From the NCBI GenBank assembly GCA_028101545.1, contig JAOHKZ010000001.1, forward strand, positions 1-64,000: a stretch of DNA of 64,000 bases, written 5' to 3'. The first letter of the stretch is position 1, and the number at the start of each line of letters is the position of its first letter. The DNA comes from Opitutales bacterium. Its GTDB lineage: Bacteria > Verrucomicrobiota > Verrucomicrobiia > Opitutales > Seribacteraceae. Positions 1-64,000 of this stretch are shown piece after piece. Made by a program: the position numbers and the translations under genes. The notes under the pieces are model-generated. The model was not told the DNA's origin. It saw only the letters and a program-made list of their open reading frames with translations, and did not search any database.

Positions 1-144
1 CGGATTACTGAGTGGGCACGAATGACGATTCAATACAAGCATTCCCACAAGGCGAAATTCAAGGAATCGGAAGTAATTGAAGTTTCCAAAAAAGAATTTT
101 GCCGACTGATAAAAGGAGCTGTTCTGGAAGAAAGCGAAGAGTGA
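1..144 (+). CDS. C-terminal part of an unidentified protein (truncated at window start)
   Basis: Frame 1 open from base 1 to TGA at 142-144 (..RITEWARMTIQYKHSHKAKFKESEVIEVSKKEFCRLIKGAVLEESEE*). Confidence 0.55.
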   Translation, partial: RITEWARMTIQYKHSHKAKFKESEVIEVSKKEFCRLIKGAVLEESEE

Positions 145-189
145 TTTTTGGCTCGACCATTTAAGTGTCAACTTTTGTAAACTATAACC

Positions 190-1377
190 ATGTCAATTTC
201 CATAGGGACTCCCTTTAAAAATTTAGCAAAAAAAGTACTTCTCTGCGGTTCGGGTGAATTGGGGAAGGAAGTAGTGATTGAATTACAGCGCTATGGTGTG
301 GAGGTAATTGCGGTCGATTCCTATGCCAATGCACCTGCTATGCAAGTTGCAGACAGATGTCATATTATTTCCATGCTAGACGGACAGGAGCTTAAACGGA
401 TTATAGAATTGGAAAGACCAGATTTAGTTGTACCTGAAGTGGAGGCAATTGCCACGGACACACTCGCTGAAATGGAAGCTACGGGTTCTATCACGGTTAT
501 TCCAACTGCCCGTGCAACTCAGTTAACGATGAATAGGGAGGGTATTCGCCGACTTGCTGCAGAAGAACTTGGCTTGAAAACATCCCCCTTTCTTTTTGCC
601 GAAACCGGGGAGGAATTTAGGCAGGCTGTGGAATCGATTGGAATGCCCTGTGTGGTAAAGCCAATTATGAGCTCTTCAGGAAAAGGGCAAAGCACGATCC
701 GTTCTTCAGATCAGATTGATAAGGCATGGACCTATGCCCAGGAAGGTGGTCGTTCCGGAGGAGGAAAAGTTATCGTGGAAGGTTTTGTTGAATTCGATTA
801 TGAGATCACTCAGTTAACTGTTCGGCATGCTGGGGGAACATCCTTTTGCGACCCTATTGGGCATGTTCAAGTGGATGGCGATTACCGTGAGTCCTGGCAA
901 CCCCAACCGATGTCAGTAGCTGCACTGCAAGAAGCGATTCGTTATGCGCAAGCAATCACAGATGCTCTCGGCGGACACGGAGTCTTTGGTGTTGAACTTT
1001 TTATAAAAGGGGAAGAGGTACTTTTTAGCGAAGTTTCTCCTCGCCCACACGATACGGGAATGGTCACAATGATTTCCCAGGATCTTTCACAATTTGCACT
1101 CCACGCCAGGGCTATTCTAGGATTACCCATTCCGGTCATTCGTCAAGTTGGCCCATCGGCATCAAGTGTGATTTTAGTTGAGGGTGAATCCGAAAATGTG
1201 TCTTTTGGAAATTTAGAAAAAGCTCTTGTTGAACCTGATACTCAACTAAGGTTATTTGGAAAGCCAATGGTTAAAGGCCAGCGGAGGATGGGGGTGGCAC
1301 TTGGTCGGGCAGAATCGATTGAGGAGGCGCGTGAAAAAGCAAATAAAGTGGTATCCCAAGTGAATATTTCTTTATGA
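190..1377 (+). CDS. purT: Formate-dependent phosphoribosylglycinamide formyltransferase (ATP-grasp)
   Basis: 395 aa; [43 protein letters not shown]-terminus and ATP-grasp core typical of PurT. Confidence 0.95.
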
Positions 1378-1712
1378 GCGATATTCAGGAGCTAATAGAT
1401 TTACTGGTTCAATTCAGGGATGAGCGGGACTGGGGACAATTTCATGACTCAAAAAACCTTGCCCTAGCACTTTCCATTGAGGCAGCTGAATTAAATGAGA
1501 TTTTTCTTTGGAAAAAAGATTCAGATTCCAACAATATTGATCGAGAGCGTTTAAAGGAGGAATTAGCTGATGTGTTTGCTTATGCCCTTATGCTGGCAGA
1601 AAAAAACAACCTTTCTGTTTCTGATATTGTAAAAAATAAAATTCAAAAAAATGCAGAAAAATACCCGATTGAAACATGCAAGGGTTCTTCAGAAAAGTAT
1701 AAGGAAACTTAA
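1374..1712 (+). CDS. MazG-like nucleotide pyrophosphohydrolase
   Basis: [33 protein letters not shown]...[20 protein letters not shown] overlap with purT stop. Confidence 0.85.
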
Positions 1713-2608
1713 CTCCCTGAACCCCGGCCCCTGAAGGTCAGTTCAGCGATACCCGACTTGTCGAGTTCGCCAAGACCAAGTTCGACCATCTTTTGATATT
1801 GGGCAAGTGTTGCCTTTGCCAATGGAACCTGGATTCCAGCTTGCTCGGCCACAGATATTGCAATTCCAGAATCCTTGGCTGCATGGTCAGCAGAAAAATA
1901 ACATTCGTGATCACGTTCGAGCATGTCTTCCGCATCCGTTTCAAGTACACGCGAATTAGCTCCGGTTTGGGAGAAGATTTCACAAAGCATGTTAAGATCG
2001 AGGCCAAGCGCATCGCCAATTCCCAACCCCTCTGCCAGGGCTGCAGTGTTTATATTCATCACCATATTGACCAGTGCCTTGACCTGGGCTGCCCGTCCGG
2101 CCTCTCCTACAAAACGAAGGTTAATACTTAGATCATTAAGTAAATCTTTTGCACTTTCGAAAACTTCAGCTTTACCCCCGATCATAAGGTAAAGGGTTCC
2201 TTCCCGGGCCTGGGTTATACTTGATGCCATGCATCCTTCAAGAGTTTGAGCATTAACCTCAGCAGCTTTTTGTTCGAGTTTTATATGCATTCCAGGCGAG
2301 AGCGTGGCACAGTTAATAAAAAGTTTGCCTGCAGCCTCTTTGAACAAATTGTCATCCGAGTCAAAAAAGATTGCCTCCATTGCTGCATCGTTGGTCACCA
2401 CAGTCAAAATGATATCAGATATTGCTGTTACCTCAGCCAAAGTGCTTGCGTGTGTACAACCCAATTCCTCAGCCAATGCCTCGGCAATATTTTTGGCTAC
2501 ATCATTTACACAACTGATTTGGTAACCCTTATCTTTTAAATTCCTGGCCATGTTTGCACCCATTCGCCCAACGCCGACCAATCCGATTTTCTTCTCTTTT
2601 GAATTCAT
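1709..2608 (-). CDS. NAD(P)-dependent oxidoreductase, 3-hydroxyisobutyrate dehydrogenase family
   Basis: KKIGLVGVGRMGANMARNLKDKGYQ Rossmann GxGxMG motif; full-length ORF. Confidence 0.88.
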   Translation of the reverse strand: MNSKEKKIGLVGVGRMGANMARNLKDKGYQISCVNDVAKNIAEALAEELGCTHASTLAEVTAISDIILTVVTNDAAMEAIFFDSDDNLFKEAAGKLFINCATLSPGMHIKLEQKAAEVNAQTLEGCMASSITQAREGTLYLMIGGKAEVFESAKDLLNDLSINLRFVGEAGRAAQVKALVNMVMNINTAALAEGLGIGDALGLDLNMLCEIFSQTGANSRVLETDAEDMLERDHECYFSADHAAKDSGIAISVAEQAGIQVPLAKATLAQYQKMVELGLGELDKSGIAELTFRGRGSGS

Positions 2609-2778
2609 AAATATTCGTTTTTGTAAAATTAATTAAAACTTCTCTTTGAATGCCTACTCTTTTTGCCTAAGTCGAATAAAATTCTTTTTTCTAGATTAAT
2701 GTAAATACAGATTGTCGCTAGTTCAAGGAATGGATTGGAAGTGTAAACTGAACTTGCCAATATCCCTAATCATGGAAT

Positions 2779-3522
2779 ATGCCTGCTCTGATGTTTGGAA
2801 CAATAAAAAACAAGCTCGGGGAAACTCTCGATTACACTTTTAATGAAGGCTCAGCTAATTGCAGAGATTTGTTGATCATTGGACACGGAGTTACTGGAAA
2901 CAAAGACAGGCCCTTTGTGGTAGCCTTAGCCGATGCTGTTTCGGTTTCAGGTATCAATGTGCTTCGTTTTTCTTTTTCCGGTAATGGAAATTCCGGCGGT
3001 GAATTTCGGGACTGCACAATTTCTAAAGAGGTGGATGATTTACAGTCAGTTTTATCTGTGGTGGAAGAGAAAAATTATCGGGCTATTTATGCCGGTCATA
3101 GTATGGGTGGTGCAGTCGGGGTTTTGACTGCAGCCAAGGATTCGCGGATCAAATTCCTTATCTCGTTAGCCGGCATGGTGAGTACGGGGAAATTTTATGA
3201 TACTGAGTTCGGGGAGGAAACACCTGATACTGGTTGTATGTGGGAGGAACCAGACTGCCCGCTTTCCTCTGCTTTTAAAAATGATTTGAAAGGTATTCAT
3301 TCCACCGCTCCCCAAGCCGCTCAGATCATGGTGCCTTGGTTGCTTGTTCACGGCACTGACGATGATGTGGTTTTAATTGACGATTCCAAAGAAGCTTATT
3401 CCCTGGCAACAGGGCCCAAGAAATTTGTTGAGATCGAGGGGGCTAATCATGTTTTTTCCGAGGATGGACAGAAACCCATGATTGAGGCAGTCACAGGATG
3501 GTTACAAGCTAACCTTGATTAG
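2779..3522 (+). CDS. Alpha/beta hydrolase
   Basis: GHGVTGNKDRPF...YAGHSMGGAVGVL nucleophile elbow GHSMG; HGTDDDVV; EGANHVF. Confidence 0.85.
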   Translation: MPALMFGTIKNKLGETLDYTFNEGSANCRDLLIIGHGVTGNKDRPFVVALADAVSVSGINVLRFSFSGNGNSGGEFRDCTISKEVDDLQSVLSVVEEKNYRAIYAGHSMGGAVGVLTAAKDSRIKFLISLAGMVSTGKFYDTEFGEETPDTGCMWEEPDCPLSSAFKNDLKGIHSTAPQAAQIMVPWLLVHGTDDDVVLIDDSKEAYSLATGPKKFVEIEGANHVFSEDGQKPMIEAVTGWLQANLD

Positions 3523-3524
3523 GT

Positions 3525-4844
3525 TTACTTGGATTTTAGTCCGACTGTATTAACCGAAATAATCTGATAATTATACTTCTTCGCACTATCTGCTGATTCA
3601 TCAATAAAAACCATTTCTCTAAGCGGCATTATTGGAGTATCGCTATACAATAATCCCTGAAAAAGGGGGCGGCCAAATTTATTCGCCGGGTCCTTGGGGA
3701 CCTGACCGATTACTTTTCCATTTCTCTTAATCAGAAAGTGAGAAATTCCGCTTTCCAAATCTGCTTCCGCCTTCCAGGATAATTCCTTCCCATTTCGTTT
3801 TAAGTGGGTAGGGGATGGAGGCGGAGTAAGATCTGTGATCTTGGTGTCCTGTACGAATTGCATCCAAGTATGTGTAATTTTTGCGTTCGGTAGCCAGACT
3901 GCTTCCAGTGGGTTCCCTTGAAATTTTATCTTAGGCTGAGCTTTTTTGCCTAGCAGGGGAGCGAGCCATGTATTTTTGGTGGGCATCGGGCTGAGTTTTT
4001 TTCCGGAGGTTTTGGGCAAACGGGCGGAGAGGCAGGCATCAAGCCAGGGAATTGCCATGTAACGGGAATTTCCACATTCGTGTGAACTGAGCGGGTCAAT
4101 CGATACCCCAACTAATCCACCCGCACCTCTAACTTTTTTGAAGAAGCTTTCATTGCTTGGCCAGACCCGTGCAAATCGTCCTTTTTTTTCAGTGACTCCC
4201 TCTTTTGTCCCTGGGTTGCACATAATCGGAACCTTAAGGGCATCTGCTGGTAGATCATGAGGTTTAATTTGGGGTCGCTCCGGATTTGCTTCCAACATAG
4301 GAACTCCAGAGCGTAACCAACACGCGATCACCCGATTGGGGTAGAGCATGGTCATTCCTCCCACCCAGTGTCCACCACCACTATGGCCCCATAATGCCCA
4401 CGGTACGGCACTTAATTCAGGATGTCCGCTTATTTGACCTAAATCATGTAAACTTTTGAGGAAGGTCTTATCTGAGCCATTCCGTGGATCACACCACATT
4501 TGACAATCCGCTTGTCCGGGCTGTTCATAGGTCGGAGAGAGCAGGGCACATTCATGCGTTTTGGCCAATGCTTGCCAGTGAAGATCCCATGCACCAGTCA
4601 GTCCAGATTTGCAGGATCCTTCTCCACACCCGTGCTGATGCACTACCACACCTTTTAGTTTTTCGACTCCTGCGGGGATCCAAATTGTGTACTGCACCGG
4701 AAATATGAGTTCTCCCGGCTTTCCGGAAGCTTCATATCTTACCCGGTAGTACGGGGATTCCGCTTCTGGATAAATATCATAGGGTTGATTTTGTCCAAAG
4801 AGAAATGTGGATAGAAAACTAAAGAGTATGAGAAGCCTTGTCAT
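3525..4844 (-). CDS. Secreted alpha/beta-hydrolase-like protein with C-terminal FN3-like region
   Basis: Signal peptide [17 protein letters not shown] (start moved from 4871 to internal Met at 4844); [11 protein letters not shown] motif; C-terminal [39 protein letters not shown]. Confidence 0.65.
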
Positions 4845-4996
4845 GAAAAAGTTCAACCACGGTTCAATCATTTAGTAAATAACCGAAGGGAGGTTTTAAT
4901 TTTATATAATCCAGCAGGCATGTCTTTTTATAAGGGTATCACTACATTTTATAATTCGCTTTTGGACTTTTTCTCTACGAGCAGTAGAATGTTGAA

Positions 4997-5695
4997 ATGA
5001 TTTCTTCCCCTTCATCCCTGCATGCGGAGACTATTCAAAAATTTGCTTTGGAGATAAACTCGGTCCATAAGTCATTCGGACAGGTTGATGTCCTTAAAGG
5101 GGTCGATCTAAAATTAGATGTTGGTGAACGGGTTGCATTAATGGGACCCAGCGGAAGTGGTAAATCAACTTTGCTTAATTGTATTTGTGGAATTGAATCA
5201 ATGGACAGGGGAGAAATCAAGTTGGGTGGAGTATCACTTAACGAGATGAGCCCAAAAAATCTTGAGCAAATCAGGAAACAGTCAATCGGTTATGTTTTTC
5301 AATCCTTTCATCTTTTGCCCACACTTTCAGCGATGGAAAATATAGAATTCCCTGCTCAGTTAGTTGATATGCCTAAAAAAGAAAGAATGGAAAGAGTGGA
5401 GAAGTTACTTGATGCAATTGGCTTGTCTCACCGGGCCCATCATAAACCTGATGCCCTGAGTGGAGGGGAATGCCAACGAGTGGCTATTGCCCGTGCCTTG
5501 ATTCATCGACCGAATCTAATTCTTGCTGATGAACCAACTGGTAGTTTGGATTCGGATATTGGCGGACAGGTTCTTGATTTATTGGAGGACTTGTCAAAAG
5601 AATTTCAGGTCGCACTTCTACTAGTTACCCATGATCAGGCATCCACTCGAATTTGTAACCGGGTGATTTCCATGAAAGATGGATTGTTGGTTTAA
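4997..5695 (+). CDS. ABC transporter ATP-binding protein (LolD/MacB-like)
   Basis: Walker A GPSGSGKST; signature LSGGECQRVAIARAL; Walker B LILADEPTGSLD. Confidence 0.93.
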   Translation: MISSPSSLHAETIQKFALEINSVHKSFGQVDVLKGVDLKLDVGERVALMGPSGSGKSTLLNCICGIESMDRGEIKLGGVSLNEMSPKNLEQIRKQSIGYVFQSFHLLPTLSAMENIEFPAQLVDMPKKERMERVEKLLDAIGLSHRAHHKPDALSGGECQRVAIARALIHRPNLILADEPTGSLDSDIGGQVLDLLEDLSKEFQVALLLVTHDQASTRICNRVISMKDGLLV

Positions 5696-5703
5696 GCTCC
5701 TGC

Positions 5704-8292
5704 ATGTCCATACTTCCACATTCTATCCGTCTTGTCCTGCTCATTCTTGTCCGGACAACCCTTAGGCATTGGAAGCAAAAGCTGGGTAGTTATCTTTTGC
5801 TCCTAGCCATTGTTGCAGTTGGAGTGGGGGCATTTAATGGAATTCGCCAGGCGAGCCGTTCGGCTTCGGCAAATTTTGGTCTTTTTAATCAGGCGGTTTC
5901 TGGTCAGAGCGATTTTCTGATCGAATCACCAACCCAGAGATTATCCACTGATATTTTGCTCAGTTTGAGTAATTTGGCGGGAGATCCGGATTGGCATTTG
6001 GTGCCAGTTATAGAAGGTTCCGTCACTGCGCTTGATTCCGAAAATCAACCAGCCCAGCAACTTCGTCTGGTCGGACTCGATTTAATGTCACTCGCCAACC
6101 TTCCTGACTTGGTCGAAAATAAAATTGATTTTGGAGAGGATGAATCTTCCTGGTATGATTGGTTGGGGAGTGGTAATTCCGTCTGGATTGGCCAAACTAC
6201 TGCAGATAAACTTGGAGTGGAGGAGGGTGGTGAGATCATAATTCTTGCCAGTGGTCGTAGTCAGCAAATGGGGATACGAAAAATTTTAAAAGAGGATGGT
6301 TCGCCTCTTCCGGACGACTTAGTCATCGCAGATATTCCCACCGTTCAATTGCTCCTTAGCCGGCCCCGGGAAATCAACCGGGTCGAGGTTATCCTTAATC
6401 GGCCAGACCTTCGTCAGGATTCAGGGTACCTTGAGGAAATTGAGAAACGCTTAATCCGCGAGCTTCCGGAAAATATCTCTCTGAGCCCAACTGAAAACCG
6501 GGCGGTCGATCGGGCGGCCATGACCGCAGCCTTTCGCCTGAACCTTAGCATTCTTTCGCTGATTGCAATTTTGGTCGGAGCTTATCTTATTCTACAGGCT
6601 CTGGACGCGGCTGTGGTTCGTAAAAGAACTGAATTTGCTACGCTGATCTCTCTTGGTGTTAGTCGCCAAGTGCTCTTTATCACGTCCCTGCTGGAATCAA
6701 TTATTATTGGATTAATTGGATCGGTTGCGGGTATTGGGGTGGGTTGGTTCTTTGCTTATTTTTCCGCCCAAATGTTAGCTGATACCGTAAATGCACTTTA
6801 TTTTGCGACCACACTGGATGCGATTTCACTTACATGGATGGATTGTGTGTTCGGGGTTGGGTTGGGCCTTTTCTTTACTCTGGTTGCCGGTTGGCTACCC
6901 GCTAGAGACGCGATGCAAACTCCGCCGGCTCAGGTTCTTTCCAAGGGTGACTGGTCACCAGGTTTTACCTGGTTACAAAAACCAAAGGTTGGATTATTCC
7001 TATTACTTGCGGGTGTAGTATGTCTTTTATTTCCACCTTTTCCATTGGAGGGTGGGGGAAAAATGCCGGTGGGTGGGTTTCTGTCTGCCGGTTTCTGGAT
7101 ACTGGGATCAGCACTCCTTGCAGGTCATGCCTTGGTCATGCTTGCGGGGTGGTTTCGTCCAGTTTGTACGCAGCCGGTCAGTCGTTTAGCATGTAGCCGA
7201 TTAGAGGATGGTTCAAGCCGGCATCGATTGGCAGTCGCCGGATTGGTCGTGGCAGTGGGAATGGTGACTGGAATGTTTCAAATGGTGGACAGTTTTAGGT
7301 ATACGATTGAGGAATGGTTTGATATTCGCTTTCAGGCGGAACTCTACATTTCAGAACGGGGAGTTACCGGTGCGGGTACGATTAATGGTATCGACCCAAC
7401 CATCATGGATGAGCTTGTCCAGGACGAAATGATTGCCTATGCCGATGTGGTTTACATCTCCTATGCGAAACCAAAAGAGGGAATTACTATTTTATCCGGA
7501 GTGGATATGAAAGCATGGACCACTTCAATTAAGCAACTTTGGTACAAGCCACCCGGCTCATTCATTGCTGAGGAAGGGGCAGAGCCTGCTTTAATTAGTG
7601 AGACTTTTGCCCGGCGGTTTGATTTAATTACTGGAGGGTCGACTTTTCTGGATACACCGTCTGGTCGAAAGAAAATTTCCCCGGTTGGTATATTTTCGGA
7701 TTATGGAAATGAGTTTGGTACCGCCGCAGTCGATATAAAAACCTGGAAGTCATGGACTCAGTCCGAAAGGCCTATTAATGTAAGCCTGTATTTAAAAGAG
7801 GGAACAGATGTTAACCAGGTTCGGGATCGCCTGCGTCTTTCTTTCCCCGGATTGGATGTTCGTAATGGTAAGGAATTACGGGATGTAGCCCTGGGTATTT
7901 TTGAACAGACTTTTAAAGCCACTTCTGCACTCAATATAATTGGTCTGGTTGTTGCCTTTGCCGGTTTGTTGCTTGGTCTATTTTCGATTTTTGATGAGTC
8001 CGCCCGTACTTGGCTCACTCTGCGTCATCTAGGTTTTTCAAATCGTCAGTTTTTAATCTCTGCAGGTATCGAAGGTGCGGGAATTGGGCTGGCAGCTTGG
8101 TTGAGTGGTTCAATGATTGGACTGGTTCTCGGTTGGTTGTTGGTTAAGGTAATTAATGTGCAGTCTTTTGGCTGGACCCTTCTTTGGCATGTGCCGTACA
8201 TCGATTTTCTAATCTTTGGTACGCTGTTGGTTCTGACTGGTTTTCTTTCCGGTTGCCTGGCATCCGCTTATTGGAATTTTAAACGTAAATGA
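5704..8292 (+). CDS. ABC transporter permease, FtsX/MacB type
   Basis: 862 aa multi-TM protein directly downstream of the ATPase; two FtsX-like TM regions. Confidence 0.88.
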   Translation: MSILPHSIRLVLLILVRTTLRHWKQKLGSYLLLLAIVAVGVGAFNGIRQASRSASANFGLFNQAVSGQSDFLIESPTQRLSTDILLSLSNLAGDPDWHLVPVIEGSVTALDSENQPAQQLRLVGLDLMSLANLPDLVENKIDFGEDESSWYDWLGSGNSVWIGQTTADKLGVEEGGEIIILASGRSQQMGIRKILKEDGSPLPDDLVIADIPTVQLLLSRPREINRVEVILNRPDLRQDSGYLEEIEKRLIRELPENISLSPTENRAVDRAAMTAAFRLNLSILSLIAILVGAYLILQALDAAVVRKRTEFATLISLGVSRQVLFITSLLESIIIGLIGSVAGIGVGWFFAYFSAQMLADTVNALYFATTLDAISLTWMDCVFGVGLGLFFTLVAGWLPARDAMQTPPAQVLSKGDWSPGFTWLQKPKVGLFLLLAGVVCLLFPPFPLEGGGKMPVGGFLSAGFWILGSALLAGHALVMLAGWFRPVCTQPVSRLACSRLEDGSSRHRLAVAGLVVAVGMVTGMFQMVDSFRYTIEEWFDIRFQAELYISERGVTGAGTINGIDPTIMDELVQDEMIAYADVVYISYAKPKEGITILSGVDMKAWTTSIKQLWYKPPGSFIAEEGAEPALISETFARRFDLITGGSTFLDTPSGRKKISPVGIFSDYGNEFGTAAVDIKTWKSWTQSERPINVSLYLKEGTDVNQVRDRLRLSFPGLDVRNGKELRDVALGIFEQTFKATSALNIIGLVVAFAGLLLGLFSIFDESARTWLTLRHLGFSNRQFLISAGIEGAGIGLAAWLSGSMIGLVLGWLLVKVINVQSFGWTLLWHVPYIDFLIFGTLLVLTGFLSGCLASAYWNFKRK

Positions 8293-9419
8293 AACTGCTT
8301 GTTATCCTTTTAATCCTTACTTCCAATATTGCTTGGTCTGAATGGATCGAACCTCCCGCACGCTCGGCCAAAGGGTATCTTGTGCCTACTCCCGATTATC
8401 AGCCTGTTTTTCCGCGGGATCATGGTTCTCATCCTGAGCACGGCATCGAATGGTGGTATTGGGTCGGACATTTAAATGCGGTTAATTCGGAAAAAAAATT
8501 TGGTTTTCAATCCACAATTTTTCGCCTGGCCGGGGATCCAAAGGAGTCAGGTGTTACTCAAGCAGAACCCTTTGGTAATCAAAATCTCTTTCTAGTTCAT
8601 ACCGCCCTTAGTGATTTAGAAGAGGAGAAATATATTCATCATGAAAGGGTTATGCGGGAAGGTTGGCAGGCCAGTTCTTCGAAGAAAACCCTCAGCTTAA
8701 AAGTTGGCGGGGTGAAAGTGAGCCTTCTTGATAAAGAGGAGGGGCATAGGGTGGTTACCCGTTACCCCGACGGGGCAAAACTTGAATTAACTTTTAAGCC
8801 AGCCAAGCCATTAGTTTCTTTTGGTGATCGTGGACTAAGTCGAAAAGGGGCGGATCCAGCCTCGGTCAGTTGGTACTGGTCTTATACCCGTCTGCTTGCA
8901 AAGGGTACACTTTTTCACAATGGAGAGGAGATTCCAGTGGAAGGAATTGCTTGGATGGACCACGAGATTTCATCCAGTCAATTGGGAGAAGATTTAGCGG
9001 GCTGGGATTGGACTTGTATACAACTCGATGACGGGACCGAATTAAAAGCTTACCGATTGAGAAAAAAAGACGGAGGTAGTGATCCTTGGTCCGCAGTTTA
9101 CTGGATTGATGCAAAGGGAAATTCGGAAAGGGTATACGCAGATTCCTTTACATGGAAAACACTCGATACATGGACCAGTCCAAAAACGGGACTCCAATAT
9201 CCCACCACAGTCGAGGTTTCTGTATCCCACCCTTCCGGGGGAAAAGAAGTTTATCGTATTCGTCCCTTACTCGACAGGCAGGAATTCACCGGGAATCGGT
9301 CAGATAATGCTTATTGGGAAGGTGCTTGTGAAGTTTTGAACGAAAAAGGCGATCGAATTGGTTTGGCTTACTTGGAATTGGCTGGGTATGGCGGTGGCTT
9401 AGGTGCCCGTTTGAATTAA
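8289..9419 (+). CDS. Secreted lipocalin-like/AttH (CrtC-like hydratase fold) protein
   Basis: Signal peptide; GIEWWYWVGHLNA, WMDHEISSSQLGEDLAGWDWTCIQLDDGTELKAYRLR; ATGA overlap with permease stop. Confidence 0.8.
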   Translation: MKLLVILLILTSNIAWSEWIEPPARSAKGYLVPTPDYQPVFPRDHGSHPEHGIEWWYWVGHLNAVNSEKKFGFQSTIFRLAGDPKESGVTQAEPFGNQNLFLVHTALSDLEEEKYIHHERVMREGWQASSSKKTLSLKVGGVKVSLLDKEEGHRVVTRYPDGAKLELTFKPAKPLVSFGDRGLSRKGADPASVSWYWSYTRLLAKGTLFHNGEEIPVEGIAWMDHEISSSQLGEDLAGWDWTCIQLDDGTELKAYRLRKKDGGSDPWSAVYWIDAKGNSERVYADSFTWKTLDTWTSPKTGLQYPTTVEVSVSHPSGGKEVYRIRPLLDRQEFTGNRSDNAYWEGACEVLNEKGDRIGLAYLELAGYGGGLGARLN

Positions 9420-9428
9420 AGGTTAGCT

Positions 9429-12173
9429 CTATTTTACACGTAGGATTCCCTGCATGGCCATCCAGTGACCCGGGAAAGTGCAGATGTAGGGATAGTCACC
9501 CGGTTCTTTAGGTGCCCGGAAATGAAGGGCATGCGTTTTGCCTGGCTCAATAACGGGGATGATATGCAAAACTTCATTCAGATCGGGGGCATAATTTTTC
9601 TCCCCGGCTTTAGGATCACTGATCATTTTAAAAGAGGCCTCTCCCACTTTTTGAGTCGATCCCGGTTTGATAATCACGAGGTTATGAGGCATAGCATCAA
9701 TATTTTTTAATTTTAAAACCAGTGCTTCATTGGTCTTTGCTTCAAGTAAAGACCTGGAATATTTCAGACCGCTTATAGTATCGATCCGAATCTCGCGTTC
9801 ACCTTCAATCGTTTCACCGGTGTAGTCTGGTTTATTTTTCGATTCCAGGCTGGCCACCCGTAAAGATACAAAGGTAAGTTTATCTTTTCTCGGTTCAGCC
9901 AATCCCGCTGTGGAGTAAGGTTTATCTGGGAACATAGGCGAACAGAATAAATCGGTTTTGAATTTGGTTCCATCGGCATCTTGTAAATGCATTCGAATGT
10001 GGAGTTGCATGATGGGTTCGAGGTCGGGCATTTCCACGAATATTGATTTTCCGTCATCCAGAAGTTTGACCGATCGAATATTTACCCGGTCGTGCCCCAA
10101 ACTTTCTGGATTCTTTGCGGAAAATTCAGGTGAGCCATAACGCTTGGCATATTCATAATTCCATGCCTGGGCGAAATAATTTTTAACCCTAGATGCTGCT
10201 TGGCTGTCCAAACTGGTGGAGAAATCAATTCGTATTCCGTTACTATGGACTTTAAACCCAATTGGTTTGCGGACTTTTCCTCCGGTGTAGCGTACACGAT
10301 GCAGGCATCCGTCTTCTATTGAATAATCTCCCCATCCGTCCAGGCCGGCCACATAGAGTTGACCATCTTTTGGGTGAAAGTCTCCACGCATCACACCCGC
10401 CAAAAAATTTCCCTTTAATGGAACAATTGCACCCTGTGGTCGGGTACTTGTGGCATCCCGAAGGATTAGATAATGTGAGGCCGATCCATAACTAAGCCCG
10501 ACATGCGAGCCCTGAAACGGTCCCCATTTGTCAGTGGTTATTTCCTTCATTCCGCCTGTTGAATTATCAATTCCTCGGGGAACATAGCATAGGGGAGGGG
10601 ATATTCCCTTTCCGCCTAACCCATATTCCTCTCCCTGGTTCACTTCGATAATTGCCGATGTCGGTGTCCAAGTTCCCTCCTGTGGACCAGCCCAGAAATA
10701 ATCATCCGAGCCCCCCACTGCCATACAATTGCGAACACCGGTGGCCATTTTTCTGGTCACCCGGTCTGGGCCGGTTCGGAACACGCTCGTCCATTGGATA
10801 AAGTGAAAGGACTTATCCTTTGTTCTGTGCAAGCCAAAGGTATGCGTATGGCTACGGTCAAACCCGCCAAAATCATTGGCGTACTTTTCATAGTAATCAA
10901 CCTCTTCGTCTCCATTTGTATCGTGAAGAATAGAAATTTGGCACCGATCGAGAACAAATATTCCGTCCTCATCGATATGGATACCAATCGGCTGGTTGAA
11001 TCCAGTGGCATACCTTTGCCAGGTAATATTTTTCAAATCATCTGAAATTCCTTTGACCAACCAAATATCCCCGGGAAGTGTGGCAATTAAAGCATTTCCA
11101 TTTGGTAAAAAGGCCATGCTGGTTAATTGCATCACAGTTTTGTAAGGGTTGTCATAGGGAACAGTCAGGGTATCGACCACATAACTTGCCCCGTTTGAAT
11201 TTCCCAGCTTGCCCGGTGCTTTAATTATCTCTTTCCACCTCTTTTCTTTTTTTCTTTCTGCTTTTAGGTGAGCAAGCACAGAGCTTTCTTTTAATGGCTG
11301 TTTTTCCTTGGATACACGAACAATTATGTACGCTCCTGATTTTACATCACTAAGAAAAAGTTCACCTATTTTCCACTCCGTATTTTTAACCCCTTTTGAT
11401 TCGATTACTTTAACCTTTAGGGCACCATCCACCACCTGGCAGGGAATGGTTAATTTTTCAGTGGAGTTAAGTAAATCAATTCTACGATAGAATGCGTTCT
11501 CTGTTGCCCAAGGCTCGTCCTGGATTTTAATTTTTCCAATTCTGTACTCAAAAATTACCCGTTTCCCAAACCGGTAAAGACCAAGATATTCCCCTCCGCT
11601 TGGCATCTTTGATTTTCCAATAGTAAACCATGTTGTCCCGTCTATATTTGCACCTCGTGATGAACCCCAGCGAAAAGGTTGAAAATTTATCCATCCATCC
11701 TGCCAAACTGTTCGGTAAGACAGGGACTGTGGGTCAAAACATGTGGAGAGTGAATGCCCGGTTCCCAGTTTTACACAAATTCCTTTCTCTACATTTAATC
11801 CCTTTGCCTTTACTACATGGGCAAAATGTTCACCGGTATCTCCCTCATTCCAACGACCGTCATTATGACTATTTTGATTATATTTCCCCCAATGCCCGTG
11901 TAAACCTGCGTCCAATCCCGGGTAGGATGGAATAACCTCCGGGATTTTATCTGGATTGGACATATAGTAATCAGCCTGTCTCTGGTAAAAATCATAAACA
12001 CGTGCTTCATTTACTTTTTTGTCGGTATATTCATGGTTTTCTCGACCACCAGCCGGTTCAACATATGGATGAATGCTCGGCTTTGCCACATTGAGTTCAA
12101 CCGCGTAGATGAACCCTTGATTGAATAAAAGGAATGAAATGAAAGTGGAAAATCCTGAGAAAGTTTTAGTCAT
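9429..12173 (-). CDS. Large secreted DUF6797-like/beta-propeller protein with C-terminal azurin/plastocyanin-like domain
   Basis: Start set at ATG 12173 (MTKTFSGFSTFISFLLF signal peptide); the 12284 start would overlap the neighbouring CDS; C-terminal MPHNLVIIKPGS...YICTFPGHWMAMQGILRV matches the azurin CxxxxHxxxM ligand pattern. Confidence 0.8.
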   Translation of the reverse strand: MTKTFSGFSTFISFLLFNQGFIYAVELNVAKPSIHPYVEPAGGRENHEYTDKKVNEARVYDFYQRQADYYMSNPDKIPEVIPSYPGLDAGLHGHWGKYNQNSHNDGRWNEGDTGEHFAHVVKAKGLNVEKGICVKLGTGHSLSTCFDPQSLSYRTVWQDGWINFQPFRWGSSRGANIDGTTWFTIGKSKMPSGGEYLGLYRFGKRVIFEYRIGKIKIQDEPWATENAFYRRIDLLNSTEKLTIPCQVVDGALKVKVIESKGVKNTEWKIGELFLSDVKSGAYIIVRVSKEKQPLKESSVLAHLKAERKKEKRWKEIIKAPGKLGNSNGASYVVDTLTVPYDNPYKTVMQLTSMAFLPNGNALIATLPGDIWLVKGISDDLKNITWQRYATGFNQPIGIHIDEDGIFVLDRCQISILHDTNGDEEVDYYEKYANDFGGFDRSHTHTFGLHRTKDKSFHFIQWTSVFRTGPDRVTRKMATGVRNCMAVGGSDDYFWAGPQEGTWTPTSAIIEVNQGEEYGLGGKGISPPLCYVPRGIDNSTGGMKEITTDKWGPFQGSHVGLSYGSASHYLILRDATSTRPQGAIVPLKGNFLAGVMRGDFHPKDGQLYVAGLDGWGDYSIEDGCLHRVRYTGGKVRKPIGFKVHSNGIRIDFSTSLDSQAASRVKNYFAQAWNYEYAKRYGSPEFSAKNPESLGHDRVNIRSVKLLDDGKSIFVEMPDLEPIMQLHIRMHLQDADGTKFKTDLFCSPMFPDKPYSTAGLAEPRKDKLTFVSLRVASLESKNKPDYTGETIEGEREIRIDTISGLKYSRSLLEAKTNEALVLKLKNIDAMPHNLVIIKPGSTQKVGEASFKMISDPKAGEKNYAPDLNEVLHIIPVIEPGKTHALHFRAPKEPGDYPYICTFPGHWMAMQGILRVK

Positions 12174-12231
12174 GTTTTTTAACTTTTGTGTGAGTGTGAC
12201 CAATAAATTTATTGTTTGGTAATCGATGATT

Positions 12232-13647
12232 TTATTTCCTGTCCCAGGAGTTTTTTGCTCTTGGTTCGTAAAGGGGTCGGCCATCTTTCTTTGGGAATGT
12301 ACTTACGATCTTTTTGAATTTTAAAAAGGTTTTTTTGTGTTCGGGCTTCTTGCTCCCGAGCAGATTCTTTTCTTCCGCGGGGTCTTCTAATAAATCGTGA
12401 AGACGTTCAATCTGTCTCTTATTTGAAACCCATACCTTGTACTGCTTATCTCTAATGACTCTGGGAGCAAAAACTTGTCCGGGCCGAATCCCTTCTTTAT
12501 CAAGCTTTGCAGGCCCGTAATTTAGGGCCATGATCCAGTCGCGGTTTGAATCCTTTGCTTTTCCCAGGAGTAGCGGAGCAATAGATTCTCCGTCGATAAC
12601 TAGTTCTTCAGGAACCGTACCGCCCCCAAGTTCAAGAAAGGTTGGAAGCATATTGGATAAGTCAGTCAGGGCATCGGTTTCGGTGCCAGCCGGGACCATG
12701 CCCGGACAGTTGACAATGAACGGGCCGCCAACACCATCCTCCGTGTAAGACCCTTTTCCTCCGGGTGCCTTTTTACCATTTAGGGAGCCTGTGATTAGTT
12801 TATCCGTTCCATTATCACTGGCAAAAAAGATGATGGTATTGTTCCGGATGCTAAGGTTGTTTAATTCATCAACTAATTGCCCGACCATTTTGTCAACATA
12901 CCTGACCATGGCTTTGTGACGATCTATACGATCCTTGGCATTGGGTTCGTCTGGAGTGGCCACAAATGGACGGTGCAATAAGGGCATCGGGTAGTATAGG
13001 CACATGGGTTCATCTTTATTTTTTCGCATGAACTGGATCAGTCTTTCATTATAAATATCGGGTCCAAATTTTCCCTTATAAGTGCGGCTACCACTTTCCG
13101 GTGTGTTTATGTATGGATCTTGATATCTTTTATCACTGGCAGGGTTGCCGGTTTCAAATCCGGTCCATAATGCCCAGTCATCAAAACCGTGCTTCTTTAG
13201 TGCATTCGGTTCGACCCGGAAATCATTGATCTGCCATTTCCCAGCTATGGCCGTTGCATACCCAAGATCTTTCATAAGTCGGGCAAAGGTAGTGTTTTCC
13301 TTTTTTTTCCAGTCAAAATAACCAACTCCCCAGCGTGGCACATCCCAATGGCTTACCCAACCCGTACGGAATGGATACTTCCCGGTCAGTAGGGTTGTTC
13401 GCGAGGGCGAGCATGAACCCATCGAGTATGCATTGTGAAATTTCATTCCCCCCTTTGCGAGTGAATCAATGTTTGGGGTCTTGATATCATCGGCTCCATA
13501 GCAACTGACCCAGTCTTTACCCAAGTCATCAATCATGATGAATAGAATATTCGGTTTTTTTGGATTAGATGCATCTGTGGTTGAAACACATGGTGAAAAT
13601 GCGAATGCAAAAATGATAAGGAAAGAGAGGAGGAGATTAAGTTTCAT
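12232..13647 (-). CDS. Sulfatase (arylsulfatase family)
   Basis: KPNILFIMIDDLGKDWVSCYG; CSPSRTTLLTGKYPFRTG (CxPSR formylglycine motif); secretion signal. Confidence 0.92.
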   Translation of the reverse strand: MKLNLLLSFLIIFAFAFSPCVSTTDASNPKKPNILFIMIDDLGKDWVSCYGADDIKTPNIDSLAKGGMKFHNAYSMGSCSPSRTTLLTGKYPFRTGWVSHWDVPRWGVGYFDWKKKENTTFARLMKDLGYATAIAGKWQINDFRVEPNALKKHGFDDWALWTGFETGNPASDKRYQDPYINTPESGSRTYKGKFGPDIYNERLIQFMRKNKDEPMCLYYPMPLLHRPFVATPDEPNAKDRIDRHKAMVRYVDKMVGQLVDELNNLSIRNNTIIFFASDNGTDKLITGSLNGKKAPGGKGSYTEDGVGGPFIVNCPGMVPAGTETDALTDLSNMLPTFLELGGGTVPEELVIDGESIAPLLLGKAKDSNRDWIMALNYGPAKLDKEGIRPGQVFAPRVIRDKQYKVWVSNKRQIERLHDLLEDPAEEKNLLGSKKPEHKKTFLKFKKIVSTFPKKDGRPLYEPRAKNSWDRK

Positions 13648-13772
13648 TTTAATTGTTGGAAAGGTCGTTCACTTTTACTAACCGATGTAGGTTTGAACAA
13701 GATTATTACCCCTTCATCCTTCATTTTGTTTGCCAAGATAATTGAATTCTTGAAGGTTAAAATCTTATTTCT

Positions 13773-14804
13773 ATGAAAAAACTCGTTCTCCCTTTTCTAG
13801 TTCTCTTCATTCCCCTCCTTGCGTTCGGTACAAAGTGGTACAAAGGAAATACCCATGTTCACACTACACTTTGCGGACATGCGGATACTACACCCAATGT
13901 GGTAGCCCAATGGTATCATGATCGGGGATATAATTTTCTAATTCTCAGCGAGCATAATAAATTTATCGATCCTTCCACAGTTGAACTGAAAGGGGAAGTG
14001 CGGAGTGATTTCTTACTTGTGCCTGGTGAGGAAGTAACTGGGCCAGTACACAGCACGGCAATGAATGTATCACGCTTGGTTCCCTGGGAATTCAAAGATA
14101 AGAACCGATCGAAAGTCATTCAGAATCATGTCGATGAGACGCGGAAAGCGGGGGGTGCGCTCATTCTTAATCACCCAAACTGGGGCAGGCCGATCCACGG
14201 TCATGAGATTTCTCCGGTAAAAAACCTTTATATGTTTGAGCTCTATAATGCTCATCCGGGAGTACATAGTTTTGGAAATGCTCATCGACCCAGTCTGGAA
14301 GTTTTGTGGGACGCACTTCTTGAAAAGGGTATGACCATTTACGGTGTATCTTCGGATGATGCTCATAAACTCCAAAAGTGGGGAGAAAAAGAAAATAACC
14401 CGGGTCGTGGTTGGGTAATGGTACGGTCCAAAGAGCTAACACCTAAGGCTCTTACTGAGGCCATGCTTCAGGGAGATTTTTATTCCTCTTCGGGAGTTAT
14501 GTTGGATAAGTTGGTCCGTGGATCCAATCATATCGAACTTTCGGTTAATGAAAAAGAAACCGAGTGCGAACTTGCTTCTGAATTCCTCTTTGGCCGTCCG
14601 GTCAGTAAGGGAGAACCGGGTACTTTTATAGAATTTATTGGCCCAGGTGGCAAAGTTCTCAAAAAGATTACCGGTCTTTCCGGTTCGTATAAAGCTGAGG
14701 GTGCATATATCCGGGCCAAAGTGACCCGAAGGATAAAGAAGGCAGACGGTTCGCTTCGTGATTACTATGCATGGACACAACCCGTCTTCACAGATGGGCG
14801 ATAG
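13773..14804 (+). CDS. Secreted PHP-domain-like metal-dependent hydrolase, copy 1
   Basis: KWYKGNTHVHTTLCGHADTTP; LSEHNKFIDPS; LILNHPNWG; signal peptide. Confidence 0.82.
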   Translation: MKKLVLPFLVLFIPLLAFGTKWYKGNTHVHTTLCGHADTTPNVVAQWYHDRGYNFLILSEHNKFIDPSTVELKGEVRSDFLLVPGEEVTGPVHSTAMNVSRLVPWEFKDKNRSKVIQNHVDETRKAGGALILNHPNWGRPIHGHEISPVKNLYMFELYNAHPGVHSFGNAHRPSLEVLWDALLEKGMTIYGVSSDDAHKLQKWGEKENNPGRGWVMVRSKELTPKALTEAMLQGDFYSSSGVMLDKLVRGSNHIELSVNEKETECELASEFLFGRPVSKGEPGTFIEFIGPGGKVLKKITGLSGSYKAEGAYIRAKVTRRIKKADGSLRDYYAWTQPVFTDGR

Positions 14805-14898
14805 GATTTTTTGGTTTTTTTAAGAACTTAATTTTTTAAGATAAAGTAAGAAAATCTATTGGTTGCATCCTAATCTCAGCAAAAGTAAGGTTTCTCCT

Positions 14899-15927
14899 AT
14901 GAAATTATTATTTTTTGCCTGTTTCTTCTTTCCATTGGTTCATTTTTCATTTGGAGAAAAGTGGTATAAGGGAAACACTCATGTGCACACCAAGCTCTGC
15001 GGGCATGCTGATTCCACCCCCGAAGTGGTTGCACAGTGGTATCATGATCACGGGTACAATTTTCTCATTCTCAGTGAACACAATAAGTATATCGACCCGA
15101 CCACCGTAAAACTTTCGGGTGATATAAGGGATGACTTTTTATTGATACCCGGAGAGGAAGTAACCGGACCGGTGCATAGCACGGCAATGAATGTATCCCG
15201 CTTGGTTCCATGGGAATTTAAGGATAAAAACCGTTCCAAGGTTGTTCAATGGCAAGTGGATGAAACCAAGAAAGCCGGTGGGATCACTATACTGAATCAC
15301 CCCAACGCTCCATTTATTCGCCCTGCTGAATTGTATCCGGTGAAAGACCTTTATCTTTTCGAGCTCTACAATGCCCATCCAATGACTAAAAATTTTGGAG
15401 ATGCCCACCGTCCCTCCACCGCATCTCTTTGGAATGCATTACTCGATAAAGGGATGACTATTTACGGGGTCGCTTCTGATGATAGTCACAAATTTGCCAA
15501 ATGGGATGAGAAATATGATAATCCCGGCCGGGGTTGGGTTATGGTTCGTTCGGAAGAACTTAGCTCGGATGCGGTTACTTTGGCGATGAACCGTGGCGAC
15601 TTTTATTCCTCCTCTGGCGTGATTCTGAAAAAGTTGATCATGGATAAGAATCAGATCGAAGTGGAAGTGGATAAAGAGGAAACTGCACGGGAGCTTACTT
15701 CTAAATTTTTGTTTGGCCGTCCAGTGAAGAAAGGAAAGCCTGGTACTTTTATTGAATTTATTGGACCGGGCGGGGAAGTGGAAAAAACCATCTCCGGAAT
15801 AAAAGCGAACCGCGAAGCCAAAGAGGACTACCTCCGTTGCATGATCACTCATCGGGTGAAAAAAGCCGACGGTTCCCTACGAGAGTATTATGCCTGGACC
15901 CAACCTGTTTTTACCGACGGACGTTAA
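14899..15927 (+). CDS. Secreted PHP-domain-like metal-dependent hydrolase, copy 2
   Basis: KWYKGNTHVHTKLCGHADSTP; near-collinear with 13773-14804; start set at internal Met (MKLLFFACFFFPLVHFSFG). Confidence 0.82.
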   Translation: MKLLFFACFFFPLVHFSFGEKWYKGNTHVHTKLCGHADSTPEVVAQWYHDHGYNFLILSEHNKYIDPTTVKLSGDIRDDFLLIPGEEVTGPVHSTAMNVSRLVPWEFKDKNRSKVVQWQVDETKKAGGITILNHPNAPFIRPAELYPVKDLYLFELYNAHPMTKNFGDAHRPSTASLWNALLDKGMTIYGVASDDSHKFAKWDEKYDNPGRGWVMVRSEELSSDAVTLAMNRGDFYSSSGVILKKLIMDKNQIEVEVDKEETARELTSKFLFGRPVKKGKPGTFIEFIGPGGEVEKTISGIKANREAKEDYLRCMITHRVKKADGSLREYYAWTQPVFTDGR

Positions 15928-16008
15928 ATTATTTTATAACCTGTTGTGTAGTTAGCATATAAAACAAGTGTATTGAAATTAATAAACCGTCGTGCTATGT
16001 TTTATTAA

Positions 16009-16548
16009 TTGAAATTTTTTACTAAAGACGAGTTAATCGCGGCACTTCGACGATTGGGTGAATTGGCAGATGAAAAATCTGTTCAATTAAACCTTTGTAT
16101 TTACGGTGGAAGTGCGTTGATGCTTGCTTACGATCGAAAACGAGTGACCCGTGATGTAGATGCGATATTTTATCATCCGTCCAAAATTCAACCTTTAATT
16201 CGTAAAGTGGCAAAAGAGTTTGAATTGCCCGAAGACTGGATTAATGACGAGGTGAAGCAATTTCTTGGTACGCGAGAATCAATTCGGGAATTACCTCTCG
16301 AATTACCCGGTATACAGATTACCGTTCCCACTGCCGGGTACCTTCTTGCAATGAAAGCGCTCGCATGCCGTCGTGCTCTTCCAGGCTACAAGGGAGATGA
16401 GGATGACCTTCGGTTTTTGATCAGAAAAATGGAGATTCGAACATGTAAAGAAATTCAGGGCTGGATTGATAAGTATTATCCGGATGATGTGCCATCCCTA
16501 TCCGATCGTTCCTTTTTAGAGCAATTAATCAGGGAGGTGAATGCGTGA
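16009..16548 (+). CDS. Nucleotidyltransferase-like protein (DUF6036 / AbiEii-like)
   Basis: TTG start; LNLCIYGGSALMLAYDRKRVTRDVDAIFYHP = GGSxLM...TxDVDA nucleotidyltransferase core. Confidence 0.75.
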   Translation: MKFFTKDELIAALRRLGELADEKSVQLNLCIYGGSALMLAYDRKRVTRDVDAIFYHPSKIQPLIRKVAKEFELPEDWINDEVKQFLGTRESIRELPLELPGIQITVPTAGYLLAMKALACRRALPGYKGDEDDLRFLIRKMEIRTCKEIQGWIDKYYPDDVPSLSDRSFLEQLIREVNA

Positions 16549-17075
16549 AAGAAAATACTCAAAGGCCTAAAACATTAAGGGAAGTGGCAAAGCAATCCTC
16601 TTCCTTGGAAGAATTTGGCCTTCTTCTACGTGAATGGATTCATGAGGTTATCCGCGGCGATATCAGTAATCGCCCGGCTTTAAAAAGAGCAATCGAAGAC
16701 GCACCCAGGAAATTGAAGAACCAGTTCCATGAGGGTGAAATTGCAGATGCATACCTTTCCTCTTACGCGGAATGGATTGCGGATAAAGCCGGGATTGACC
16801 GCCCGATATGGGTTCAGAGAAAAAGTGCGTACCTGGAATTCCCTTGGTTTTCAGATAATGCCCGGTCTTCACTTCTAATTGATACTCCCGCTTCTTTTCG
16901 GCAGAGAGGGGTTTTTACAATCCCTGAAAATGTGGTTCGATTACGCCGTGGGCGCCCTCGGGTCAGCTCCGAGCAAAAGCGAGAAAAAGCACGGATTCGT
17001 GATCAACGCTATCGGGCAAAAATTCGCGAAAAATTAAAAAAGCTCTGCGAACTGGAGCAAGCCGGATTACTCTGA
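16545..17075 (+). CDS. Hypothetical protein paired with the nucleotidyltransferase (candidate TA partner)
   Basis: GTG start overlapping the upstream stop; basic C-terminus RRGRPRVSSEQKREKARIRDQRYRAKIREKLKK. Confidence 0.6.
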   Translation: MKENTQRPKTLREVAKQSSSLEEFGLLLREWIHEVIRGDISNRPALKRAIEDAPRKLKNQFHEGEIADAYLSSYAEWIADKAGIDRPIWVQRKSAYLEFPWFSDNARSSLLIDTPASFRQRGVFTIPENVVRLRRGRPRVSSEQKREKARIRDQRYRAKIREKLKKLCELEQAGLL

Positions 17076-17168
17076 TTTTTGCTATCCACTTCTCAGTACT
17101 CGGTTGACATAGTTTTGAAATATGGGGCATAATTGATATTTCAAATTAACCCTCGTTTCCTTATTTCT

Positions 17169-18101
17169 ATGATTACCCGAATTCTTGGTCTTTTTGTTTT
17201 TCTTTTTACAGCCTCTTTTTTACAGGCTGATCGTCTCGTTCTCGTCAGTGCATCCTATGGTAAAAACATTCTCGCGATAACCGAGGCCAATGGCGATGTG
17301 TTATGGTCACACAAAACTGCTGGTAAGGAAAAAGGACATGCCGGGCATCACGATGTGCACATGCTGCCCAATGGAAATATTCTATTTCATGAGACATGGC
17401 AGGATGTAAAGGAAATCACCCTGGGTAAAAAAATAGTAATGGATTATAACTGTGCTGTTTCCAACGGTAATAAAGGCCGGGGAGTAAATGTGCATGCTTT
17501 TTCCAGGTTGGCTAATGGAGATACCCAGATTGTGGAGAGTGGAGTGGGGCGCGTGATCAATGTGGATCGTTCCGGAAAATTAAAACACTCCTTTAATCTT
17601 AAGCCAGGGGGCACTCAGAATTCCCGCTGGGCACGTGCCACTCCGCAGGGCACATTGCTCGTTTGTTCCGAGCAACCGGGGGTGGTAACAGAGTATGATA
17701 AAAATGGAAAAGTGGTCTGGGATTACTTAATCAAAACTCGGGTATATGGAGCGATTCGCTTAAAGAATGGAAACACTCTGATTGCATCTGGAAGTGGAAA
17801 CAGTGTGGTCGAAGTGACCCCCGAAAAGAAAGAGGTCTGGGAAATTAAAGGCAAGGTGCCTGGCACGAATATCGATTTGAAATGGATGACCTGCCTGCAG
17901 GAAAGAGCGAATGGGAACTTTATCGTGGGCAACTGCCATGCTGGCCCTGATAATCCACAAATATTCGAAATAACCCGCGATAAAAAAGTGGTCTGGGAAT
18001 TCAATGAATTTGAATTGGTTGGAAATGGTCTGGCCTGTTGGCAAGTATTGGATGGCAAAAAAGCCAAGGCCCTTCGCAGCCAATTGGCTGCTCTCAGGTA
18101 A
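17169..18101 (+). CDS. Secreted PQQ/beta-propeller-like repeat protein
   Basis: Signal peptide MITRILGLFVFLFTASFLQA; repeats such as ITEANGDVLWSHKT, EYDKNGKVVWDY, VTPEKKEVWEI, ITRDKKVVWEF. Confidence 0.75.
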   Translation: MITRILGLFVFLFTASFLQADRLVLVSASYGKNILAITEANGDVLWSHKTAGKEKGHAGHHDVHMLPNGNILFHETWQDVKEITLGKKIVMDYNCAVSNGNKGRGVNVHAFSRLANGDTQIVESGVGRVINVDRSGKLKHSFNLKPGGTQNSRWARATPQGTLLVCSEQPGVVTEYDKNGKVVWDYLIKTRVYGAIRLKNGNTLIASGSGNSVVEVTPEKKEVWEIKGKVPGTNIDLKWMTCLQERANGNFIVGNCHAGPDNPQIFEITRDKKVVWEFNEFELVGNGLACWQVLDGKKAKALRSQLAALR

Positions 18102-18107
18102 CCTGAT

Positions 18108-18644
18108 TTACATCATTATATCACGCATGTGCGTGGAGTAAGTGCTGCTATTTTCAAATGATTTAAGGATTCCCTGTTTCGAATACTTTTTTCCGTTTAG
18201 GGAAAATTCAATCCAGAACTTGATCTGACTTTTGGGCACATAGGTTATAGGAGGAACAGTTTTACGACCTTTGTTGTAGCGGCTGTTTCCCTGCATCCAG
18301 AAATTATAGTCGTAGTCCGATAGAATCTCAGTTTTATTCCAATCGTTTATTTGATATGAAAAGGAATGAATCGTAACTGATTCAATATGTGGGTTTTTCC
18401 CGTAGCCATCCTTATTCATAATAAAAACCTGGAAGTTGAGTTTCCTGTAAGTTTCCAGTTCTTCCATCCAGCTTGTACTTCCCTGCTTTTTCTTTGGGTT
18501 AGAGGCAGGGTTCATGGATATTTGCAATAGATTCTCTTGATCAATCTCTTCAGTGAAAGTCTCGTATCCACGAGTATGCATGGTACCACAACTTGTTATT
18601 AGCAAAAGGCTAGAAAGGCTTAAAATGTGTAACTTAATTTTCAT
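18108..18644 (-). CDS. Hypothetical lipoprotein
   Basis: LSLSSLLLITSCGT lipobox; no recognised domain. Confidence 0.6.
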   Translation of the reverse strand: MKIKLHILSLSSLLLITSCGTMHTRGYETFTEEIDQENLLQISMNPASNPKKKQGSTSWMEELETYRKLNFQVFIMNKDGYGKNPHIESVTIHSFSYQINDWNKTEILSDYDYNFWMQGNSRYNKGRKTVPPITYVPKSQIKFWIEFSLNGKKYSKQGILKSFENSSTYSTHMRDIMM

Positions 18645-18682
18645 CCCTCAAAAATTTAGAGTTGAGGAGCAAAAAATAATAA

Positions 18683-21451
18683 TCAGTTATACATCGCTTT
18701 CAGCGGCGGTGAAAATTTAGTCAGGTTAATACCTTCCACTGCAGACTCATATTCTTCCATGGTTGGAATTCTTCCGAGTATTGCAGATAGAACAACGACC
18801 GGGGTGGATGCGAGTAATGACTCACCTTTTTTACGATCTGAGTCCTCAACCACACGGCCTTGGAATAAACGGGTAGAGGTGGACATAACGGTATCTCCAC
18901 GCTCTGCTTTTTCCTGATTGCCCATGCAAAGGTTGCATCCCGGGCGTTCCAAATACATCATATTCTCGTATTCTTCCCGGGCATTGTTCTTGGGTGCATC
19001 ATCGTTGAAAATAAAGCCGGAATATTTTTCGAGCATATTCCAGTCTCCTTCCTCCTTTAACTCGTCAATAATGTTGTAGGTGGGAGCGGTGACTACGAGG
19101 GGAGCCTTGAACTCAACCTTGCCGTTTTCCTTTTCCAGATTCCGCAACATGTGCGAGACAATCTTGAGGTCTCCTTTGTGCACCATGCAGGATCCAACAA
19201 ATCCGAGATCCACTTCCTTGGTTCCTTGATAATAGGAAACCGGGCGGATGGTGTCGTGGGTGTATCTTTTGGAAACATCATCATTATTTACATCCGGATC
19301 CGCAATCATGGGCTCGTTAATCTGATCCAAGTCCACCACAAATTCTTCATAATACTTCGCATTTCCATCAGGAGTCAGGGCGGGCTTTTCTCCGGACTTT
19401 ATTTCTGAAATGCGTTTATTTGCGATATCAATGAGTCCCTCGAGAACTTTTATATCGTTATCCATTCCCTTGTCGATCATGACCTGAATTCGTCCCTTTG
19501 CAATTTCGAGCGATTCAATCAGGGTATTATCCTGGGAAATACAAATTGAAGCTTTTGCCTTCATCTCCGCAGTCCAGTCAGTAAATGTGAAAGCCTGATC
19601 CGCAGGCAGGGTTCCTATGTGGACTTCGATAATTCTGCCCTGGAACACATTGTCTCCAAACTTTTTTAACATCTGTGCCTGGGTGGCATGAACCACATCA
19701 CGAAAGTCCATATGATCTTTCAGGCTGCCTTTAAAAGTAACCTTTACAGATTCAGGAATTGGCATGGTTGCCTCACCGGTTGCCAGAGCGAGGGCAACCG
19801 TTCCGGAATCGGCTCCAAATGCTACACCCTTGGACATCCGGGTATGAGAATCTCCACCGATAATGATCGACCAGTCATCGACGGTCAGATCATTGAGTAC
19901 CTTGTGGATCACGTCAGTCATGGCATGGTATTTACCATCTGGATCCCGTCCGGTGATTAAACCGAAGCTCTGCATAAATGTCATTAGCTTGGGTATGTTT
20001 ACCTGAGCTTTTTTATCCCAAACCGATGCTGTGTGACAACCGGACTGATAGGCCCCGTCAACGGTAGGGGAAATAACCGTGGCTGCCATCGCTTCCAGTT
20101 CCTGGGAAGTCATCAATCCCGTGGTATCCTGTGAACCCACAATGTTCACCTTTACCCGGACATCAGAACCTGCATGCAATACGGTGCCTTCCTTTACACC
20201 GACCATATTTTTATTAAAGATTTTTTCCACCGCGGTCAGACCCTGTCCCTCATGGGAAATTTCCCGGGCAGGTGCAAATGCAGACTGCAATTCAATACCC
20301 AGTATGGAAGCCGCTAAAGTTTGTAACTTCTTTCCAAATACAATCGCATAGGATCCACCCGCCTTGATAAATTCTTGTTTTTGTGGGGTCAGGGCAGGGG
20401 AGATATCAACTAATTCCTTGTCTCCCTCATAAAGCTTTTTTTCTTTTGTATTTATGGTAAGAACCTTGCCGGTTTCCACCGAGTAAGTCTGTTCCAGTAC
20501 CGGGTCACCATTGTCATCTAGTACGGTGTTTCCATCCGCATCCAATTTCTTTACCCAGTTATTTAGATCGATCCCAATTCCACCGGTCACACTTACCGTG
20601 GTCAAAAAGATTGGAGAAATTCCATTGGTACCCGCAACAATCGGGGCAAAATTGACGAACGGTACATACTTACTCGACTGTTTGCCGGTCCATAAAGCCA
20701 CATTGTTAACACCGGACATTCTTGATGACCCCACTCCCATGGTTCCCTTTTCCGCAATCAGCATGACTCTTTTGTCAGGATGTTGTTCTTTCAGGGCGGT
20801 GATTTCAGCCTGCGCCTTTTCGGAGATTAAACACTTACCATGCAGTTCACGGTCGGAGCGGGAATGGGCCTGATTCCCGGGTGAAAGTAAATCGGTTGAG
20901 ATATCCCCCTCGCCGGCAATAAAAGTAACCACCTCAATTTTTTCTTCCACCTCGGGCAGACGGGTGAAAAATTCCGCTTTGGAATAACTTTCCAAAATAT
21001 CTTTGGCAATCGTATTTCCTGCCTTGAAGGCATCTTCGAGACGATCGGTGTCTGCTTCATATAAAAAGACTTGGGTCTTTAAAACTTCTGCCGCATCCCG
21101 AGCAATGGATTCATTATCACCCAGGGCCAAATCGAGCAAAACCCTTACGGATGGTCCGCCCTTCATGTGAGATAATAATTCGAATGCAAAAGTGGGGGTG
21201 ATTTCTTCCACTATGGATTCACCAAGAACAATTTCCTTTAAGAAATCCGCTTTTTCACCTGCCGCACTCGTGGTGCCGGGCAATGTGTTAAAGATAAAGA
21301 AATCTAAGGACTGAGCTCTGTGCTCATTTGCGTTGTCTTTTATTTGAGCGATTATTTCCGCAATCAATTCGCTACCGTCAATAGGCTTTGGACTTAGACC
21401 CTGAGTTTTTCTTTCTTCGATCTCGGTTAGGTATTCTTGGTAGGTATTCAT
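18683..21451 (-). CDS. acnB: Bifunctional aconitate hydratase 2 / 2-methylisocitrate dehydratase
   Basis: 922 aa; AcnB-like N-terminal HEAT region and catalytic region with IGGDSHTRMSKGVAFGADSGT and ERPGCNLCMGNQE cluster ligands. Confidence 0.95.
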   Translation of the reverse strand: MNTYQEYLTEIEERKTQGLSPKPIDGSELIAEIIAQIKDNANEHRAQSLDFFIFNTLPGTTSAAGEKADFLKEIVLGESIVEEITPTFAFELLSHMKGGPSVRVLLDLALGDNESIARDAAEVLKTQVFLYEADTDRLEDAFKAGNTIAKDILESYSKAEFFTRLPEVEEKIEVVTFIAGEGDISTDLLSPGNQAHSRSDRELHGKCLISEKAQAEITALKEQHPDKRVMLIAEKGTMGVGSSRMSGVNNVALWTGKQSSKYVPFVNFAPIVAGTNGISPIFLTTVSVTGGIGIDLNNWVKKLDADGNTVLDDNGDPVLEQTYSVETGKVLTINTKEKKLYEGDKELVDISPALTPQKQEFIKAGGSYAIVFGKKLQTLAASILGIELQSAFAPAREISHEGQGLTAVEKIFNKNMVGVKEGTVLHAGSDVRVKVNIVGSQDTTGLMTSQELEAMAATVISPTVDGAYQSGCHTASVWDKKAQVNIPKLMTFMQSFGLITGRDPDGKYHAMTDVIHKVLNDLTVDDWSIIIGGDSHTRMSKGVAFGADSGTVALALATGEATMPIPESVKVTFKGSLKDHMDFRDVVHATQAQMLKKFGDNVFQGRIIEVHIGTLPADQAFTFTDWTAEMKAKASICISQDNTLIESLEIAKGRIQVMIDKGMDNDIKVLEGLIDIANKRISEIKSGEKPALTPDGNAKYYEEFVVDLDQINEPMIADPDVNNDDVSKRYTHDTIRPVSYYQGTKEVDLGFVGSCMVHKGDLKIVSHMLRNLEKENGKVEFKAPLVVTAPTYNIIDELKEEGDWNMLEKYSGFIFNDDAPKNNAREEYENMMYLERPGCNLCMGNQEKAERGDTVMSTSTRLFQGRVVEDSDRKKGESLLASTPVVVLSAILGRIPTMEEYESAVEGINLTKFSPPLKAMYN

Positions 21452-21614
21452 AGGTGGCAGAGTAAATAAAATTAGGAATTCTAAGTTTTAGCAGATAATG
21501 ATTTTAAGTTAAGCTAAAAAATATCACTTTTGATGAACTGGGGTAGGTATTTTAAAATCATGCTCAACCCTTTTGCGATTTACGAAAACTCCCTTTTACT
21601 AGATAGTTTGATAC

Positions 21615-21977
21615 ATGAATATTACTATGTCACTTTCCTTGGAAGTTTTGTCCATTCTTGTGTTCGGTTCCATCATATTTGTATGGGGAATTCGCTACAA
21701 CAACATCAAGGATGAATTCAAACATTTTCAACTACCCAACTGGCTGAGAGATTTGGTCGGAATATTAAAGCTCTCCTTTGCAATCATGTTATTTAGTAAA
21801 GACCTGCAAATTGTTCAAATTGGTGCATCCGGTATTGCTCTGCTAATGGTTGCCGCCCTGGTTACCCACTTACGCTTAAAAAGCGAGCCTGCTCGCATGC
21901 TTCCTTCATTTGCCCTACTCTGTGCCTGCGTGGCTATTGTATACATGAGCAATCAACTGCTCATACCCCCTGCTTGA
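21615..21977 (+). CDS. Hypothetical membrane protein, DoxX-like
   Basis: Hydrophobic multi-TM ORF followed 4 nt later by a similar small TM protein. Confidence 0.5.
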   Translation: MNITMSLSLEVLSILVFGSIIFVWGIRYNNIKDEFKHFQLPNWLRDLVGILKLSFAIMLFSKDLQIVQIGASGIALLMVAALVTHLRLKSEPARMLPSFALLCACVAIVYMSNQLLIPPA

Positions 21978-21980
21978 TTT

Positions 21981-22337
21981 GTGATCTACCTGGGGATAGC
22001 AGTTCAAATATTACTATTCCTGGTATTTGCTGTTGGTGGGAGTATCAGACTCTTTCAACCCATTGTGGTACTTGCAAAGCGAATGCGCTGGGTTTCGTAT
22101 TTTAGCCCTAAAATTGTTCGCTCGATTGCCCTGGTCGAAGTAATTTGTGGAGTCGGTATTCTACTCCCATTAATTCTTACAGATAGTTCCTTCTCTTTCC
22201 TGTTTTATTCCGGCTGTCTGCTTATGGCTACTATGGTCGGTGCGGTCATAACCCACCTTGTTATTGGGGATTACCGTCAAATTATCGGCAACCTTGCTCT
22301 TTTGGGAATGATCTACTTTGTTACATTCCCTGTTTAG
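21981..22337 (+). CDS. DoxX-like small membrane protein
   Basis: Multi-TM; GSIRLFQPIVVLAKRMRWVSYFSPKIVRSIALVEVICGVGILLP; GTG start. Confidence 0.55.
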   Translation: MIYLGIAVQILLFLVFAVGGSIRLFQPIVVLAKRMRWVSYFSPKIVRSIALVEVICGVGILLPLILTDSSFSFLFYSGCLLMATMVGAVITHLVIGDYRQIIGNLALLGMIYFVTFPV

Positions 22338-22507
22338 CAATTTTTTTCTAATTTCTGTCGAGGTCAGTTTTTTGAACCTGTTGTCAAACCCAAGACTATT
22401 ATCCTACACTGCCAGGTGGGGAGTTGAATTCCTTGTCCGATTTAAAACCACTCGAGGTGTAAAAGAAACTTGAACAAAGTTGTGCTTGTGAAGATGGAGG
22501 TGGGCAG

Positions 22508-22942
22508 ATGTATTTAAAGACAATGCTACAAGTTTCCTCCAGAGTATCCATTCCCTTACAGGAGATTCAATTGCAGGCTATTCGTTCGCAGGGGGCCGGT
22601 GGGCAGAATGTAAATAAAGTATCTACCGCGGTCCATTTATTCTTCGATATCCGGGCATCTTCTTTACCCGAAGTGTATAAAGCTCGTTTACTAAGTATGA
22701 AAGACCGTCGGATCAGTCCGGCAGGCATCGTGATAATCAAGTCTCAGGAAGCACGCACCCAGGAGACCAACCGGGAAAAAGCTCTGGGCCGATTGAAGGA
22801 GTTAATCAAGGAAACGATGCAGGTTCGCAAGTCCCGCCGGGCAACTGCTCCAACCCGCGGTTCAAAAGAACGCCGCTTGCAGGCCAAAGATACCCGTTCA
22901 AAAACGAAGAAATTCAGACGGCGTCCCGGTCTGGACGATTAG
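22508..22942 (+). CDS. arfB: Alternative ribosome-rescue factor ArfB (YaeJ family); true start may be the internal Met at 22523
   Basis: AIRSQGAGGQNVNKVSTAVHLFFDI with GGQ motif; basic tail SKERRLQAKDTRSKTKKFRRRPGLDD. Confidence 0.93.
   Translation: MYLKTMLQVSSRVSIPLQEIQLQAIRSQGAGGQNVNKVSTAVHLFFDIRASSLPEVYKARLLSMKDRRISPAGIVIIKSQEARTQETNREKALGRLKELIKETMQVRKSRRATAPTRGSKERRLQAKDTRSKTKKFRRRPGLDD
22911..22930 (+). repeat. 20-bp exact direct repeat, copy 1 (inside arfB 3' end)
   Basis: aattcagacggcgtcccggt, identical to 23698-23717. Confidence 0.9.
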
Positions 22943-22972
22943 AGAGAAATCTCTGAATAGAGAGTCGCCATG

Positions 22973-22989
22973 TGTCGATGCTATCGACA
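22973..22989. repeat. Short inverted repeat (TGTCGAT gct ATCGACA)
   Basis: 7-bp perfect stem, 3-nt loop, upstream of the TA module. Confidence 0.7.
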
Positions 22990-23002
22990 GGTGAGTTCAT
23001 AT

Positions 23003-23031
23003 ATGTCGATAAAAGTAGATTTTATCGACAT
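23003..23031. promoter_or_regulatory. Perfect 12-bp inverted repeat ATGTCGATAAAA-gtaga-TTTTATCGACAT; candidate operator or terminator
   Basis: Read directly; shares TGTCGAT/ATCGACA with the hairpin at 22973-22989. Confidence 0.6.
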
Positions 23032-23105
23032 GTAATAGCCTCTGTTAGTGAAATTGCATGCATGTGTATGTTGACAAAAGGCACACATTGCGGTAGTTTT
23101 ATTCT

Positions 23106-23378
23106 GTGTTCGATTGGTCTGATGAAAAAGATAAAAAGCTTAAACAAGAGAGAGGTATAGGTTTTGAAGATATTGTTTTTCATGTTGCTTCAGGTGACCT
23201 GCTCAGTGTTTCGGATCACCCGAATTCTCAGAAATATCCTAATCAGAAAATTATGTGTGTAATGGTGGATGAATATGTTTATCTTGTTCCCTATGTGGAG
23301 GAAGAGAATCGAAAGTTTTTGAAAACCATTATCCCCAGTCGTCGGGCTACCAAAGAATTTAAACAGAAAGAAAAATAA
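23106..23378 (+). CDS. BrnT-like toxin
   Basis: MFDWSDEKDKKLKQERGIGFEDIVFHVASGD...FLKTIIPSRRATKEF; length and layout resemble BrnT; immediately upstream of an antitoxin-like gene. Confidence 0.7.
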   Translation: MFDWSDEKDKKLKQERGIGFEDIVFHVASGDLLSVSDHPNSQKYPNQKIMCVMVDEYVYLVPYVEEENRKFLKTIIPSRRATKEFKQKEK

Positions 23379-23695
23379 TGAAATTAGATGCATACGAAAA
23401 AGAACTTTTACAATTGGATGATGATGGGCAAATTTCTGTCCAGTCTCCAGATCCTAAAGAAAAAGAGGCCCTCATCGCGGCTGCCCGTGAAACCTTGCAA
23501 AAAGACAAACGAATTAATATCCGTATGTCCGGTCGCGATCTTCTCTCCCTTAAAAGAAAAGCGAACCGCTTTGGCATGCCTTATCAAACCCTCATCTCCA
23601 GTATTCTTCATCAATATGTTTCCGGAGATCTCAAACCTTCGCAGATTGAGGAAACCCAGTCAAAATATCGCAAGAAAAACCGTGGCAAAGATTGA
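23378..23695 (+). CDS. Antitoxin-like ribbon-helix-helix (CopG/BrnA-type) protein
   Basis: KRINIRMSGRDLLSLKRKANRFGMPYQTLISSILHQYVSGDL; ATG overlaps the stop of the toxin ORF. Confidence 0.75.
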   Translation: MKLDAYEKELLQLDDDGQISVQSPDPKEKEALIAAARETLQKDKRINIRMSGRDLLSLKRKANRFGMPYQTLISSILHQYVSGDLKPSQIEETQSKYRKKNRGKD

Positions 23696-23697
23696 GG

Positions 23698-23729
23698 AAT
23701 TCAGACGGCGTCCCGGTTTTGATGATTGA
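23698..23729 (+). pseudogene. Orphan duplicate of the arfB 3' end
   Basis: aattcagacggcgtcccggt exact 20 bp, reading on as FRRRPGFDD* versus FRRRPGLDD* of arfB. Confidence 0.8.
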
Positions 23730-23764
23730 ATGAAATCCATTAATCCAGTTTCACACAGTAATTA

Positions 23765-23929
23765 TTAGCCTATAAATAGGCTGGCAAGTCCGAGTAGGAA
23801 AGTAAACACGGCAAATCCCGTATGAACTCCAAATGTACCTCCGAATATAAAAGGGGAAATTATGACCAATGAACTGGTTATCATAATCATTATGTAGCTA
23901 AACATTCTAAGTATTTTCATGAAAGACAT
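23765..23929 (-). CDS. Putative small hydrophobic protein (54 aa), not in the ORF track
   Basis: MSFMKILRMFSYIMIMITSSLVIISPFIFGGTFGVHTGFAVFTFLLGLASLFIG*; two predicted TM segments. Confidence 0.45.
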   Translation of the reverse strand: MSFMKILRMFSYIMIMITSSLVIISPFIFGGTFGVHTGFAVFTFLLGLASLFIG

Positions 23930-24094
23930 TTCTTTGAGCCCTCCTCATTTGTCTTTTGGAAATTTTTAAAACGAATAGGCATACAGTAACAAGATTGGTA
24001 GTCTCCACTTACCAAATCATTCTGTAAATAAAAAATTGAGTTCATAATCTTTTATTAATTTGAAAACCATTAAGTGATACTTTATGGTTTATGA

Positions 24095-25138
24095 ATGAAA
24101 GTTGAACGACTTACTGAAATAAAGAAGTTACTTGATCGGGCAGGGGAAATGCCAGACGAACTTGCCAAAAACCTCCACCAATGGTTCCGGGTTGAACTTA
24201 CTTACACCAGTAACGCCCTCGAAGGAAACACCCTTACCCGCAGGGAGACTGCAATGGTGGTGGAAAAAGGAATCACCGTGGGCGGGAAGAGCCTGGTCGA
24301 GCACTTGGAGGCTACCAACCATGCACAAGCTTTTGATTGGATCGCAGAAAAGGCCCGCAAGCCACTCAAGCATTTCAAAGAAAACGATCTTCTTTCCCTG
24401 CATAAAATGATCCTATCTGGCATAGATAACCACAATGCAGGCTTTTATCGGAATGTTCCTGTTCGCCTTTCTGGTTCGCGGACAGTTCTCCCAAATCCCC
24501 GAAAAGTGCCAGATTTAATCTCCGCTTTTCATAAGTGGCTCCAAACCACGAAGAAGATTCACCCAGTGGATCTTGCCGCAGAAGCTCATTACCGCCTGGT
24601 TACTATTCACCCCTTTATTGACGGTAATGGCCGCACCGCGCGCCTGCTCATGAATCTAATCCTTATGTGTCATGGTTATCCGCCTGCGATCATTCGTAAA
24701 AACGAACGGGGTAAATATTTGGATGCTTTGGAAAAAGCACAGACCGGTGGTTCGCAGGATGATTATTTGCAACTGATTTATCGTGCAGTCGATCGCTCCC
24801 TTGATATTTATGTGGAAGCCACCTCAGGAGAAGGCGATTTCGTCTCCGAGCCTGATGACTCCCTTTTACGTATTGGTCAACTGGCCAAGCAAACAGGAAT
24901 AAATGTCAGCACTATTCGTTTCTGGCTTACTTCCGGGCTACTCGAAGTTTCAGAAACCACACCCAGTGGTTACCAGCTTTTTTCAGCTGCGATGGTTATA
25001 CGGATTGAAGAGATTAAATCCCTCAAAGAACAACGGTTTACCCTTCAGGAAATCAAATCCAAGCTCTCCAGTATGTCGGATGTGGCAGAAGATATCATGA
25101 ACCGCTACAAGTCCACATTTGAAAAGTTAGCCGACTAA
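24095..25138 (+). CDS. Fic-domain protein with C-terminal MerR-like HTH
   Basis: Fic motif HPFIDGNGRTAR; N-terminal inhibitory-type motif TSNALEGN; C-terminal LLRIGQLAKQTGINVSTIRFWLTSGLLEVSETTPSGYQLFSAAMVIRIEEIKSLKEQRFTLQEIKSKL. Confidence 0.88.
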   Translation: MKVERLTEIKKLLDRAGEMPDELAKNLHQWFRVELTYTSNALEGNTLTRRETAMVVEKGITVGGKSLVEHLEATNHAQAFDWIAEKARKPLKHFKENDLLSLHKMILSGIDNHNAGFYRNVPVRLSGSRTVLPNPRKVPDLISAFHKWLQTTKKIHPVDLAAEAHYRLVTIHPFIDGNGRTARLLMNLILMCHGYPPAIIRKNERGKYLDALEKAQTGGSQDDYLQLIYRAVDRSLDIYVEATSGEGDFVSEPDDSLLRIGQLAKQTGINVSTIRFWLTSGLLEVSETTPSGYQLFSAAMVIRIEEIKSLKEQRFTLQEIKSKLSSMSDVAEDIMNRYKSTFEKLAD

Positions 25139-25210
25139 AAAACTATAATTCCACTCATCTCAATTCTTTCTTTTTAATGCTCGCCACTTCGGCGATTTCA
25201 GCATCTATAG

Positions 25211-27958
25211 ATGCGCATGGTAGAAGTGGATATACAACCCGGTCAGCGCTGGGTAAGTGATGCCGAGCCCGAGCTCGGTCTTGGAGTGGTCATGAGTGCG
25301 GGTAGTGGTCGGGTGTCCATTCTTTTTCCGGCCGTGGATGACCGACGCGAATATGCCCTCGATTCCGCCCCCGTCCGTCGGGTCGCGTTTGAAGTGGGGG
25401 ATGCCCTCAAGACACACGATGGACAATCCGGTTCTATTGAAGCGGTTAAGGAAGAGGGTGGCTTCTTACATTACCAAGTAAAAGGGGAGTGGGTTCCCGA
25501 AGCTGCTTTGGCGGATACCATCAGTTTTTCCAATCCACTCGATCGTTTAATGGGCAGGCAATTCGATGAACCCCATCTCTTTCATGTCCGTAATGAGGTG
25601 CTCAATTGGCAGTCTAAAATTCGTAAATCTCCCAACCGTGGCTTTACTGGTGGGCGGATCGATCTGATCGAACACCAGCTCTACCTCGCCCAGGAAGTAA
25701 CCAGTCGTCTGCAACCACGCGTCCTCCTCGCCGATGAAGTCGGATTGGGAAAAACCATCGAGGCCTGTTTGATCCTTCATCGCCTCCATCTTACCGGCCG
25801 TGCCGAGCGGGCTCTTATCATTTTGCCGGAATCCTTGATGCATCAATGGTTCATCGAACTGCTTCGCCGGTTCAACTTGGTTGCCAGTTTGTTCGATGAA
25901 GAACGCTGCCAGGCCATCGAAAGCGCCGATCCGGAAATGAACCCCTTTCTTGATAGCCAGATCGTCTGCGTAAGCCTTGATTATCTCACCCGTTCTATGG
26001 AACGCTACACCCAGGTACTCGATGCTGAGTGGGACCTCTTAATTGTCGACGAAGCCCACCACCTCGAATGGACACCAGAACTTGCCAGCACCGCATACCA
26101 AATGGTGGAAGGTCTGGCAGAGAAGATTCCTGCCGTATTACTCCTTACCGCCACTCCTCAACAACTCGGTCCAGAAGGACACTTTGCCCGCCTCCGTTTG
26201 CTCGATCCTGCCCGTTATAACGATTTGGAAACTTTTATCGAAGAGAGCGATCACTACCAGGAAATGGCCGGACTCGTCGACCGGATCGATGGCAAAGAAG
26301 AACTCACATCTTCCGATTGGGAGATGATCCAAAAGAGCTCCTCTCATCTCCATGAACAGTACTCCGGTAAAAAATCCCTCACCTCAGCCGACCGTGCCAA
26401 GCTTACCGAAAATATCATCGATAGTTTTGGCCCCGGTCGAGTCATGTTTCGCAATACCCGCAAAGCCCTCAAGGGATTCCCCCAGCGCCAACAAGTGCTC
26501 CATCCGCTAGATTCGGTCTCGGAGGAAAACCCTGCATTCGATCAAAAAATCCAATGGTTGATTTCCTGGTTAGCCGATAACCAAAAGGAAAAAGTCCTGC
26601 TTATCTGTAAGACCAAGGCAATGGTCGAAGAAATTTACGAAGCCGTTCAGAAACAGGTTAATCTAAACCTCAGCCAGTTTCATGAAGGATTAAACCTGAT
26701 CCAACGCGATCGCCAGGCCGCTTACTTTGCCGACCCCAAAGGTGCCCGTGTACTCCTCTGCTCGGAGATCGGTAGCGAAGGGCGCAACTTTCAATTTGCC
26801 CATCACCTCATTCTTTGGGACCTCCCCGATAACCCCGAACTCTTGGAACAACGCATTGGCCGGCTCGACCGAATTGGCCAGACCGATACCATCCACATTC
26901 ATCTTCCCTACATTCAAAATTCGGCTGAAGAAGTGTGGGTCCAGTTTTATAACAAGGGAGTCGGCATCTTTGAACAACCTGTCCCCACGGCTTTGATTAT
27001 CGCAGAAACCTTTGGGGGAGAACTTGAAAAGTTGAGTAATAAATTTGATGCCGATGCTCTCCAGTCCCTTGTGACTAATGTTATCGATGCACGAAAAGAC
27101 CTCGGTGAAAAACTCGAAAATGGCTACCTTCGCCTGCTTGCCCGTAATTCGAATAAGCCCGGTCAAAGCGAACTGCTTCGTGAACAAATCCAGTCATCCG
27201 ATACCGACTCCGCTTTCGAAACCTTTGCCACCGACCTCATGGAATATGTTGGCCTACGCGTCGAAGATCTGAGTGACCGCCGCTATTTTTTTAAGCCCGA
27301 GTATGGGCAAATGGACAGCCTGCCCGGGCTTGACCCGGAAGGCATGATGGCCACCTTCGATCGTACCGACGCCCTTAATCGGGACGATATTCAATTCTTC
27401 ACCGCGGATCATCCACTGCTTCGTAACTCGCTCGACTCCCTACTCAGCAGCGAAAAAGGCAATGCCGTACTTTCCGTTTACCAAGGCACCGAAGCCCCCG
27501 GTATCTTCCTGCAAGTCACTTACCTGGTTGAATGCGTAGCCCCCCGCAATTTACATATCGATCGCTACCTACCGATTAGCCCCACCACCCTTTGGCTCGA
27601 TCATACTGGGGATGCTATATCCGCTCCTGATTTTTCCGTTGGAAAATTGAACCCCTCTCCGGACACCGATGATATCCTGGGTAACTCTGGAATCAAACGC
27701 CTGGTCAAAAAAATGCTACGATCCGCCGAGGCTCAAATGTATAAAGTGACCGAAGACCTGGTCACCGAAGCCGGTATTGCAGCAGAGAAAGAACTCCAAT
27801 CTGAAATCTCCCGTCTACAAAACCTTGCCCGCCTCAACCCAGCCATTGATCAATCGGAAATCAAAAACTTACAAACCCACCAAACCGAACTCGAAGAAGC
27901 CCTCGCCGAAACTCGCTTTCGCTTGGACTCTCTGCACCTCGTAGTTGTGGAGAATTAA
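25211..27958 (+). CDS. rapA: RapA/HepA-type SNF2 helicase, RNA polymerase-associated
   Basis: 915 aa; N-terminal PGQRWVSDAEPELGLGVV; LLADEVGLGKTIEA; DEAHH; LLCSEIGSEGRNFQFAHHLILWDLPDNPELLEQRIGRLDRIGQ; true start may be Met3 (25217). Confidence 0.93.
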   Translation: MRMVEVDIQPGQRWVSDAEPELGLGVVMSAGSGRVSILFPAVDDRREYALDSAPVRRVAFEVGDALKTHDGQSGSIEAVKEEGGFLHYQVKGEWVPEAALADTISFSNPLDRLMGRQFDEPHLFHVRNEVLNWQSKIRKSPNRGFTGGRIDLIEHQLYLAQEVTSRLQPRVLLADEVGLGKTIEACLILHRLHLTGRAERALIILPESLMHQWFIELLRRFNLVASLFDEERCQAIESADPEMNPFLDSQIVCVSLDYLTRSMERYTQVLDAEWDLLIVDEAHHLEWTPELASTAYQMVEGLAEKIPAVLLLTATPQQLGPEGHFARLRLLDPARYNDLETFIEESDHYQEMAGLVDRIDGKEELTSSDWEMIQKSSSHLHEQYSGKKSLTSADRAKLTENIIDSFGPGRVMFRNTRKALKGFPQRQQVLHPLDSVSEENPAFDQKIQWLISWLADNQKEKVLLICKTKAMVEEIYEAVQKQVNLNLSQFHEGLNLIQRDRQAAYFADPKGARVLLCSEIGSEGRNFQFAHHLILWDLPDNPELLEQRIGRLDRIGQTDTIHIHLPYIQNSAEEVWVQFYNKGVGIFEQPVPTALIIAETFGGELEKLSNKFDADALQSLVTNVIDARKDLGEKLENGYLRLLARNSNKPGQSELLREQIQSSDTDSAFETFATDLMEYVGLRVEDLSDRRYFFKPEYGQMDSLPGLDPEGMMATFDRTDALNRDDIQFFTADHPLLRNSLDSLLSSEKGNAVLSVYQGTEAPGIFLQVTYLVECVAPRNLHIDRYLPISPTTLWLDHTGDAISAPDFSVGKLNPSPDTDDILGNSGIKRLVKKMLRSAEAQMYKVTEDLVTEAGIAAEKELQSEISRLQNLARLNPAIDQSEIKNLQTHQTELEEALAETRFRLDSLHLVVVEN
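27827..27958 (+). repeat. rapA 3'-end repeat, copy 1 (in the intact gene)
   Basis: 132 bp, about 114/132 identical by hand alignment to 29484-29615; encodes ARLNPAIDQSEIKNLQTHQTELEEALAETRFRLDSLHLVVVEN*. Confidence 0.9.
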
Positions 27959-28012
27959 AAGGATTTTTCCCATCCTCATTCTCTCTTCACCCTTTCGTTT
28001 GGTTTGATGTCT

Positions 28013-29173
28013 CTAAAAAATTTTAGACATATTGTGCCAGGATCGAACATTGACATCTGATCGAACTCCCGACCAATTGCCGCCATAACAGAGCCCGATG
28101 TTTATGTTTTGGTTACCAGCGAATGATCTCCACTTGTTTAAATTGCCTAACCATGAAGAGATAAAAGTCTCACCTGATTTGATTTCAATGGCCTGTAAAT
28201 CGATGCCATTTTCTAGTAAGAGATCAATTTCTAGCCCAGCACGGTCTCTCCAAAAGAACATGGAAGCATCCACCCCTTGATTTAATTGTGTTTTGAACAC
28301 ATCTGCCACCACCATATTTTCAAATAAATTACCGCGTAAGGGGTGGGTTCTTATTTGGGCTTCTTCCTGGATCCCCAAGAGTCGGCTGGCAAGCCCAACA
28401 TCGTAAAAATAGAGCTTCGGGGTCTTCACCATCCGCTTCCTAAAGTTGCTGGAATGCGGTTTTAGCGTAAAACATATATAAGATGCTTGCAACACGCTTA
28501 GCCAGGACTTTGCAGTCGGAACCGTTATAGAACAATCATTGGCAATTCTACTTAAGTTTAGAAGTGACCCGATGTTGCCCGCACAAAGCGATATGAAACG
28601 CAGAAAATGATCCCGGTTTTTAATGGACATTAACTGACGGATGTCTTTTTCAATATAAGTCTCTATATAAGCGTTGAGCCAGCGTCGTGCTGTGCTGCCG
28701 CCAGATATGATCCTAGGATAGAAGCCGTGAAATAAGTTGTGATCGATAGATTGCGTAAATATTTTCCCCTTTTTTAATTCCGCAATAGAGAAGGGGAGTA
28801 ATGATAGGTTGGCTACCCGTCCTGCTAGACTCTGAGATATCTGACGATTCAATTGAAATTGTGATGAACCGGTTAAAATGAAGAGACCATTTCGCTTATC
28901 TTCGTCGATAATTCGCTGCAGATAGTTGAAAAGCTCTGGGCAGCGCTGCACCTCATCCAATACCGCACCATTTTGGAATTGTCCCAAAAAGCCGCGAGGG
29001 TCCTCCTTTGCAAATTGATACTGATCAAGATCTTCGAGGTTAATATAGGGCTTGGTTTTAAAGAGTGCACGCACAAGTGTGGTCTTTCCAGATTGCCGGG
29101 GACCTGTTATCGCTACGGCAGGAAATTCTTTAGCGAGTTGAGCGATGAGTTTTGCTGAATCTCTTTGAACCAT
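28013..29173 (-). CDS. AAA ATPase with DUF4143-like C-terminus
   Basis: VAITGPRQSGKTTLVRALF Walker A; GAVLDEVQRCPELFNYLQ; GLFILTGSSQFQL; DUF4143-like C-terminal region. Confidence 0.88.
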   Translation of the reverse strand: MVQRDSAKLIAQLAKEFPAVAITGPRQSGKTTLVRALFKTKPYINLEDLDQYQFAKEDPRGFLGQFQNGAVLDEVQRCPELFNYLQRIIDEDKRNGLFILTGSSQFQLNRQISQSLAGRVANLSLLPFSIAELKKGKIFTQSIDHNLFHGFYPRIISGGSTARRWLNAYIETYIEKDIRQLMSIKNRDHFLRFISLCAGNIGSLLNLSRIANDCSITVPTAKSWLSVLQASYICFTLKPHSSNFRKRMVKTPKLYFYDVGLASRLLGIQEEAQIRTHPLRGNLFENMVVADVFKTQLNQGVDASMFFWRDRAGLEIDLLLENGIDLQAIEIKSGETFISSWLGNLNKWRSFAGNQNINIGLCYGGNWSGVRSDVNVRSWHNMSKIF

Positions 29174-29483
29174 ATCCTAAATATAATCTGGCATATTTAA
29201 ATTACAACTTTAAATTTGCCGATTTCCGGTGTGAAACCTTAAGGAGTTTTCCATACACTTTACTGATAGACCAGATCGGATACCGCCACACTTCACTCTA
29301 CCTTAAGACTTAAAATCAACCTTTTTGCATGATATAAAATGCATAAAACTCGATTTGGTACATAAACCCTAAAGTCTAAATCCAATAATCATCAAAATGC
29401 ATGATATATCAGGCAATATTAGCCCGTCACTCACTTCTCACTTCTCACTATTCACCCTTCACCATTCACTCTTCATTTATTTC

Positions 29484-29615
29484 GCCCGCCTCAATCCATC
29501 AGTTGACCAATCGGAAATCAAAAACTTACAAACCCACCAAACCGAACTGGAAGAAGCCCTCCCCGAAACCCGCTTCCGCTTGGATTCTTTATACTTCGTA
29601 GTCGTCCTGAATTAA
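29484..29615 (+). pseudogene. Orphan duplicate of the rapA 3' end, copy 2
   Basis: ARLNPSVDQSEIKNLQTHQTELEEALPETRFRLDSLYFVVVLN*; 41-bp exact block caatcggaaatcaaaaacttacaaacccaccaaaccgaact. Confidence 0.92.
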
Positions 29616-29718
29616 GAATTTAGTTTTTTTAAAGATAAAAAGTTACAGTATTGCAGAATCTAATGAATTAAATAATAAACAGATTTTAATAGAAGAATGT
29701 AATGAAACATAAACTTAG

Positions 29719-30372
29719 ATGAGTAAAAAAGTAGAGATAGCGATTCAGATAACAATAGTATTTTCTTTGATTTGTTTTACCATAGAAACAATTCCCGGTC
29801 TAGATTCAGAGATTTACAAGCTTTTAGTCAATTTAGAGATTATCTTTGTTGCAATCTTTACCTTGGAATATTTAGCAAGAATTTACATCTCGAAGCAGAA
29901 AGTTAAATTTATTTTCAGCTTTTTTGGACTAATCGATTTGATTGCGATTCTTCCCTTTTACTTATCATTAGGTTTCGATTTAAAAGCACTAAGGGCGGTT
30001 AGATTTATTCGAGCATTTAGGCTTCTCAAGCTCACTCGCTATAATAAAGCGGTAGATTTGTTAGGTGATGCATTAAAAAGATCCAAAGAAGAATTATTCG
30101 TCTTTACATTCCTCGCGTCCTCTCTTCTTTATCTAACCTCAGTTGGTATTTATTACTTCGAGAAAGACCTTCAACCAGAAGAGTTTGGTTCCGTTCCCCA
30201 AGCACTTTGGTGGTCTGTAGTAACTTTAACTTCAGTTGGATATGGGGATGTGACACCCAACTCTACTGGTGGCAAAGTTTTTACATCGATCATTTTATTC
30301 CTTGGTATTGGCTTGGTTAGTGTGCCTTCTGCAATTTTAGTTTCTGCCTTTTCTAAGGCATCTAAAAAATGA
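29719..30372 (+). CDS. Voltage-gated potassium-channel-like protein
   Basis: S4-like LKALRAVRFIRAFRLLKLTRY; selectivity filter TSVGYGD; 6-TM layout. Confidence 0.9.
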   Translation: MSKKVEIAIQITIVFSLICFTIETIPGLDSEIYKLLVNLEIIFVAIFTLEYLARIYISKQKVKFIFSFFGLIDLIAILPFYLSLGFDLKALRAVRFIRAFRLLKLTRYNKAVDLLGDALKRSKEELFVFTFLASSLLYLTSVGIYYFEKDLQPEEFGSVPQALWWSVVTLTSVGYGDVTPNSTGGKVFTSIILFLGIGLVSVPSAILVSAFSKASKK

Positions 30373-30401
30373 TTCCAGTTCAGTACTTTTAATTTTACAG
30401 C

Positions 30402-31322
30402 ATGCAGATTTATGTTTCAAAAGATGGCCAACTATTTGGACCGTACTCCGAAGAAAATTATAAGAAATATATTGATTCATCTGCGTTTAGTGATGAGCAC
30501 TTAATTTGCGTTGATGGTACTAATTGGGTTCCTCCTTTCGAAGTTTTCTCTCCGCAAAAAAACAAAATAGATAAACCTACACCTAAGACCAAAAACTTGG
30601 GTACTTTAAAAAAACATAATATAGGAAAGAAAATTAAATATGTTATTTTTGTTTTCTTATCTTTAGTGGGACTCGCAGTTTTTATCGGAACTGATTACAA
30701 CATTATTGCATTAATATTATTTTTCTTCTGCATTTTGATTCCATATGTACTCTTTAAATTTCTTCTATTTGTTATCAAGGGTGCGAAAGACTATAAGCCA
30801 AAGTCTCAAGTATTGACAGATAATGCGAGGGCATTTGTTGAATCAATAAAACAAACTAAAAGACTAGCATCAGTTCACACCAAGATAATTTTAAAGAAAG
30901 GTGAGACCGCTTATTATTCTGAACAATCAAAACTTTTTGAAACTAGGGCAGTTCGTCACTATCAGTCTGGCTCTGCTGGAATTAGGGTTATGAAAGGAGT
31001 TTATGTTGGAGGGTCGCGCGGAAAGTCCATCAGTAATGAAGAATGGAAGCATATAGATGATGGCACACTTATTATAACAAATAAACGACTGGTTTTTGAT
31101 GGTTTTTCGCAAAATAGGAATTTTAATTTATCAAGAATAATGAGTGTTTCACAAGGTCTAGATAAAATTGAAGTAAGTATTGAAGGTCGTCAGAAGAGCC
31201 TAGTTTTTGATTGTTCAAATTCAATAATTTGCTCAACAGTGATTCATATTTGTGCCCAAGCGGAAAACCCAAGTGATCTCACAGATGTGAATTTAGATAT
31301 ACAGATTCAAGAACCCAAATAG
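30402..31322 (+). CDS. GYF_2-like + TM + bacterial PH-like domain protein
   Basis: N-terminal MQIYVSKDGQLFGPYSEENYKKYI; two TM segments; LIITNKRLVFDGFSQNRNFNLSRIMSV typical of bacterial PH-like domains. Confidence 0.65.
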   Translation: MQIYVSKDGQLFGPYSEENYKKYIDSSAFSDEHLICVDGTNWVPPFEVFSPQKNKIDKPTPKTKNLGTLKKHNIGKKIKYVIFVFLSLVGLAVFIGTDYNIIALILFFFCILIPYVLFKFLLFVIKGAKDYKPKSQVLTDNARAFVESIKQTKRLASVHTKIILKKGETAYYSEQSKLFETRAVRHYQSGSAGIRVMKGVYVGGSRGKSISNEEWKHIDDGTLIITNKRLVFDGFSQNRNFNLSRIMSVSQGLDKIEVSIEGRQKSLVFDCSNSIICSTVIHICAQAENPSDLTDVNLDIQIQEPK

Positions 31323-31386
31323 TGCTTCCCTGTTGAAATAAAATCTTTTCTAAAACAAATTTCGAAGATGTTCGAAGAAGAGAGTA

Positions 31387-32304
31387 TTAAGCTTCATTGT
31401 CTAGGCCTGCATCAAGTACGGCATCCCAAAAATCGTTTTCATGGATAATTTGAACATTCACTCCCTGTTTTCGCAATTGTATAACTCTCTCTACTTTCCT
31501 TCCATAACATGAATAAGCCCAGCACTGGTTGCCTGCGGCACCGTAAACTAAGTAATTCAGTTCTTTAGTCGGCTTAGTTAGGAAGACTCCTTTTCCTCTT
31601 TCCACAATTACTTTAAACTCGCTCCTTTTTGCTCGGTGGGAGTGACCTGTGAAGACAAATTTTTTATTATCAAAGGATATAACGGGATCTACACTGCATG
31701 CTCCTTTAGTAGTGATTGATTTTCTTAATTCTTCGTCTAGCTTAAATCTGTTAGAAGATGATAATCCTACAAATTCTGCAAAAAATGATTTTAGAAGTTC
31801 CTGCTCCTCTTTATCGACTTTGCCGTCCTCCAAAACTTCCAAGAGAAGACTGTAAATTTCATCATAAGGGTAGCATCCTTTGAGGTGATCTGCTTCCTCC
31901 ATCCAATTGGATAAAGTCCTTATTTCATTTTCCTCTACTATGCCGTCGGCAAGCATACCATGTAAAATTCCCTGTAAAACCTGCAGGTCACTTGTGATAA
32001 AGTCATAAAACACATTTTCACTAGTAGCTTTTTCCAAAAACCATTCGATATCCTTGAGTTCGTCTTGATCAATAACCCCGTCCTTAAGGGATTCTTCAAG
32101 TATGGGAATTAGTTCTGAATAGGGATGGATACTCACATACCTTTTTTGCTCCTCCATCCACATCCTTATTTCTTCCAGTTCTTTACTGTTTACTACACCG
32201 TCTGAAACTACTCCAGATATAATACCACTTAGAGTGTTAAGAGATTTATGTAGATTGGATTTACTGCAGAATTTATGGTAGTGAAGGCTGTCTATATTTT
32301 CCAT
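31387..32304 (-). CDS. Tandem TerB-like helical repeats + C-terminal BRCT domain
   Basis: Two internal repeats (LSGIISGVVSDGVVNSKELEEIRMWMEE / LQGILHGMLADGIVEENEIRTLSNWMEE); BRCT-like KKFVFTGHSHRAKRSEFKVIVERGKGVFLTKPTKELNYLVYG. Confidence 0.65.
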   Translation of the reverse strand: MENIDSLHYHKFCSKSNLHKSLNTLSGIISGVVSDGVVNSKELEEIRMWMEEQKRYVSIHPYSELIPILEESLKDGVIDQDELKDIEWFLEKATSENVFYDFITSDLQVLQGILHGMLADGIVEENEIRTLSNWMEEADHLKGCYPYDEIYSLLLEVLEDGKVDKEEQELLKSFFAEFVGLSSSNRFKLDEELRKSITTKGACSVDPVISFDNKKFVFTGHSHRAKRSEFKVIVERGKGVFLTKPTKELNYLVYGAAGNQCWAYSCYGRKVERVIQLRKQGVNVQIIHENDFWDAVLDAGLDNEA

Positions 32305-32507
32305 AGATAAAATTTACCCAATTCGCATATTCATGTACAAGGAATTTTTCACTTAGTCAAATTTTACAATCTGGATTCATTTAACAAAGAAATTTCGAAG
32401 GCTTACCCATATGAACCAATTCCTAAATAAAGGCCTGTTTGGATAAGCATACAAACCGCTTTTCTTGGTGTTGAATTTTATTCTCACGAAATAGACTGTA
32501 GGCCTAG

Positions 32508-35500
32508 CTAGTACTCAAGTAAGTCAGCTTTAACCAACTCATTTTCTTCTTCCATAAAGTCTTCAATTGTTTCCTCTGGGATTTCGTCTTTAGTAACTCT
32601 TTTCTTTTCAAGAATTTCATCAATTGCCGATTTCAAGATTTGATATTCACCCTCCATATCATTGAAGAAATCAATGCTCCAAACCCTCAAAATCGTCCAG
32701 CCTTTGGATTCAAGAATGGCTTGCCTTTCAATATCCCTGTCCCTCGCACTCTGCCTTAGATGATCTTTTCCATCTAATTCAACTCCGCAAAGGTAGCCAT
32801 TAGGGAAGTCTTCATGCATGACGCCAAGATCGATTCTCCATCCGCTTACACCTACCTGTGGGTTGACGATATATCCATCGGCTTCCAACCGATCATGAAA
32901 CCATTTTTCCCATGGTGCATCATACCAATGGCCACCGTCAGGTTCGTTTCGCGTAGAAGTGTCTTCAAGCTGCCCTGTCTTTGCATACTGGAGGTACCTT
33001 CTCAGAACCTGTGGGCCACTATTCTGAGCAGTAATGTCGTTTGGATTCATGCTAGAGCAGACCACAACCCTTTTCTTTGCTCTTGTCACAAGAACATTGA
33101 TTCGGTTTTCCCCTTTTTCCATATTAATTGGGCCGTACCTTTGAAACATTCTACCTTCATGATTCTTTCCGTAGACAGTTGCGATAATGATCGTATCTCT
33201 TTCATCCCCCTGCACATTTTCAAGGTTTTTGATAAAGAAATATTCTGGAGTATTCTTCCAGTGATTGAGGTAAGCCCTAATCGTATCATCAATCTGTTCC
33301 TGAAAAAGTTCCTCTACACGGATTGCCTGCTTGAGGTTCATGACCGCCACCCCGATCGACCAGCCTGGTCTCTCCCTGATTTCGTGCAGAATAATTTCAA
33401 CCAATTTTTGGGCTTCAATCGGGTTGGGGTTTTTGGATGGAGACCACCCAGAAGTCTGTCCATGCTCATCAACTGAGACTAGGTCAGTCTTGCCGGAATT
33501 ATAAACTCCTTTTGCATCAATAAATTTAACACCAAGCCGATCGTCCTGATTTAAATTCGGAACGGTCATGAGATCATTCTCGTAAAACTCGTTATTGGAG
33601 AACCTTATTAAAGACTCGTCTTCGGATCTGTAGTGATAACACAGTCTTCTGAAATTAGGAAATGCGAGCATGGCTCTGTCTAAAATCGAATAATTAGTGT
33701 CATCCTCCTGATCCATCTCGTCCTCAAGAGTCGATTGCATGTACCGGGTTGGGGGCATTTGCTTTGGGTCACCAACAACGACAACCTGCTTGCTTCTTAA
33801 AATACTACCGATGGCTTCCTCAGGGAGCATCTGGGAAGCTTCGTCAATAATGACAAGGTCAAACTCGGTAGTCTTAGGGACATAGTCCGCAACTGAAGAA
33901 GGAGTCATGAGAAAGCATGGAGTGTAATGCTTCAAAGTATCAATGGCTCGAAAGCACAGTTCTCTTACGGTAATTCTAGCATTCGGAACTGACTCAATAT
34001 GATTCAGTAGTTGCTGTCCCATCTTGTCTCCCACTTTGGTAGCTTTTTTGTGCTTTGGCAGATCCTCTGCCTTAGGCATTCTGCTCGCTATCTCTCTGAC
34101 ATAAGTTGACCTGCAATCCTCTTCGGCTTTTTTGAACTTATCTCTCAAACGGTTCATGTTTTTACCGTTGAATTTATATATCTGAGGTGACTTCTCTGAT
34201 ACCTTCTTGGAGAAGAATTTGTAAAGTCCTGCTTCGAGTAAATTTCCTATCGATCTACCGGCGATGGTTAGATTCCTGAGCCATTCCCCACAGCCAATTC
34301 TTTGCTCAAATCCATGCAGAACAGAGTTGATCTCCCCTAATTCCCGAAAAGATGATTTGGCATCGGCTAGAGCTTGCAAAATCCTAGATATTTCCGCAGC
34401 AGAGTGATTCTCAAATGAAAGTGAGACTTGCGATATGAAATCCTCAGCATTCCGTAAATCCTTCGTTCTTTCCTCCAGCCACTTTAGTTGTTGTTCAATT
34501 TGCCCGGAGTTAACTTCGACATATCCCGACTCTTGTAAGTGCTTTTTTGATGTTTCATTCAACTGCAACAAATTCACAAGCTCAGAGGCTTTTGCCTGCA
34601 GTGAACTTATGTCCCCTTTGGGCATATCAAATATTTGACGGAAGAATTTCTTAGCTTTCGCAGATTCACTCCAAGGCATCAAAGTAAAACTGATCCATAG
34701 TCCAACTGAAGGGGTTGATCCAAGATGTTCTTTTTGGAGCATCGCATCAACACTTGTTGGTCTCTGATTGAGTCCAATCAATGACTTTAGTTTCTTTTCA
34801 GAATCTTCAAAAATCACCCTTTGTTTATGAGTTTGGGTTAAATTGTTGGCTGTACTTTCAATTCCCTGAAGGTCTACAGCTTGATAATTTTCGGGAAATT
34901 TGCTGAGGGATTTACGGATTACTTCTAGCTTTTCGTATATCTCATCAATTTCAAAAGGAGTCGGGATTTTTGAGTAGTAAAGAATTGAGAGAAGATGAAA
35001 ATTAGACTGGTCAGCATTCGATATTAGTTCTTCCAAACTAGCTGCTTCACTCAAATCACTTTTCAAATTTCTCAAGTCATAATCCGGAGGTACATTAAAA
35101 TCAGGGATTTGCTCATCTTTTACAAGATCCTGATGAATGGCGTAAGTTGTCAGTGCATAATGAGCAATTAAGTTATCCTCACTAAGGGTTTCTTTTTGCC
35201 CCCCTTCAAAAATTTCCCGACCCATCTGATGGGCGTGATCATTTAATTGAGTTAGATAACTGTCTCTCTCTTCTCTTACCCTTAGAAATTGTGATTTAGA
35301 AACTTTTTCATCAGGAGCTGGTGCCTTGATTTTCTCTCCTATGCTTTCAAACAGGGTAGATTTTCGTGCGTACTCTGAGTGAAGGGATAAACACTTTTTA
35401 CCTAGTCCAATCGACTCAAGGCGGTGATTGACAACTTCCAAGGCTGCAAGTTTTTGAGCCAAAAATAAAACGGTTTTACCACGATAAAGTGCATTGCTAA

Positions 35501-36635
35501 TTAAATTAACAATTGTTTGAGATTTTCCGGTACCGGGAGGTCCCTCGATTACCAAATCTTTTCCTTCTGCTACTTCTAAAATGGCGGCATGTTGAGAACT
35601 GTCTGCGTTTAAGGCAAAAGAAGGTACTAAGTCCCTACTTTCTGAATCATCCACATCCCTTAGGCCAGAATTTGTCGCCATCTCATCCCTGCCTACGAGC
35701 ATTTCTTCGGCAGCGGTTACATTTTCCTCAGCATAACCTTCGGGCAAAATCTCACTGAATGGAATTCCTCTAGACTTAAAAATCCCAATAGAGATGCGAT
35801 TGAGAACCTTCCATGAATCGAATTTCTTAATGAAATTTTCATAGGCTTCAAACATTTGATTTATATCAAAGCTACCATTCTCATCAACGAAGTCTTCGGC
35901 CTGAGGAGGAAGGGCACCAGTCTCCTGTAAGAGAGCGTAACTAAGGCTTTGGTTGCTCTCCAAGTCGCCGCTGGCCGATATTTTGTAAGAATTTTCTCCC
36001 CTTCCTTTCTCAAGATTAACTCTCATGAGCAGAATTGGTGAGGTGAAATCTTTTTCGTCGGCGTTTTGCCATTGTAGAAAACCGAAGGCGGCATAAAGGG
36101 TCTGTAAGCCTTTTTCTCTTTCGAAGCGGACTCTTTCACGCTCCATTTTGATAAGGCATTTTTTGAGGTTTTCTTCTGAAAGATCAGTCTGAAGTTTGTC
36201 GTCTGTATGCCTTTCGATTTCACTTTCACTTGATGAACTTTTAGGTAGCTCCAACTGATGACCACTTGGGATTAGCTCATGGGCAGGAGTCATTCCAAGG
36301 TCTATCCGTAGTTGGTCTTTTCTTTCACGAATTTCATCCTCTTCGAGCCCTTCTTCGGACAATCCATAATCATCGAGGTGACGCTCAAAAGACTTCTCGA
36401 ATTCAGGGGTATTTTCATCGAGCAAGTAGTCGTCCGGCTCCATCATCCCTACAATCTTGAACTTCTTTCCTGCCATCAATCTGTTCATCACAAATTGTGG
36501 AATTTCGTCACAGACATTGAAAATTCCTCCCGTACCTTTTCCTGAAAGCCTTTTATTAATCATATCATTTCCGCTCAGCTGAATAAGCTTTTTAGATAAT
36601 GCTCTGAGTAAATCTCCTCTTGTATGTGTCATCAC
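32508..36635 (-). CDS. Giant DUF4011-like SF1 helicase with C-terminal Vsr/DUF559-like (MTES_1575) nuclease domain
   Basis: 1375 aa; VIEGPPGTGKSQTIVNLI; LVIIDEASQMLPEEAIGSILRSKQVVVVGDPKQMPPT; ENVQGDERDTIIIATVYG; C-terminal WRIDLGVMHEDFPNGYLCGVELDGKDHLRQSARDRDIERQAILESKGWTILRVWSIDFF. Confidence 0.88.
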   Translation of the reverse strand: MMTHTRGDLLRALSKKLIQLSGNDMINKRLSGKGTGGIFNVCDEIPQFVMNRLMAGKKFKIVGMMEPDDYLLDENTPEFEKSFERHLDDYGLSEEGLEEDEIRERKDQLRIDLGMTPAHELIPSGHQLELPKSSSSESEIERHTDDKLQTDLSEENLKKCLIKMERERVRFEREKGLQTLYAAFGFLQWQNADEKDFTSPILLMRVNLEKGRGENSYKISASGDLESNQSLSYALLQETGALPPQAEDFVDENGSFDINQMFEAYENFIKKFDSWKVLNRISIGIFKSRGIPFSEILPEGYAEENVTAAEEMLVGRDEMATNSGLRDVDDSESRDLVPSFALNADSSQHAAILEVAEGKDLVIEGPPGTGKSQTIVNLISNALYRGKTVLFLAQKLAALEVVNHRLESIGLGKKCLSLHSEYARKSTLFESIGEKIKAPAPDEKVSKSQFLRVREERDSYLTQLNDHAHQMGREIFEGGQKETLSEDNLIAHYALTTYAIHQDLVKDEQIPDFNVPPDYDLRNLKSDLSEAASLEELISNADQSNFHLLSILYYSKIPTPFEIDEIYEKLEVIRKSLSKFPENYQAVDLQGIESTANNLTQTHKQRVIFEDSEKKLKSLIGLNQRPTSVDAMLQKEHLGSTPSVGLWISFTLMPWSESAKAKKFFRQIFDMPKGDISSLQAKASELVNLLQLNETSKKHLQESGYVEVNSGQIEQQLKWLEERTKDLRNAEDFISQVSLSFENHSAAEISRILQALADAKSSFRELGEINSVLHGFEQRIGCGEWLRNLTIAGRSIGNLLEAGLYKFFSKKVSEKSPQIYKFNGKNMNRLRDKFKKAEEDCRSTYVREIASRMPKAEDLPKHKKATKVGDKMGQQLLNHIESVPNARITVRELCFRAIDTLKHYTPCFLMTPSSVADYVPKTTEFDLVIIDEASQMLPEEAIGSILRSKQVVVVGDPKQMPPTRYMQSTLEDEMDQEDDTNYSILDRAMLAFPNFRRLCYHYRSEDESLIRFSNNEFYENDLMTVPNLNQDDRLGVKFIDAKGVYNSGKTDLVSVDEHGQTSGWSPSKNPNPIEAQKLVEIILHEIRERPGWSIGVAVMNLKQAIRVEELFQEQIDDTIRAYLNHWKNTPEYFFIKNLENVQGDERDTIIIATVYGKNHEGRMFQRYGPINMEKGENRINVLVTRAKKRVVVCSSMNPNDITAQNSGPQVLRRYLQYAKTGQLEDTSTRNEPDGGHWYDAPWEKWFHDRLEADGYIVNPQVGVSGWRIDLGVMHEDFPNGYLCGVELDGKDHLRQSARDRDIERQAILESKGWTILRVWSIDFFNDMEGEYQILKSAIDEILEKKRVTKDEIPEETIEDFMEEENELVKADLLEY

Positions 36636-36794
36636 TAGCTAAAACACTATTTCCAACGGAAAAAGTCCATTTATAATTACGATTACACATCGAAGACCTC
36701 AAAAAAGATCCGCTCGCCGAAGCGAACGAACCTCTTAATATAACCACAACCCACGCCGTCAGGCATTCAGGCAATCCCCAGACTCTGATCGAAT

Positions 36795-36809
36795 ACCCCT
36801 GTTAGGGGT
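36795..36809. repeat. Small hairpin ACCCCT-gtt-AGGGGT next to rapA remnant copy 3
   Basis: 6-bp perfect stem. Confidence 0.6.
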
Positions 36810-36824
36810 CTCGTCCTTTCTGGA

Positions 36825-36872
36825 ATCAGATTTGGCTTGGATTCTCTCCACCTCACACTTGTGGAGAATTGA
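36825..36872 (+). pseudogene. Orphan remnant of the rapA 3' end, copy 3
   Basis: IRFGLDSLHLTLVEN* versus RapA TRFRLDSLHLVVVEN*; DNA gcttggattctctccacctcacacttgtggagaattga. Confidence 0.8.
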
Positions 36873-36907
36873 GGATTCACTTTTCATAATTCACACATCA
36901 CACTTCG

Positions 36908-37348
36908 TTGATGCGAGATCTCGAACAACTATGGGATGAGTTGAACAAGCAACCGTTGCATCGGTTTGCGGATTGGCCGAATCGCGATGTGCCGAAGGGG
37001 CAGCCTGGGGTCTATCTTATTTATCAGGGGGATCGTTGGATCTATATTGGTATGTCGTTTAAGAATTTACAGAGTCGACTTAATCAGCATGCCAGTGGCA
37101 GAAGAAGTGCTGATCAGTTTTGTGTGTATGTGTCTGATCGATTGGTGATGAAAAATTTAACCGATGAACAACTGGATGGAATTGGAGAAGGGACTTATTC
37201 TTTGGATCATCAAATACGAGACTTTATTCGAACGGAATTATCTTATCGCTATGTATTGGTTTCCGACGATCCCACCGCTCGTACTCTAGAAAGGTATGGA
37301 CTCCAAATTGCCAAAGGGCAGCCAGCGGAGTTGTTGAATACCTTATGA
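36908..37348 (+). CDS. GIY-YIG-like nuclease-fold protein
   Basis: GQPGVYLIYQGDRWIYIGMSFKNLQSRLNQHASGRR. Confidence 0.72.
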   Translation: MMRDLEQLWDELNKQPLHRFADWPNRDVPKGQPGVYLIYQGDRWIYIGMSFKNLQSRLNQHASGRRSADQFCVYVSDRLVMKNLTDEQLDGIGEGTYSLDHQIRDFIRTELSYRYVLVSDDPTARTLERYGLQIAKGQPAELLNTL

Positions 37349-37349
37349 T

Positions 37350-40300
37350 TTAACTTTCAATAAACTCTTCTTTGAGCTGAATTGGCAATATTTCTGCCAT
37401 TTCCCATGTAACGTTCATCGGTTCAGCTCCAGTATGCCCTTTGTAGGATAGTTGACCAAGGTATACGAAGGGCGCGGCTTTTTTGCCTGCCATCTTGTGC
37501 TTTCTAACAAATAGGTGAACATCGCTGTTATCTTTTGCATGATTAATAATTCGTAATCCGGAATTATTTTGTGCAGATGAGCGGTTCTGGCTCTGCCAGT
37601 GAAAAGTTTGTGAATCGATGAAATAGTCGTGGTAGCGGTGTTCTTTACCGTGATTTCTTTTGTTTATGGTGACGAGTAAAATTTGTTTGTTTATCGCTTT
37701 GGGGCATACATGACCTTGTTCCCAAAGGCCTTTGTTAAATTCTAAACCAAATAATGGTGGGATTTCCTCGCGCATGTAGCGTTGGTGCAAATATAGATCA
37801 AAGGGGTTTATGATTTCCTTGAAGCGTGCACGGGTACGCATGTTTTCATTTGCCTGAATAGTTTCGTACTCTGGGTTGAGGGCAATTAAGTCGTATTGGC
37901 CAGGTCCTGTCTTGCTGACTTTGCGGAGTAGGTACTGGTCACCTCCAGATTCGGAGTCTGTTTCTATGGCAACGATTTGATTGTTTAAACTGCCAGCAGA
38001 TTGCGTACTGATGTTTTCAAATAGTAGATGGTCGCCATCGCAAATTGGATTGGTACCGCCGTTCATGGAGTTGCCTTTTGCTCGGGCAATGAAGTGGATA
38101 GCTGGGTTGAGTTTGCCGTATTTAACTGGTAGCTGGGTTAGTTCGATCGATTCGCGTTCATGCGGGCTTTCGGCAAAGAATCCACAAGCAATTTGTAGGT
38201 TGGTGAAATAGGGAATTTCTGAGCCTTGTTCTGTGTCAGGAAGTTCGGACGGCGTAGAGCTTGGTTCTTGGTTACTTCGAGATTCGTAATTGAGATAGCG
38301 GAAGTTGACTAATTCTTGAGTGAGTTCATTGAGTGATTCGACGTCACTTGCTTGTACATTTTGATGATATTGAAATGAATTACCTTCTTGGGTGAAGTAT
38401 TTGGGCCTGTTTTCAGAGTGCTTGCCTAACCATGCGTGAACGGGGTTTCGTTTCCAGTAGGATATCCAGGCTTTTTCTGTTTTTGGATCTTGGTTAATAG
38501 AGGAAAAGAATTCTTGGGGAATGTCGCCCGCAAGTTGGGTTCTTCGTTTGAGGGTATGCCAAGACTTTATCGATAGCGTATCTAGGTCGACCGGTGTTGT
38601 GAATCCATCGAGGTCGAGGAAGGTTTCCATTAGAACGAGTTTAAATGATTTTGACAGTGATGTAATTTCAAGTTCTTGGAGGAATTCTCCGTGTTCTTTT
38701 GCGACCAATTCAGTATCAGGTTCTAAATCTTTTTCGCTAATGAGTAGGTTGATCCAACTTCCATATTCTTTTTTGATTTGCACGAGGGAACCACCCGCGA
38801 GATAAAACTCCGAAGCGGTAGGCCGCCTGCCGAGTGATTCTTTTAATGATCGGTAGGTATCGAGGTGAGTATCAATTTTGGTTTGGATTAATTTCTCTAA
38901 GAATTCAATCGCTTCTAAATCGTAGTTTACATAGCAACCATCCGCTAATTTGATTGAGCCTTCGCGGATCTGTTTGATGAATTTTTTACGGTCTTGATTG
39001 GTTACACCGATTTGGAAGAGGGCTTCGGCTTTTTTGAAAAAGCTAATGTGGTTGCCGATTAAATCGAGAACGACGAGTTTTTCTTTCCCGCTTTCTTTTG
39101 CTTGCCTGAGCCCGCGTCCAAGTTGTTGAAGGAAGATGATTTTGGACTCGGTGGGTCGAAGCATTAAGACGGTGTCAATTTTGGGCAGATCGACTCCTTC
39201 GTTAAATAGGTCGACGGAAAATATTACTTCAATTTCGCCACGGTTTAGTTGATCCAGTGCTTCATTTCGGCGGAGTTTTGATTCACTGTGAATGGATGCA
39301 CATCGAATATTTTTCCGGTTGAAAAAATCTGCCATGAAATCGGCGTGTTTAATCGAAATGCAAAATGCGAGTGTTCGGTTTTGTTTACGCTGTGACCAAT
39401 TTTGGAAAGCATGTTCAGCACGGGCTTCGGTGGCTAATTGGTTTTGGAGTTCTTCGGGGTCAAATTTTCCGTTTCGCCATGAGATTTCTTGGTAATCGAC
39501 TTCGATATCTGCAATGCCAAAATAAGTAAAGGGGCAGAGGACAGATTGATTGATCGCTTTGACCATGCCGTTTTCAAAAACTAAGTTGTTATCGCACAGA
39601 GAGAGAATATCAGCTTGGTCAGTCCGTTCTGGAGTAGCGGTAAGGCCTAATAAGAATTTTGGAGTGAAGCCTGATAGCAGTCGTTTATAACTAGAAGCCC
39701 CCGCGTGGTGAAATTCATCGACTATAATGTAGTCGAAGTAAGTTTCGTAAAATTTATCCAGGTGAGTTTGTCGACCCAAGGTTTGAATGGATGCAAAGAG
39801 TATATCTACATTTTTATCTTTCTGGGTGCCGGTATATTTACCAACTTTAGCATCTTCGAATATTCGAACAAAAGTTTCCTCTGCTTGGGAGAGGATTTCC
39901 TCGCGGTGGGCAACAAATAGAATTTTTTTCGCTCTGGTTTCTAAGCAGTCAAAAGCGGCAAGCCAGGTTTTGCCGGTACCGGTTGCCATGACGACTAAAC
40001 CACGTGCATTTCCTTCAATGCGACACTTCTTGAGGGCGAGTAATGCTTCTACCTGAATTGGATTGGGTTTAACGGGAGGTAGGCATTCTTTTTCTACTTC
40101 AACCCCGCTCTTTATTTTGTCCTGAGGAGTTTTTGATTCGTATTCATCGCGGTATATATCGATCCATTCATTTGATAAATGAACCGCTTGTGGATTTTCG
40201 AAGAGAACTTTGAACTTTGAGCAGATTTCCTGGAATGCACTTTGATTTTCAGATGAAGTAATTCTTAGGTTCCATTCTAACCCATGATTTAATGCGGAAT

Positions 40301-40679
40301 GGCTTATATTGCTAGAGCCTACATAAGCGACGCCATCTTTTGATGACCTGTCTTCACGGTGAACAAAAATATAGGACTTCATATGGAAAGCAGTATTTCC
40401 AGATTCATATATTTTAACCTGAGCCCCTTTTTCTTGTAGGATCATTAAAGCTCGGAGAGCTTTGGGCTCCGTTATGTGAAGATAACCACTAGTAATAATC
40501 CTGATTTTTACATCTGCTTCTAATGCGTCTTCAAGTGCAGGCTTAATAAGCTCTAGTCCAGATGATCGAATAAAGGAAACCGCAATATCAATCCGAGTTG
40601 CTTGATTGATAGCCGTAATCAGCTTAGGCAGGAAATGATCATCACCCCCAGTAACTAAGCTTTGCTCAGAAATGTTCAT
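37350..40679 (-). CDS. PLD-like nuclease + DEAD/DEAH helicase + S24 peptidase-like + DUF3427-like fusion
   Basis: FHMKSYIF...GVAYVGSSNISHSALNHGLEW (HxK PLD); VVMATGTGKTWLAAF; DEFHHAGASSYKRLL; QQLGRGLRQ; AKGNSMNGGTNPICDGDHLLF...YLLRKVSK (S24 Ser/Lys pattern); C-terminal VFVYLGQLSYKGHTG-type region. Confidence 0.85.
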   Translation of the reverse strand: MNISEQSLVTGGDDHFLPKLITAINQATRIDIAVSFIRSSGLELIKPALEDALEADVKIRIITSGYLHITEPKALRALMILQEKGAQVKIYESGNTAFHMKSYIFVHREDRSSKDGVAYVGSSNISHSALNHGLEWNLRITSSENQSAFQEICSKFKVLFENPQAVHLSNEWIDIYRDEYESKTPQDKIKSGVEVEKECLPPVKPNPIQVEALLALKKCRIEGNARGLVVMATGTGKTWLAAFDCLETRAKKILFVAHREEILSQAEETFVRIFEDAKVGKYTGTQKDKNVDILFASIQTLGRQTHLDKFYETYFDYIIVDEFHHAGASSYKRLLSGFTPKFLLGLTATPERTDQADILSLCDNNLVFENGMVKAINQSVLCPFTYFGIADIEVDYQEISWRNGKFDPEELQNQLATEARAEHAFQNWSQRKQNRTLAFCISIKHADFMADFFNRKNIRCASIHSESKLRRNEALDQLNRGEIEVIFSVDLFNEGVDLPKIDTVLMLRPTESKIIFLQQLGRGLRQAKESGKEKLVVLDLIGNHISFFKKAEALFQIGVTNQDRKKFIKQIREGSIKLADGCYVNYDLEAIEFLEKLIQTKIDTHLDTYRSLKESLGRRPTASEFYLAGGSLVQIKKEYGSWINLLISEKDLEPDTELVAKEHGEFLQELEITSLSKSFKLVLMETFLDLDGFTTPVDLDTLSIKSWHTLKRRTQLAGDIPQEFFSSINQDPKTEKAWISYWKRNPVHAWLGKHSENRPKYFTQEGNSFQYHQNVQASDVESLNELTQELVNFRYLNYESRSNQEPSSTPSELPDTEQGSEIPYFTNLQIACGFFAESPHERESIELTQLPVKYGKLNPAIHFIARAKGNSMNGGTNPICDGDHLLFENISTQSAGSLNNQIVAIETDSESGGDQYLLRKVSKTGPGQYDLIALNPEYETIQANENMRTRARFKEIINPFDLYLHQRYMREEIPPLFGLEFNKGLWEQGHVCPKAINKQILLVTINKRNHGKEHRYHDYFIDSQTFHWQSQNRSSAQNNSGLRIINHAKDNSDVHLFVRKHKMAGKKAAPFVYLGQLSYKGHTGAEPMNVTWEMAEILPIQLKEEFIES

Positions 40680-40776
40680 GAAAGAAATCGATTAAAAGGC
40701 TTTTGAGTAAAATTAAACATGCGATCGTATTAAAATAACGACCATGAAAGTTATATAAATCGACTGCAATTCGATT

Positions 40777-41166
40777 CTAGTTTTCTTCTGTCCAAAAGCA
40801 CCAGCCATAGGGGAGGCAGTTCAATCGGTTGCCGAGGAGACGGAGGTGTTGCCAGTCGGATTGGATGGTCCAGGTTTTTCTTTCTTTAAAGGGATAGGGG
40901 TAGTGCGGGAGGTGGTGGGTTTTGATTTTCCATAGTTCGGCGATGAATCCATTTTCATTTACTTCGACATCGAATAAAAAGGCAGAGACCAATATGTGGT
41001 CGTTATAGAGGGTTTTCTGTTCTTCCAAGCTGCTCAGGTAGGGACTGAGGGCTTCGCGTTTGATGGCGGCCAATTTGGGATCACCCGGGGAGAATTTGGC
41101 AAGTGGGTCAATGTATTCAGGATAGAGGTTTTTATATTTTTGGGAGAGTGCAGGAAGGCTGAGCAT
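40777..41166 (-). CDS. Hypothetical protein
   Basis: ORF with initiating ATG; no recognised domain. Confidence 0.4.
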   Translation of the reverse strand: MLSLPALSQKYKNLYPEYIDPLAKFSPGDPKLAAIKREALSPYLSSLEEQKTLYNDHILVSAFLFDVEVNENGFIAELWKIKTHHLPHYPYPFKERKTWTIQSDWQHLRLLGNRLNCLPYGWCFWTEEN

Positions 41167-41428
41167 AGGCAGGTGATTGGTTGTATTTTAAATTAAGGAT
41201 AAATGACGGCGATTTATTATACATACCTGTCAACCCCTTCACTTTTTTCAGGCTTCTGGGTTAATTTCTATGATCTTTTATTATCGATCGATAAGATCTG
41301 TGTGCAGGTAAAGTCCTTACTGAATCTAGTGATTACGCTTGGTCAATAAGACTTGAGGTTAGACAATATAAGTTTTAAGTTTAGAACAATAACTTGCATT
41401 TGTATTACGTTTGTCATACATTTATGGG

Positions 41429-41689
41429 ATGAGTAAATCTTCTATGGTACAGGCACGAATGGAGCCAGAATTAAAGGCCAGTGCAGAGTCGATATTTAGT
41501 GAGCTTGGGCTGAATTCTGCCCAGGCGATCACTATCTTTTATAAACAGGTGGAACTTAGTGGTGGGTTGCCTTTCAAGGTCGTCGTACCCAATGAGAAAA
41601 CCCGAAAGACTTTTCAACAAACTGATGAGAGGAAGGATTTGATCGTCTGTGAGGATGCCGGAGATATGTTTAAGAAACTGGGCTTATGA
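41429..41689 (+). CDS. RelB/DinJ-family antitoxin
   Basis: MVQARMEPELKASAESIFSELGLNSAQAITIFYKQVELSGGLPF; start moved to internal Met. Confidence 0.88.
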   Translation: MSKSSMVQARMEPELKASAESIFSELGLNSAQAITIFYKQVELSGGLPFKVVVPNEKTRKTFQQTDERKDLIVCEDAGDMFKKLGL

Positions 41690-41955
41690 GCCTGGTTCCC
41701 ATTTATACCAAGCAATTTGAAAAAGACCTCAAGCGTTCTCTTAAACGAAATAAGAGAGTGGAGAAATTTAAGTTGGTGGCGGAGGCTTTGATTGAGGGGC
41801 AGGAATTGGACCCGATTCATCGAGATCACAAATTGATCGGTAATTTTATTGGACGCCGGGAATGTCATCTGGAATCCGATTGGTTATTGATTTATAAACT
41901 TGAAAAAGGAAGGGTAATTTTTGAAAGAATGGGTACCCACTCCGATTTATTCTAA
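41686..41955 (+). CDS. YafQ-family (RelE superfamily) mRNA interferase toxin
   Basis: YTKQFEKDLKRSLKRNKRVEKF...LDPIHRDHKLIGNFIGRRECHLESDWLLIYK; ATGA overlap with antitoxin. Confidence 0.9.
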   Translation: MSLVPIYTKQFEKDLKRSLKRNKRVEKFKLVAEALIEGQELDPIHRDHKLIGNFIGRRECHLESDWLLIYKLEKGRVIFERMGTHSDLF

Positions 41956-42183
41956 AAGTTTAAGCCGGTGTGCAAGATGCCTTGTTTAGAGGCAGAGATA
42001 ATTTTGTTTGATCGATAATATTTACCGGTCAATTAAAACTTTTTTCAGGTGGAGTCCCATTGTTTAAGGGGTACTTGAAAGTTTTTTAACGAATTACTTG
42101 AATTCGAAAAAATGTGTGGTACCTTGTGCGTTCGCTCATTTTAGTGCGTGGTGGAATATGACATAAAAAGTTTGTTCGTAGGC

Positions 42184-42212
42184 TTGACGTTAAGTAAGTA
42201 CTTACTTACAAT
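42184..42212 (+). promoter_or_regulatory. Predicted sigma70-type promoter TTGACG-17-TACAAT with 18-bp perfect palindrome TAAGTAAGTACTTACTTA at 42191-42208
   Basis: Read directly from sequence; lies 48 nt upstream of the first gene of the 42260-45745 operon. Confidence 0.75.
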
Positions 42213-42259
42213 TTTGGGTTCGAACAGAAAAATTAGAACAAGAAAGGAAGACGAATAGT

Positions 42260-43144
42260 ATGGAGAATGAAGAGGGAAAGAAGGGTATGTTTCGGGCATA
42301 TCAGGTGGCGCAGGAGATGATTAAGGATCGACTGGAGGATGTGGATGAAGAGGCAGCGAAGGAGATGGGCGAGGTGGCTGGAAATGAGGTGATTGTAGCC
42401 CGCGGGGCTTACGACTTTATTGAACGGGTTTTTAGTAAGATGGATATGCCTCATAAGGTGGTGGATCCATCCGCTTTTGAGGCGTTTGGGCCGTCGCCCG
42501 AACAGATCGTTTTTCTGAATTGTCCGGGTAAGGTGGATAAGGAGGGGGTGCGTAATTTAAGAAATTTTGTGGAGAAGGGTGGCTTTCTTTTTACCACCGA
42601 CTGGGCTTTGAAGCATGTGATTGAACCGGGTTTCCCTGGGACTTTACGCTATAATGGCAGAGCTACCGGGGATGAGGTTGTTCGTGTCGAAATTGATGCG
42701 AAGGAGGATGCATTCCTAAAATCCCTGATCGGGGAGGGGGATGATCCGCAATGGTGGATTGAGGGTTCGAGTTATCCGATTGAAATTTTGGATCCGAATA
42801 ATGTGGAGGTTCTGGTTCGTTCGAAGGAGGTGAAGGAAAAGTACGGAGAGAGCCCGGTTTTTACCTCGTTTAATTATGGGAAGGGGAAGGTGTATCATAT
42901 GATTTCCCATTTTTACCTGCAGCGTACCGAGACCCGGACGGAGAGGCATAGGCGGACGGGATCGGATTATATGGAGGAGAAGTTAAGGATGAATTCGGCC
43001 AGGCGGGCGAAGTATCGGAGAATGGGGGTGGATCGTTCATCCCTGGGTGAGGTGGAGGCGGCTTATTCAAGTTCTGCCTTGATGGGAAAGGTAATGTATG
43101 AAAAATCGGTGAGCTTGAAAGAATTTAGAAACGACGAACTATAA
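42260..43144 (+). CDS. GATase1/ThuA-like fold protein of unknown function
   Basis: QIVFLNCPGKVDKEGVRNLRNFVEKGGFLFTTDWALKHVIEPGFPGTL...SPVFTSFNYGKGKVYHMISHFYLQ; resembles GATase-like 'FVxxGGFLF' proteins. Confidence 0.55.
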   Translation: MENEEGKKGMFRAYQVAQEMIKDRLEDVDEEAAKEMGEVAGNEVIVARGAYDFIERVFSKMDMPHKVVDPSAFEAFGPSPEQIVFLNCPGKVDKEGVRNLRNFVEKGGFLFTTDWALKHVIEPGFPGTLRYNGRATGDEVVRVEIDAKEDAFLKSLIGEGDDPQWWIEGSSYPIEILDPNNVEVLVRSKEVKEKYGESPVFTSFNYGKGKVYHMISHFYLQRTETRTERHRRTGSDYMEEKLRMNSARRAKYRRMGVDRSSLGEVEAAYSSSALMGKVMYEKSVSLKEFRNDEL

Positions 43145-43581
43145 TGGGAAAACCGGATGATCAGATGCTCAATCGTGGAGCCAGGACTTACCTGGCTCAT
43201 GCGGTGAAGGCGGCTACCCATCCGGTTCGCAGAGAAATCCTGAAGTCTCTCAAGAAGGGCCCGCAAAGCACGGTCGATCTTGAGGGGGAATTGAAGGAGT
43301 CCCGTTATAATCTTTACCATCACCTGGATGTTTTATCATCTGCCGGGTTGGTAAAGGAGAGTTCTTCGAAGAGTGGAGGGAAGATCCGTCATTTTGCACT
43401 CAAGGAACCAAAGCGGCCGGAGTTGGCAGTTTTGCTTTTTGATGAGGCGGAATTGAATCAAGACCCCAAAAGCAGAGAGAATTTTCTCGATGCCCTTGAG
43501 ATGCTTGAAGGAAAACCCATCCCACATCGGGATAAGGTGGTATCGGCTGAGATTCAGCTCCGGTACCCCTGGTCAAAGTAA
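43144..43581 (+). CDS. ArsR-like winged-helix regulator
   Basis: VKAATHPVRREILKSLKKGPQSTVDLEGELKESRYNLYHHLDVLSSAGLVKE; ATG overlaps upstream TAA. Confidence 0.85.
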   Translation: MGKPDDQMLNRGARTYLAHAVKAATHPVRREILKSLKKGPQSTVDLEGELKESRYNLYHHLDVLSSAGLVKESSSKSGGKIRHFALKEPKRPELAVLLFDEAELNQDPKSRENFLDALEMLEGKPIPHRDKVVSAEIQLRYPWSK

Positions 43582-43745
43582 TTCTTTGCCTGGTTGACGG
43601 GGCCTTGTCCTGTCGGCGGCGATTCATCGTAAATAACCCCCATTTCGGGAACGGATTTTCTGGCTGCAGATAACAAGCAACACTTGGTTGCCTGGCAAAA
43701 AATTTAATTAATAAAAAACAAAATAGAGAAGGAAAAAAAAGAAGT

Positions 43746-45056
43746 ATGAGTATATTCACAACAAAGTTAGATTATAATAAAGTATTGGCGAATCAGGAGA
43801 ATGATGTTCACTTAGTTACCCGGATTGATGCCCCGAAATTGCAGTCGGATGAAAGAAAACCAGTGGCATTTACAATCTGTCTGGACCGGAGTAGTTCGAT
43901 GGCAATGGAAAGAAAATTTGATTATGCCTTGGAGGCCTGCGTGGGAGTGGTTAAAAATTTGAGGCCGGATGATCTGTTCTCCTTGGTTACTTTTGATAGT
44001 GAGGTGGAGGTGGTTCTTCCCTTGGAGAAAATTGAGGATAAACAAAGGGTATGTGAGATAATAAAAAGTTTATCCACCCGTGGAATGACATATTTGAGCG
44101 GAGGTTGGGAGCAGGCCAAGGACGAGTTACTTAAGGCAGCGCCCGGAATGTTAAAAAGGATGTTACTTCTAAGTGATGGTGTAGCAAACAGGGGGATTCG
44201 TGATCATCGGGAATTGATTACTTTGGTTGGGGACGGCTTACGCGATCATGGGATCCGTACTTCATGTCTCGGGTTCGGGGATCATTATCAGGAGGATTTA
44301 CTTTCTGATATGGCGACTCATTCGACGGGGAATTTTTACGATGTTGATTCGAAGGAAAAACTGCCAATCGTTTTTGCGGCTGAACTGGAGGGTGCACTTC
44401 GAATTTCAGTAGAAAATCTGCGTGTCCGCATTAAGACTGAGGAGCAGTGTGAGTCTTGGGATGACTTTGGAGGAATGAGAAAAACCATTCTCGATGATGG
44501 CCGAACAGAACTTTTGATTGGAGATTTGGTTTCGGAGGAGGTTCGTTCTTTTGCCCTCGAATTGAAGGTGCGCTCCGCTGATTCCGGCTCGATTGGGCGC
44601 TTGATCTCAATGGATTTTGTTTATGATCTTGTTGGGGAGGATGGATCGTTACCTACTTCGGAAGAGCGGATGATTGAAATTTCTTTTGTAAATAATCCGG
44701 AAGATGTGCAATTGGATGATACACTGCTTGCCATCATCACAACTCAACGGACATCCAGAACTATCAGAAAAGCCATTGAGAAAATTGACCAGGGTGAAGA
44801 AAGGGAAGCGATCGAATTTCTCAGAGGGGAGTTAAAGAAGCTGGAGGAGTTGGGAAAACCGGAGTTAATCGCGGACTCGGAGATGTTGATCCGTTCGACC
44901 ATAGAGAAAATTGAAATGGGATGGAGGCGAAGTAGGGGGCGTAAGTTCGCGCAGTACAGTTCCCGTTCCTATTCTAAGATGAGTTCATCGGAATACTGGT
45001 CTGCTGATGAATCATACAGTCCATCCTTTAAGGGAACTAATGACGACGAGTTATGA
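43746..45056 (+). CDS. von Willebrand factor A domain protein
   Basis: PVAFTICLDRSSSMAMERKFDYALEA (MIDAS DxSxS); RMLLLSDGVANRG. Confidence 0.92.
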   Translation: MSIFTTKLDYNKVLANQENDVHLVTRIDAPKLQSDERKPVAFTICLDRSSSMAMERKFDYALEACVGVVKNLRPDDLFSLVTFDSEVEVVLPLEKIEDKQRVCEIIKSLSTRGMTYLSGGWEQAKDELLKAAPGMLKRMLLLSDGVANRGIRDHRELITLVGDGLRDHGIRTSCLGFGDHYQEDLLSDMATHSTGNFYDVDSKEKLPIVFAAELEGALRISVENLRVRIKTEEQCESWDDFGGMRKTILDDGRTELLIGDLVSEEVRSFALELKVRSADSGSIGRLISMDFVYDLVGEDGSLPTSEERMIEISFVNNPEDVQLDDTLLAIITTQRTSRTIRKAIEKIDQGEEREAIEFLRGELKKLEELGKPELIADSEMLIRSTIEKIEMGWRRSRGRKFAQYSSRSYSKMSSSEYWSADESYSPSFKGTNDDEL

Positions 45057-45745
45057 TGGTTAACCGATTAAAGAAAAAACTTCACAAGTTAAAGGATCCA
45101 CAACTTGAATTGCCCTTTAATGGGATTGGTGTGAAGCCACAGTTCGAGGTGAAAATATTTGGGACGAAACAAAATAATTTACAGTTTTCTGTGCTCGAAG
45201 ACGGTAGTCGATCCCAGTTGTACTCGATGACTGCATTCGTAAAAGATGATCATTTATATCTCGGATATTATGGAGATAATCATTGCTGGTATCCCGACGG
45301 AAAATTGAAGGGGGTTTCTCACTTTTCTAAGGGTAGACAACACGGTAAGCAGATTACTTGGTATCCGGACGGGAGCTTACGTAGGAGTTGGTACTGGCAC
45401 TATGGAGAATTTCATGGTCGCTGGATGGAATGGTATGAAAATGGAGTCACTTCGTTCCAGGGACATTATCGATTTGGTAAGAAGCATGGCAAGTGGTGGC
45501 AGTGGTACGAGAATGGAAGGATGGCGGTGGCAGGAGATTTCCTGGATGGATATGCCCTGGATCTAACGGTATGGAAACCAGATGGTACGCTCTGTCCAGA
45601 GTCCGGCGTGACTGCCGGTTTTGGATACTGGTTAAGTTATGAAGAGAACGGTGAGCTAAAAGACCGAACGGAAATTTCGAATGGAGAAATTGTTTACGAC
45701 TTACCGGATGAAGACGAAGATATAGACGACGAATCTGATAGCTGA
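45053..45745 (+). CDS. MORN_2/YwqK-like repeat protein
   Basis: WYPDGKLKGVSHFSKGRQHGKQITWYPDGSLRRSWYWHYGEFHGRWMEWYENGVTSFQGHYRFGKKHGKWWQWYENGRM; ATGA overlap with vWA gene. Confidence 0.88.
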   Translation: MMVNRLKKKLHKLKDPQLELPFNGIGVKPQFEVKIFGTKQNNLQFSVLEDGSRSQLYSMTAFVKDDHLYLGYYGDNHCWYPDGKLKGVSHFSKGRQHGKQITWYPDGSLRRSWYWHYGEFHGRWMEWYENGVTSFQGHYRFGKKHGKWWQWYENGRMAVAGDFLDGYALDLTVWKPDGTLCPESGVTAGFGYWLSYEENGELKDRTEISNGEIVYDLPDEDEDIDDESDS

Positions 45746-45950
45746 TTGATTGTGCCTTGAATTATTATCAGAGTCTAATTTAGGGGTAGTGCCTAGATTA
45801 TTAATTTCAGTGGAATAAATGAGTTTTGCAAAATTCATGAAATTATTTAATAAGTTGGGCTGTTTTTTTTAATATTTAGCTTTATTTCATTCACTTGCCC
45901 TTTCAATTACGATGATGCGGTCGGGCATGGTAACTATATAGTTTTTTCTG

Positions 45951-47837
45951 ATGTTTAACGATTTATATGGAATTGCCCGTTGGGGAGATGGATTGGTGGA
46001 TATTCTTCCTAATGGAAATGTGGGATTAAAAGACCCGCTGAGCCCGGATGCACAGGCCGTGGATTTGGCGGAGATTATTCAAAAACTTGAAAAAAGAGGT
46101 ATTCAAACCCCGGTATTGCTACGGGTTTCAAATTTTTTGGAACATCGTATTAATGCAATTAATGAAGGTTTTCGCTCTGCGATTGAACAGGTTGGATATG
46201 GGGGGAAATATCGCGGGGTTTTTCCAATAAAAGTAAACCAACAGGCTCATGTGGTGGAGAGAATTTCAGAGTATGGTGAAAGTTTTGATTTCGGATTAGA
46301 GGTTGGCTCAAAAGCAGAACTATTGATTGCTCTTTCTCAATGCGATAATCCACAATCTTTGATAATTTGTAACGGATTTAAGGATACTGAGTTTATTCGG
46401 CTTGCCCTGCTGTCAACAAAGCTTGGTATGAATACAGTAATCGTATTGGAGAGCGTGCGGGAACTAAAGTTGATCATCAAGGTATCCCGCGAGCTAAATA
46501 TTCCTCCGACCCTGGGAGTGCGGGTAAAACTGGTAAATGTTGTAAGTGGGAATTGGGCAGCAACGAGTGGAGACCGTTCATCGTTTGGGCTTTCAGTCGC
46601 ACAGGTCGTGGAGGTGGTGGATGTATTAAGGCAGGAAAATTTATTAGACTGTCTTGTTCTGCAGCATTCCCATTTGGGTAGCCAGGTTCCGAATATGATT
46701 GAGATTCGTAAATTTGCTCAGGAGGCAAGCAGGCTATTTATTGAGATTGGTAAGTTGGGAGCGAATTTAAAATACCTGGACTTGGGCGGGGGGTTGGGGG
46801 TTGATTACACGGGGGAAAATTCATCCAATCCAAATTCAATCAATTATTCTTTGGAAGAATACTGTTACAGCTTGGTGGAGACGGTAGCGTTTGAAATGAA
46901 TGAGGCCGGGTTGCCTCATCCATTTATAGTAACTGAAAGTGGACGGGCATGTGTGGCACAATCCTCCATGCTTTTATTCAGTGTTCTTGAGAGCACAAGT
47001 TATGAGAGCAATGTGGAAGTTGTGAGCCGTGAGGATGATCATCCATTGCTTCGTTCCCTTATTGAAATATCGGCTGAATTTGGTTCCCACAGTCCGCTCG
47101 AATCCCTTAATGAAGCCAGTTATTATCGGGATGAATTGAGAGCGAATTTTAGAAGGGGTAGGCTGTCCCTTCCTGTACTTGCTCGTGCGGAACAGGCTCA
47201 CCAGCGAATTCTCGGGCAAGTCCGGGCAATCATGAGTGAGCTTGATGATTCTGAATATAGTGAGGAATTAAATCTCCGGATCCAGGGGATGGCGGATATA
47301 TATCATTGTAATTTTTCATTATTTCAGAGCCTGCCCGATGTCTGGGCCATTGATCAATTACACCCGATTATTCCTCTTACTCGGTTGCATGAAAAACCTG
47401 ACCGTAATGCGGTGCTTTCTGATATTACCTGTGACAGCGATGGCCGGATTGATCGCTTTGTGGTCGCGGATGGCGTGGCTGATTGTCTTCCTCTTCATAG
47501 TTTACGGGATGATGAACAGTATTATTTGGGTGCATTTTTTGTGGGGGCTTATCAGGAGACTTTGGGTGATTTACATAATCTTTTTGGGGATACGAATGTG
47601 GTAACCATACGACTTAAGGAGGGTGGGGAGTTTGAACTGCTTGACGAGGTGGAGGGTGATACAGTTTCTGAAGTCCTGAGCTATGTGGAATATGAACCCA
47701 AGAGATTATTGGAGAAATTTAAGGCAAAGGCGGAGAAAGCTGTTAAAGAGCATGGGGCAACCCTTGAGGAATTGAAGGAATTGGTGACCACATACCGTGA
47801 TAGTTTACGGGGGTATACTTATTATGAATCTGACTGA
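45951..47837 (+). CDS. speA: Biosynthetic arginine decarboxylase
   Basis: 628 aa; YGIARWGDGLVDILPNGNVGL; FPIKVNQQAHVVERI (PLP lysine region); GLEVGSKAELL. Confidence 0.94.
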   Translation: MFNDLYGIARWGDGLVDILPNGNVGLKDPLSPDAQAVDLAEIIQKLEKRGIQTPVLLRVSNFLEHRINAINEGFRSAIEQVGYGGKYRGVFPIKVNQQAHVVERISEYGESFDFGLEVGSKAELLIALSQCDNPQSLIICNGFKDTEFIRLALLSTKLGMNTVIVLESVRELKLIIKVSRELNIPPTLGVRVKLVNVVSGNWAATSGDRSSFGLSVAQVVEVVDVLRQENLLDCLVLQHSHLGSQVPNMIEIRKFAQEASRLFIEIGKLGANLKYLDLGGGLGVDYTGENSSNPNSINYSLEEYCYSLVETVAFEMNEAGLPHPFIVTESGRACVAQSSMLLFSVLESTSYESNVEVVSREDDHPLLRSLIEISAEFGSHSPLESLNEASYYRDELRANFRRGRLSLPVLARAEQAHQRILGQVRAIMSELDDSEYSEELNLRIQGMADIYHCNFSLFQSLPDVWAIDQLHPIIPLTRLHEKPDRNAVLSDITCDSDGRIDRFVVADGVADCLPLHSLRDDEQYYLGAFFVGAYQETLGDLHNLFGDTNVVTIRLKEGGEFELLDEVEGDTVSEVLSYVEYEPKRLLEKFKAKAEKAVKEHGATLEELKELVTTYRDSLRGYTYYESD

Positions 47838-47852
47838 TAAAGGAGAAGAAAT

Positions 47853-49058
47853 ATGACAAAGGTTTTGGTTGTTGGAGCAGGCGGTGTTGGATCGGTCGCA
47901 GTTCATAAAATGGCAAGTTTACCAGAGGTCTTTTCCTCGATCACTCTTGCAAGCAGGCGGATTTCCTCCTGTGAAAAGATTGCCAAATCAGTGGATGAAC
48001 GGTTTGGGGTAAGTATTGAATCTTTCGAACTTGATGCGGATAAAGTGGAAGATACGGTTTGTCTGTTGGAGAAGGTAAAGCCAGATCTTTTGGTAAACCT
48101 GGCTTTGCCATATCAGGACCTGGCATTGATGGATGCATGCCTAAAGGTTGGGGTGCATTATTTGGATACTGCCAACTATGAACCCAAGGATCAGGCAAAG
48201 TTTGAATATCGTTGGCAGTGGGAATATCAGGATAGGTTTGAAGATGCCAGGCTTATGGCATTGTTGGGTTCTGGGTTTGATCCCGGGGTCACAAATATTT
48301 TCACCGCCTGGTTAAAAAAGCACCACTTCGACAGGATTGATACGCTTGATATCTTAGACTGCAACGGGGGGGATCATGGGCATCCTTTTGCCACCAATTT
48401 TAATCCTGAGATTAATATCCGTGAGGTTACGGCACCTGCCAGGCACTGGGAGAAAGGGGACTGGGTGGAAACACCTGCGTTGTCCCATAAGAAATCCTTC
48501 GATTTTCCAAGTGTTGGTGAGCGTAATATGTATCTGATGTACCATGAAGAATTGGAATCTTTGGTTAAACATTTACCAGAAATAAAGAGAGCCAGGTTTT
48601 GGATGACTTTTGGAGATGCCTATTTAACTCATTTAGAGGTTTTGCAAAATGTGGGGCTTACTTCAATTGAACCGATCATGTACAATGGTCAGGAGATCAT
48701 ACCGTTACAATTCCTCAAGGCTGTGCTCCCAGATCCAGGTGGATTGGGTGAACGAACCAAGGGGAAAACTTGTATAGGTAACATTGTTACCGGGGAGAAG
48801 AATGGTTCCCAGGTAACCAAGTATCTATTCAATGTGTGTGACCATGAAAAATGCTTTCGTGAAGTTGGCAGCCAGGCGGTGAGTTATACGACGGGGGTGC
48901 CTGCTATGATTGGTGCCGCATTGATGATACAGGGTATTTGGAAGGGTAAGGGTGTTTTTAATATGGAACAAATGGATCCAAATCCCTTTATGGATATGTT
49001 GAATGAACATGGCCTGCCCTGGGAGGTTCGTGAGTTAAGTAGTCCATTGGATTTCTAA
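47853..49058 (+). CDS. Saccharopine-dehydrogenase-family protein, likely carboxynorspermidine synthase
   Basis: KVLVVGAGGVGSVAVHKMASLPEVFSSITLASRR; immediately upstream of nspC. Confidence 0.9.
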   Translation: MTKVLVVGAGGVGSVAVHKMASLPEVFSSITLASRRISSCEKIAKSVDERFGVSIESFELDADKVEDTVCLLEKVKPDLLVNLALPYQDLALMDACLKVGVHYLDTANYEPKDQAKFEYRWQWEYQDRFEDARLMALLGSGFDPGVTNIFTAWLKKHHFDRIDTLDILDCNGGDHGHPFATNFNPEINIREVTAPARHWEKGDWVETPALSHKKSFDFPSVGERNMYLMYHEELESLVKHLPEIKRARFWMTFGDAYLTHLEVLQNVGLTSIEPIMYNGQEIIPLQFLKAVLPDPGGLGERTKGKTCIGNIVTGEKNGSQVTKYLFNVCDHEKCFREVGSQAVSYTTGVPAMIGAALMIQGIWKGKGVFNMEQMDPNPFMDMLNEHGLPWEVRELSSPLDF

Positions 49059-50233
49059 TGCTTCCGACACAAAGCGGAGGACCCGGTGCCTTTGATCAAT
49101 TTGATTTAAATCGTGTGCCCACGCCATGCTATGTTGTGGATGTGGAAAAGATCCGTTCAAACCTTGAGGTTTTGCGTGCGATTGCAGATCGTTCAGGTGC
49201 CAATCTACTTCTTGCTCTGAAAGCATTTTCGATGTGGTCTTTGTCAGAATTAATAGAGGAGTATCTTGATGGATGTTGTGCTTCCGGGTTGTGGGAGGCA
49301 AGGTTGGCAAGAGAGAAAGGACTGGCTGAAAAAAGTAAATCAAAGATTCTTTCGACCTATTCGCCCGCTTACCGGTCTACAGAAATTAATGAAATCTGCT
49401 CCCTTTCTGACCATTTAATTTTTAACCATCCCGGTTCATTTGGGGTGAAGCAGGCAAGTGAAGCTGGAGTTTCTGTTGGTTTGCGAATCAATCCAGAAAT
49501 TTCCCTGGGACATGATCCGAAGTATGATCCGAGCGCAGAAAACTCAAGGCTGGGTTATCCCATCAGTCACTTATCTGAAGAGCAAATTTCCGGATTTGAT
49601 GGTTTGCACTTTCATAATCTGTGCGAGCAGAACTTTTCTCCATTAGATAAAACCTGGCGGAAGGTGGAGAAAGATCTCGGAAATCGTCTAAATCAATTTG
49701 ACTGGGTGAATATGGGGGGAGGGCATCATTGTACAAGGGAGGATTATGACCGGGACGGGTTAATTAATTTACTGGTTGAGGTCTCGAAAAAATACAATGT
49801 TCAAACATATTTGGAACCTGGGGAAGCGGTTGCCTTGGATGCGGGTATTCTTGTGGGTGAGGTGCTTGATACCATGAATGCAGATAAAGACCATGCATTA
49901 CTTGATGTAAGTGCAACTTGTCATGCGCCTGATGTGATTGAGGCTCCTTATCGCCCGGCACTGATGGGAGATCTAGATAAGGGGGAATATCGATATCTCC
50001 TGGGTGGTTCCAGTTGTTTGACTGCGGATTGTTTTGGGGAATATGGATTTGATAAGAAACTTAAGCGCGGAGACCGGGTAGCATTTTTAGATCAAGCCCA
50101 TTACACTATGGTAAAAACAAATACTTTTAATGGAGTCCCATTGCCATCGATTGCGTTGTGGAATTCAAAAACCGATGAATTGTCGATAATCAAAAAATTT
50201 GGTTATGAGGAATTTGAGAACCGTTTATCATGA
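49058..50233 (+). CDS. nspC: Carboxynorspermidine decarboxylase
   Basis: VPTPCYVVDVEKIRSNLEVL; LLLALKAFSMWSL; WVNMGGGHHCTREDYD; ATG overlaps upstream stop. Confidence 0.92.
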   Translation: MLPTQSGGPGAFDQFDLNRVPTPCYVVDVEKIRSNLEVLRAIADRSGANLLLALKAFSMWSLSELIEEYLDGCCASGLWEARLAREKGLAEKSKSKILSTYSPAYRSTEINEICSLSDHLIFNHPGSFGVKQASEAGVSVGLRINPEISLGHDPKYDPSAENSRLGYPISHLSEEQISGFDGLHFHNLCEQNFSPLDKTWRKVEKDLGNRLNQFDWVNMGGGHHCTREDYDRDGLINLLVEVSKKYNVQTYLEPGEAVALDAGILVGEVLDTMNADKDHALLDVSATCHAPDVIEAPYRPALMGDLDKGEYRYLLGGSSCLTADCFGEYGFDKKLKRGDRVAFLDQAHYTMVKTNTFNGVPLPSIALWNSKTDELSIIKKFGYEEFENRLS

Positions 50234-51081
50234 CGAATAAGAATATCCAGTTTTTAGGGTCGGAGTTGAAGGAGGTGGAAAACGGGAGAGAATCTTCAAA
50301 GTTTCAAATTATTCCATGTCCGATGGAAAAAACCGTTTCTTATGCACGGGGAACAGCCGGTGGACCGGCAGCCATTATTGAGGCAAGCCAGGAGTTGGAG
50401 AGATCAAATATTTGCAGTGCAGGAATCTTTACCCAGAAGGCAATTAATTGCTCGGTGGAGCATGCGGATTGTATGCATGAACTGAGAGAACGGGTGGGTT
50501 CTATTGTCCGGAATAATCAGTTTCCTTTTACTCTGGGGGGAGAGCACTCTTTAACCTGGGCCACAGTGAGTGGGATTTCCGAAGTACTGGGGAAGAAAAT
50601 TGGGATTGTTCAAGTCGATGCGCATGCAGATCTTCGCAAGGATTATTTGGGCAATGCACATTCCCATGCCAGTGTGATGAATCTATTGGTGAATGAGGGG
50701 CATCAATTAGCCTCACTTGGCGTACGTGCGATGTGCGAAGAAGAGAGAGATTTCCGGAAAGCAAATGGGATCCTTTTTTGGGATGGCGAGGAATTAGTCC
50801 GTTCCAATACGAGCTCAGTTGAACTACCCGATAACTTTCCAGAACTTGTATATATTTCCTTTGATTTAGATGGACTGGACCCTTCCATTATGCCGGCAGT
50901 TGGAACTCCGGTGCCGGGCGGGTTGAATTATTATCAGTCAATAGATTTAGTAAGCTCCGTTCTCAAAGGGCGTACATGTGTCGGTATGGATGTCGTTGAA
51001 CTCGCTCCCGTTAAAAATGATATAGTCTCCCCCTTTACCGCGGCATCTCTTTGTCAGAGGTTGTTGGACCTTGTTCGGTAA
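50230..51081 (+). CDS. speB: Agmatinase (ureohydrolase family)
   Basis: FTLGGEHSLTWATVSGI; IVQVDAHADLRKDYLGNAHSHASVMN; ISFDLDGLDPSIMPAVGTPVPGGL. Confidence 0.92.
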   Translation: MTNKNIQFLGSELKEVENGRESSKFQIIPCPMEKTVSYARGTAGGPAAIIEASQELERSNICSAGIFTQKAINCSVEHADCMHELRERVGSIVRNNQFPFTLGGEHSLTWATVSGISEVLGKKIGIVQVDAHADLRKDYLGNAHSHASVMNLLVNEGHQLASLGVRAMCEEERDFRKANGILFWDGEELVRSNTSSVELPDNFPELVYISFDLDGLDPSIMPAVGTPVPGGLNYYQSIDLVSSVLKGRTCVGMDVVELAPVKNDIVSPFTAASLCQRLLDLVR

Positions 51082-51088
51082 GGACTAG

Positions 51089-51532
51089 TTATCCAATTAC
51101 TCGAATCTTTAGTTCCGCTAAGTTTACAAAATTTTCAATTCCGGTGTGCCAAAGGGAGAATTCTTCCAGTTTGAGTTTGGGGAGTAAGTGATAAAGTTTG
51201 ATGAGCGAGATGGGACCGAGGTCCGTTCTGTTTCGGTGGTTGTGAATATGGACTTCAATTTCCGGAATTTCAGCTGGTAGGAGAGTAATATTATTGAATT
51301 CCTTTACTCTGTTTTCTCCACAAACGACCACATCATTTTTATTGTTATCCACAATGATGAGTTTTCCCTGTACCAGTTGTTTGGCAATTTCCTGAGCAAG
51401 TGGGGAGTGCTTTGGATCTTTATTCAATTTAAGGATTTCGCGTAGGCGGGGTCTTGCTTGCGTTAGGCAAAATATGCGCTCGCAGAACAGGTATGCTTCT
51501 TCCTTGGTGATGGTATGTCCAATGATTTTCAT
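51089..51532 (-). CDS. Hypothetical protein
   Basis: 147-aa ORF, no recognised domain. Confidence 0.45.
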   Translation of the reverse strand: MKIIGHTITKEEAYLFCERIFCLTQARPRLREILKLNKDPKHSPLAQEIAKQLVQGKLIIVDNNKNDVVVCGENRVKEFNNITLLPAEIPEIEVHIHNHRNRTDLGPISLIKLYHLLPKLKLEEFSLWHTGIENFVNLAELKIRVIG

Positions 51533-51619
51533 TTCCTTAATTATAACAAGGGAGTTATCAAAAAGATAGGCTTTGGCCGCGTCATAAGTGTCATAGGCGA
51601 GGTTGTGTGCTAATCTATC

Positions 51620-52063
51620 TTAGTGATCAGAGTGGAGTTCAAAGACTCCTTTTATACTTTCTAAGTATTCATCATTTGTGGTGTCCGCGGCCGCTTTGAG
51701 AGCCGCAATAAATGCGGAACAAAATTCATCCACTTTGTTTTGACTTTTGGACTTGGGCACTTGAGCAACAACTCCCGGATTACTTCTTCTTTTAAATAAA
51801 TGAACGAGATAGCCGGTTGCCTGCTGCAGGATTTTATTATCTTTCCATCCTGTGGCAATTTGGAGAGCGGTTACATCAGGTGCTTTTGACCAGCGGTCTG
51901 CAAAACGAATTTCCAGTTCAATGATTTGATTTTCAAAGGAAATAAGGTTGGAAGCCAAGCCGCCGTACATTCTGTAGCATTTATCACGACGGTGAATGTG
52001 ATTGATGCGAATTTCTTCAAGTTCAGGAGAAAGGTTTGGTTTAAGCGAATGTATATTTTTCAT
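51620..52063 (-). CDS. Hypothetical protein
   Basis: 147-aa ORF, no recognised domain. Confidence 0.45.
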   Translation of the reverse strand: MKNIHSLKPNLSPELEEIRINHIHRRDKCYRMYGGLASNLISFENQIIELEIRFADRWSKAPDVTALQIATGWKDNKILQQATGYLVHLFKRRSNPGVVAQVPKSKSQNKVDEFCSAFIAALKAAADTTNDEYLESIKGVFELHSDH

Positions 52064-52200
52064 GGGGAAAATATATAATCAATTGCGGATTAAAAAGAAG
52101 AAGACTGCATGTCATATCTGTCATATGAAAATTTATTTGTTGGTATCATGTATTACGGACTTGCTTGGGAATTTATTCGCAACTAAAAATTTATTAGATT

Positions 52201-53469
52201 ATGCCCACGAATTATGTTAGCCGGAGATTATTCCTGAAAGGAGCAGGGGTTTCCATGGCATTGCCCATGCTTGAGGCATCTGTTCCGTCAAATCTGATTA
52301 AGGGAGAAATAAAAAAGCCGGTTAAGCGTTTTGTTTGTCTTTCCAATAATTACGGGGTTTATCAAAAAGCTTTTTTTCCAGAGGCATTAGATACGGGAAC
52401 AGACTACACCATGCCGGAGACTTTGTCTTCTCTTGAGAAGCATAGAAAAGAGATTTCAGTTTTTCAGAACTTGGACCATGGGTTTACTGGTGGGCATGCC
52501 GGGGTACCAGTTTTATTAAGTGGAGTACGGCCAATTTTGGCCCATAATTTTAAAGAGGGAAATATTAGTCTTGATCAAAAATTGGCGGAGTATTACGGAT
52601 CGGCCACCAGGTTTCCATCGATGACATTGAGTTGTCGTGAAAGAAATCTTTTGAGTTTTACGCGTACCGGTGTGCAAATTCCTTCCGTTAGTATGCAACA
52701 GGCTTATCGAACCATGTTTATAGAAGAGGCAACCCTGAGCAAGGCATCGAAGAGGGAACAAATGACCCGGCAGAATAGTATTCTTGATGTAGTGCGTGAG
52801 CAGGCGAATGATTTTAAGAGAAAGCTTGGGAGTCGGGACCGTACAAAATTGGAGGAATATTTTGATTCGGTTCGAACATTGGAGAAGAAGATCCAGCAGC
52901 AGGAACCGTGGTTGGATCGGCCAAAGCCCAAGGCACCGGTAGAAGAGCCAAAGCCAGGAAATGGAACGGAGGAGCAACTCCGGGCAATGATCGAAATTAT
53001 TGCCCTGGCATTAAAAACAGATTCAACCCGCGCAATTACCTGTGTGAGTGGATTTGTGAATGGTGATTTTGGATTGAATGGAGGATACCATGGATTTTCC
53101 CATCATGGAGAGCGGGAAGAATTAGTAAGTGCATTAAAGAAGATTGAGGGTTTTCAAATATCGATGATGTCTTACTTGATTGATCTTCTGAAAAAAGAGG
53201 AGGATTTAATTAATGGGGGTTCTCTCTTTGATAACACTTCTATTTTATACGGTTGCGGGATGGCAACGGGTACACATTCAACCAGGAATTTACCTTTGGT
53301 TTTAGCCGGTGGTGGATTTAAACATGGCGAGCATAAGGTCTATCCGGAAGAGGATGGAAAGCGTGTACCCGCTGCGAATTTATTACTGAGTATTTTACAA
53401 TCCTGCGGTTTGGAAATTGATCAGTTTGGTGCAAGTACAGGTACTCTTTCCGGACTGGAGTGGACATAG
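52201..53469 (+). CDS. DUF1552-family secreted protein (Tat-like signal)
   Basis: VSRRLFLKGAGVSMALPMLEAS; DUF1552-like body (NNYGVYQKAFFPE...LDHGFTGGHAGVPVLLSGV). Confidence 0.9.
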   Translation: MPTNYVSRRLFLKGAGVSMALPMLEASVPSNLIKGEIKKPVKRFVCLSNNYGVYQKAFFPEALDTGTDYTMPETLSSLEKHRKEISVFQNLDHGFTGGHAGVPVLLSGVRPILAHNFKEGNISLDQKLAEYYGSATRFPSMTLSCRERNLLSFTRTGVQIPSVSMQQAYRTMFIEEATLSKASKREQMTRQNSILDVVREQANDFKRKLGSRDRTKLEEYFDSVRTLEKKIQQQEPWLDRPKPKAPVEEPKPGNGTEEQLRAMIEIIALALKTDSTRAITCVSGFVNGDFGLNGGYHGFSHHGEREELVSALKKIEGFQISMMSYLIDLLKKEEDLINGGSLFDNTSILYGCGMATGTHSTRNLPLVLAGGGFKHGEHKVYPEEDGKRVPAANLLLSILQSCGLEIDQFGASTGTLSGLEWT

Positions 53470-53500
53470 TACTTTTATCGGGACAGAATCAAAAGAAGGG

Positions 53501-56500
53501 ATGGGGGGCGAGAAATCCGTGAATCGAAAACTTTGTTTATTTGTTTTGGCTTTAGGGATCATTCAAATTATATCTTTATCCATTTTTGGGAAGCAAAAGC
53601 CTGTCAACTTTGGTGCGTTTTTTAAGGCCCATTGCTTTGAGTGCCATGGGGTGGATGAGCAGGAGGGCGAGGTGAGGTTGGATAATTTACCCTTTCATTT
53701 GAAAGATCATGAAAATATTGAGCTTTGGCAAATGGTGCTCGATCAATTGAATTTGAATGAAATGCCTCCTCAAAAAAAACCGAGACCGGATGAAGAGGAG
53801 ACCCGTGAGGTGATCAACTTTTTAACTGATCGTTTATCTGATGCCTATGAAAATTCTAAGAGTACGAACCGGCAGACTGTTCTTCGCCGGCTGAACCGGT
53901 ATGAACTACGCAATACATTACGTGATTTGCTTTTTTTAAATGGAGCTGATTTTGAACCGGGGGCAAGGGCGGCCAAGCTAGTTGATAATAATGGGAATGG
54001 AAGTGTGGAAAGAACGGGTACGGATCCATTACGATTTTTTCCTGAGGATGAAAAAGATGAGGGATTTGTGAATATTGGAGATCATTTGGTGATGTCCGAT
54101 TTTTTACTAAAATTAACTATGGATGCAGTGGAGGAAAGTTTGCTACGGGCAACCCACTTGGGACCCCGTCCATTAGTAAAGGAGCAAAGATTTTCCGGAG
54201 TTTTTATAAAGGGAAAAGGGCAGGGTGAACATCCGGTGGAAACGGTTTCAAGGGAAGGAGAAACGGATCATGAGAAATTGGTGGTTGGGTATGAAAGATA
54301 TGGCCGGTTAGTTCCCACTGATTTGAGACGAGGGGTGGTCCATGGGGCACGGTATAGAATTACGATTGAAGCATCGGCTCATAATGCTATGCATCCATGG
54401 GAGGAGAAAATTCCGCTGTATAATGAACAAGGTTTTGAACTGGCTTTGAATATAGCTAATACAAGTTCGGGGGGAATTGCTGGGCCAACCTCTAGAAATT
54501 TAGCAGTTTGGCCATTAGCTGGAAATGGGAAGAGGCATAAGTTTTCCATGGAGGTATGGTTGGATAAGGGGTGGACTCCATGGATTGGCTGGGAGAATGG
54601 ACCGGATTCAAAATTGTTACGGGTCGATCAATTGGTGGAAAAATATTTTCCGGATCAATACTTTAAGCGACCGGATAAGAAGGCAGATAAAAATGGACAT
54701 GAACAATGGTATCTGAATTTAGCGAAGCTTTTAATAAAAGGGGGATATGCCGGTCCGCATTTGCGGATTCATACTGTGGTACTGGAACCATTAATTGAAT
54801 CGTGGCCACCAGCCAGTCATGTGAATTTGTACGGTAGTGGAAAGGGGGGGACTGAGGAGGTTCATAAATTGATGAAGCGTTTTGCCAGTCGAGCCTTTCG
54901 CAGACCGGTGAGTCAGAAAGAAATAGAGCCTTTTTTAACTCTGGTAAGGAGTGGGGAATTAAAACCGACACATTCTCCGGGCGAGGGAATTCAGGAAATG
55001 AAGTACAATGTATTTGAGGGTGAATGGTCGAAATTACCAGATTTTGAAAATTTAAAACCGGTCAAGCAGGGAGAAGCCAAGCTCGGATTAATTGACCTTT
55101 CACATTCTCCTAAAAGAGAAAAGTTTGGAATGGTTTATTCCGGAAAAATAGAGGCTCCGATGGATGGTGAGTATTTATTTAAAATGGCATCTGATGATGG
55201 AGCCAGAATCTTAGTGGATCAAAAAAGAGTTCTAGAACATGATGGTTTGCATGGGGCTGTCTTAAAGGAGGCTAAGATAAAACTTAAGAAGGGAGTTCAT
55301 TCAATAAGAGTGGAATACTTCGCTTTTGGACAGCCGAATAGTTTTCGGGCATCATGGGGTTTACGCGGACAGGCACAGGTGAGGCTTTCCAAATTTGCAT
55401 TTGAAGAAAAAGCCAAGAAAAACATACAGAACGGACTGCCCCCTCTAATCCGAAGTTTAATGGATGCATATTCAGCTATTCTCTGCTCGCCCAAATTTTT
55501 ATATTTGGAGGAGGATGGAAATCAGCTTACTCATCACCAAATTGCATCGAGATTAAGTTATTTTTTATGGTCTTCCATGCCGGATGACGAACTAATCTCG
55601 CTTGCTGAAAAAGGCCAACTTAGGAATCAGGGAGTGCTTGAAAGACAGGTGGAGCGTATGCTTACAGATGAACGGGCTATGGCATTTGTGAACCATTTTC
55701 CTTCGGCTTGGTTACGGATGGACAAACTGGGAGAGATGCCACCGTCTGGTGGAGATTTTCAATTTTACAAGAATGTAAAAATTGAACCGATGATGAGTAG
55801 GCAGGTAACCCGGTATTTTGAAGATATACTGCGTACGAATTCCTCAATCGAGGAGTTTATCAGCTCGGAATACACTTATATGAATCAGCCTCTGGCGAAG
55901 TGGATTTATAAAAAAGAGGGGATTCGTGGGCATGTGTTACGAAAAGTTTCCGCTGAGCCAAATCGTGGTGGTGGGATTTTTACTTTACCGGGATTAATGA
56001 CCGCCACGGCAAATGGAGTGGATACTTCACCTGTGGTTCGGGGAGCATGGGTGTTGGAAAATATTTTGGGTACGCCACCATCTCCTCCGCCTCCGGATGT
56101 GGAGCTTTTGCCTACAGATACGAGAAAGGCAAAGACAATTCGTGATCAGTTAGAACTTCATCGAGAGCATGCAGCCTGTAATAATTGCCACCGCAAGATT
56201 GATCCTCTTGGTTTTCCGTTTGAAAATTTTGATGTGGTGGGCAGATGGCGAAATCAATACAAGGCAAGCAGGGCAAAAGTGGATCCTTCAGCGGTTCTAT
56301 CCAATGGAGAGGAAATCAATGATATTATAGGACTAAAGAAATTATTGATGGAGAAAAAAGAGTTGGTGGTTCGTAGCCTGACCGAAAAAATGCTCATCTA
56401 TTCAACCGGACGGAAGCTTGAAGTTCTGGATCGTGGGGAAGTGGATCGTATTGTGGCAGAATTAAGTGAGAATGAAAACCGGTTGAGAAAGTTAGTCCAT

Positions 56501-56536
56501 TTAGTTGCAACCAGTGAGCTTTTTCTTACCAAGTGA
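53501..56536 (+). CDS. DUF1587/1592/1588/1585-type multidomain cytochrome-containing protein with inserted PA14-like domain
   Basis: CFECHG heme-type motif; RLNRYELRNTLRDLL; PA14-like FGMVYSGKIEAPMDGEYLFKMASDDGARILVDQKRVLEHDG; CNNCHRKIDPLGFPFENFD; start set downstream of the overlap with the DUF1552 gene. Confidence 0.88.
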   Translation: MGGEKSVNRKLCLFVLALGIIQIISLSIFGKQKPVNFGAFFKAHCFECHGVDEQEGEVRLDNLPFHLKDHENIELWQMVLDQLNLNEMPPQKKPRPDEEETREVINFLTDRLSDAYENSKSTNRQTVLRRLNRYELRNTLRDLLFLNGADFEPGARAAKLVDNNGNGSVERTGTDPLRFFPEDEKDEGFVNIGDHLVMSDFLLKLTMDAVEESLLRATHLGPRPLVKEQRFSGVFIKGKGQGEHPVETVSREGETDHEKLVVGYERYGRLVPTDLRRGVVHGARYRITIEASAHNAMHPWEEKIPLYNEQGFELALNIANTSSGGIAGPTSRNLAVWPLAGNGKRHKFSMEVWLDKGWTPWIGWENGPDSKLLRVDQLVEKYFPDQYFKRPDKKADKNGHEQWYLNLAKLLIKGGYAGPHLRIHTVVLEPLIESWPPASHVNLYGSGKGGTEEVHKLMKRFASRAFRRPVSQKEIEPFLTLVRSGELKPTHSPGEGIQEMKYNVFEGEWSKLPDFENLKPVKQGEAKLGLIDLSHSPKREKFGMVYSGKIEAPMDGEYLFKMASDDGARILVDQKRVLEHDGLHGAVLKEAKIKLKKGVHSIRVEYFAFGQPNSFRASWGLRGQAQVRLSKFAFEEKAKKNIQNGLPPLIRSLMDAYSAILCSPKFLYLEEDGNQLTHHQIASRLSYFLWSSMPDDELISLAEKGQLRNQGVLERQVERMLTDERAMAFVNHFPSAWLRMDKLGEMPPSGGDFQFYKNVKIEPMMSRQVTRYFEDILRTNSSIEEFISSEYTYMNQPLAKWIYKKEGIRGHVLRKVSAEPNRGGGIFTLPGLMTATANGVDTSPVVRGAWVLENILGTPPSPPPPDVELLPTDTRKAKTIRDQLELHREHAACNNCHRKIDPLGFPFENFDVVGRWRNQYKASRAKVDPSAVLSNGEEINDIIGLKKLLMEKKELVVRSLTEKMLIYSTGRKLEVLDRGEVDRIVAELSENENRLRKLVHLVATSELFLTK

Positions 56537-56671
56537 ACTTTGAAATAAGTTCATCTGCTCAGCGGTGATATTTCAACCTGTTATTAGTGGAAATAACTCT
56601 TATAAATCGTAGATTGCAGAATTAAATAATCGATAATGGGAGTATGCGGTTGCCAAAAAAGAAAGCTGTCC

Positions 56672-57943
56672 GTTATGGATTGGTATGTGCATCTAATTTT
56701 TAAAATATTTCTTTCATTCATATTTGTTTTTTCCCCTTTCTTGCATGGGGTTGGTCTAGTGGATTTACCTTTCATTAAACCCGAAAAGGTTGGAATGGAT
56801 GCCAAGAAGCTCAAACGGGTTGACCAAAAAATGGAGGAGTTGATCAAGGAGGATCGTCTCGCCGGTGGTATTGTAGTGGTAGCCCGGAAGGGAAAGGTCG
56901 TTCATTTTGGTACCTATGGAAAGAGAGACTTGGAGAATAATTTACCGGTGGAGAAGGATACGATTTTTCGGATTTATTCTATGACCAAGGCGATCACTTC
57001 GGTGGCTGCTCTAATGTTAAATGAGGAGGGCAAGTTAAGTTTGGATGATCCACTTTCGAAATATTTTCCGTCTCTCCAAGCAATTAAAGTTTTAGACAAA
57101 GATGAGCTGGTTGAGCCAAATAGGGAGGCAACGGTGGCCGATTTGCTGCGGCATACTTCAGGCCTGACTTACGCCTGGTCTTCGAACAAGAAAATCAGTC
57201 AGGCACTTAAGGATGCTGGTGTTTTGGACCGTGATAAAGAGCTCGTGCCTATGATGAACGGTATGGATAAGGTGCCTTTGCTTTTCCAACCTGGTTCGGA
57301 CTGGGTATACGGATGTTCCACTGATGTGCTGGGTGGGCTGGTGGAGGTGGCCTCGGGCATTCCATTGGATCGATTTTTTCGGGAACGGATTTTTAAACCA
57401 TTAGAGATGGAGGATACCGGATTCTATGTCCCGGCAAATAAAGCGGACCGGTTTGCAGCCAATTATAATTTCAAGGATGGCAAGCTCACTCTAAAGGATG
57501 ATCCTAAAACGAGCCGGTATTTAGAAAACCCTGCTTTTAAATCAGGTGGGGGCGGGCTTTGTTCAACAGCACAGGATTACATTCGTTTTTTACTGATGAT
57601 TGAGAATGGCGGAAAGTTTTATGGAAAAAGATATTTAAAGAAAAAGAGTGTTAAATTAATGACAACTAATCAGGTGTCCGAAGAGGCGGGTTGGGTGACT
57701 TTTGGGAATCAGATTCGCGAAGGAGTCGGATACGGATACGGATTTTCGGTGCGGGTAAAAATGAGCGACTGGGATCCGGATGGCCGGGTGGGAGAGTACG
57801 GATGGGGCGGTGCGGCAAGTACGCACTACTGGGTTTCTCCAAAGGATGAATTGGTAGTGCTTACCCTCGAACAAGTGATGCCATATTCTTTTAATACCGA
57901 ATGGGCTCTGAAGGGATTAATCTATGATGCTTTATTGGATTGA
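56672..57943 (+). CDS. Serine beta-lactamase-like hydrolase
   Basis: FRIYSMTKAITSVAALML (SxxK); LLRHTSGLTYAW; signal peptide; start set at internal Met. Confidence 0.88.
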   Translation, partial: VMDWYVHLIFKIFLSFIFVFSPFLHGVGLVDLPFIKPEKVGMDAKKLKRVDQKMEELIKEDRLAGGIVVVARKGKVVHFGTYGKRDLENNLPVEKDTIFRIYSMTKAITSVAALMLNEEGKLSLDDPLSKYFPSLQAIKVLDKDELVEPNREATVADLLRHTSGLTYAWSSNKKISQALKDAGVLDRDKELVPMMNGMDKVPLLFQPGSDWVYGCSTDVLGGLVEVASGIPLDRFFRERIFKPLEMEDTGFYVPANKADRFAANYNFKDGKLTLKDDPKTSRYLENPAFKSGGGGLCSTAQDYIRFLLMIENGGKFYGKRYLKKKSVKLMTTNQVSEEAGWVTFGNQIREGVGYGYGFSVRVKMSDWDPDGRVGEYGWGGAASTHYWVSPKDELVVLTLEQVMPYSFNTEWALKGLIYDALLD

Positions 57944-57981
57944 TGTCTAAAGGAACAGAAATCCTAATCTAGAAAATTCAT

Positions 57982-59511
57982 TTGTTCTTCTTTGATGTGA
58001 GACTCTTTTGGTTTATTTCTTTTGTTATTTCTATGGTTCTTTGTGCTGAAGATTGGCCACAGGCATTTGGTCCGAATGGTGATTTAACTGTTAATGGCAA
58101 GGCTGTTGATTCGTTTAGCGTTTCCATGAATGAGAATATTCTTTGGCGAACCCCCATGCCTAGTACGGGGCAGGGGACGCCGATTATTTCAAATGGGCGG
58201 ATCTTCGTGACATCACATGAAAGAATTGAGAAGGATTCAGAAATGGGTTCGGATATCGTGGGAATTTGTCTCGATGTAAAGACGGGAAAGAAATTTTGGG
58301 AAAGGAAGATTCCAGGTACGCGTACGACTGATTTATCGAGTTTGTTTAGCGATAACACGGCTGCGTCTGTGGTTAGTGACGGGGAACGGGTGGTTTTTAT
58401 GAATGTGGGGGGAACGATTGCCTGTTTTGATTTTGAGGGGAAAGAATTGTGGACTCATAAATGGACTCCTTTTGGACGGCACCATGCACGTGCTCATGAA
58501 CCGATATTGCATGACGGAATGGTAGTAGTTTCACATACTCCGAAATATGATTTACCCGTTGAGGCGACTACGAAGGAAGGTTCGAAGGCACTTGGCCGGG
58601 GGAAGGAGTACTGGAATTTTTTACGGGCGTATAATCTACAAACGGGAAAGCTTGTATGGCAGGCAGAAGCGGGAACATCCGTACATTCGACTTCGATGCT
58701 TGGCCAATTAGCAAAGGGTAAGTTAGCTATTTTGACGGGTCGGGGAGGAGGGCATCAACCACCAGAGGAGCCGTATGGTTTGTCGATGATTGATGTCACA
58801 AGCGGAAAGAGTATCTGGGATATATCGCTAAAAGGATATGCGGCTGCACAGAATGCTAGTTGGAATAAGAACGGGGTTCATTTTTTTGCTGGTGGAATGC
58901 ATCAATCTCTCTCTTCCGTCTCAGGCAAAATGAACAAGGAGACATCCATTTTTGAAAAGGTTTCGATTACGAAGTGGAATGGAGATCAATACGAGACGAA
59001 GTATAATCAAACGCTGAAAAAATCTAAAAAGCCGATTACATACTTTACGAATATTTTAATTGGGAATTATCATTACTTCCGTTCGTTTGATGGTTTTATG
59101 ATTGGACGGGTAAACCTGAAAAATGGAAAAGTTGAATATCTGGAAGTTCCGGGACAGGTAATTCGTCAGAATGAAAAAGATGAAGAGTTATTGTGGGGTA
59201 AGACAGTGCCTAATGATATGAGAAATGCGGGCGGCTTTAAGACGACTAAAGATAAAAGGAATGCAGGGAGTGGATGGGGGCATGTTTCCTCGGCTCCTCC
59301 AATCGTTATTGGAGATCGAATTTATTTTCCGACCATGGTGGGAATGGTTTATGTTTTAAAATGGAATGCAGACAGTTTGGATGAGGGTGCACTTATTTCT
59401 ATAAGTGATTTAGGGCGGGCCGGGGAGACTTGGTCGTTGTCCGGATTAGCTTATGTGGACGGAAAGATTTTTGCCCGCACTTTGAAGGAAATGATCTGTA
59501 TTGGGGAGTAG
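57982..59511 (+). CDS. PQQ-binding-like beta-propeller protein
   Basis: DWPQAFGPNGDLTV...ENILWRTPMPSTGQGTPIISNGRIFVTSHE; TTG start. Confidence 0.88.
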   Translation: MFFFDVRLFWFISFVISMVLCAEDWPQAFGPNGDLTVNGKAVDSFSVSMNENILWRTPMPSTGQGTPIISNGRIFVTSHERIEKDSEMGSDIVGICLDVKTGKKFWERKIPGTRTTDLSSLFSDNTAASVVSDGERVVFMNVGGTIACFDFEGKELWTHKWTPFGRHHARAHEPILHDGMVVVSHTPKYDLPVEATTKEGSKALGRGKEYWNFLRAYNLQTGKLVWQAEAGTSVHSTSMLGQLAKGKLAILTGRGGGHQPPEEPYGLSMIDVTSGKSIWDISLKGYAAAQNASWNKNGVHFFAGGMHQSLSSVSGKMNKETSIFEKVSITKWNGDQYETKYNQTLKKSKKPITYFTNILIGNYHYFRSFDGFMIGRVNLKNGKVEYLEVPGQVIRQNEKDEELLWGKTVPNDMRNAGGFKTTKDKRNAGSGWGHVSSAPPIVIGDRIYFPTMVGMVYVLKWNADSLDEGALISISDLGRAGETWSLSGLAYVDGKIFARTLKEMICIGE

Positions 59512-59542
59512 GGATTAAAAAAAGGTTTTAGTAACCTATGAT

Positions 59543-60736
59543 TTAATTGGAGCAAAGAACTTGGTTTAGGGCGACTATAGCGTAGGTTGTTGAGATTAAT
59601 GGATCATCCTCTTTCATTAACCTTCCATCAAGGTTGATAAATGATCCATCAGTTGTCTGTCTTTTTGCTAAAAAATGGACGATATTTTTCTTCCAACTTC
59701 CTGATATTTGTAAGGAGGAATGTACTTCTGCCAAGGCCATAAGGTTATAAAATTTCATTGACTCAGCCCAAGGAGACGGATCGTCAAGTGGAACTCCTGA
59801 AGGCAGTGCCCAATCCTGATTTTGTAATAACCAATTTTTTGCATCTTTTATTTCCCTGGAATTTAGATCATAATCTAGAGCAATCATAGAGAGTAATCCA
59901 TCACAGGTCGCGGTTGCATAACTGCGAAAATATTTTTCACCTGAATCTTGATCAACTAGAGTTCGGCCTTTATTGGCATAGGCAATGGTGGGTGAGGAAA
60001 AAAATCCGCCATCATATCCGTATTCTGGAATCCATTTTATTTGCGAATCATTAGGCACCTCTTTTCTTTTCTGGAGCCGGTTTAAAAAATATTCAGACCT
60101 GCTTTTGATCCTATTGGTAATAGAATTTGCATCATTGAGAGATTGAAGAATCCGTCGGGTATGAGCTAAATCAACGAAGCTTCCCATGGTTGGTTTTTGA
60201 TTAATCCCAAAGCCCCAACCACCATGTGCGGGTGAGTTTTGGGGAAATCCAGAACCTTCGGAAAATTGTTGATTCTGTAAATAATTAATCATGTTTTTGA
60301 TGCTTTCCTGATCATTTTTATTTCCAAATCTTAAAAAGCAATGAAGTGCATAAGAAGTTGAATAGTTCGGATAGTCGAGTAAGTCAGGATCGCTTATTCC
60401 ATGAACACCCATTTCATTGTAACTGCGAAGGTAATTCATAGCTTGTTCAACCATTTTCTCATATATTTGTGATTTTTGGAGAGTGGAGCCCGAAAGAGTA
60501 TGGAGAATAAAAGGGGTGAGTGATTGGCCGGATTTAAGTAATCCATAATGCTCGCTTTTCCATGCACCGTCTGGGGATTGTTTGGAAAAGATATAGTTAA
60601 AGGCTTTCTGCAAAAGTTGATTAGCCAATTGCTCCGGGTTTGAGAGTTTACCCCGTCTCTCCGAATGAAGAGACGAGGTTCCCCAAATAAGAATAAGAAT
60701 CGATTGAAAAAGAATGAATTTACACTTGGTTTTCAT
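59543..60736 (-). CDS. Prenyltransferase/squalene-cyclase-like repeat protein, secreted
   Basis: Signal peptide; YIFSKQSPDGAWKSEHYG; ATCDGLLSMIALDYD; RQTTDGSFINLDGRLMKEDDPLISTTYAIVAL. Confidence 0.85.
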   Translation of the reverse strand: MKTKCKFILFQSILILIWGTSSLHSERRGKLSNPEQLANQLLQKAFNYIFSKQSPDGAWKSEHYGLLKSGQSLTPFILHTLSGSTLQKSQIYEKMVEQAMNYLRSYNEMGVHGISDPDLLDYPNYSTSYALHCFLRFGNKNDQESIKNMINYLQNQQFSEGSGFPQNSPAHGGWGFGINQKPTMGSFVDLAHTRRILQSLNDANSITNRIKSRSEYFLNRLQKRKEVPNDSQIKWIPEYGYDGGFFSSPTIAYANKGRTLVDQDSGEKYFRSYATATCDGLLSMIALDYDLNSREIKDAKNWLLQNQDWALPSGVPLDDPSPWAESMKFYNLMALAEVHSSLQISGSWKKNIVHFLAKRQTTDGSFINLDGRLMKEDDPLISTTYAIVALNQVLCSN

Positions 60737-60775
60737 GGCATGATTCTGATTCTTATTTTAATAAAGGCCGAGTGG

Positions 60776-62173
60776 TTACTCTTTTTCTTTGATATCAGCT
60801 TTGGCAAGGGATGCATTTCTTAATGTTTCCGCATCTTTAAATGTATTTAAGCATTGAACGACTGCTGAGGTACAAAACACAGGACTTGTTATACAGTGAT
60901 GTCCGCTCCAGCTTCCATTACTACTTTGAATTTTGCGCAGCCTACGATGCATTTTTTCATCCCAGCTTTTCCATGCTTCTCCACCAGTAATGACTAAAGA
61001 TTCACTCGTCATTAGATAACTCAAGAATTCTTCTCCTCCATTATTCCCGAAGCCAGTAAGTAAGGCGTTATCATTTTGAACCCGTTTTTGCTGTCGTTCG
61101 TTTTGGGCAACCGATTTTGCAAGTGATTTAGCTTTTTCCTCCTTCACTCCGCTTTTACGTAGATTGTCTACGGTGAGCTTAGCCGTCTGTGGTATTTTAC
61201 CTTCAGCTTTTGCTTGTTTTAGTATGTCATTGGCTTCAAGGGTCTCGGATGCGGTTGCTCTTTGAGCACCCGCAAATGCATAGAGCTCAATACCGGCTGC
61301 TTTATCAGAACGCACTTTCCCCGAATCGTCATCAAAATTATCCTTCTGGTTTTTTCGTGCACGATCTAGAACTTCTTTATCTATTTTCTTCCCGGCAGAC
61401 TGAGCAATCTCCAATGCCTGTTCCGCTAAGGATGATTGAAGAACGGGTGCCCATCCTCCCCCTTTCCAGCTTCCGTCTTTTTGCTGAGAATCTTGAATCT
61501 TCGCTATGCATTTGTCTATTGCCTGATCAACCCGCTTCCTGAGTTTTGATTTCTTGGGTAATTCATTGAGAATCCTTGCTAAATAGCGAGCAGTTAAAGA
61601 AGTATCCACATACTGGCCCATCTTCGCTTGTGGTTGTGTTCCGGTAAGTTGGGTGATTTTTGGCCCTTCTTCTGGTGCAGATTCTACCACTTGGACTAAT
61701 GCTTCGGTTGCTTTGCGAATAGTTGATTTATATTTCCCTTTTTGTGGAGTGTGTCCGGAGCGGAGAAAGGCCATTGCGGCAAAGGATGTGGTTGCGGGGT
61801 CACCTTTGACTGCGTGTGGGTCTCGAATGTTTTGTCGGGAACTTGTACCGGCACCCCATGTTCCATCTTCATGCTGAGCTTCGGCTAGCCATTCGAGTGC
61901 TTTGTCAATGAACGGAGGTATAGACCCTGGTTTGTAAGTATAATCATCTTCAATTTGATCGATTTCATGTTCACCTTTCAACTGGTCTGAACCAAGGACT
62001 TTTACGCGTGATCCAAAGGTGGGTTTTGTAGTAAGTAATTCGATACGCTGCTCGGCTGAATCAAGTTTGATCTTTTTTGATTTAAAAGTTTGAGCGGATG
62101 TGGGTGTGATTGATTTAGCTAAACAACCGGTTGTCATTATTGCTGACAGAAGAATTATTTTTTTCATTTTCAT
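60776..62173 (-). CDS. Prenyltransferase/squalene-cyclase-like repeat lipoprotein
   Basis: Lipobox MTTGC; ALEWLAEAQHEDGTWGAG; IQDSQQKDGSWKGGGW; IQSSNGSWSGHHCITSPVFCTSAVVQCL. Confidence 0.82.
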   Translation of the reverse strand: MKMKKIILLSAIMTTGCLAKSITPTSAQTFKSKKIKLDSAEQRIELLTTKPTFGSRVKVLGSDQLKGEHEIDQIEDDYTYKPGSIPPFIDKALEWLAEAQHEDGTWGAGTSSRQNIRDPHAVKGDPATTSFAAMAFLRSGHTPQKGKYKSTIRKATEALVQVVESAPEEGPKITQLTGTQPQAKMGQYVDTSLTARYLARILNELPKKSKLRKRVDQAIDKCIAKIQDSQQKDGSWKGGGWAPVLQSSLAEQALEIAQSAGKKIDKEVLDRARKNQKDNFDDDSGKVRSDKAAGIELYAFAGAQRATASETLEANDILKQAKAEGKIPQTAKLTVDNLRKSGVKEEKAKSLAKSVAQNERQQKRVQNDNALLTGFGNNGGEEFLSYLMTSESLVITGGEAWKSWDEKMHRRLRKIQSSNGSWSGHHCITSPVFCTSAVVQCLNTFKDAETLRNASLAKADIKEKE

Positions 62174-62518
62174 ATTTTCCTTTCTTTACAAATAATTTGG
62201 TAGAATATTTTAAAGACGCTCAGATTAGCATCTTTTTAGAGATTCTATTATTGCAGAATTGAAAAATGAATTGTTCTGAGAAAGTAAAAGCTTTGTCAGA
62301 AAATTGTCATGAAGGTGAAAAATAGAGAGTTTTAAAATCGAAGAAATGCTCTCTATCTTATCGCATTTCCTTGAATCAGGTATGTCTAACCTTACGAAGT
62401 TCCATTGATTATAATTTTATTTCGGATAAATTATGATCGATTTATCAAAAATATGTGAGAAGGTTAAATTTGTAGTTTTTATACAAAAGCCAACAGAGAA
62501 ATTCTAAACAAACATACT

Positions 62519-63430
62519 ATGAAAATATTCAATATAATATCGGCACTATGCTTTTGTGTTTCGATTCATGCAGAGCAGTTGGATTTGAAAAAAGTTTCTG
62601 ATGGTTCGAACTGGATTATGCACATGGATTTTGAATCAATGAGAAGTTCAGAGATTGGTTCCTTTCTTGAGGATTCATTAGAAAAAATTCCTGAGATGGA
62701 AGAAAAGATGAGAGGTTTACAGAAAAAGTTTGGAGTTGATTTGATGGGAGTTTCTAACCTTACCTTATTTGGAACCGGAGAAAAGCATAAGGGGATAGGT
62801 ATACTGGAAGGCGGTGTTGATGCATCCATTGTTACCGAAGTCACAAGAACACGGGAATACATTCAAGAATCAAAAGTGGGAAAAAAAACTATTTTCTCTA
62901 CTGATAAAGGAAGACGTCCCATGGCATTTAGTGTGCTCAAAAAAGGGAAGATCGTTTTTGGACCGGATTGTGATTATGTTTCCGAGGGCATTCAGATTGC
63001 GAATGGAAAAGGGAGTGGATTGAGCAGTCATCCTATTCTTGAATCCCTTAACGATGTACTGGAGACTCCAGGTTTTTTATTTTTCGCGAATGTGAAAGGT
63101 GTTAAAGAGACTACTGATTTGGATCCATGGGCAAGGATGATGGCAGATAAAATCGAATCATGTGGTATGGTAATTGGCGATGATGATGGCGGCCTTAAAA
63201 TGATTGGTCTAATAGAAACCCATTCGCTTGAATCATCTGAGCCCATGGAGAATATGATCCGTGGAGGGCTGGCGATGATGGAAATGAAAGCGAAAGATAA
63301 CAAACGAATGGAAGGATTGTTCGAGGGTTACGAGGTGATTCGTGAAGGAAGAACCATTCGGATTGAAATTAAAATTTCAAACTCGTTTGTTATTGAGCGA
63401 GTTGAAAAAGAAATGAAGAAAGCTGTCTGA
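62519..63430 (+). CDS. Secreted hypothetical protein
   Basis: Signal peptide MKIFNIISALCFCVSIHA; no recognised domain. Confidence 0.55.
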   Translation: MKIFNIISALCFCVSIHAEQLDLKKVSDGSNWIMHMDFESMRSSEIGSFLEDSLEKIPEMEEKMRGLQKKFGVDLMGVSNLTLFGTGEKHKGIGILEGGVDASIVTEVTRTREYIQESKVGKKTIFSTDKGRRPMAFSVLKKGKIVFGPDCDYVSEGIQIANGKGSGLSSHPILESLNDVLETPGFLFFANVKGVKETTDLDPWARMMADKIESCGMVIGDDDGGLKMIGLIETHSLESSEPMENMIRGGLAMMEMKAKDNKRMEGLFEGYEVIREGRTIRIEIKISNSFVIERVEKEMKKAV

Positions 63431-63447
63431 GCGGACAACGGTTTTGT

Positions 63448-63729
63448 TTAATATTCTGTTCTGGGAGTATTTCTCCGATGGCGAAATAGTTTTTGATGCT
63501 TAATGCTCTGGGTCGAAGCACGTTTACGCCAGAGGCGGAAACTTGATGGTTTCAGAGATTTTCTCATGTGGGCGATCACTTTGCTTTCATTCAGTCCAGT
63601 TACTCTTCGAATTTCTTCAAAGGTTATACGATCGGCCCAGGCAGCCCAAATAATCCAATCGGAACTGTCTTTGGATGGTTCCGGTTTTTTGACCCGAGTG
63701 ACAGGGTTCTTGGATTGCTTAGGTTTCAC
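63448..63729 (-). CDS. TIGR03643-family small protein
   Basis: IIWAAWADRITFEEIRRVTGLNESKVIAHMRKSLKPSSFRLWRKRA. Confidence 0.85.
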   Translation of the reverse strand: MKPKQSKNPVTRVKKPEPSKDSSDWIIWAAWADRITFEEIRRVTGLNESKVIAHMRKSLKPSSFRLWRKRASTQSIKHQKLFRHRRNTPRTEY

Positions 63730-63950
63730 AGTTTAAGGATATCAGAAAAAAACGCGGTGGCAAATTATGTTCAGGTTGGATTGTGGTGAATTTCAAATTG
63801 TAGGTTTGTTCATTCTGACTTAGGGTTAAATAAAAAAATGCATATTTTGACTTTATATTTTTTAAAAAGTTGTCTCATCATGGATGAAGGAAGTAACTCC
63901 GGTGTTTTCGATTTGTTTGGTTTTAAGTTTAGATTAAAAAAAGAAATTTT

Positions 63951-64000
63951 ATGACGGTTCATCAAGATCCATTTCGTGAAGCCCGCGAGCAGTCCGGCGT
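63951..64000 (+). CDS. 5' end of an unidentified gene (truncated at window end)
   Basis: ATG after an A-rich leader; MTVHQDPFREAREQSG... Confidence 0.4.
   Translation, partial: MTVHQDPFREAREQSG

Follow-up and report, generated by a model that had tools for sequence, protein, structure and literature searches.

Organization of the locus

Four co-oriented open reading frames, which we refer to as P1 to P4, lie on the forward strand of the 64-kb stretch of DNA analysed here (the window), whose host we take to be a marine bacterium. P1 (42260–43144) codes for a 294-residue protein with a GATase1-like fold and no curated family match over cut-off, and P2 (43144–43581) for a 145-residue ArsR-type winged-helix protein, a predicted repressor with the recognition helix RYNLYHHL. 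P3 (43746–45056) encodes a 436-residue cytosolic-type vWA protein with a DxSxS motif and a conserved Ser/Tyr-rich tail ending in DDEL, and P4 (45053–45745) a 230-residue protein with MORN_2 repeats and a Pfam match over cut-off. P1 and P2 overlap by 1 bp and P3 and P4 by 4 bp, and a gap of 164 bp separates P2 from P3. The window's reading frames confirm the four genes, their common orientation and their overlaps at start and stop codons as given in a preliminary description of this DNA, and its domain calls are correct: HTH_20/HTH_5 for P2, VWA for P3 and MORN_2 for P4 in Pfam, and GATase1-like for P1 by an AlphaFold (AF2) model.

A RelB/DinJ-YafQ toxin-antitoxin pair lies directly 5′ of the cassette (41411–41955); among relatives in the same genus, a YafQ gene is found upstream of the cassette in locus L019 and both RelB/DinJ and YafQ in L020. 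Immediately 3′ of P4 is an alternative polyamine pathway operon (45951–51081) containing genes for arginine decarboxylase, a carboxynorspermidine synthase-like protein and carboxynorspermidine decarboxylase, together with a fourth ORF. On the reverse strand, positions 37350–40679 encode a 1109-residue protein in which a PLD-like N-terminus, a DEAD/DEAH helicase and a possible S24/LexA-like C-terminal domain can be discerned by eye, and which could be a defence-type helicase.

A palindrome within the P1 promoter

P2 is matched by the Pfam models HTH_20 (E 6e-11; 42.5 bits, cut-off 27) and HTH_5 (E 1e-8; 35 bits, cut-off 22). Its sequence contains no cysteine, which excludes a thiolate metal site, and its score against the NCBIfam metalloregulator model (38.1 bits) is below the 55-bit cut-off; on these two grounds we reject a metalloregulator assignment. 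Alignment across phyla shows a near-invariant recognition helix, RYNLYHHL, and a C-terminal part that is short and variable.

Upstream of P1 is a sigma70-like promoter on the forward strand (42184–42212; TTGACG-N17-TACAAT, a 10/12 match to consensus), the spacer of which is filled by a perfect 18-bp palindrome, TAAGTAAGTACTTACTTA (42191–42208), that sits between the two hexamers and extends 2 bp into the second. This palindrome, the putative P2 operator, is the strongest evidence in the locus, and it was absent from the preliminary description. There are several features that deserve attention. First, the sequences upstream of P1 in five loci of the genus are strongly divergent except for one short block, consisting of TTGAC[GA], the invariant TAAGTAAGTACTTACTTA and a −10-like TAC..., with the N17 spacing kept. 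Second, it is the sole match in the 64-kb window when up to three mismatches are permitted (0.02 expected), and with up to two mismatches all five P1-P2 genomes of the genus have a single copy and the 22 that lack the pair have none. With one copy per P1-P2 genome and none elsewhere in the genus, it has the distribution of a local switch and not of a regulon, and a global regulon is excluded within the genus (27 genomes, up to two mismatches). Third, the core of the operator, AAGTAA-N4-TTACTT, precedes P1 in 18 of the 20 loci that have the HTH gene and in none of the 31 that do not (Fisher p 7e-12, a descriptive value, as the rows are related and not independent); gains and losses of the HTH gene are few (2–4 independent pairs), such that a phylogeny-aware test of operator against HTH is without power. 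The two exceptions among the HTH loci are L024, which has a weaker site (10/12), and L039, which has no good operator and in which the recognition helix is altered to RMELYHHL. Finally, in the Asgard loci L105–L108 and L110 two operator copies flank a TATA-like box (ACTTATA / CTTTTAAG) just 5′ of the P1 start. Several Heimdall contigs are only about 4–6 kb long and could be misbinned; misbinning of the two-operator L105–L108 and L110 group is made less likely by a gene for an archaeal-type NMN adenylyltransferase on one of its contigs.

P2 is most simply viewed as an autorepressor. Comparative sequence data support the existence of the gene pair, its operator, the tie between operator and repressor, and their spread across domains, and we infer DNA binding and repression by P2.

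Distribution and evolution of P1-P2

Relatives of P1 with 37–99% identity are present in Opitutae, Anaerolineae/Chloroflexi, Gemmatimonadota, Latescibacterota, Bacteroidota and Asgard archaea, and the P1-P2 gene order is kept in all of these except Bacteroidota. The family is nonetheless sparse in bacteria: P1 is found in five of 27 genomes of the genus and in one of 289 in the sample of its own phylum (the window's own genome), and clear matches number about 2 in 297 for the Bacteroidota sample and about 2 in 301 for Chloroflexi, the remaining Bacteroidota matches to the P1 profile being weak and partial. The same profile matches 68 of 196 sampled Asgard genomes, with a group of longer paralogs included. 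No phage record carries P1, and a phage origin is rejected for this reason; a single relative was found on plasmids (32% identity, Kovacikia). A literature search returned no paper on the P1-P2 module, its operator or the combination of the four families, in line with the earlier proposal that the combination is undescribed. In one bacterial locus (L023) an ADP-ribosylglycohydrolase gene (1990–2763) lies shortly 3′ of P1-P2.

Bacterial loci other than those of Bacteroidota, and several from Asgard archaea, have P2 directly 3′ of P1, and there is no adjacent P2 beside most Asgard P1 relatives or any of the seven from Bacteroidota, the latter starting, by eye, with signal-peptide-like sequences. 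Both observations indicate that P1 has a role of its own, and both speak against P1 being the ligand sensor or anti-repressor of P2, binding a metabolite and thereby releasing P2 from DNA. The overlap of the two genes would suit such a sensor, as would a P2 with no Cys metal site and a C-terminal part that is only short and variable, but on balance we consider it improbable.

Among the groupings in a tree of P1, one unites the bacterial P1-P2 loci (SH-aLRT 98) and another the Bacteroidota P1s (86), the latter nested in a set to which Asgard rows also belong; diversity is greatest among the Asgard rows. Most simply, there would have been two or more transfer events linking bacteria and Asgard archaea, with the root and direction unsure. 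We conclude that a GATase-like/wHTH module, putatively autorepressed, appears to have moved between domains together with its own operator.

The fold and genomic associations of P1

Neither Pfam nor NCBIfam has a curated family that P1 matches above its cut-off; GH42M appears only below cut-off, ThuA is absent among the Pfam hits at E≤0.1, and no toxin family is matched. Its AF2 model (pLDDT 88.6) resembles GATase1-like structures in a Foldseek comparison with the PDB, including MetA/HTS homoserine transacylases, the GH42 middle domain and a ThuA-like protein, with E about 1e-5 to MetA/HTS, ThuA-like, ADC and anthranilate synthase structures and moderate TM-scores (query-normalised, 0.32–0.45). 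No evidence was found for a link to IFT52/GIFT. An alignment of 23 members contains about 50 invariant columns, among them C88, D114-W115, W165-W166-x-E168, H213 and H217, and the family motifs TTDWAL, WWLE.SSYPI and YHMISHFYLQR. Judged from the alignment and the order of secondary structure elements in the model, the invariant Asp114 appears to be at the elbow where class I amidotransferases carry their nucleophilic Cys, and the invariant Cys88 and His213/His217 elsewhere. P1 thus appears to be without the canonical GATase nucleophile, having Asp and not Cys at the expected position, and a canonical triad is unlikely.

The Asgard relatives provide a hint as to function. Their neighbours include genes for M3 oligopeptidase F (with a 4-bp overlap in L104), M24 and M32 peptidases, an S8 subtilase, an S12-type beta-lactamase-fold protein and HSP20, and the longer paralogs (about 375 residues; e.g. 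L130, 5933–7060) have a C-terminal RING/PHD/C1-like zinc finger, matched below cut-off, and lie between M20 peptidases in a conserved neighbourhood. Among 20 more distant genes taken as a control there is one clear peptidase (about 1/20), itself in a P1 locus; the adjacency was noticed post hoc and the sample is small. There is no peptidase neighbour at the window locus. Because of the peptidase neighbours and the zinc-finger fusion in the Asgard relatives, peptide or protein turnover is the likeliest field in which P1 may act, though we offer this as a tentative assignment.

P3 and P4 within the genus

P3 matches Pfam VWA (E 6e-17) with DxSxS intact, and P4 matches MORN_2 (E 4e-11; 42.3 bits, cut-off 29.6). 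The Ser/Tyr-rich tail pointed out earlier in P3 is real and is kept in an ortholog with 64% identity; the P3 structural model is unusable (pLDDT 48.5). Three other genomes of the genus have an ortholog of P3, and each of them has P1-P2; the searched genus genomes that lack the pair also lack P3. P3 thus accompanies the pair in four of five P1-P2 genomes, with differing flanking genes. P4 is seen in three genus genomes, with orthologs adjoining P3 in L019 and L022, and one further contig ends before the P4 position; the rest of the phylum sample has only distant MORN proteins. In L019 the P3 gene (1985–3296) is split into two overlapping frames, reflecting a frameshift or an assembly error. The other vWA genes in genomes of the genus resemble Bat and have no connection with the locus.

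The genus member L021 has P1-P2 without P3-P4 beside them, and vWA and MORN genes are absent from every P1-P2 locus outside the genus. The recurrence of P1-P2, and not of P3-P4, beyond the genus marks the former as the core and the latter as a lineage-specific extension. The proposal of a conserved four-gene system therefore holds for the block within the genus, where P3 occurs only with P1-P2, and does not extend further: a search for conserved gene order recovers P1-P2 across phyla and domains and P3-P4 in the genus only. The set is a cassette of this genus, and the pair on which it is built is more widespread, undescribed and probably autorepressed.

Two observations bear on how closely P3-P4 are tied to the pair. 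First, the 164-bp gap between P2 and P3 contains no terminator match, and the region has no more promoter-like matches than chance would give, from which it is probable that P3-P4 are co-transcribed from the P1 promoter. Second, P1 (43130–43141) and P3 (45042–45053) have in common the C-terminal sequence [ND]DEL, and among 108 proteins from the window and the genus loci the only ORFs ending in DEL are P1s and P3s. This points to a partner bound by both proteins or to recognition of one by the other; as P1 of L021 ends in DDEL with no adjacent P3, P3 by itself does not account for the tail.

These data also bear on whether the genes are ordinary neighbours, a regulator and an uncharacterised hydrolase-like gene beside which P3 and P4 lie by chance. 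The gap between P2 and P3 would accord with this, and P3 and P4 come from large, common families; against it, P1-P2-P3 are kept in four genus genomes with differing flanks, and the P1-P2 order recurs with its operator across domains. For P1-P2 this reading is already disfavoured, and overall we regard it as the least probable of those considered.

If the four products formed a complex devoted to stress or conflict, in which P1 is the enzyme, P2 the switch, the vWA protein a scaffold and the MORN protein a module for membrane or partner contact, this would likewise account for the tracking of P1-P2 by P3-P4 at differing flanks, and for the unusual C-terminus that P1 and P3 have in common. However, vWA and MORN genes are missing from L021 and from all P1-P2 loci outside the genus, PADLOC has no model for P1, P3 or P4, no phage record includes P1, and no MoxR AAA+ gene is adjacent to P3, the flanks of the locus being the RelB/YafQ pair and the polyamine operon. 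The stress or conflict role suggested in the preliminary description thus finds no support, and such a complex is unlikely, if somewhat less so than the sensor role for P1. A defence system is rejected, as PADLOC yields nothing beyond generic HTH matches for P2.

A model for the P1-P2 module

We favour, as a fairly probable explanation of the whole, an autorepressed P1-P2 module in which P2 regulates, P1 is the effector, and P3-P4 have been added in this genus. P2 would bind AAGTAA-N4-TTACTT in the P1 promoter, at a position between the −35 and −10 boxes, and would thereby keep its own unit silent until released by a signal. P1 would be the effector, a GATase1-like-fold protein probably acting on or sensing peptides or protein fragments. 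In the genus the P1 promoter most likely also drives P3 and P4, and these lineage-specific additions may dock P1 or its targets.

A more ambitious proposition is that one repressor-operator pair works both in a sigma70 promoter, with the operator in the −35/−10 spacer, and in an archaeal TATA promoter with two flanking operators, and that it has moved between several phyla of bacteria and Asgard archaea along with a new family of GATase-like effectors that take part in turning over peptides or proteins; this we consider a serious possibility, falling a little short of even. If confirmed, it would be a clear case in which a regulator and its operator have outlasted a move between domains whose promoter machinery differs, and P1-P2 would offer a route to the function of an undescribed Asgard family that has no curated model. 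The interest of the locus lies in this cross-domain pair and this uncurated, Asgard-rich family.

Comparison with known systems

Each component can be set beside known systems. P3 resembles the vWA proteins of the MoxR-vWA ternary conflict systems (PMC7159879) in having DxSxS and belonging to a multi-gene unit, but the locus is without MoxR, VMAP, STAND, FtsH or a beta-propeller partner, and GATase, MORN and ArsR are not found in the text of that paper. P4 has the MORN_2 repeats of YwqK-type proteins but no cognate adjacent toxin, its neighbours being P3 and speA. P1 has the fold of GATase1-like, ThuA-like and GH42 middle domains (AF2 model and Foldseek), and of class I glutamine amidotransferases, although it has no ThuA or GATase family hit and has conserved motifs of its own. 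The inferred autoregulation of P1-P2 is reminiscent of type II toxin-antitoxin modules, yet P1, at 294 residues, matches no toxin family. The closest parallel to P2 is with the ArsR/SmtB repressors: it differs from these in having no Cys thiolate site, in its metalloregulator score below cut-off, and in that its only operator per genus genome is in its own promoter, and it has in common with them the winged-helix domain, a repressor gene beside its target and a palindromic operator within the promoter.
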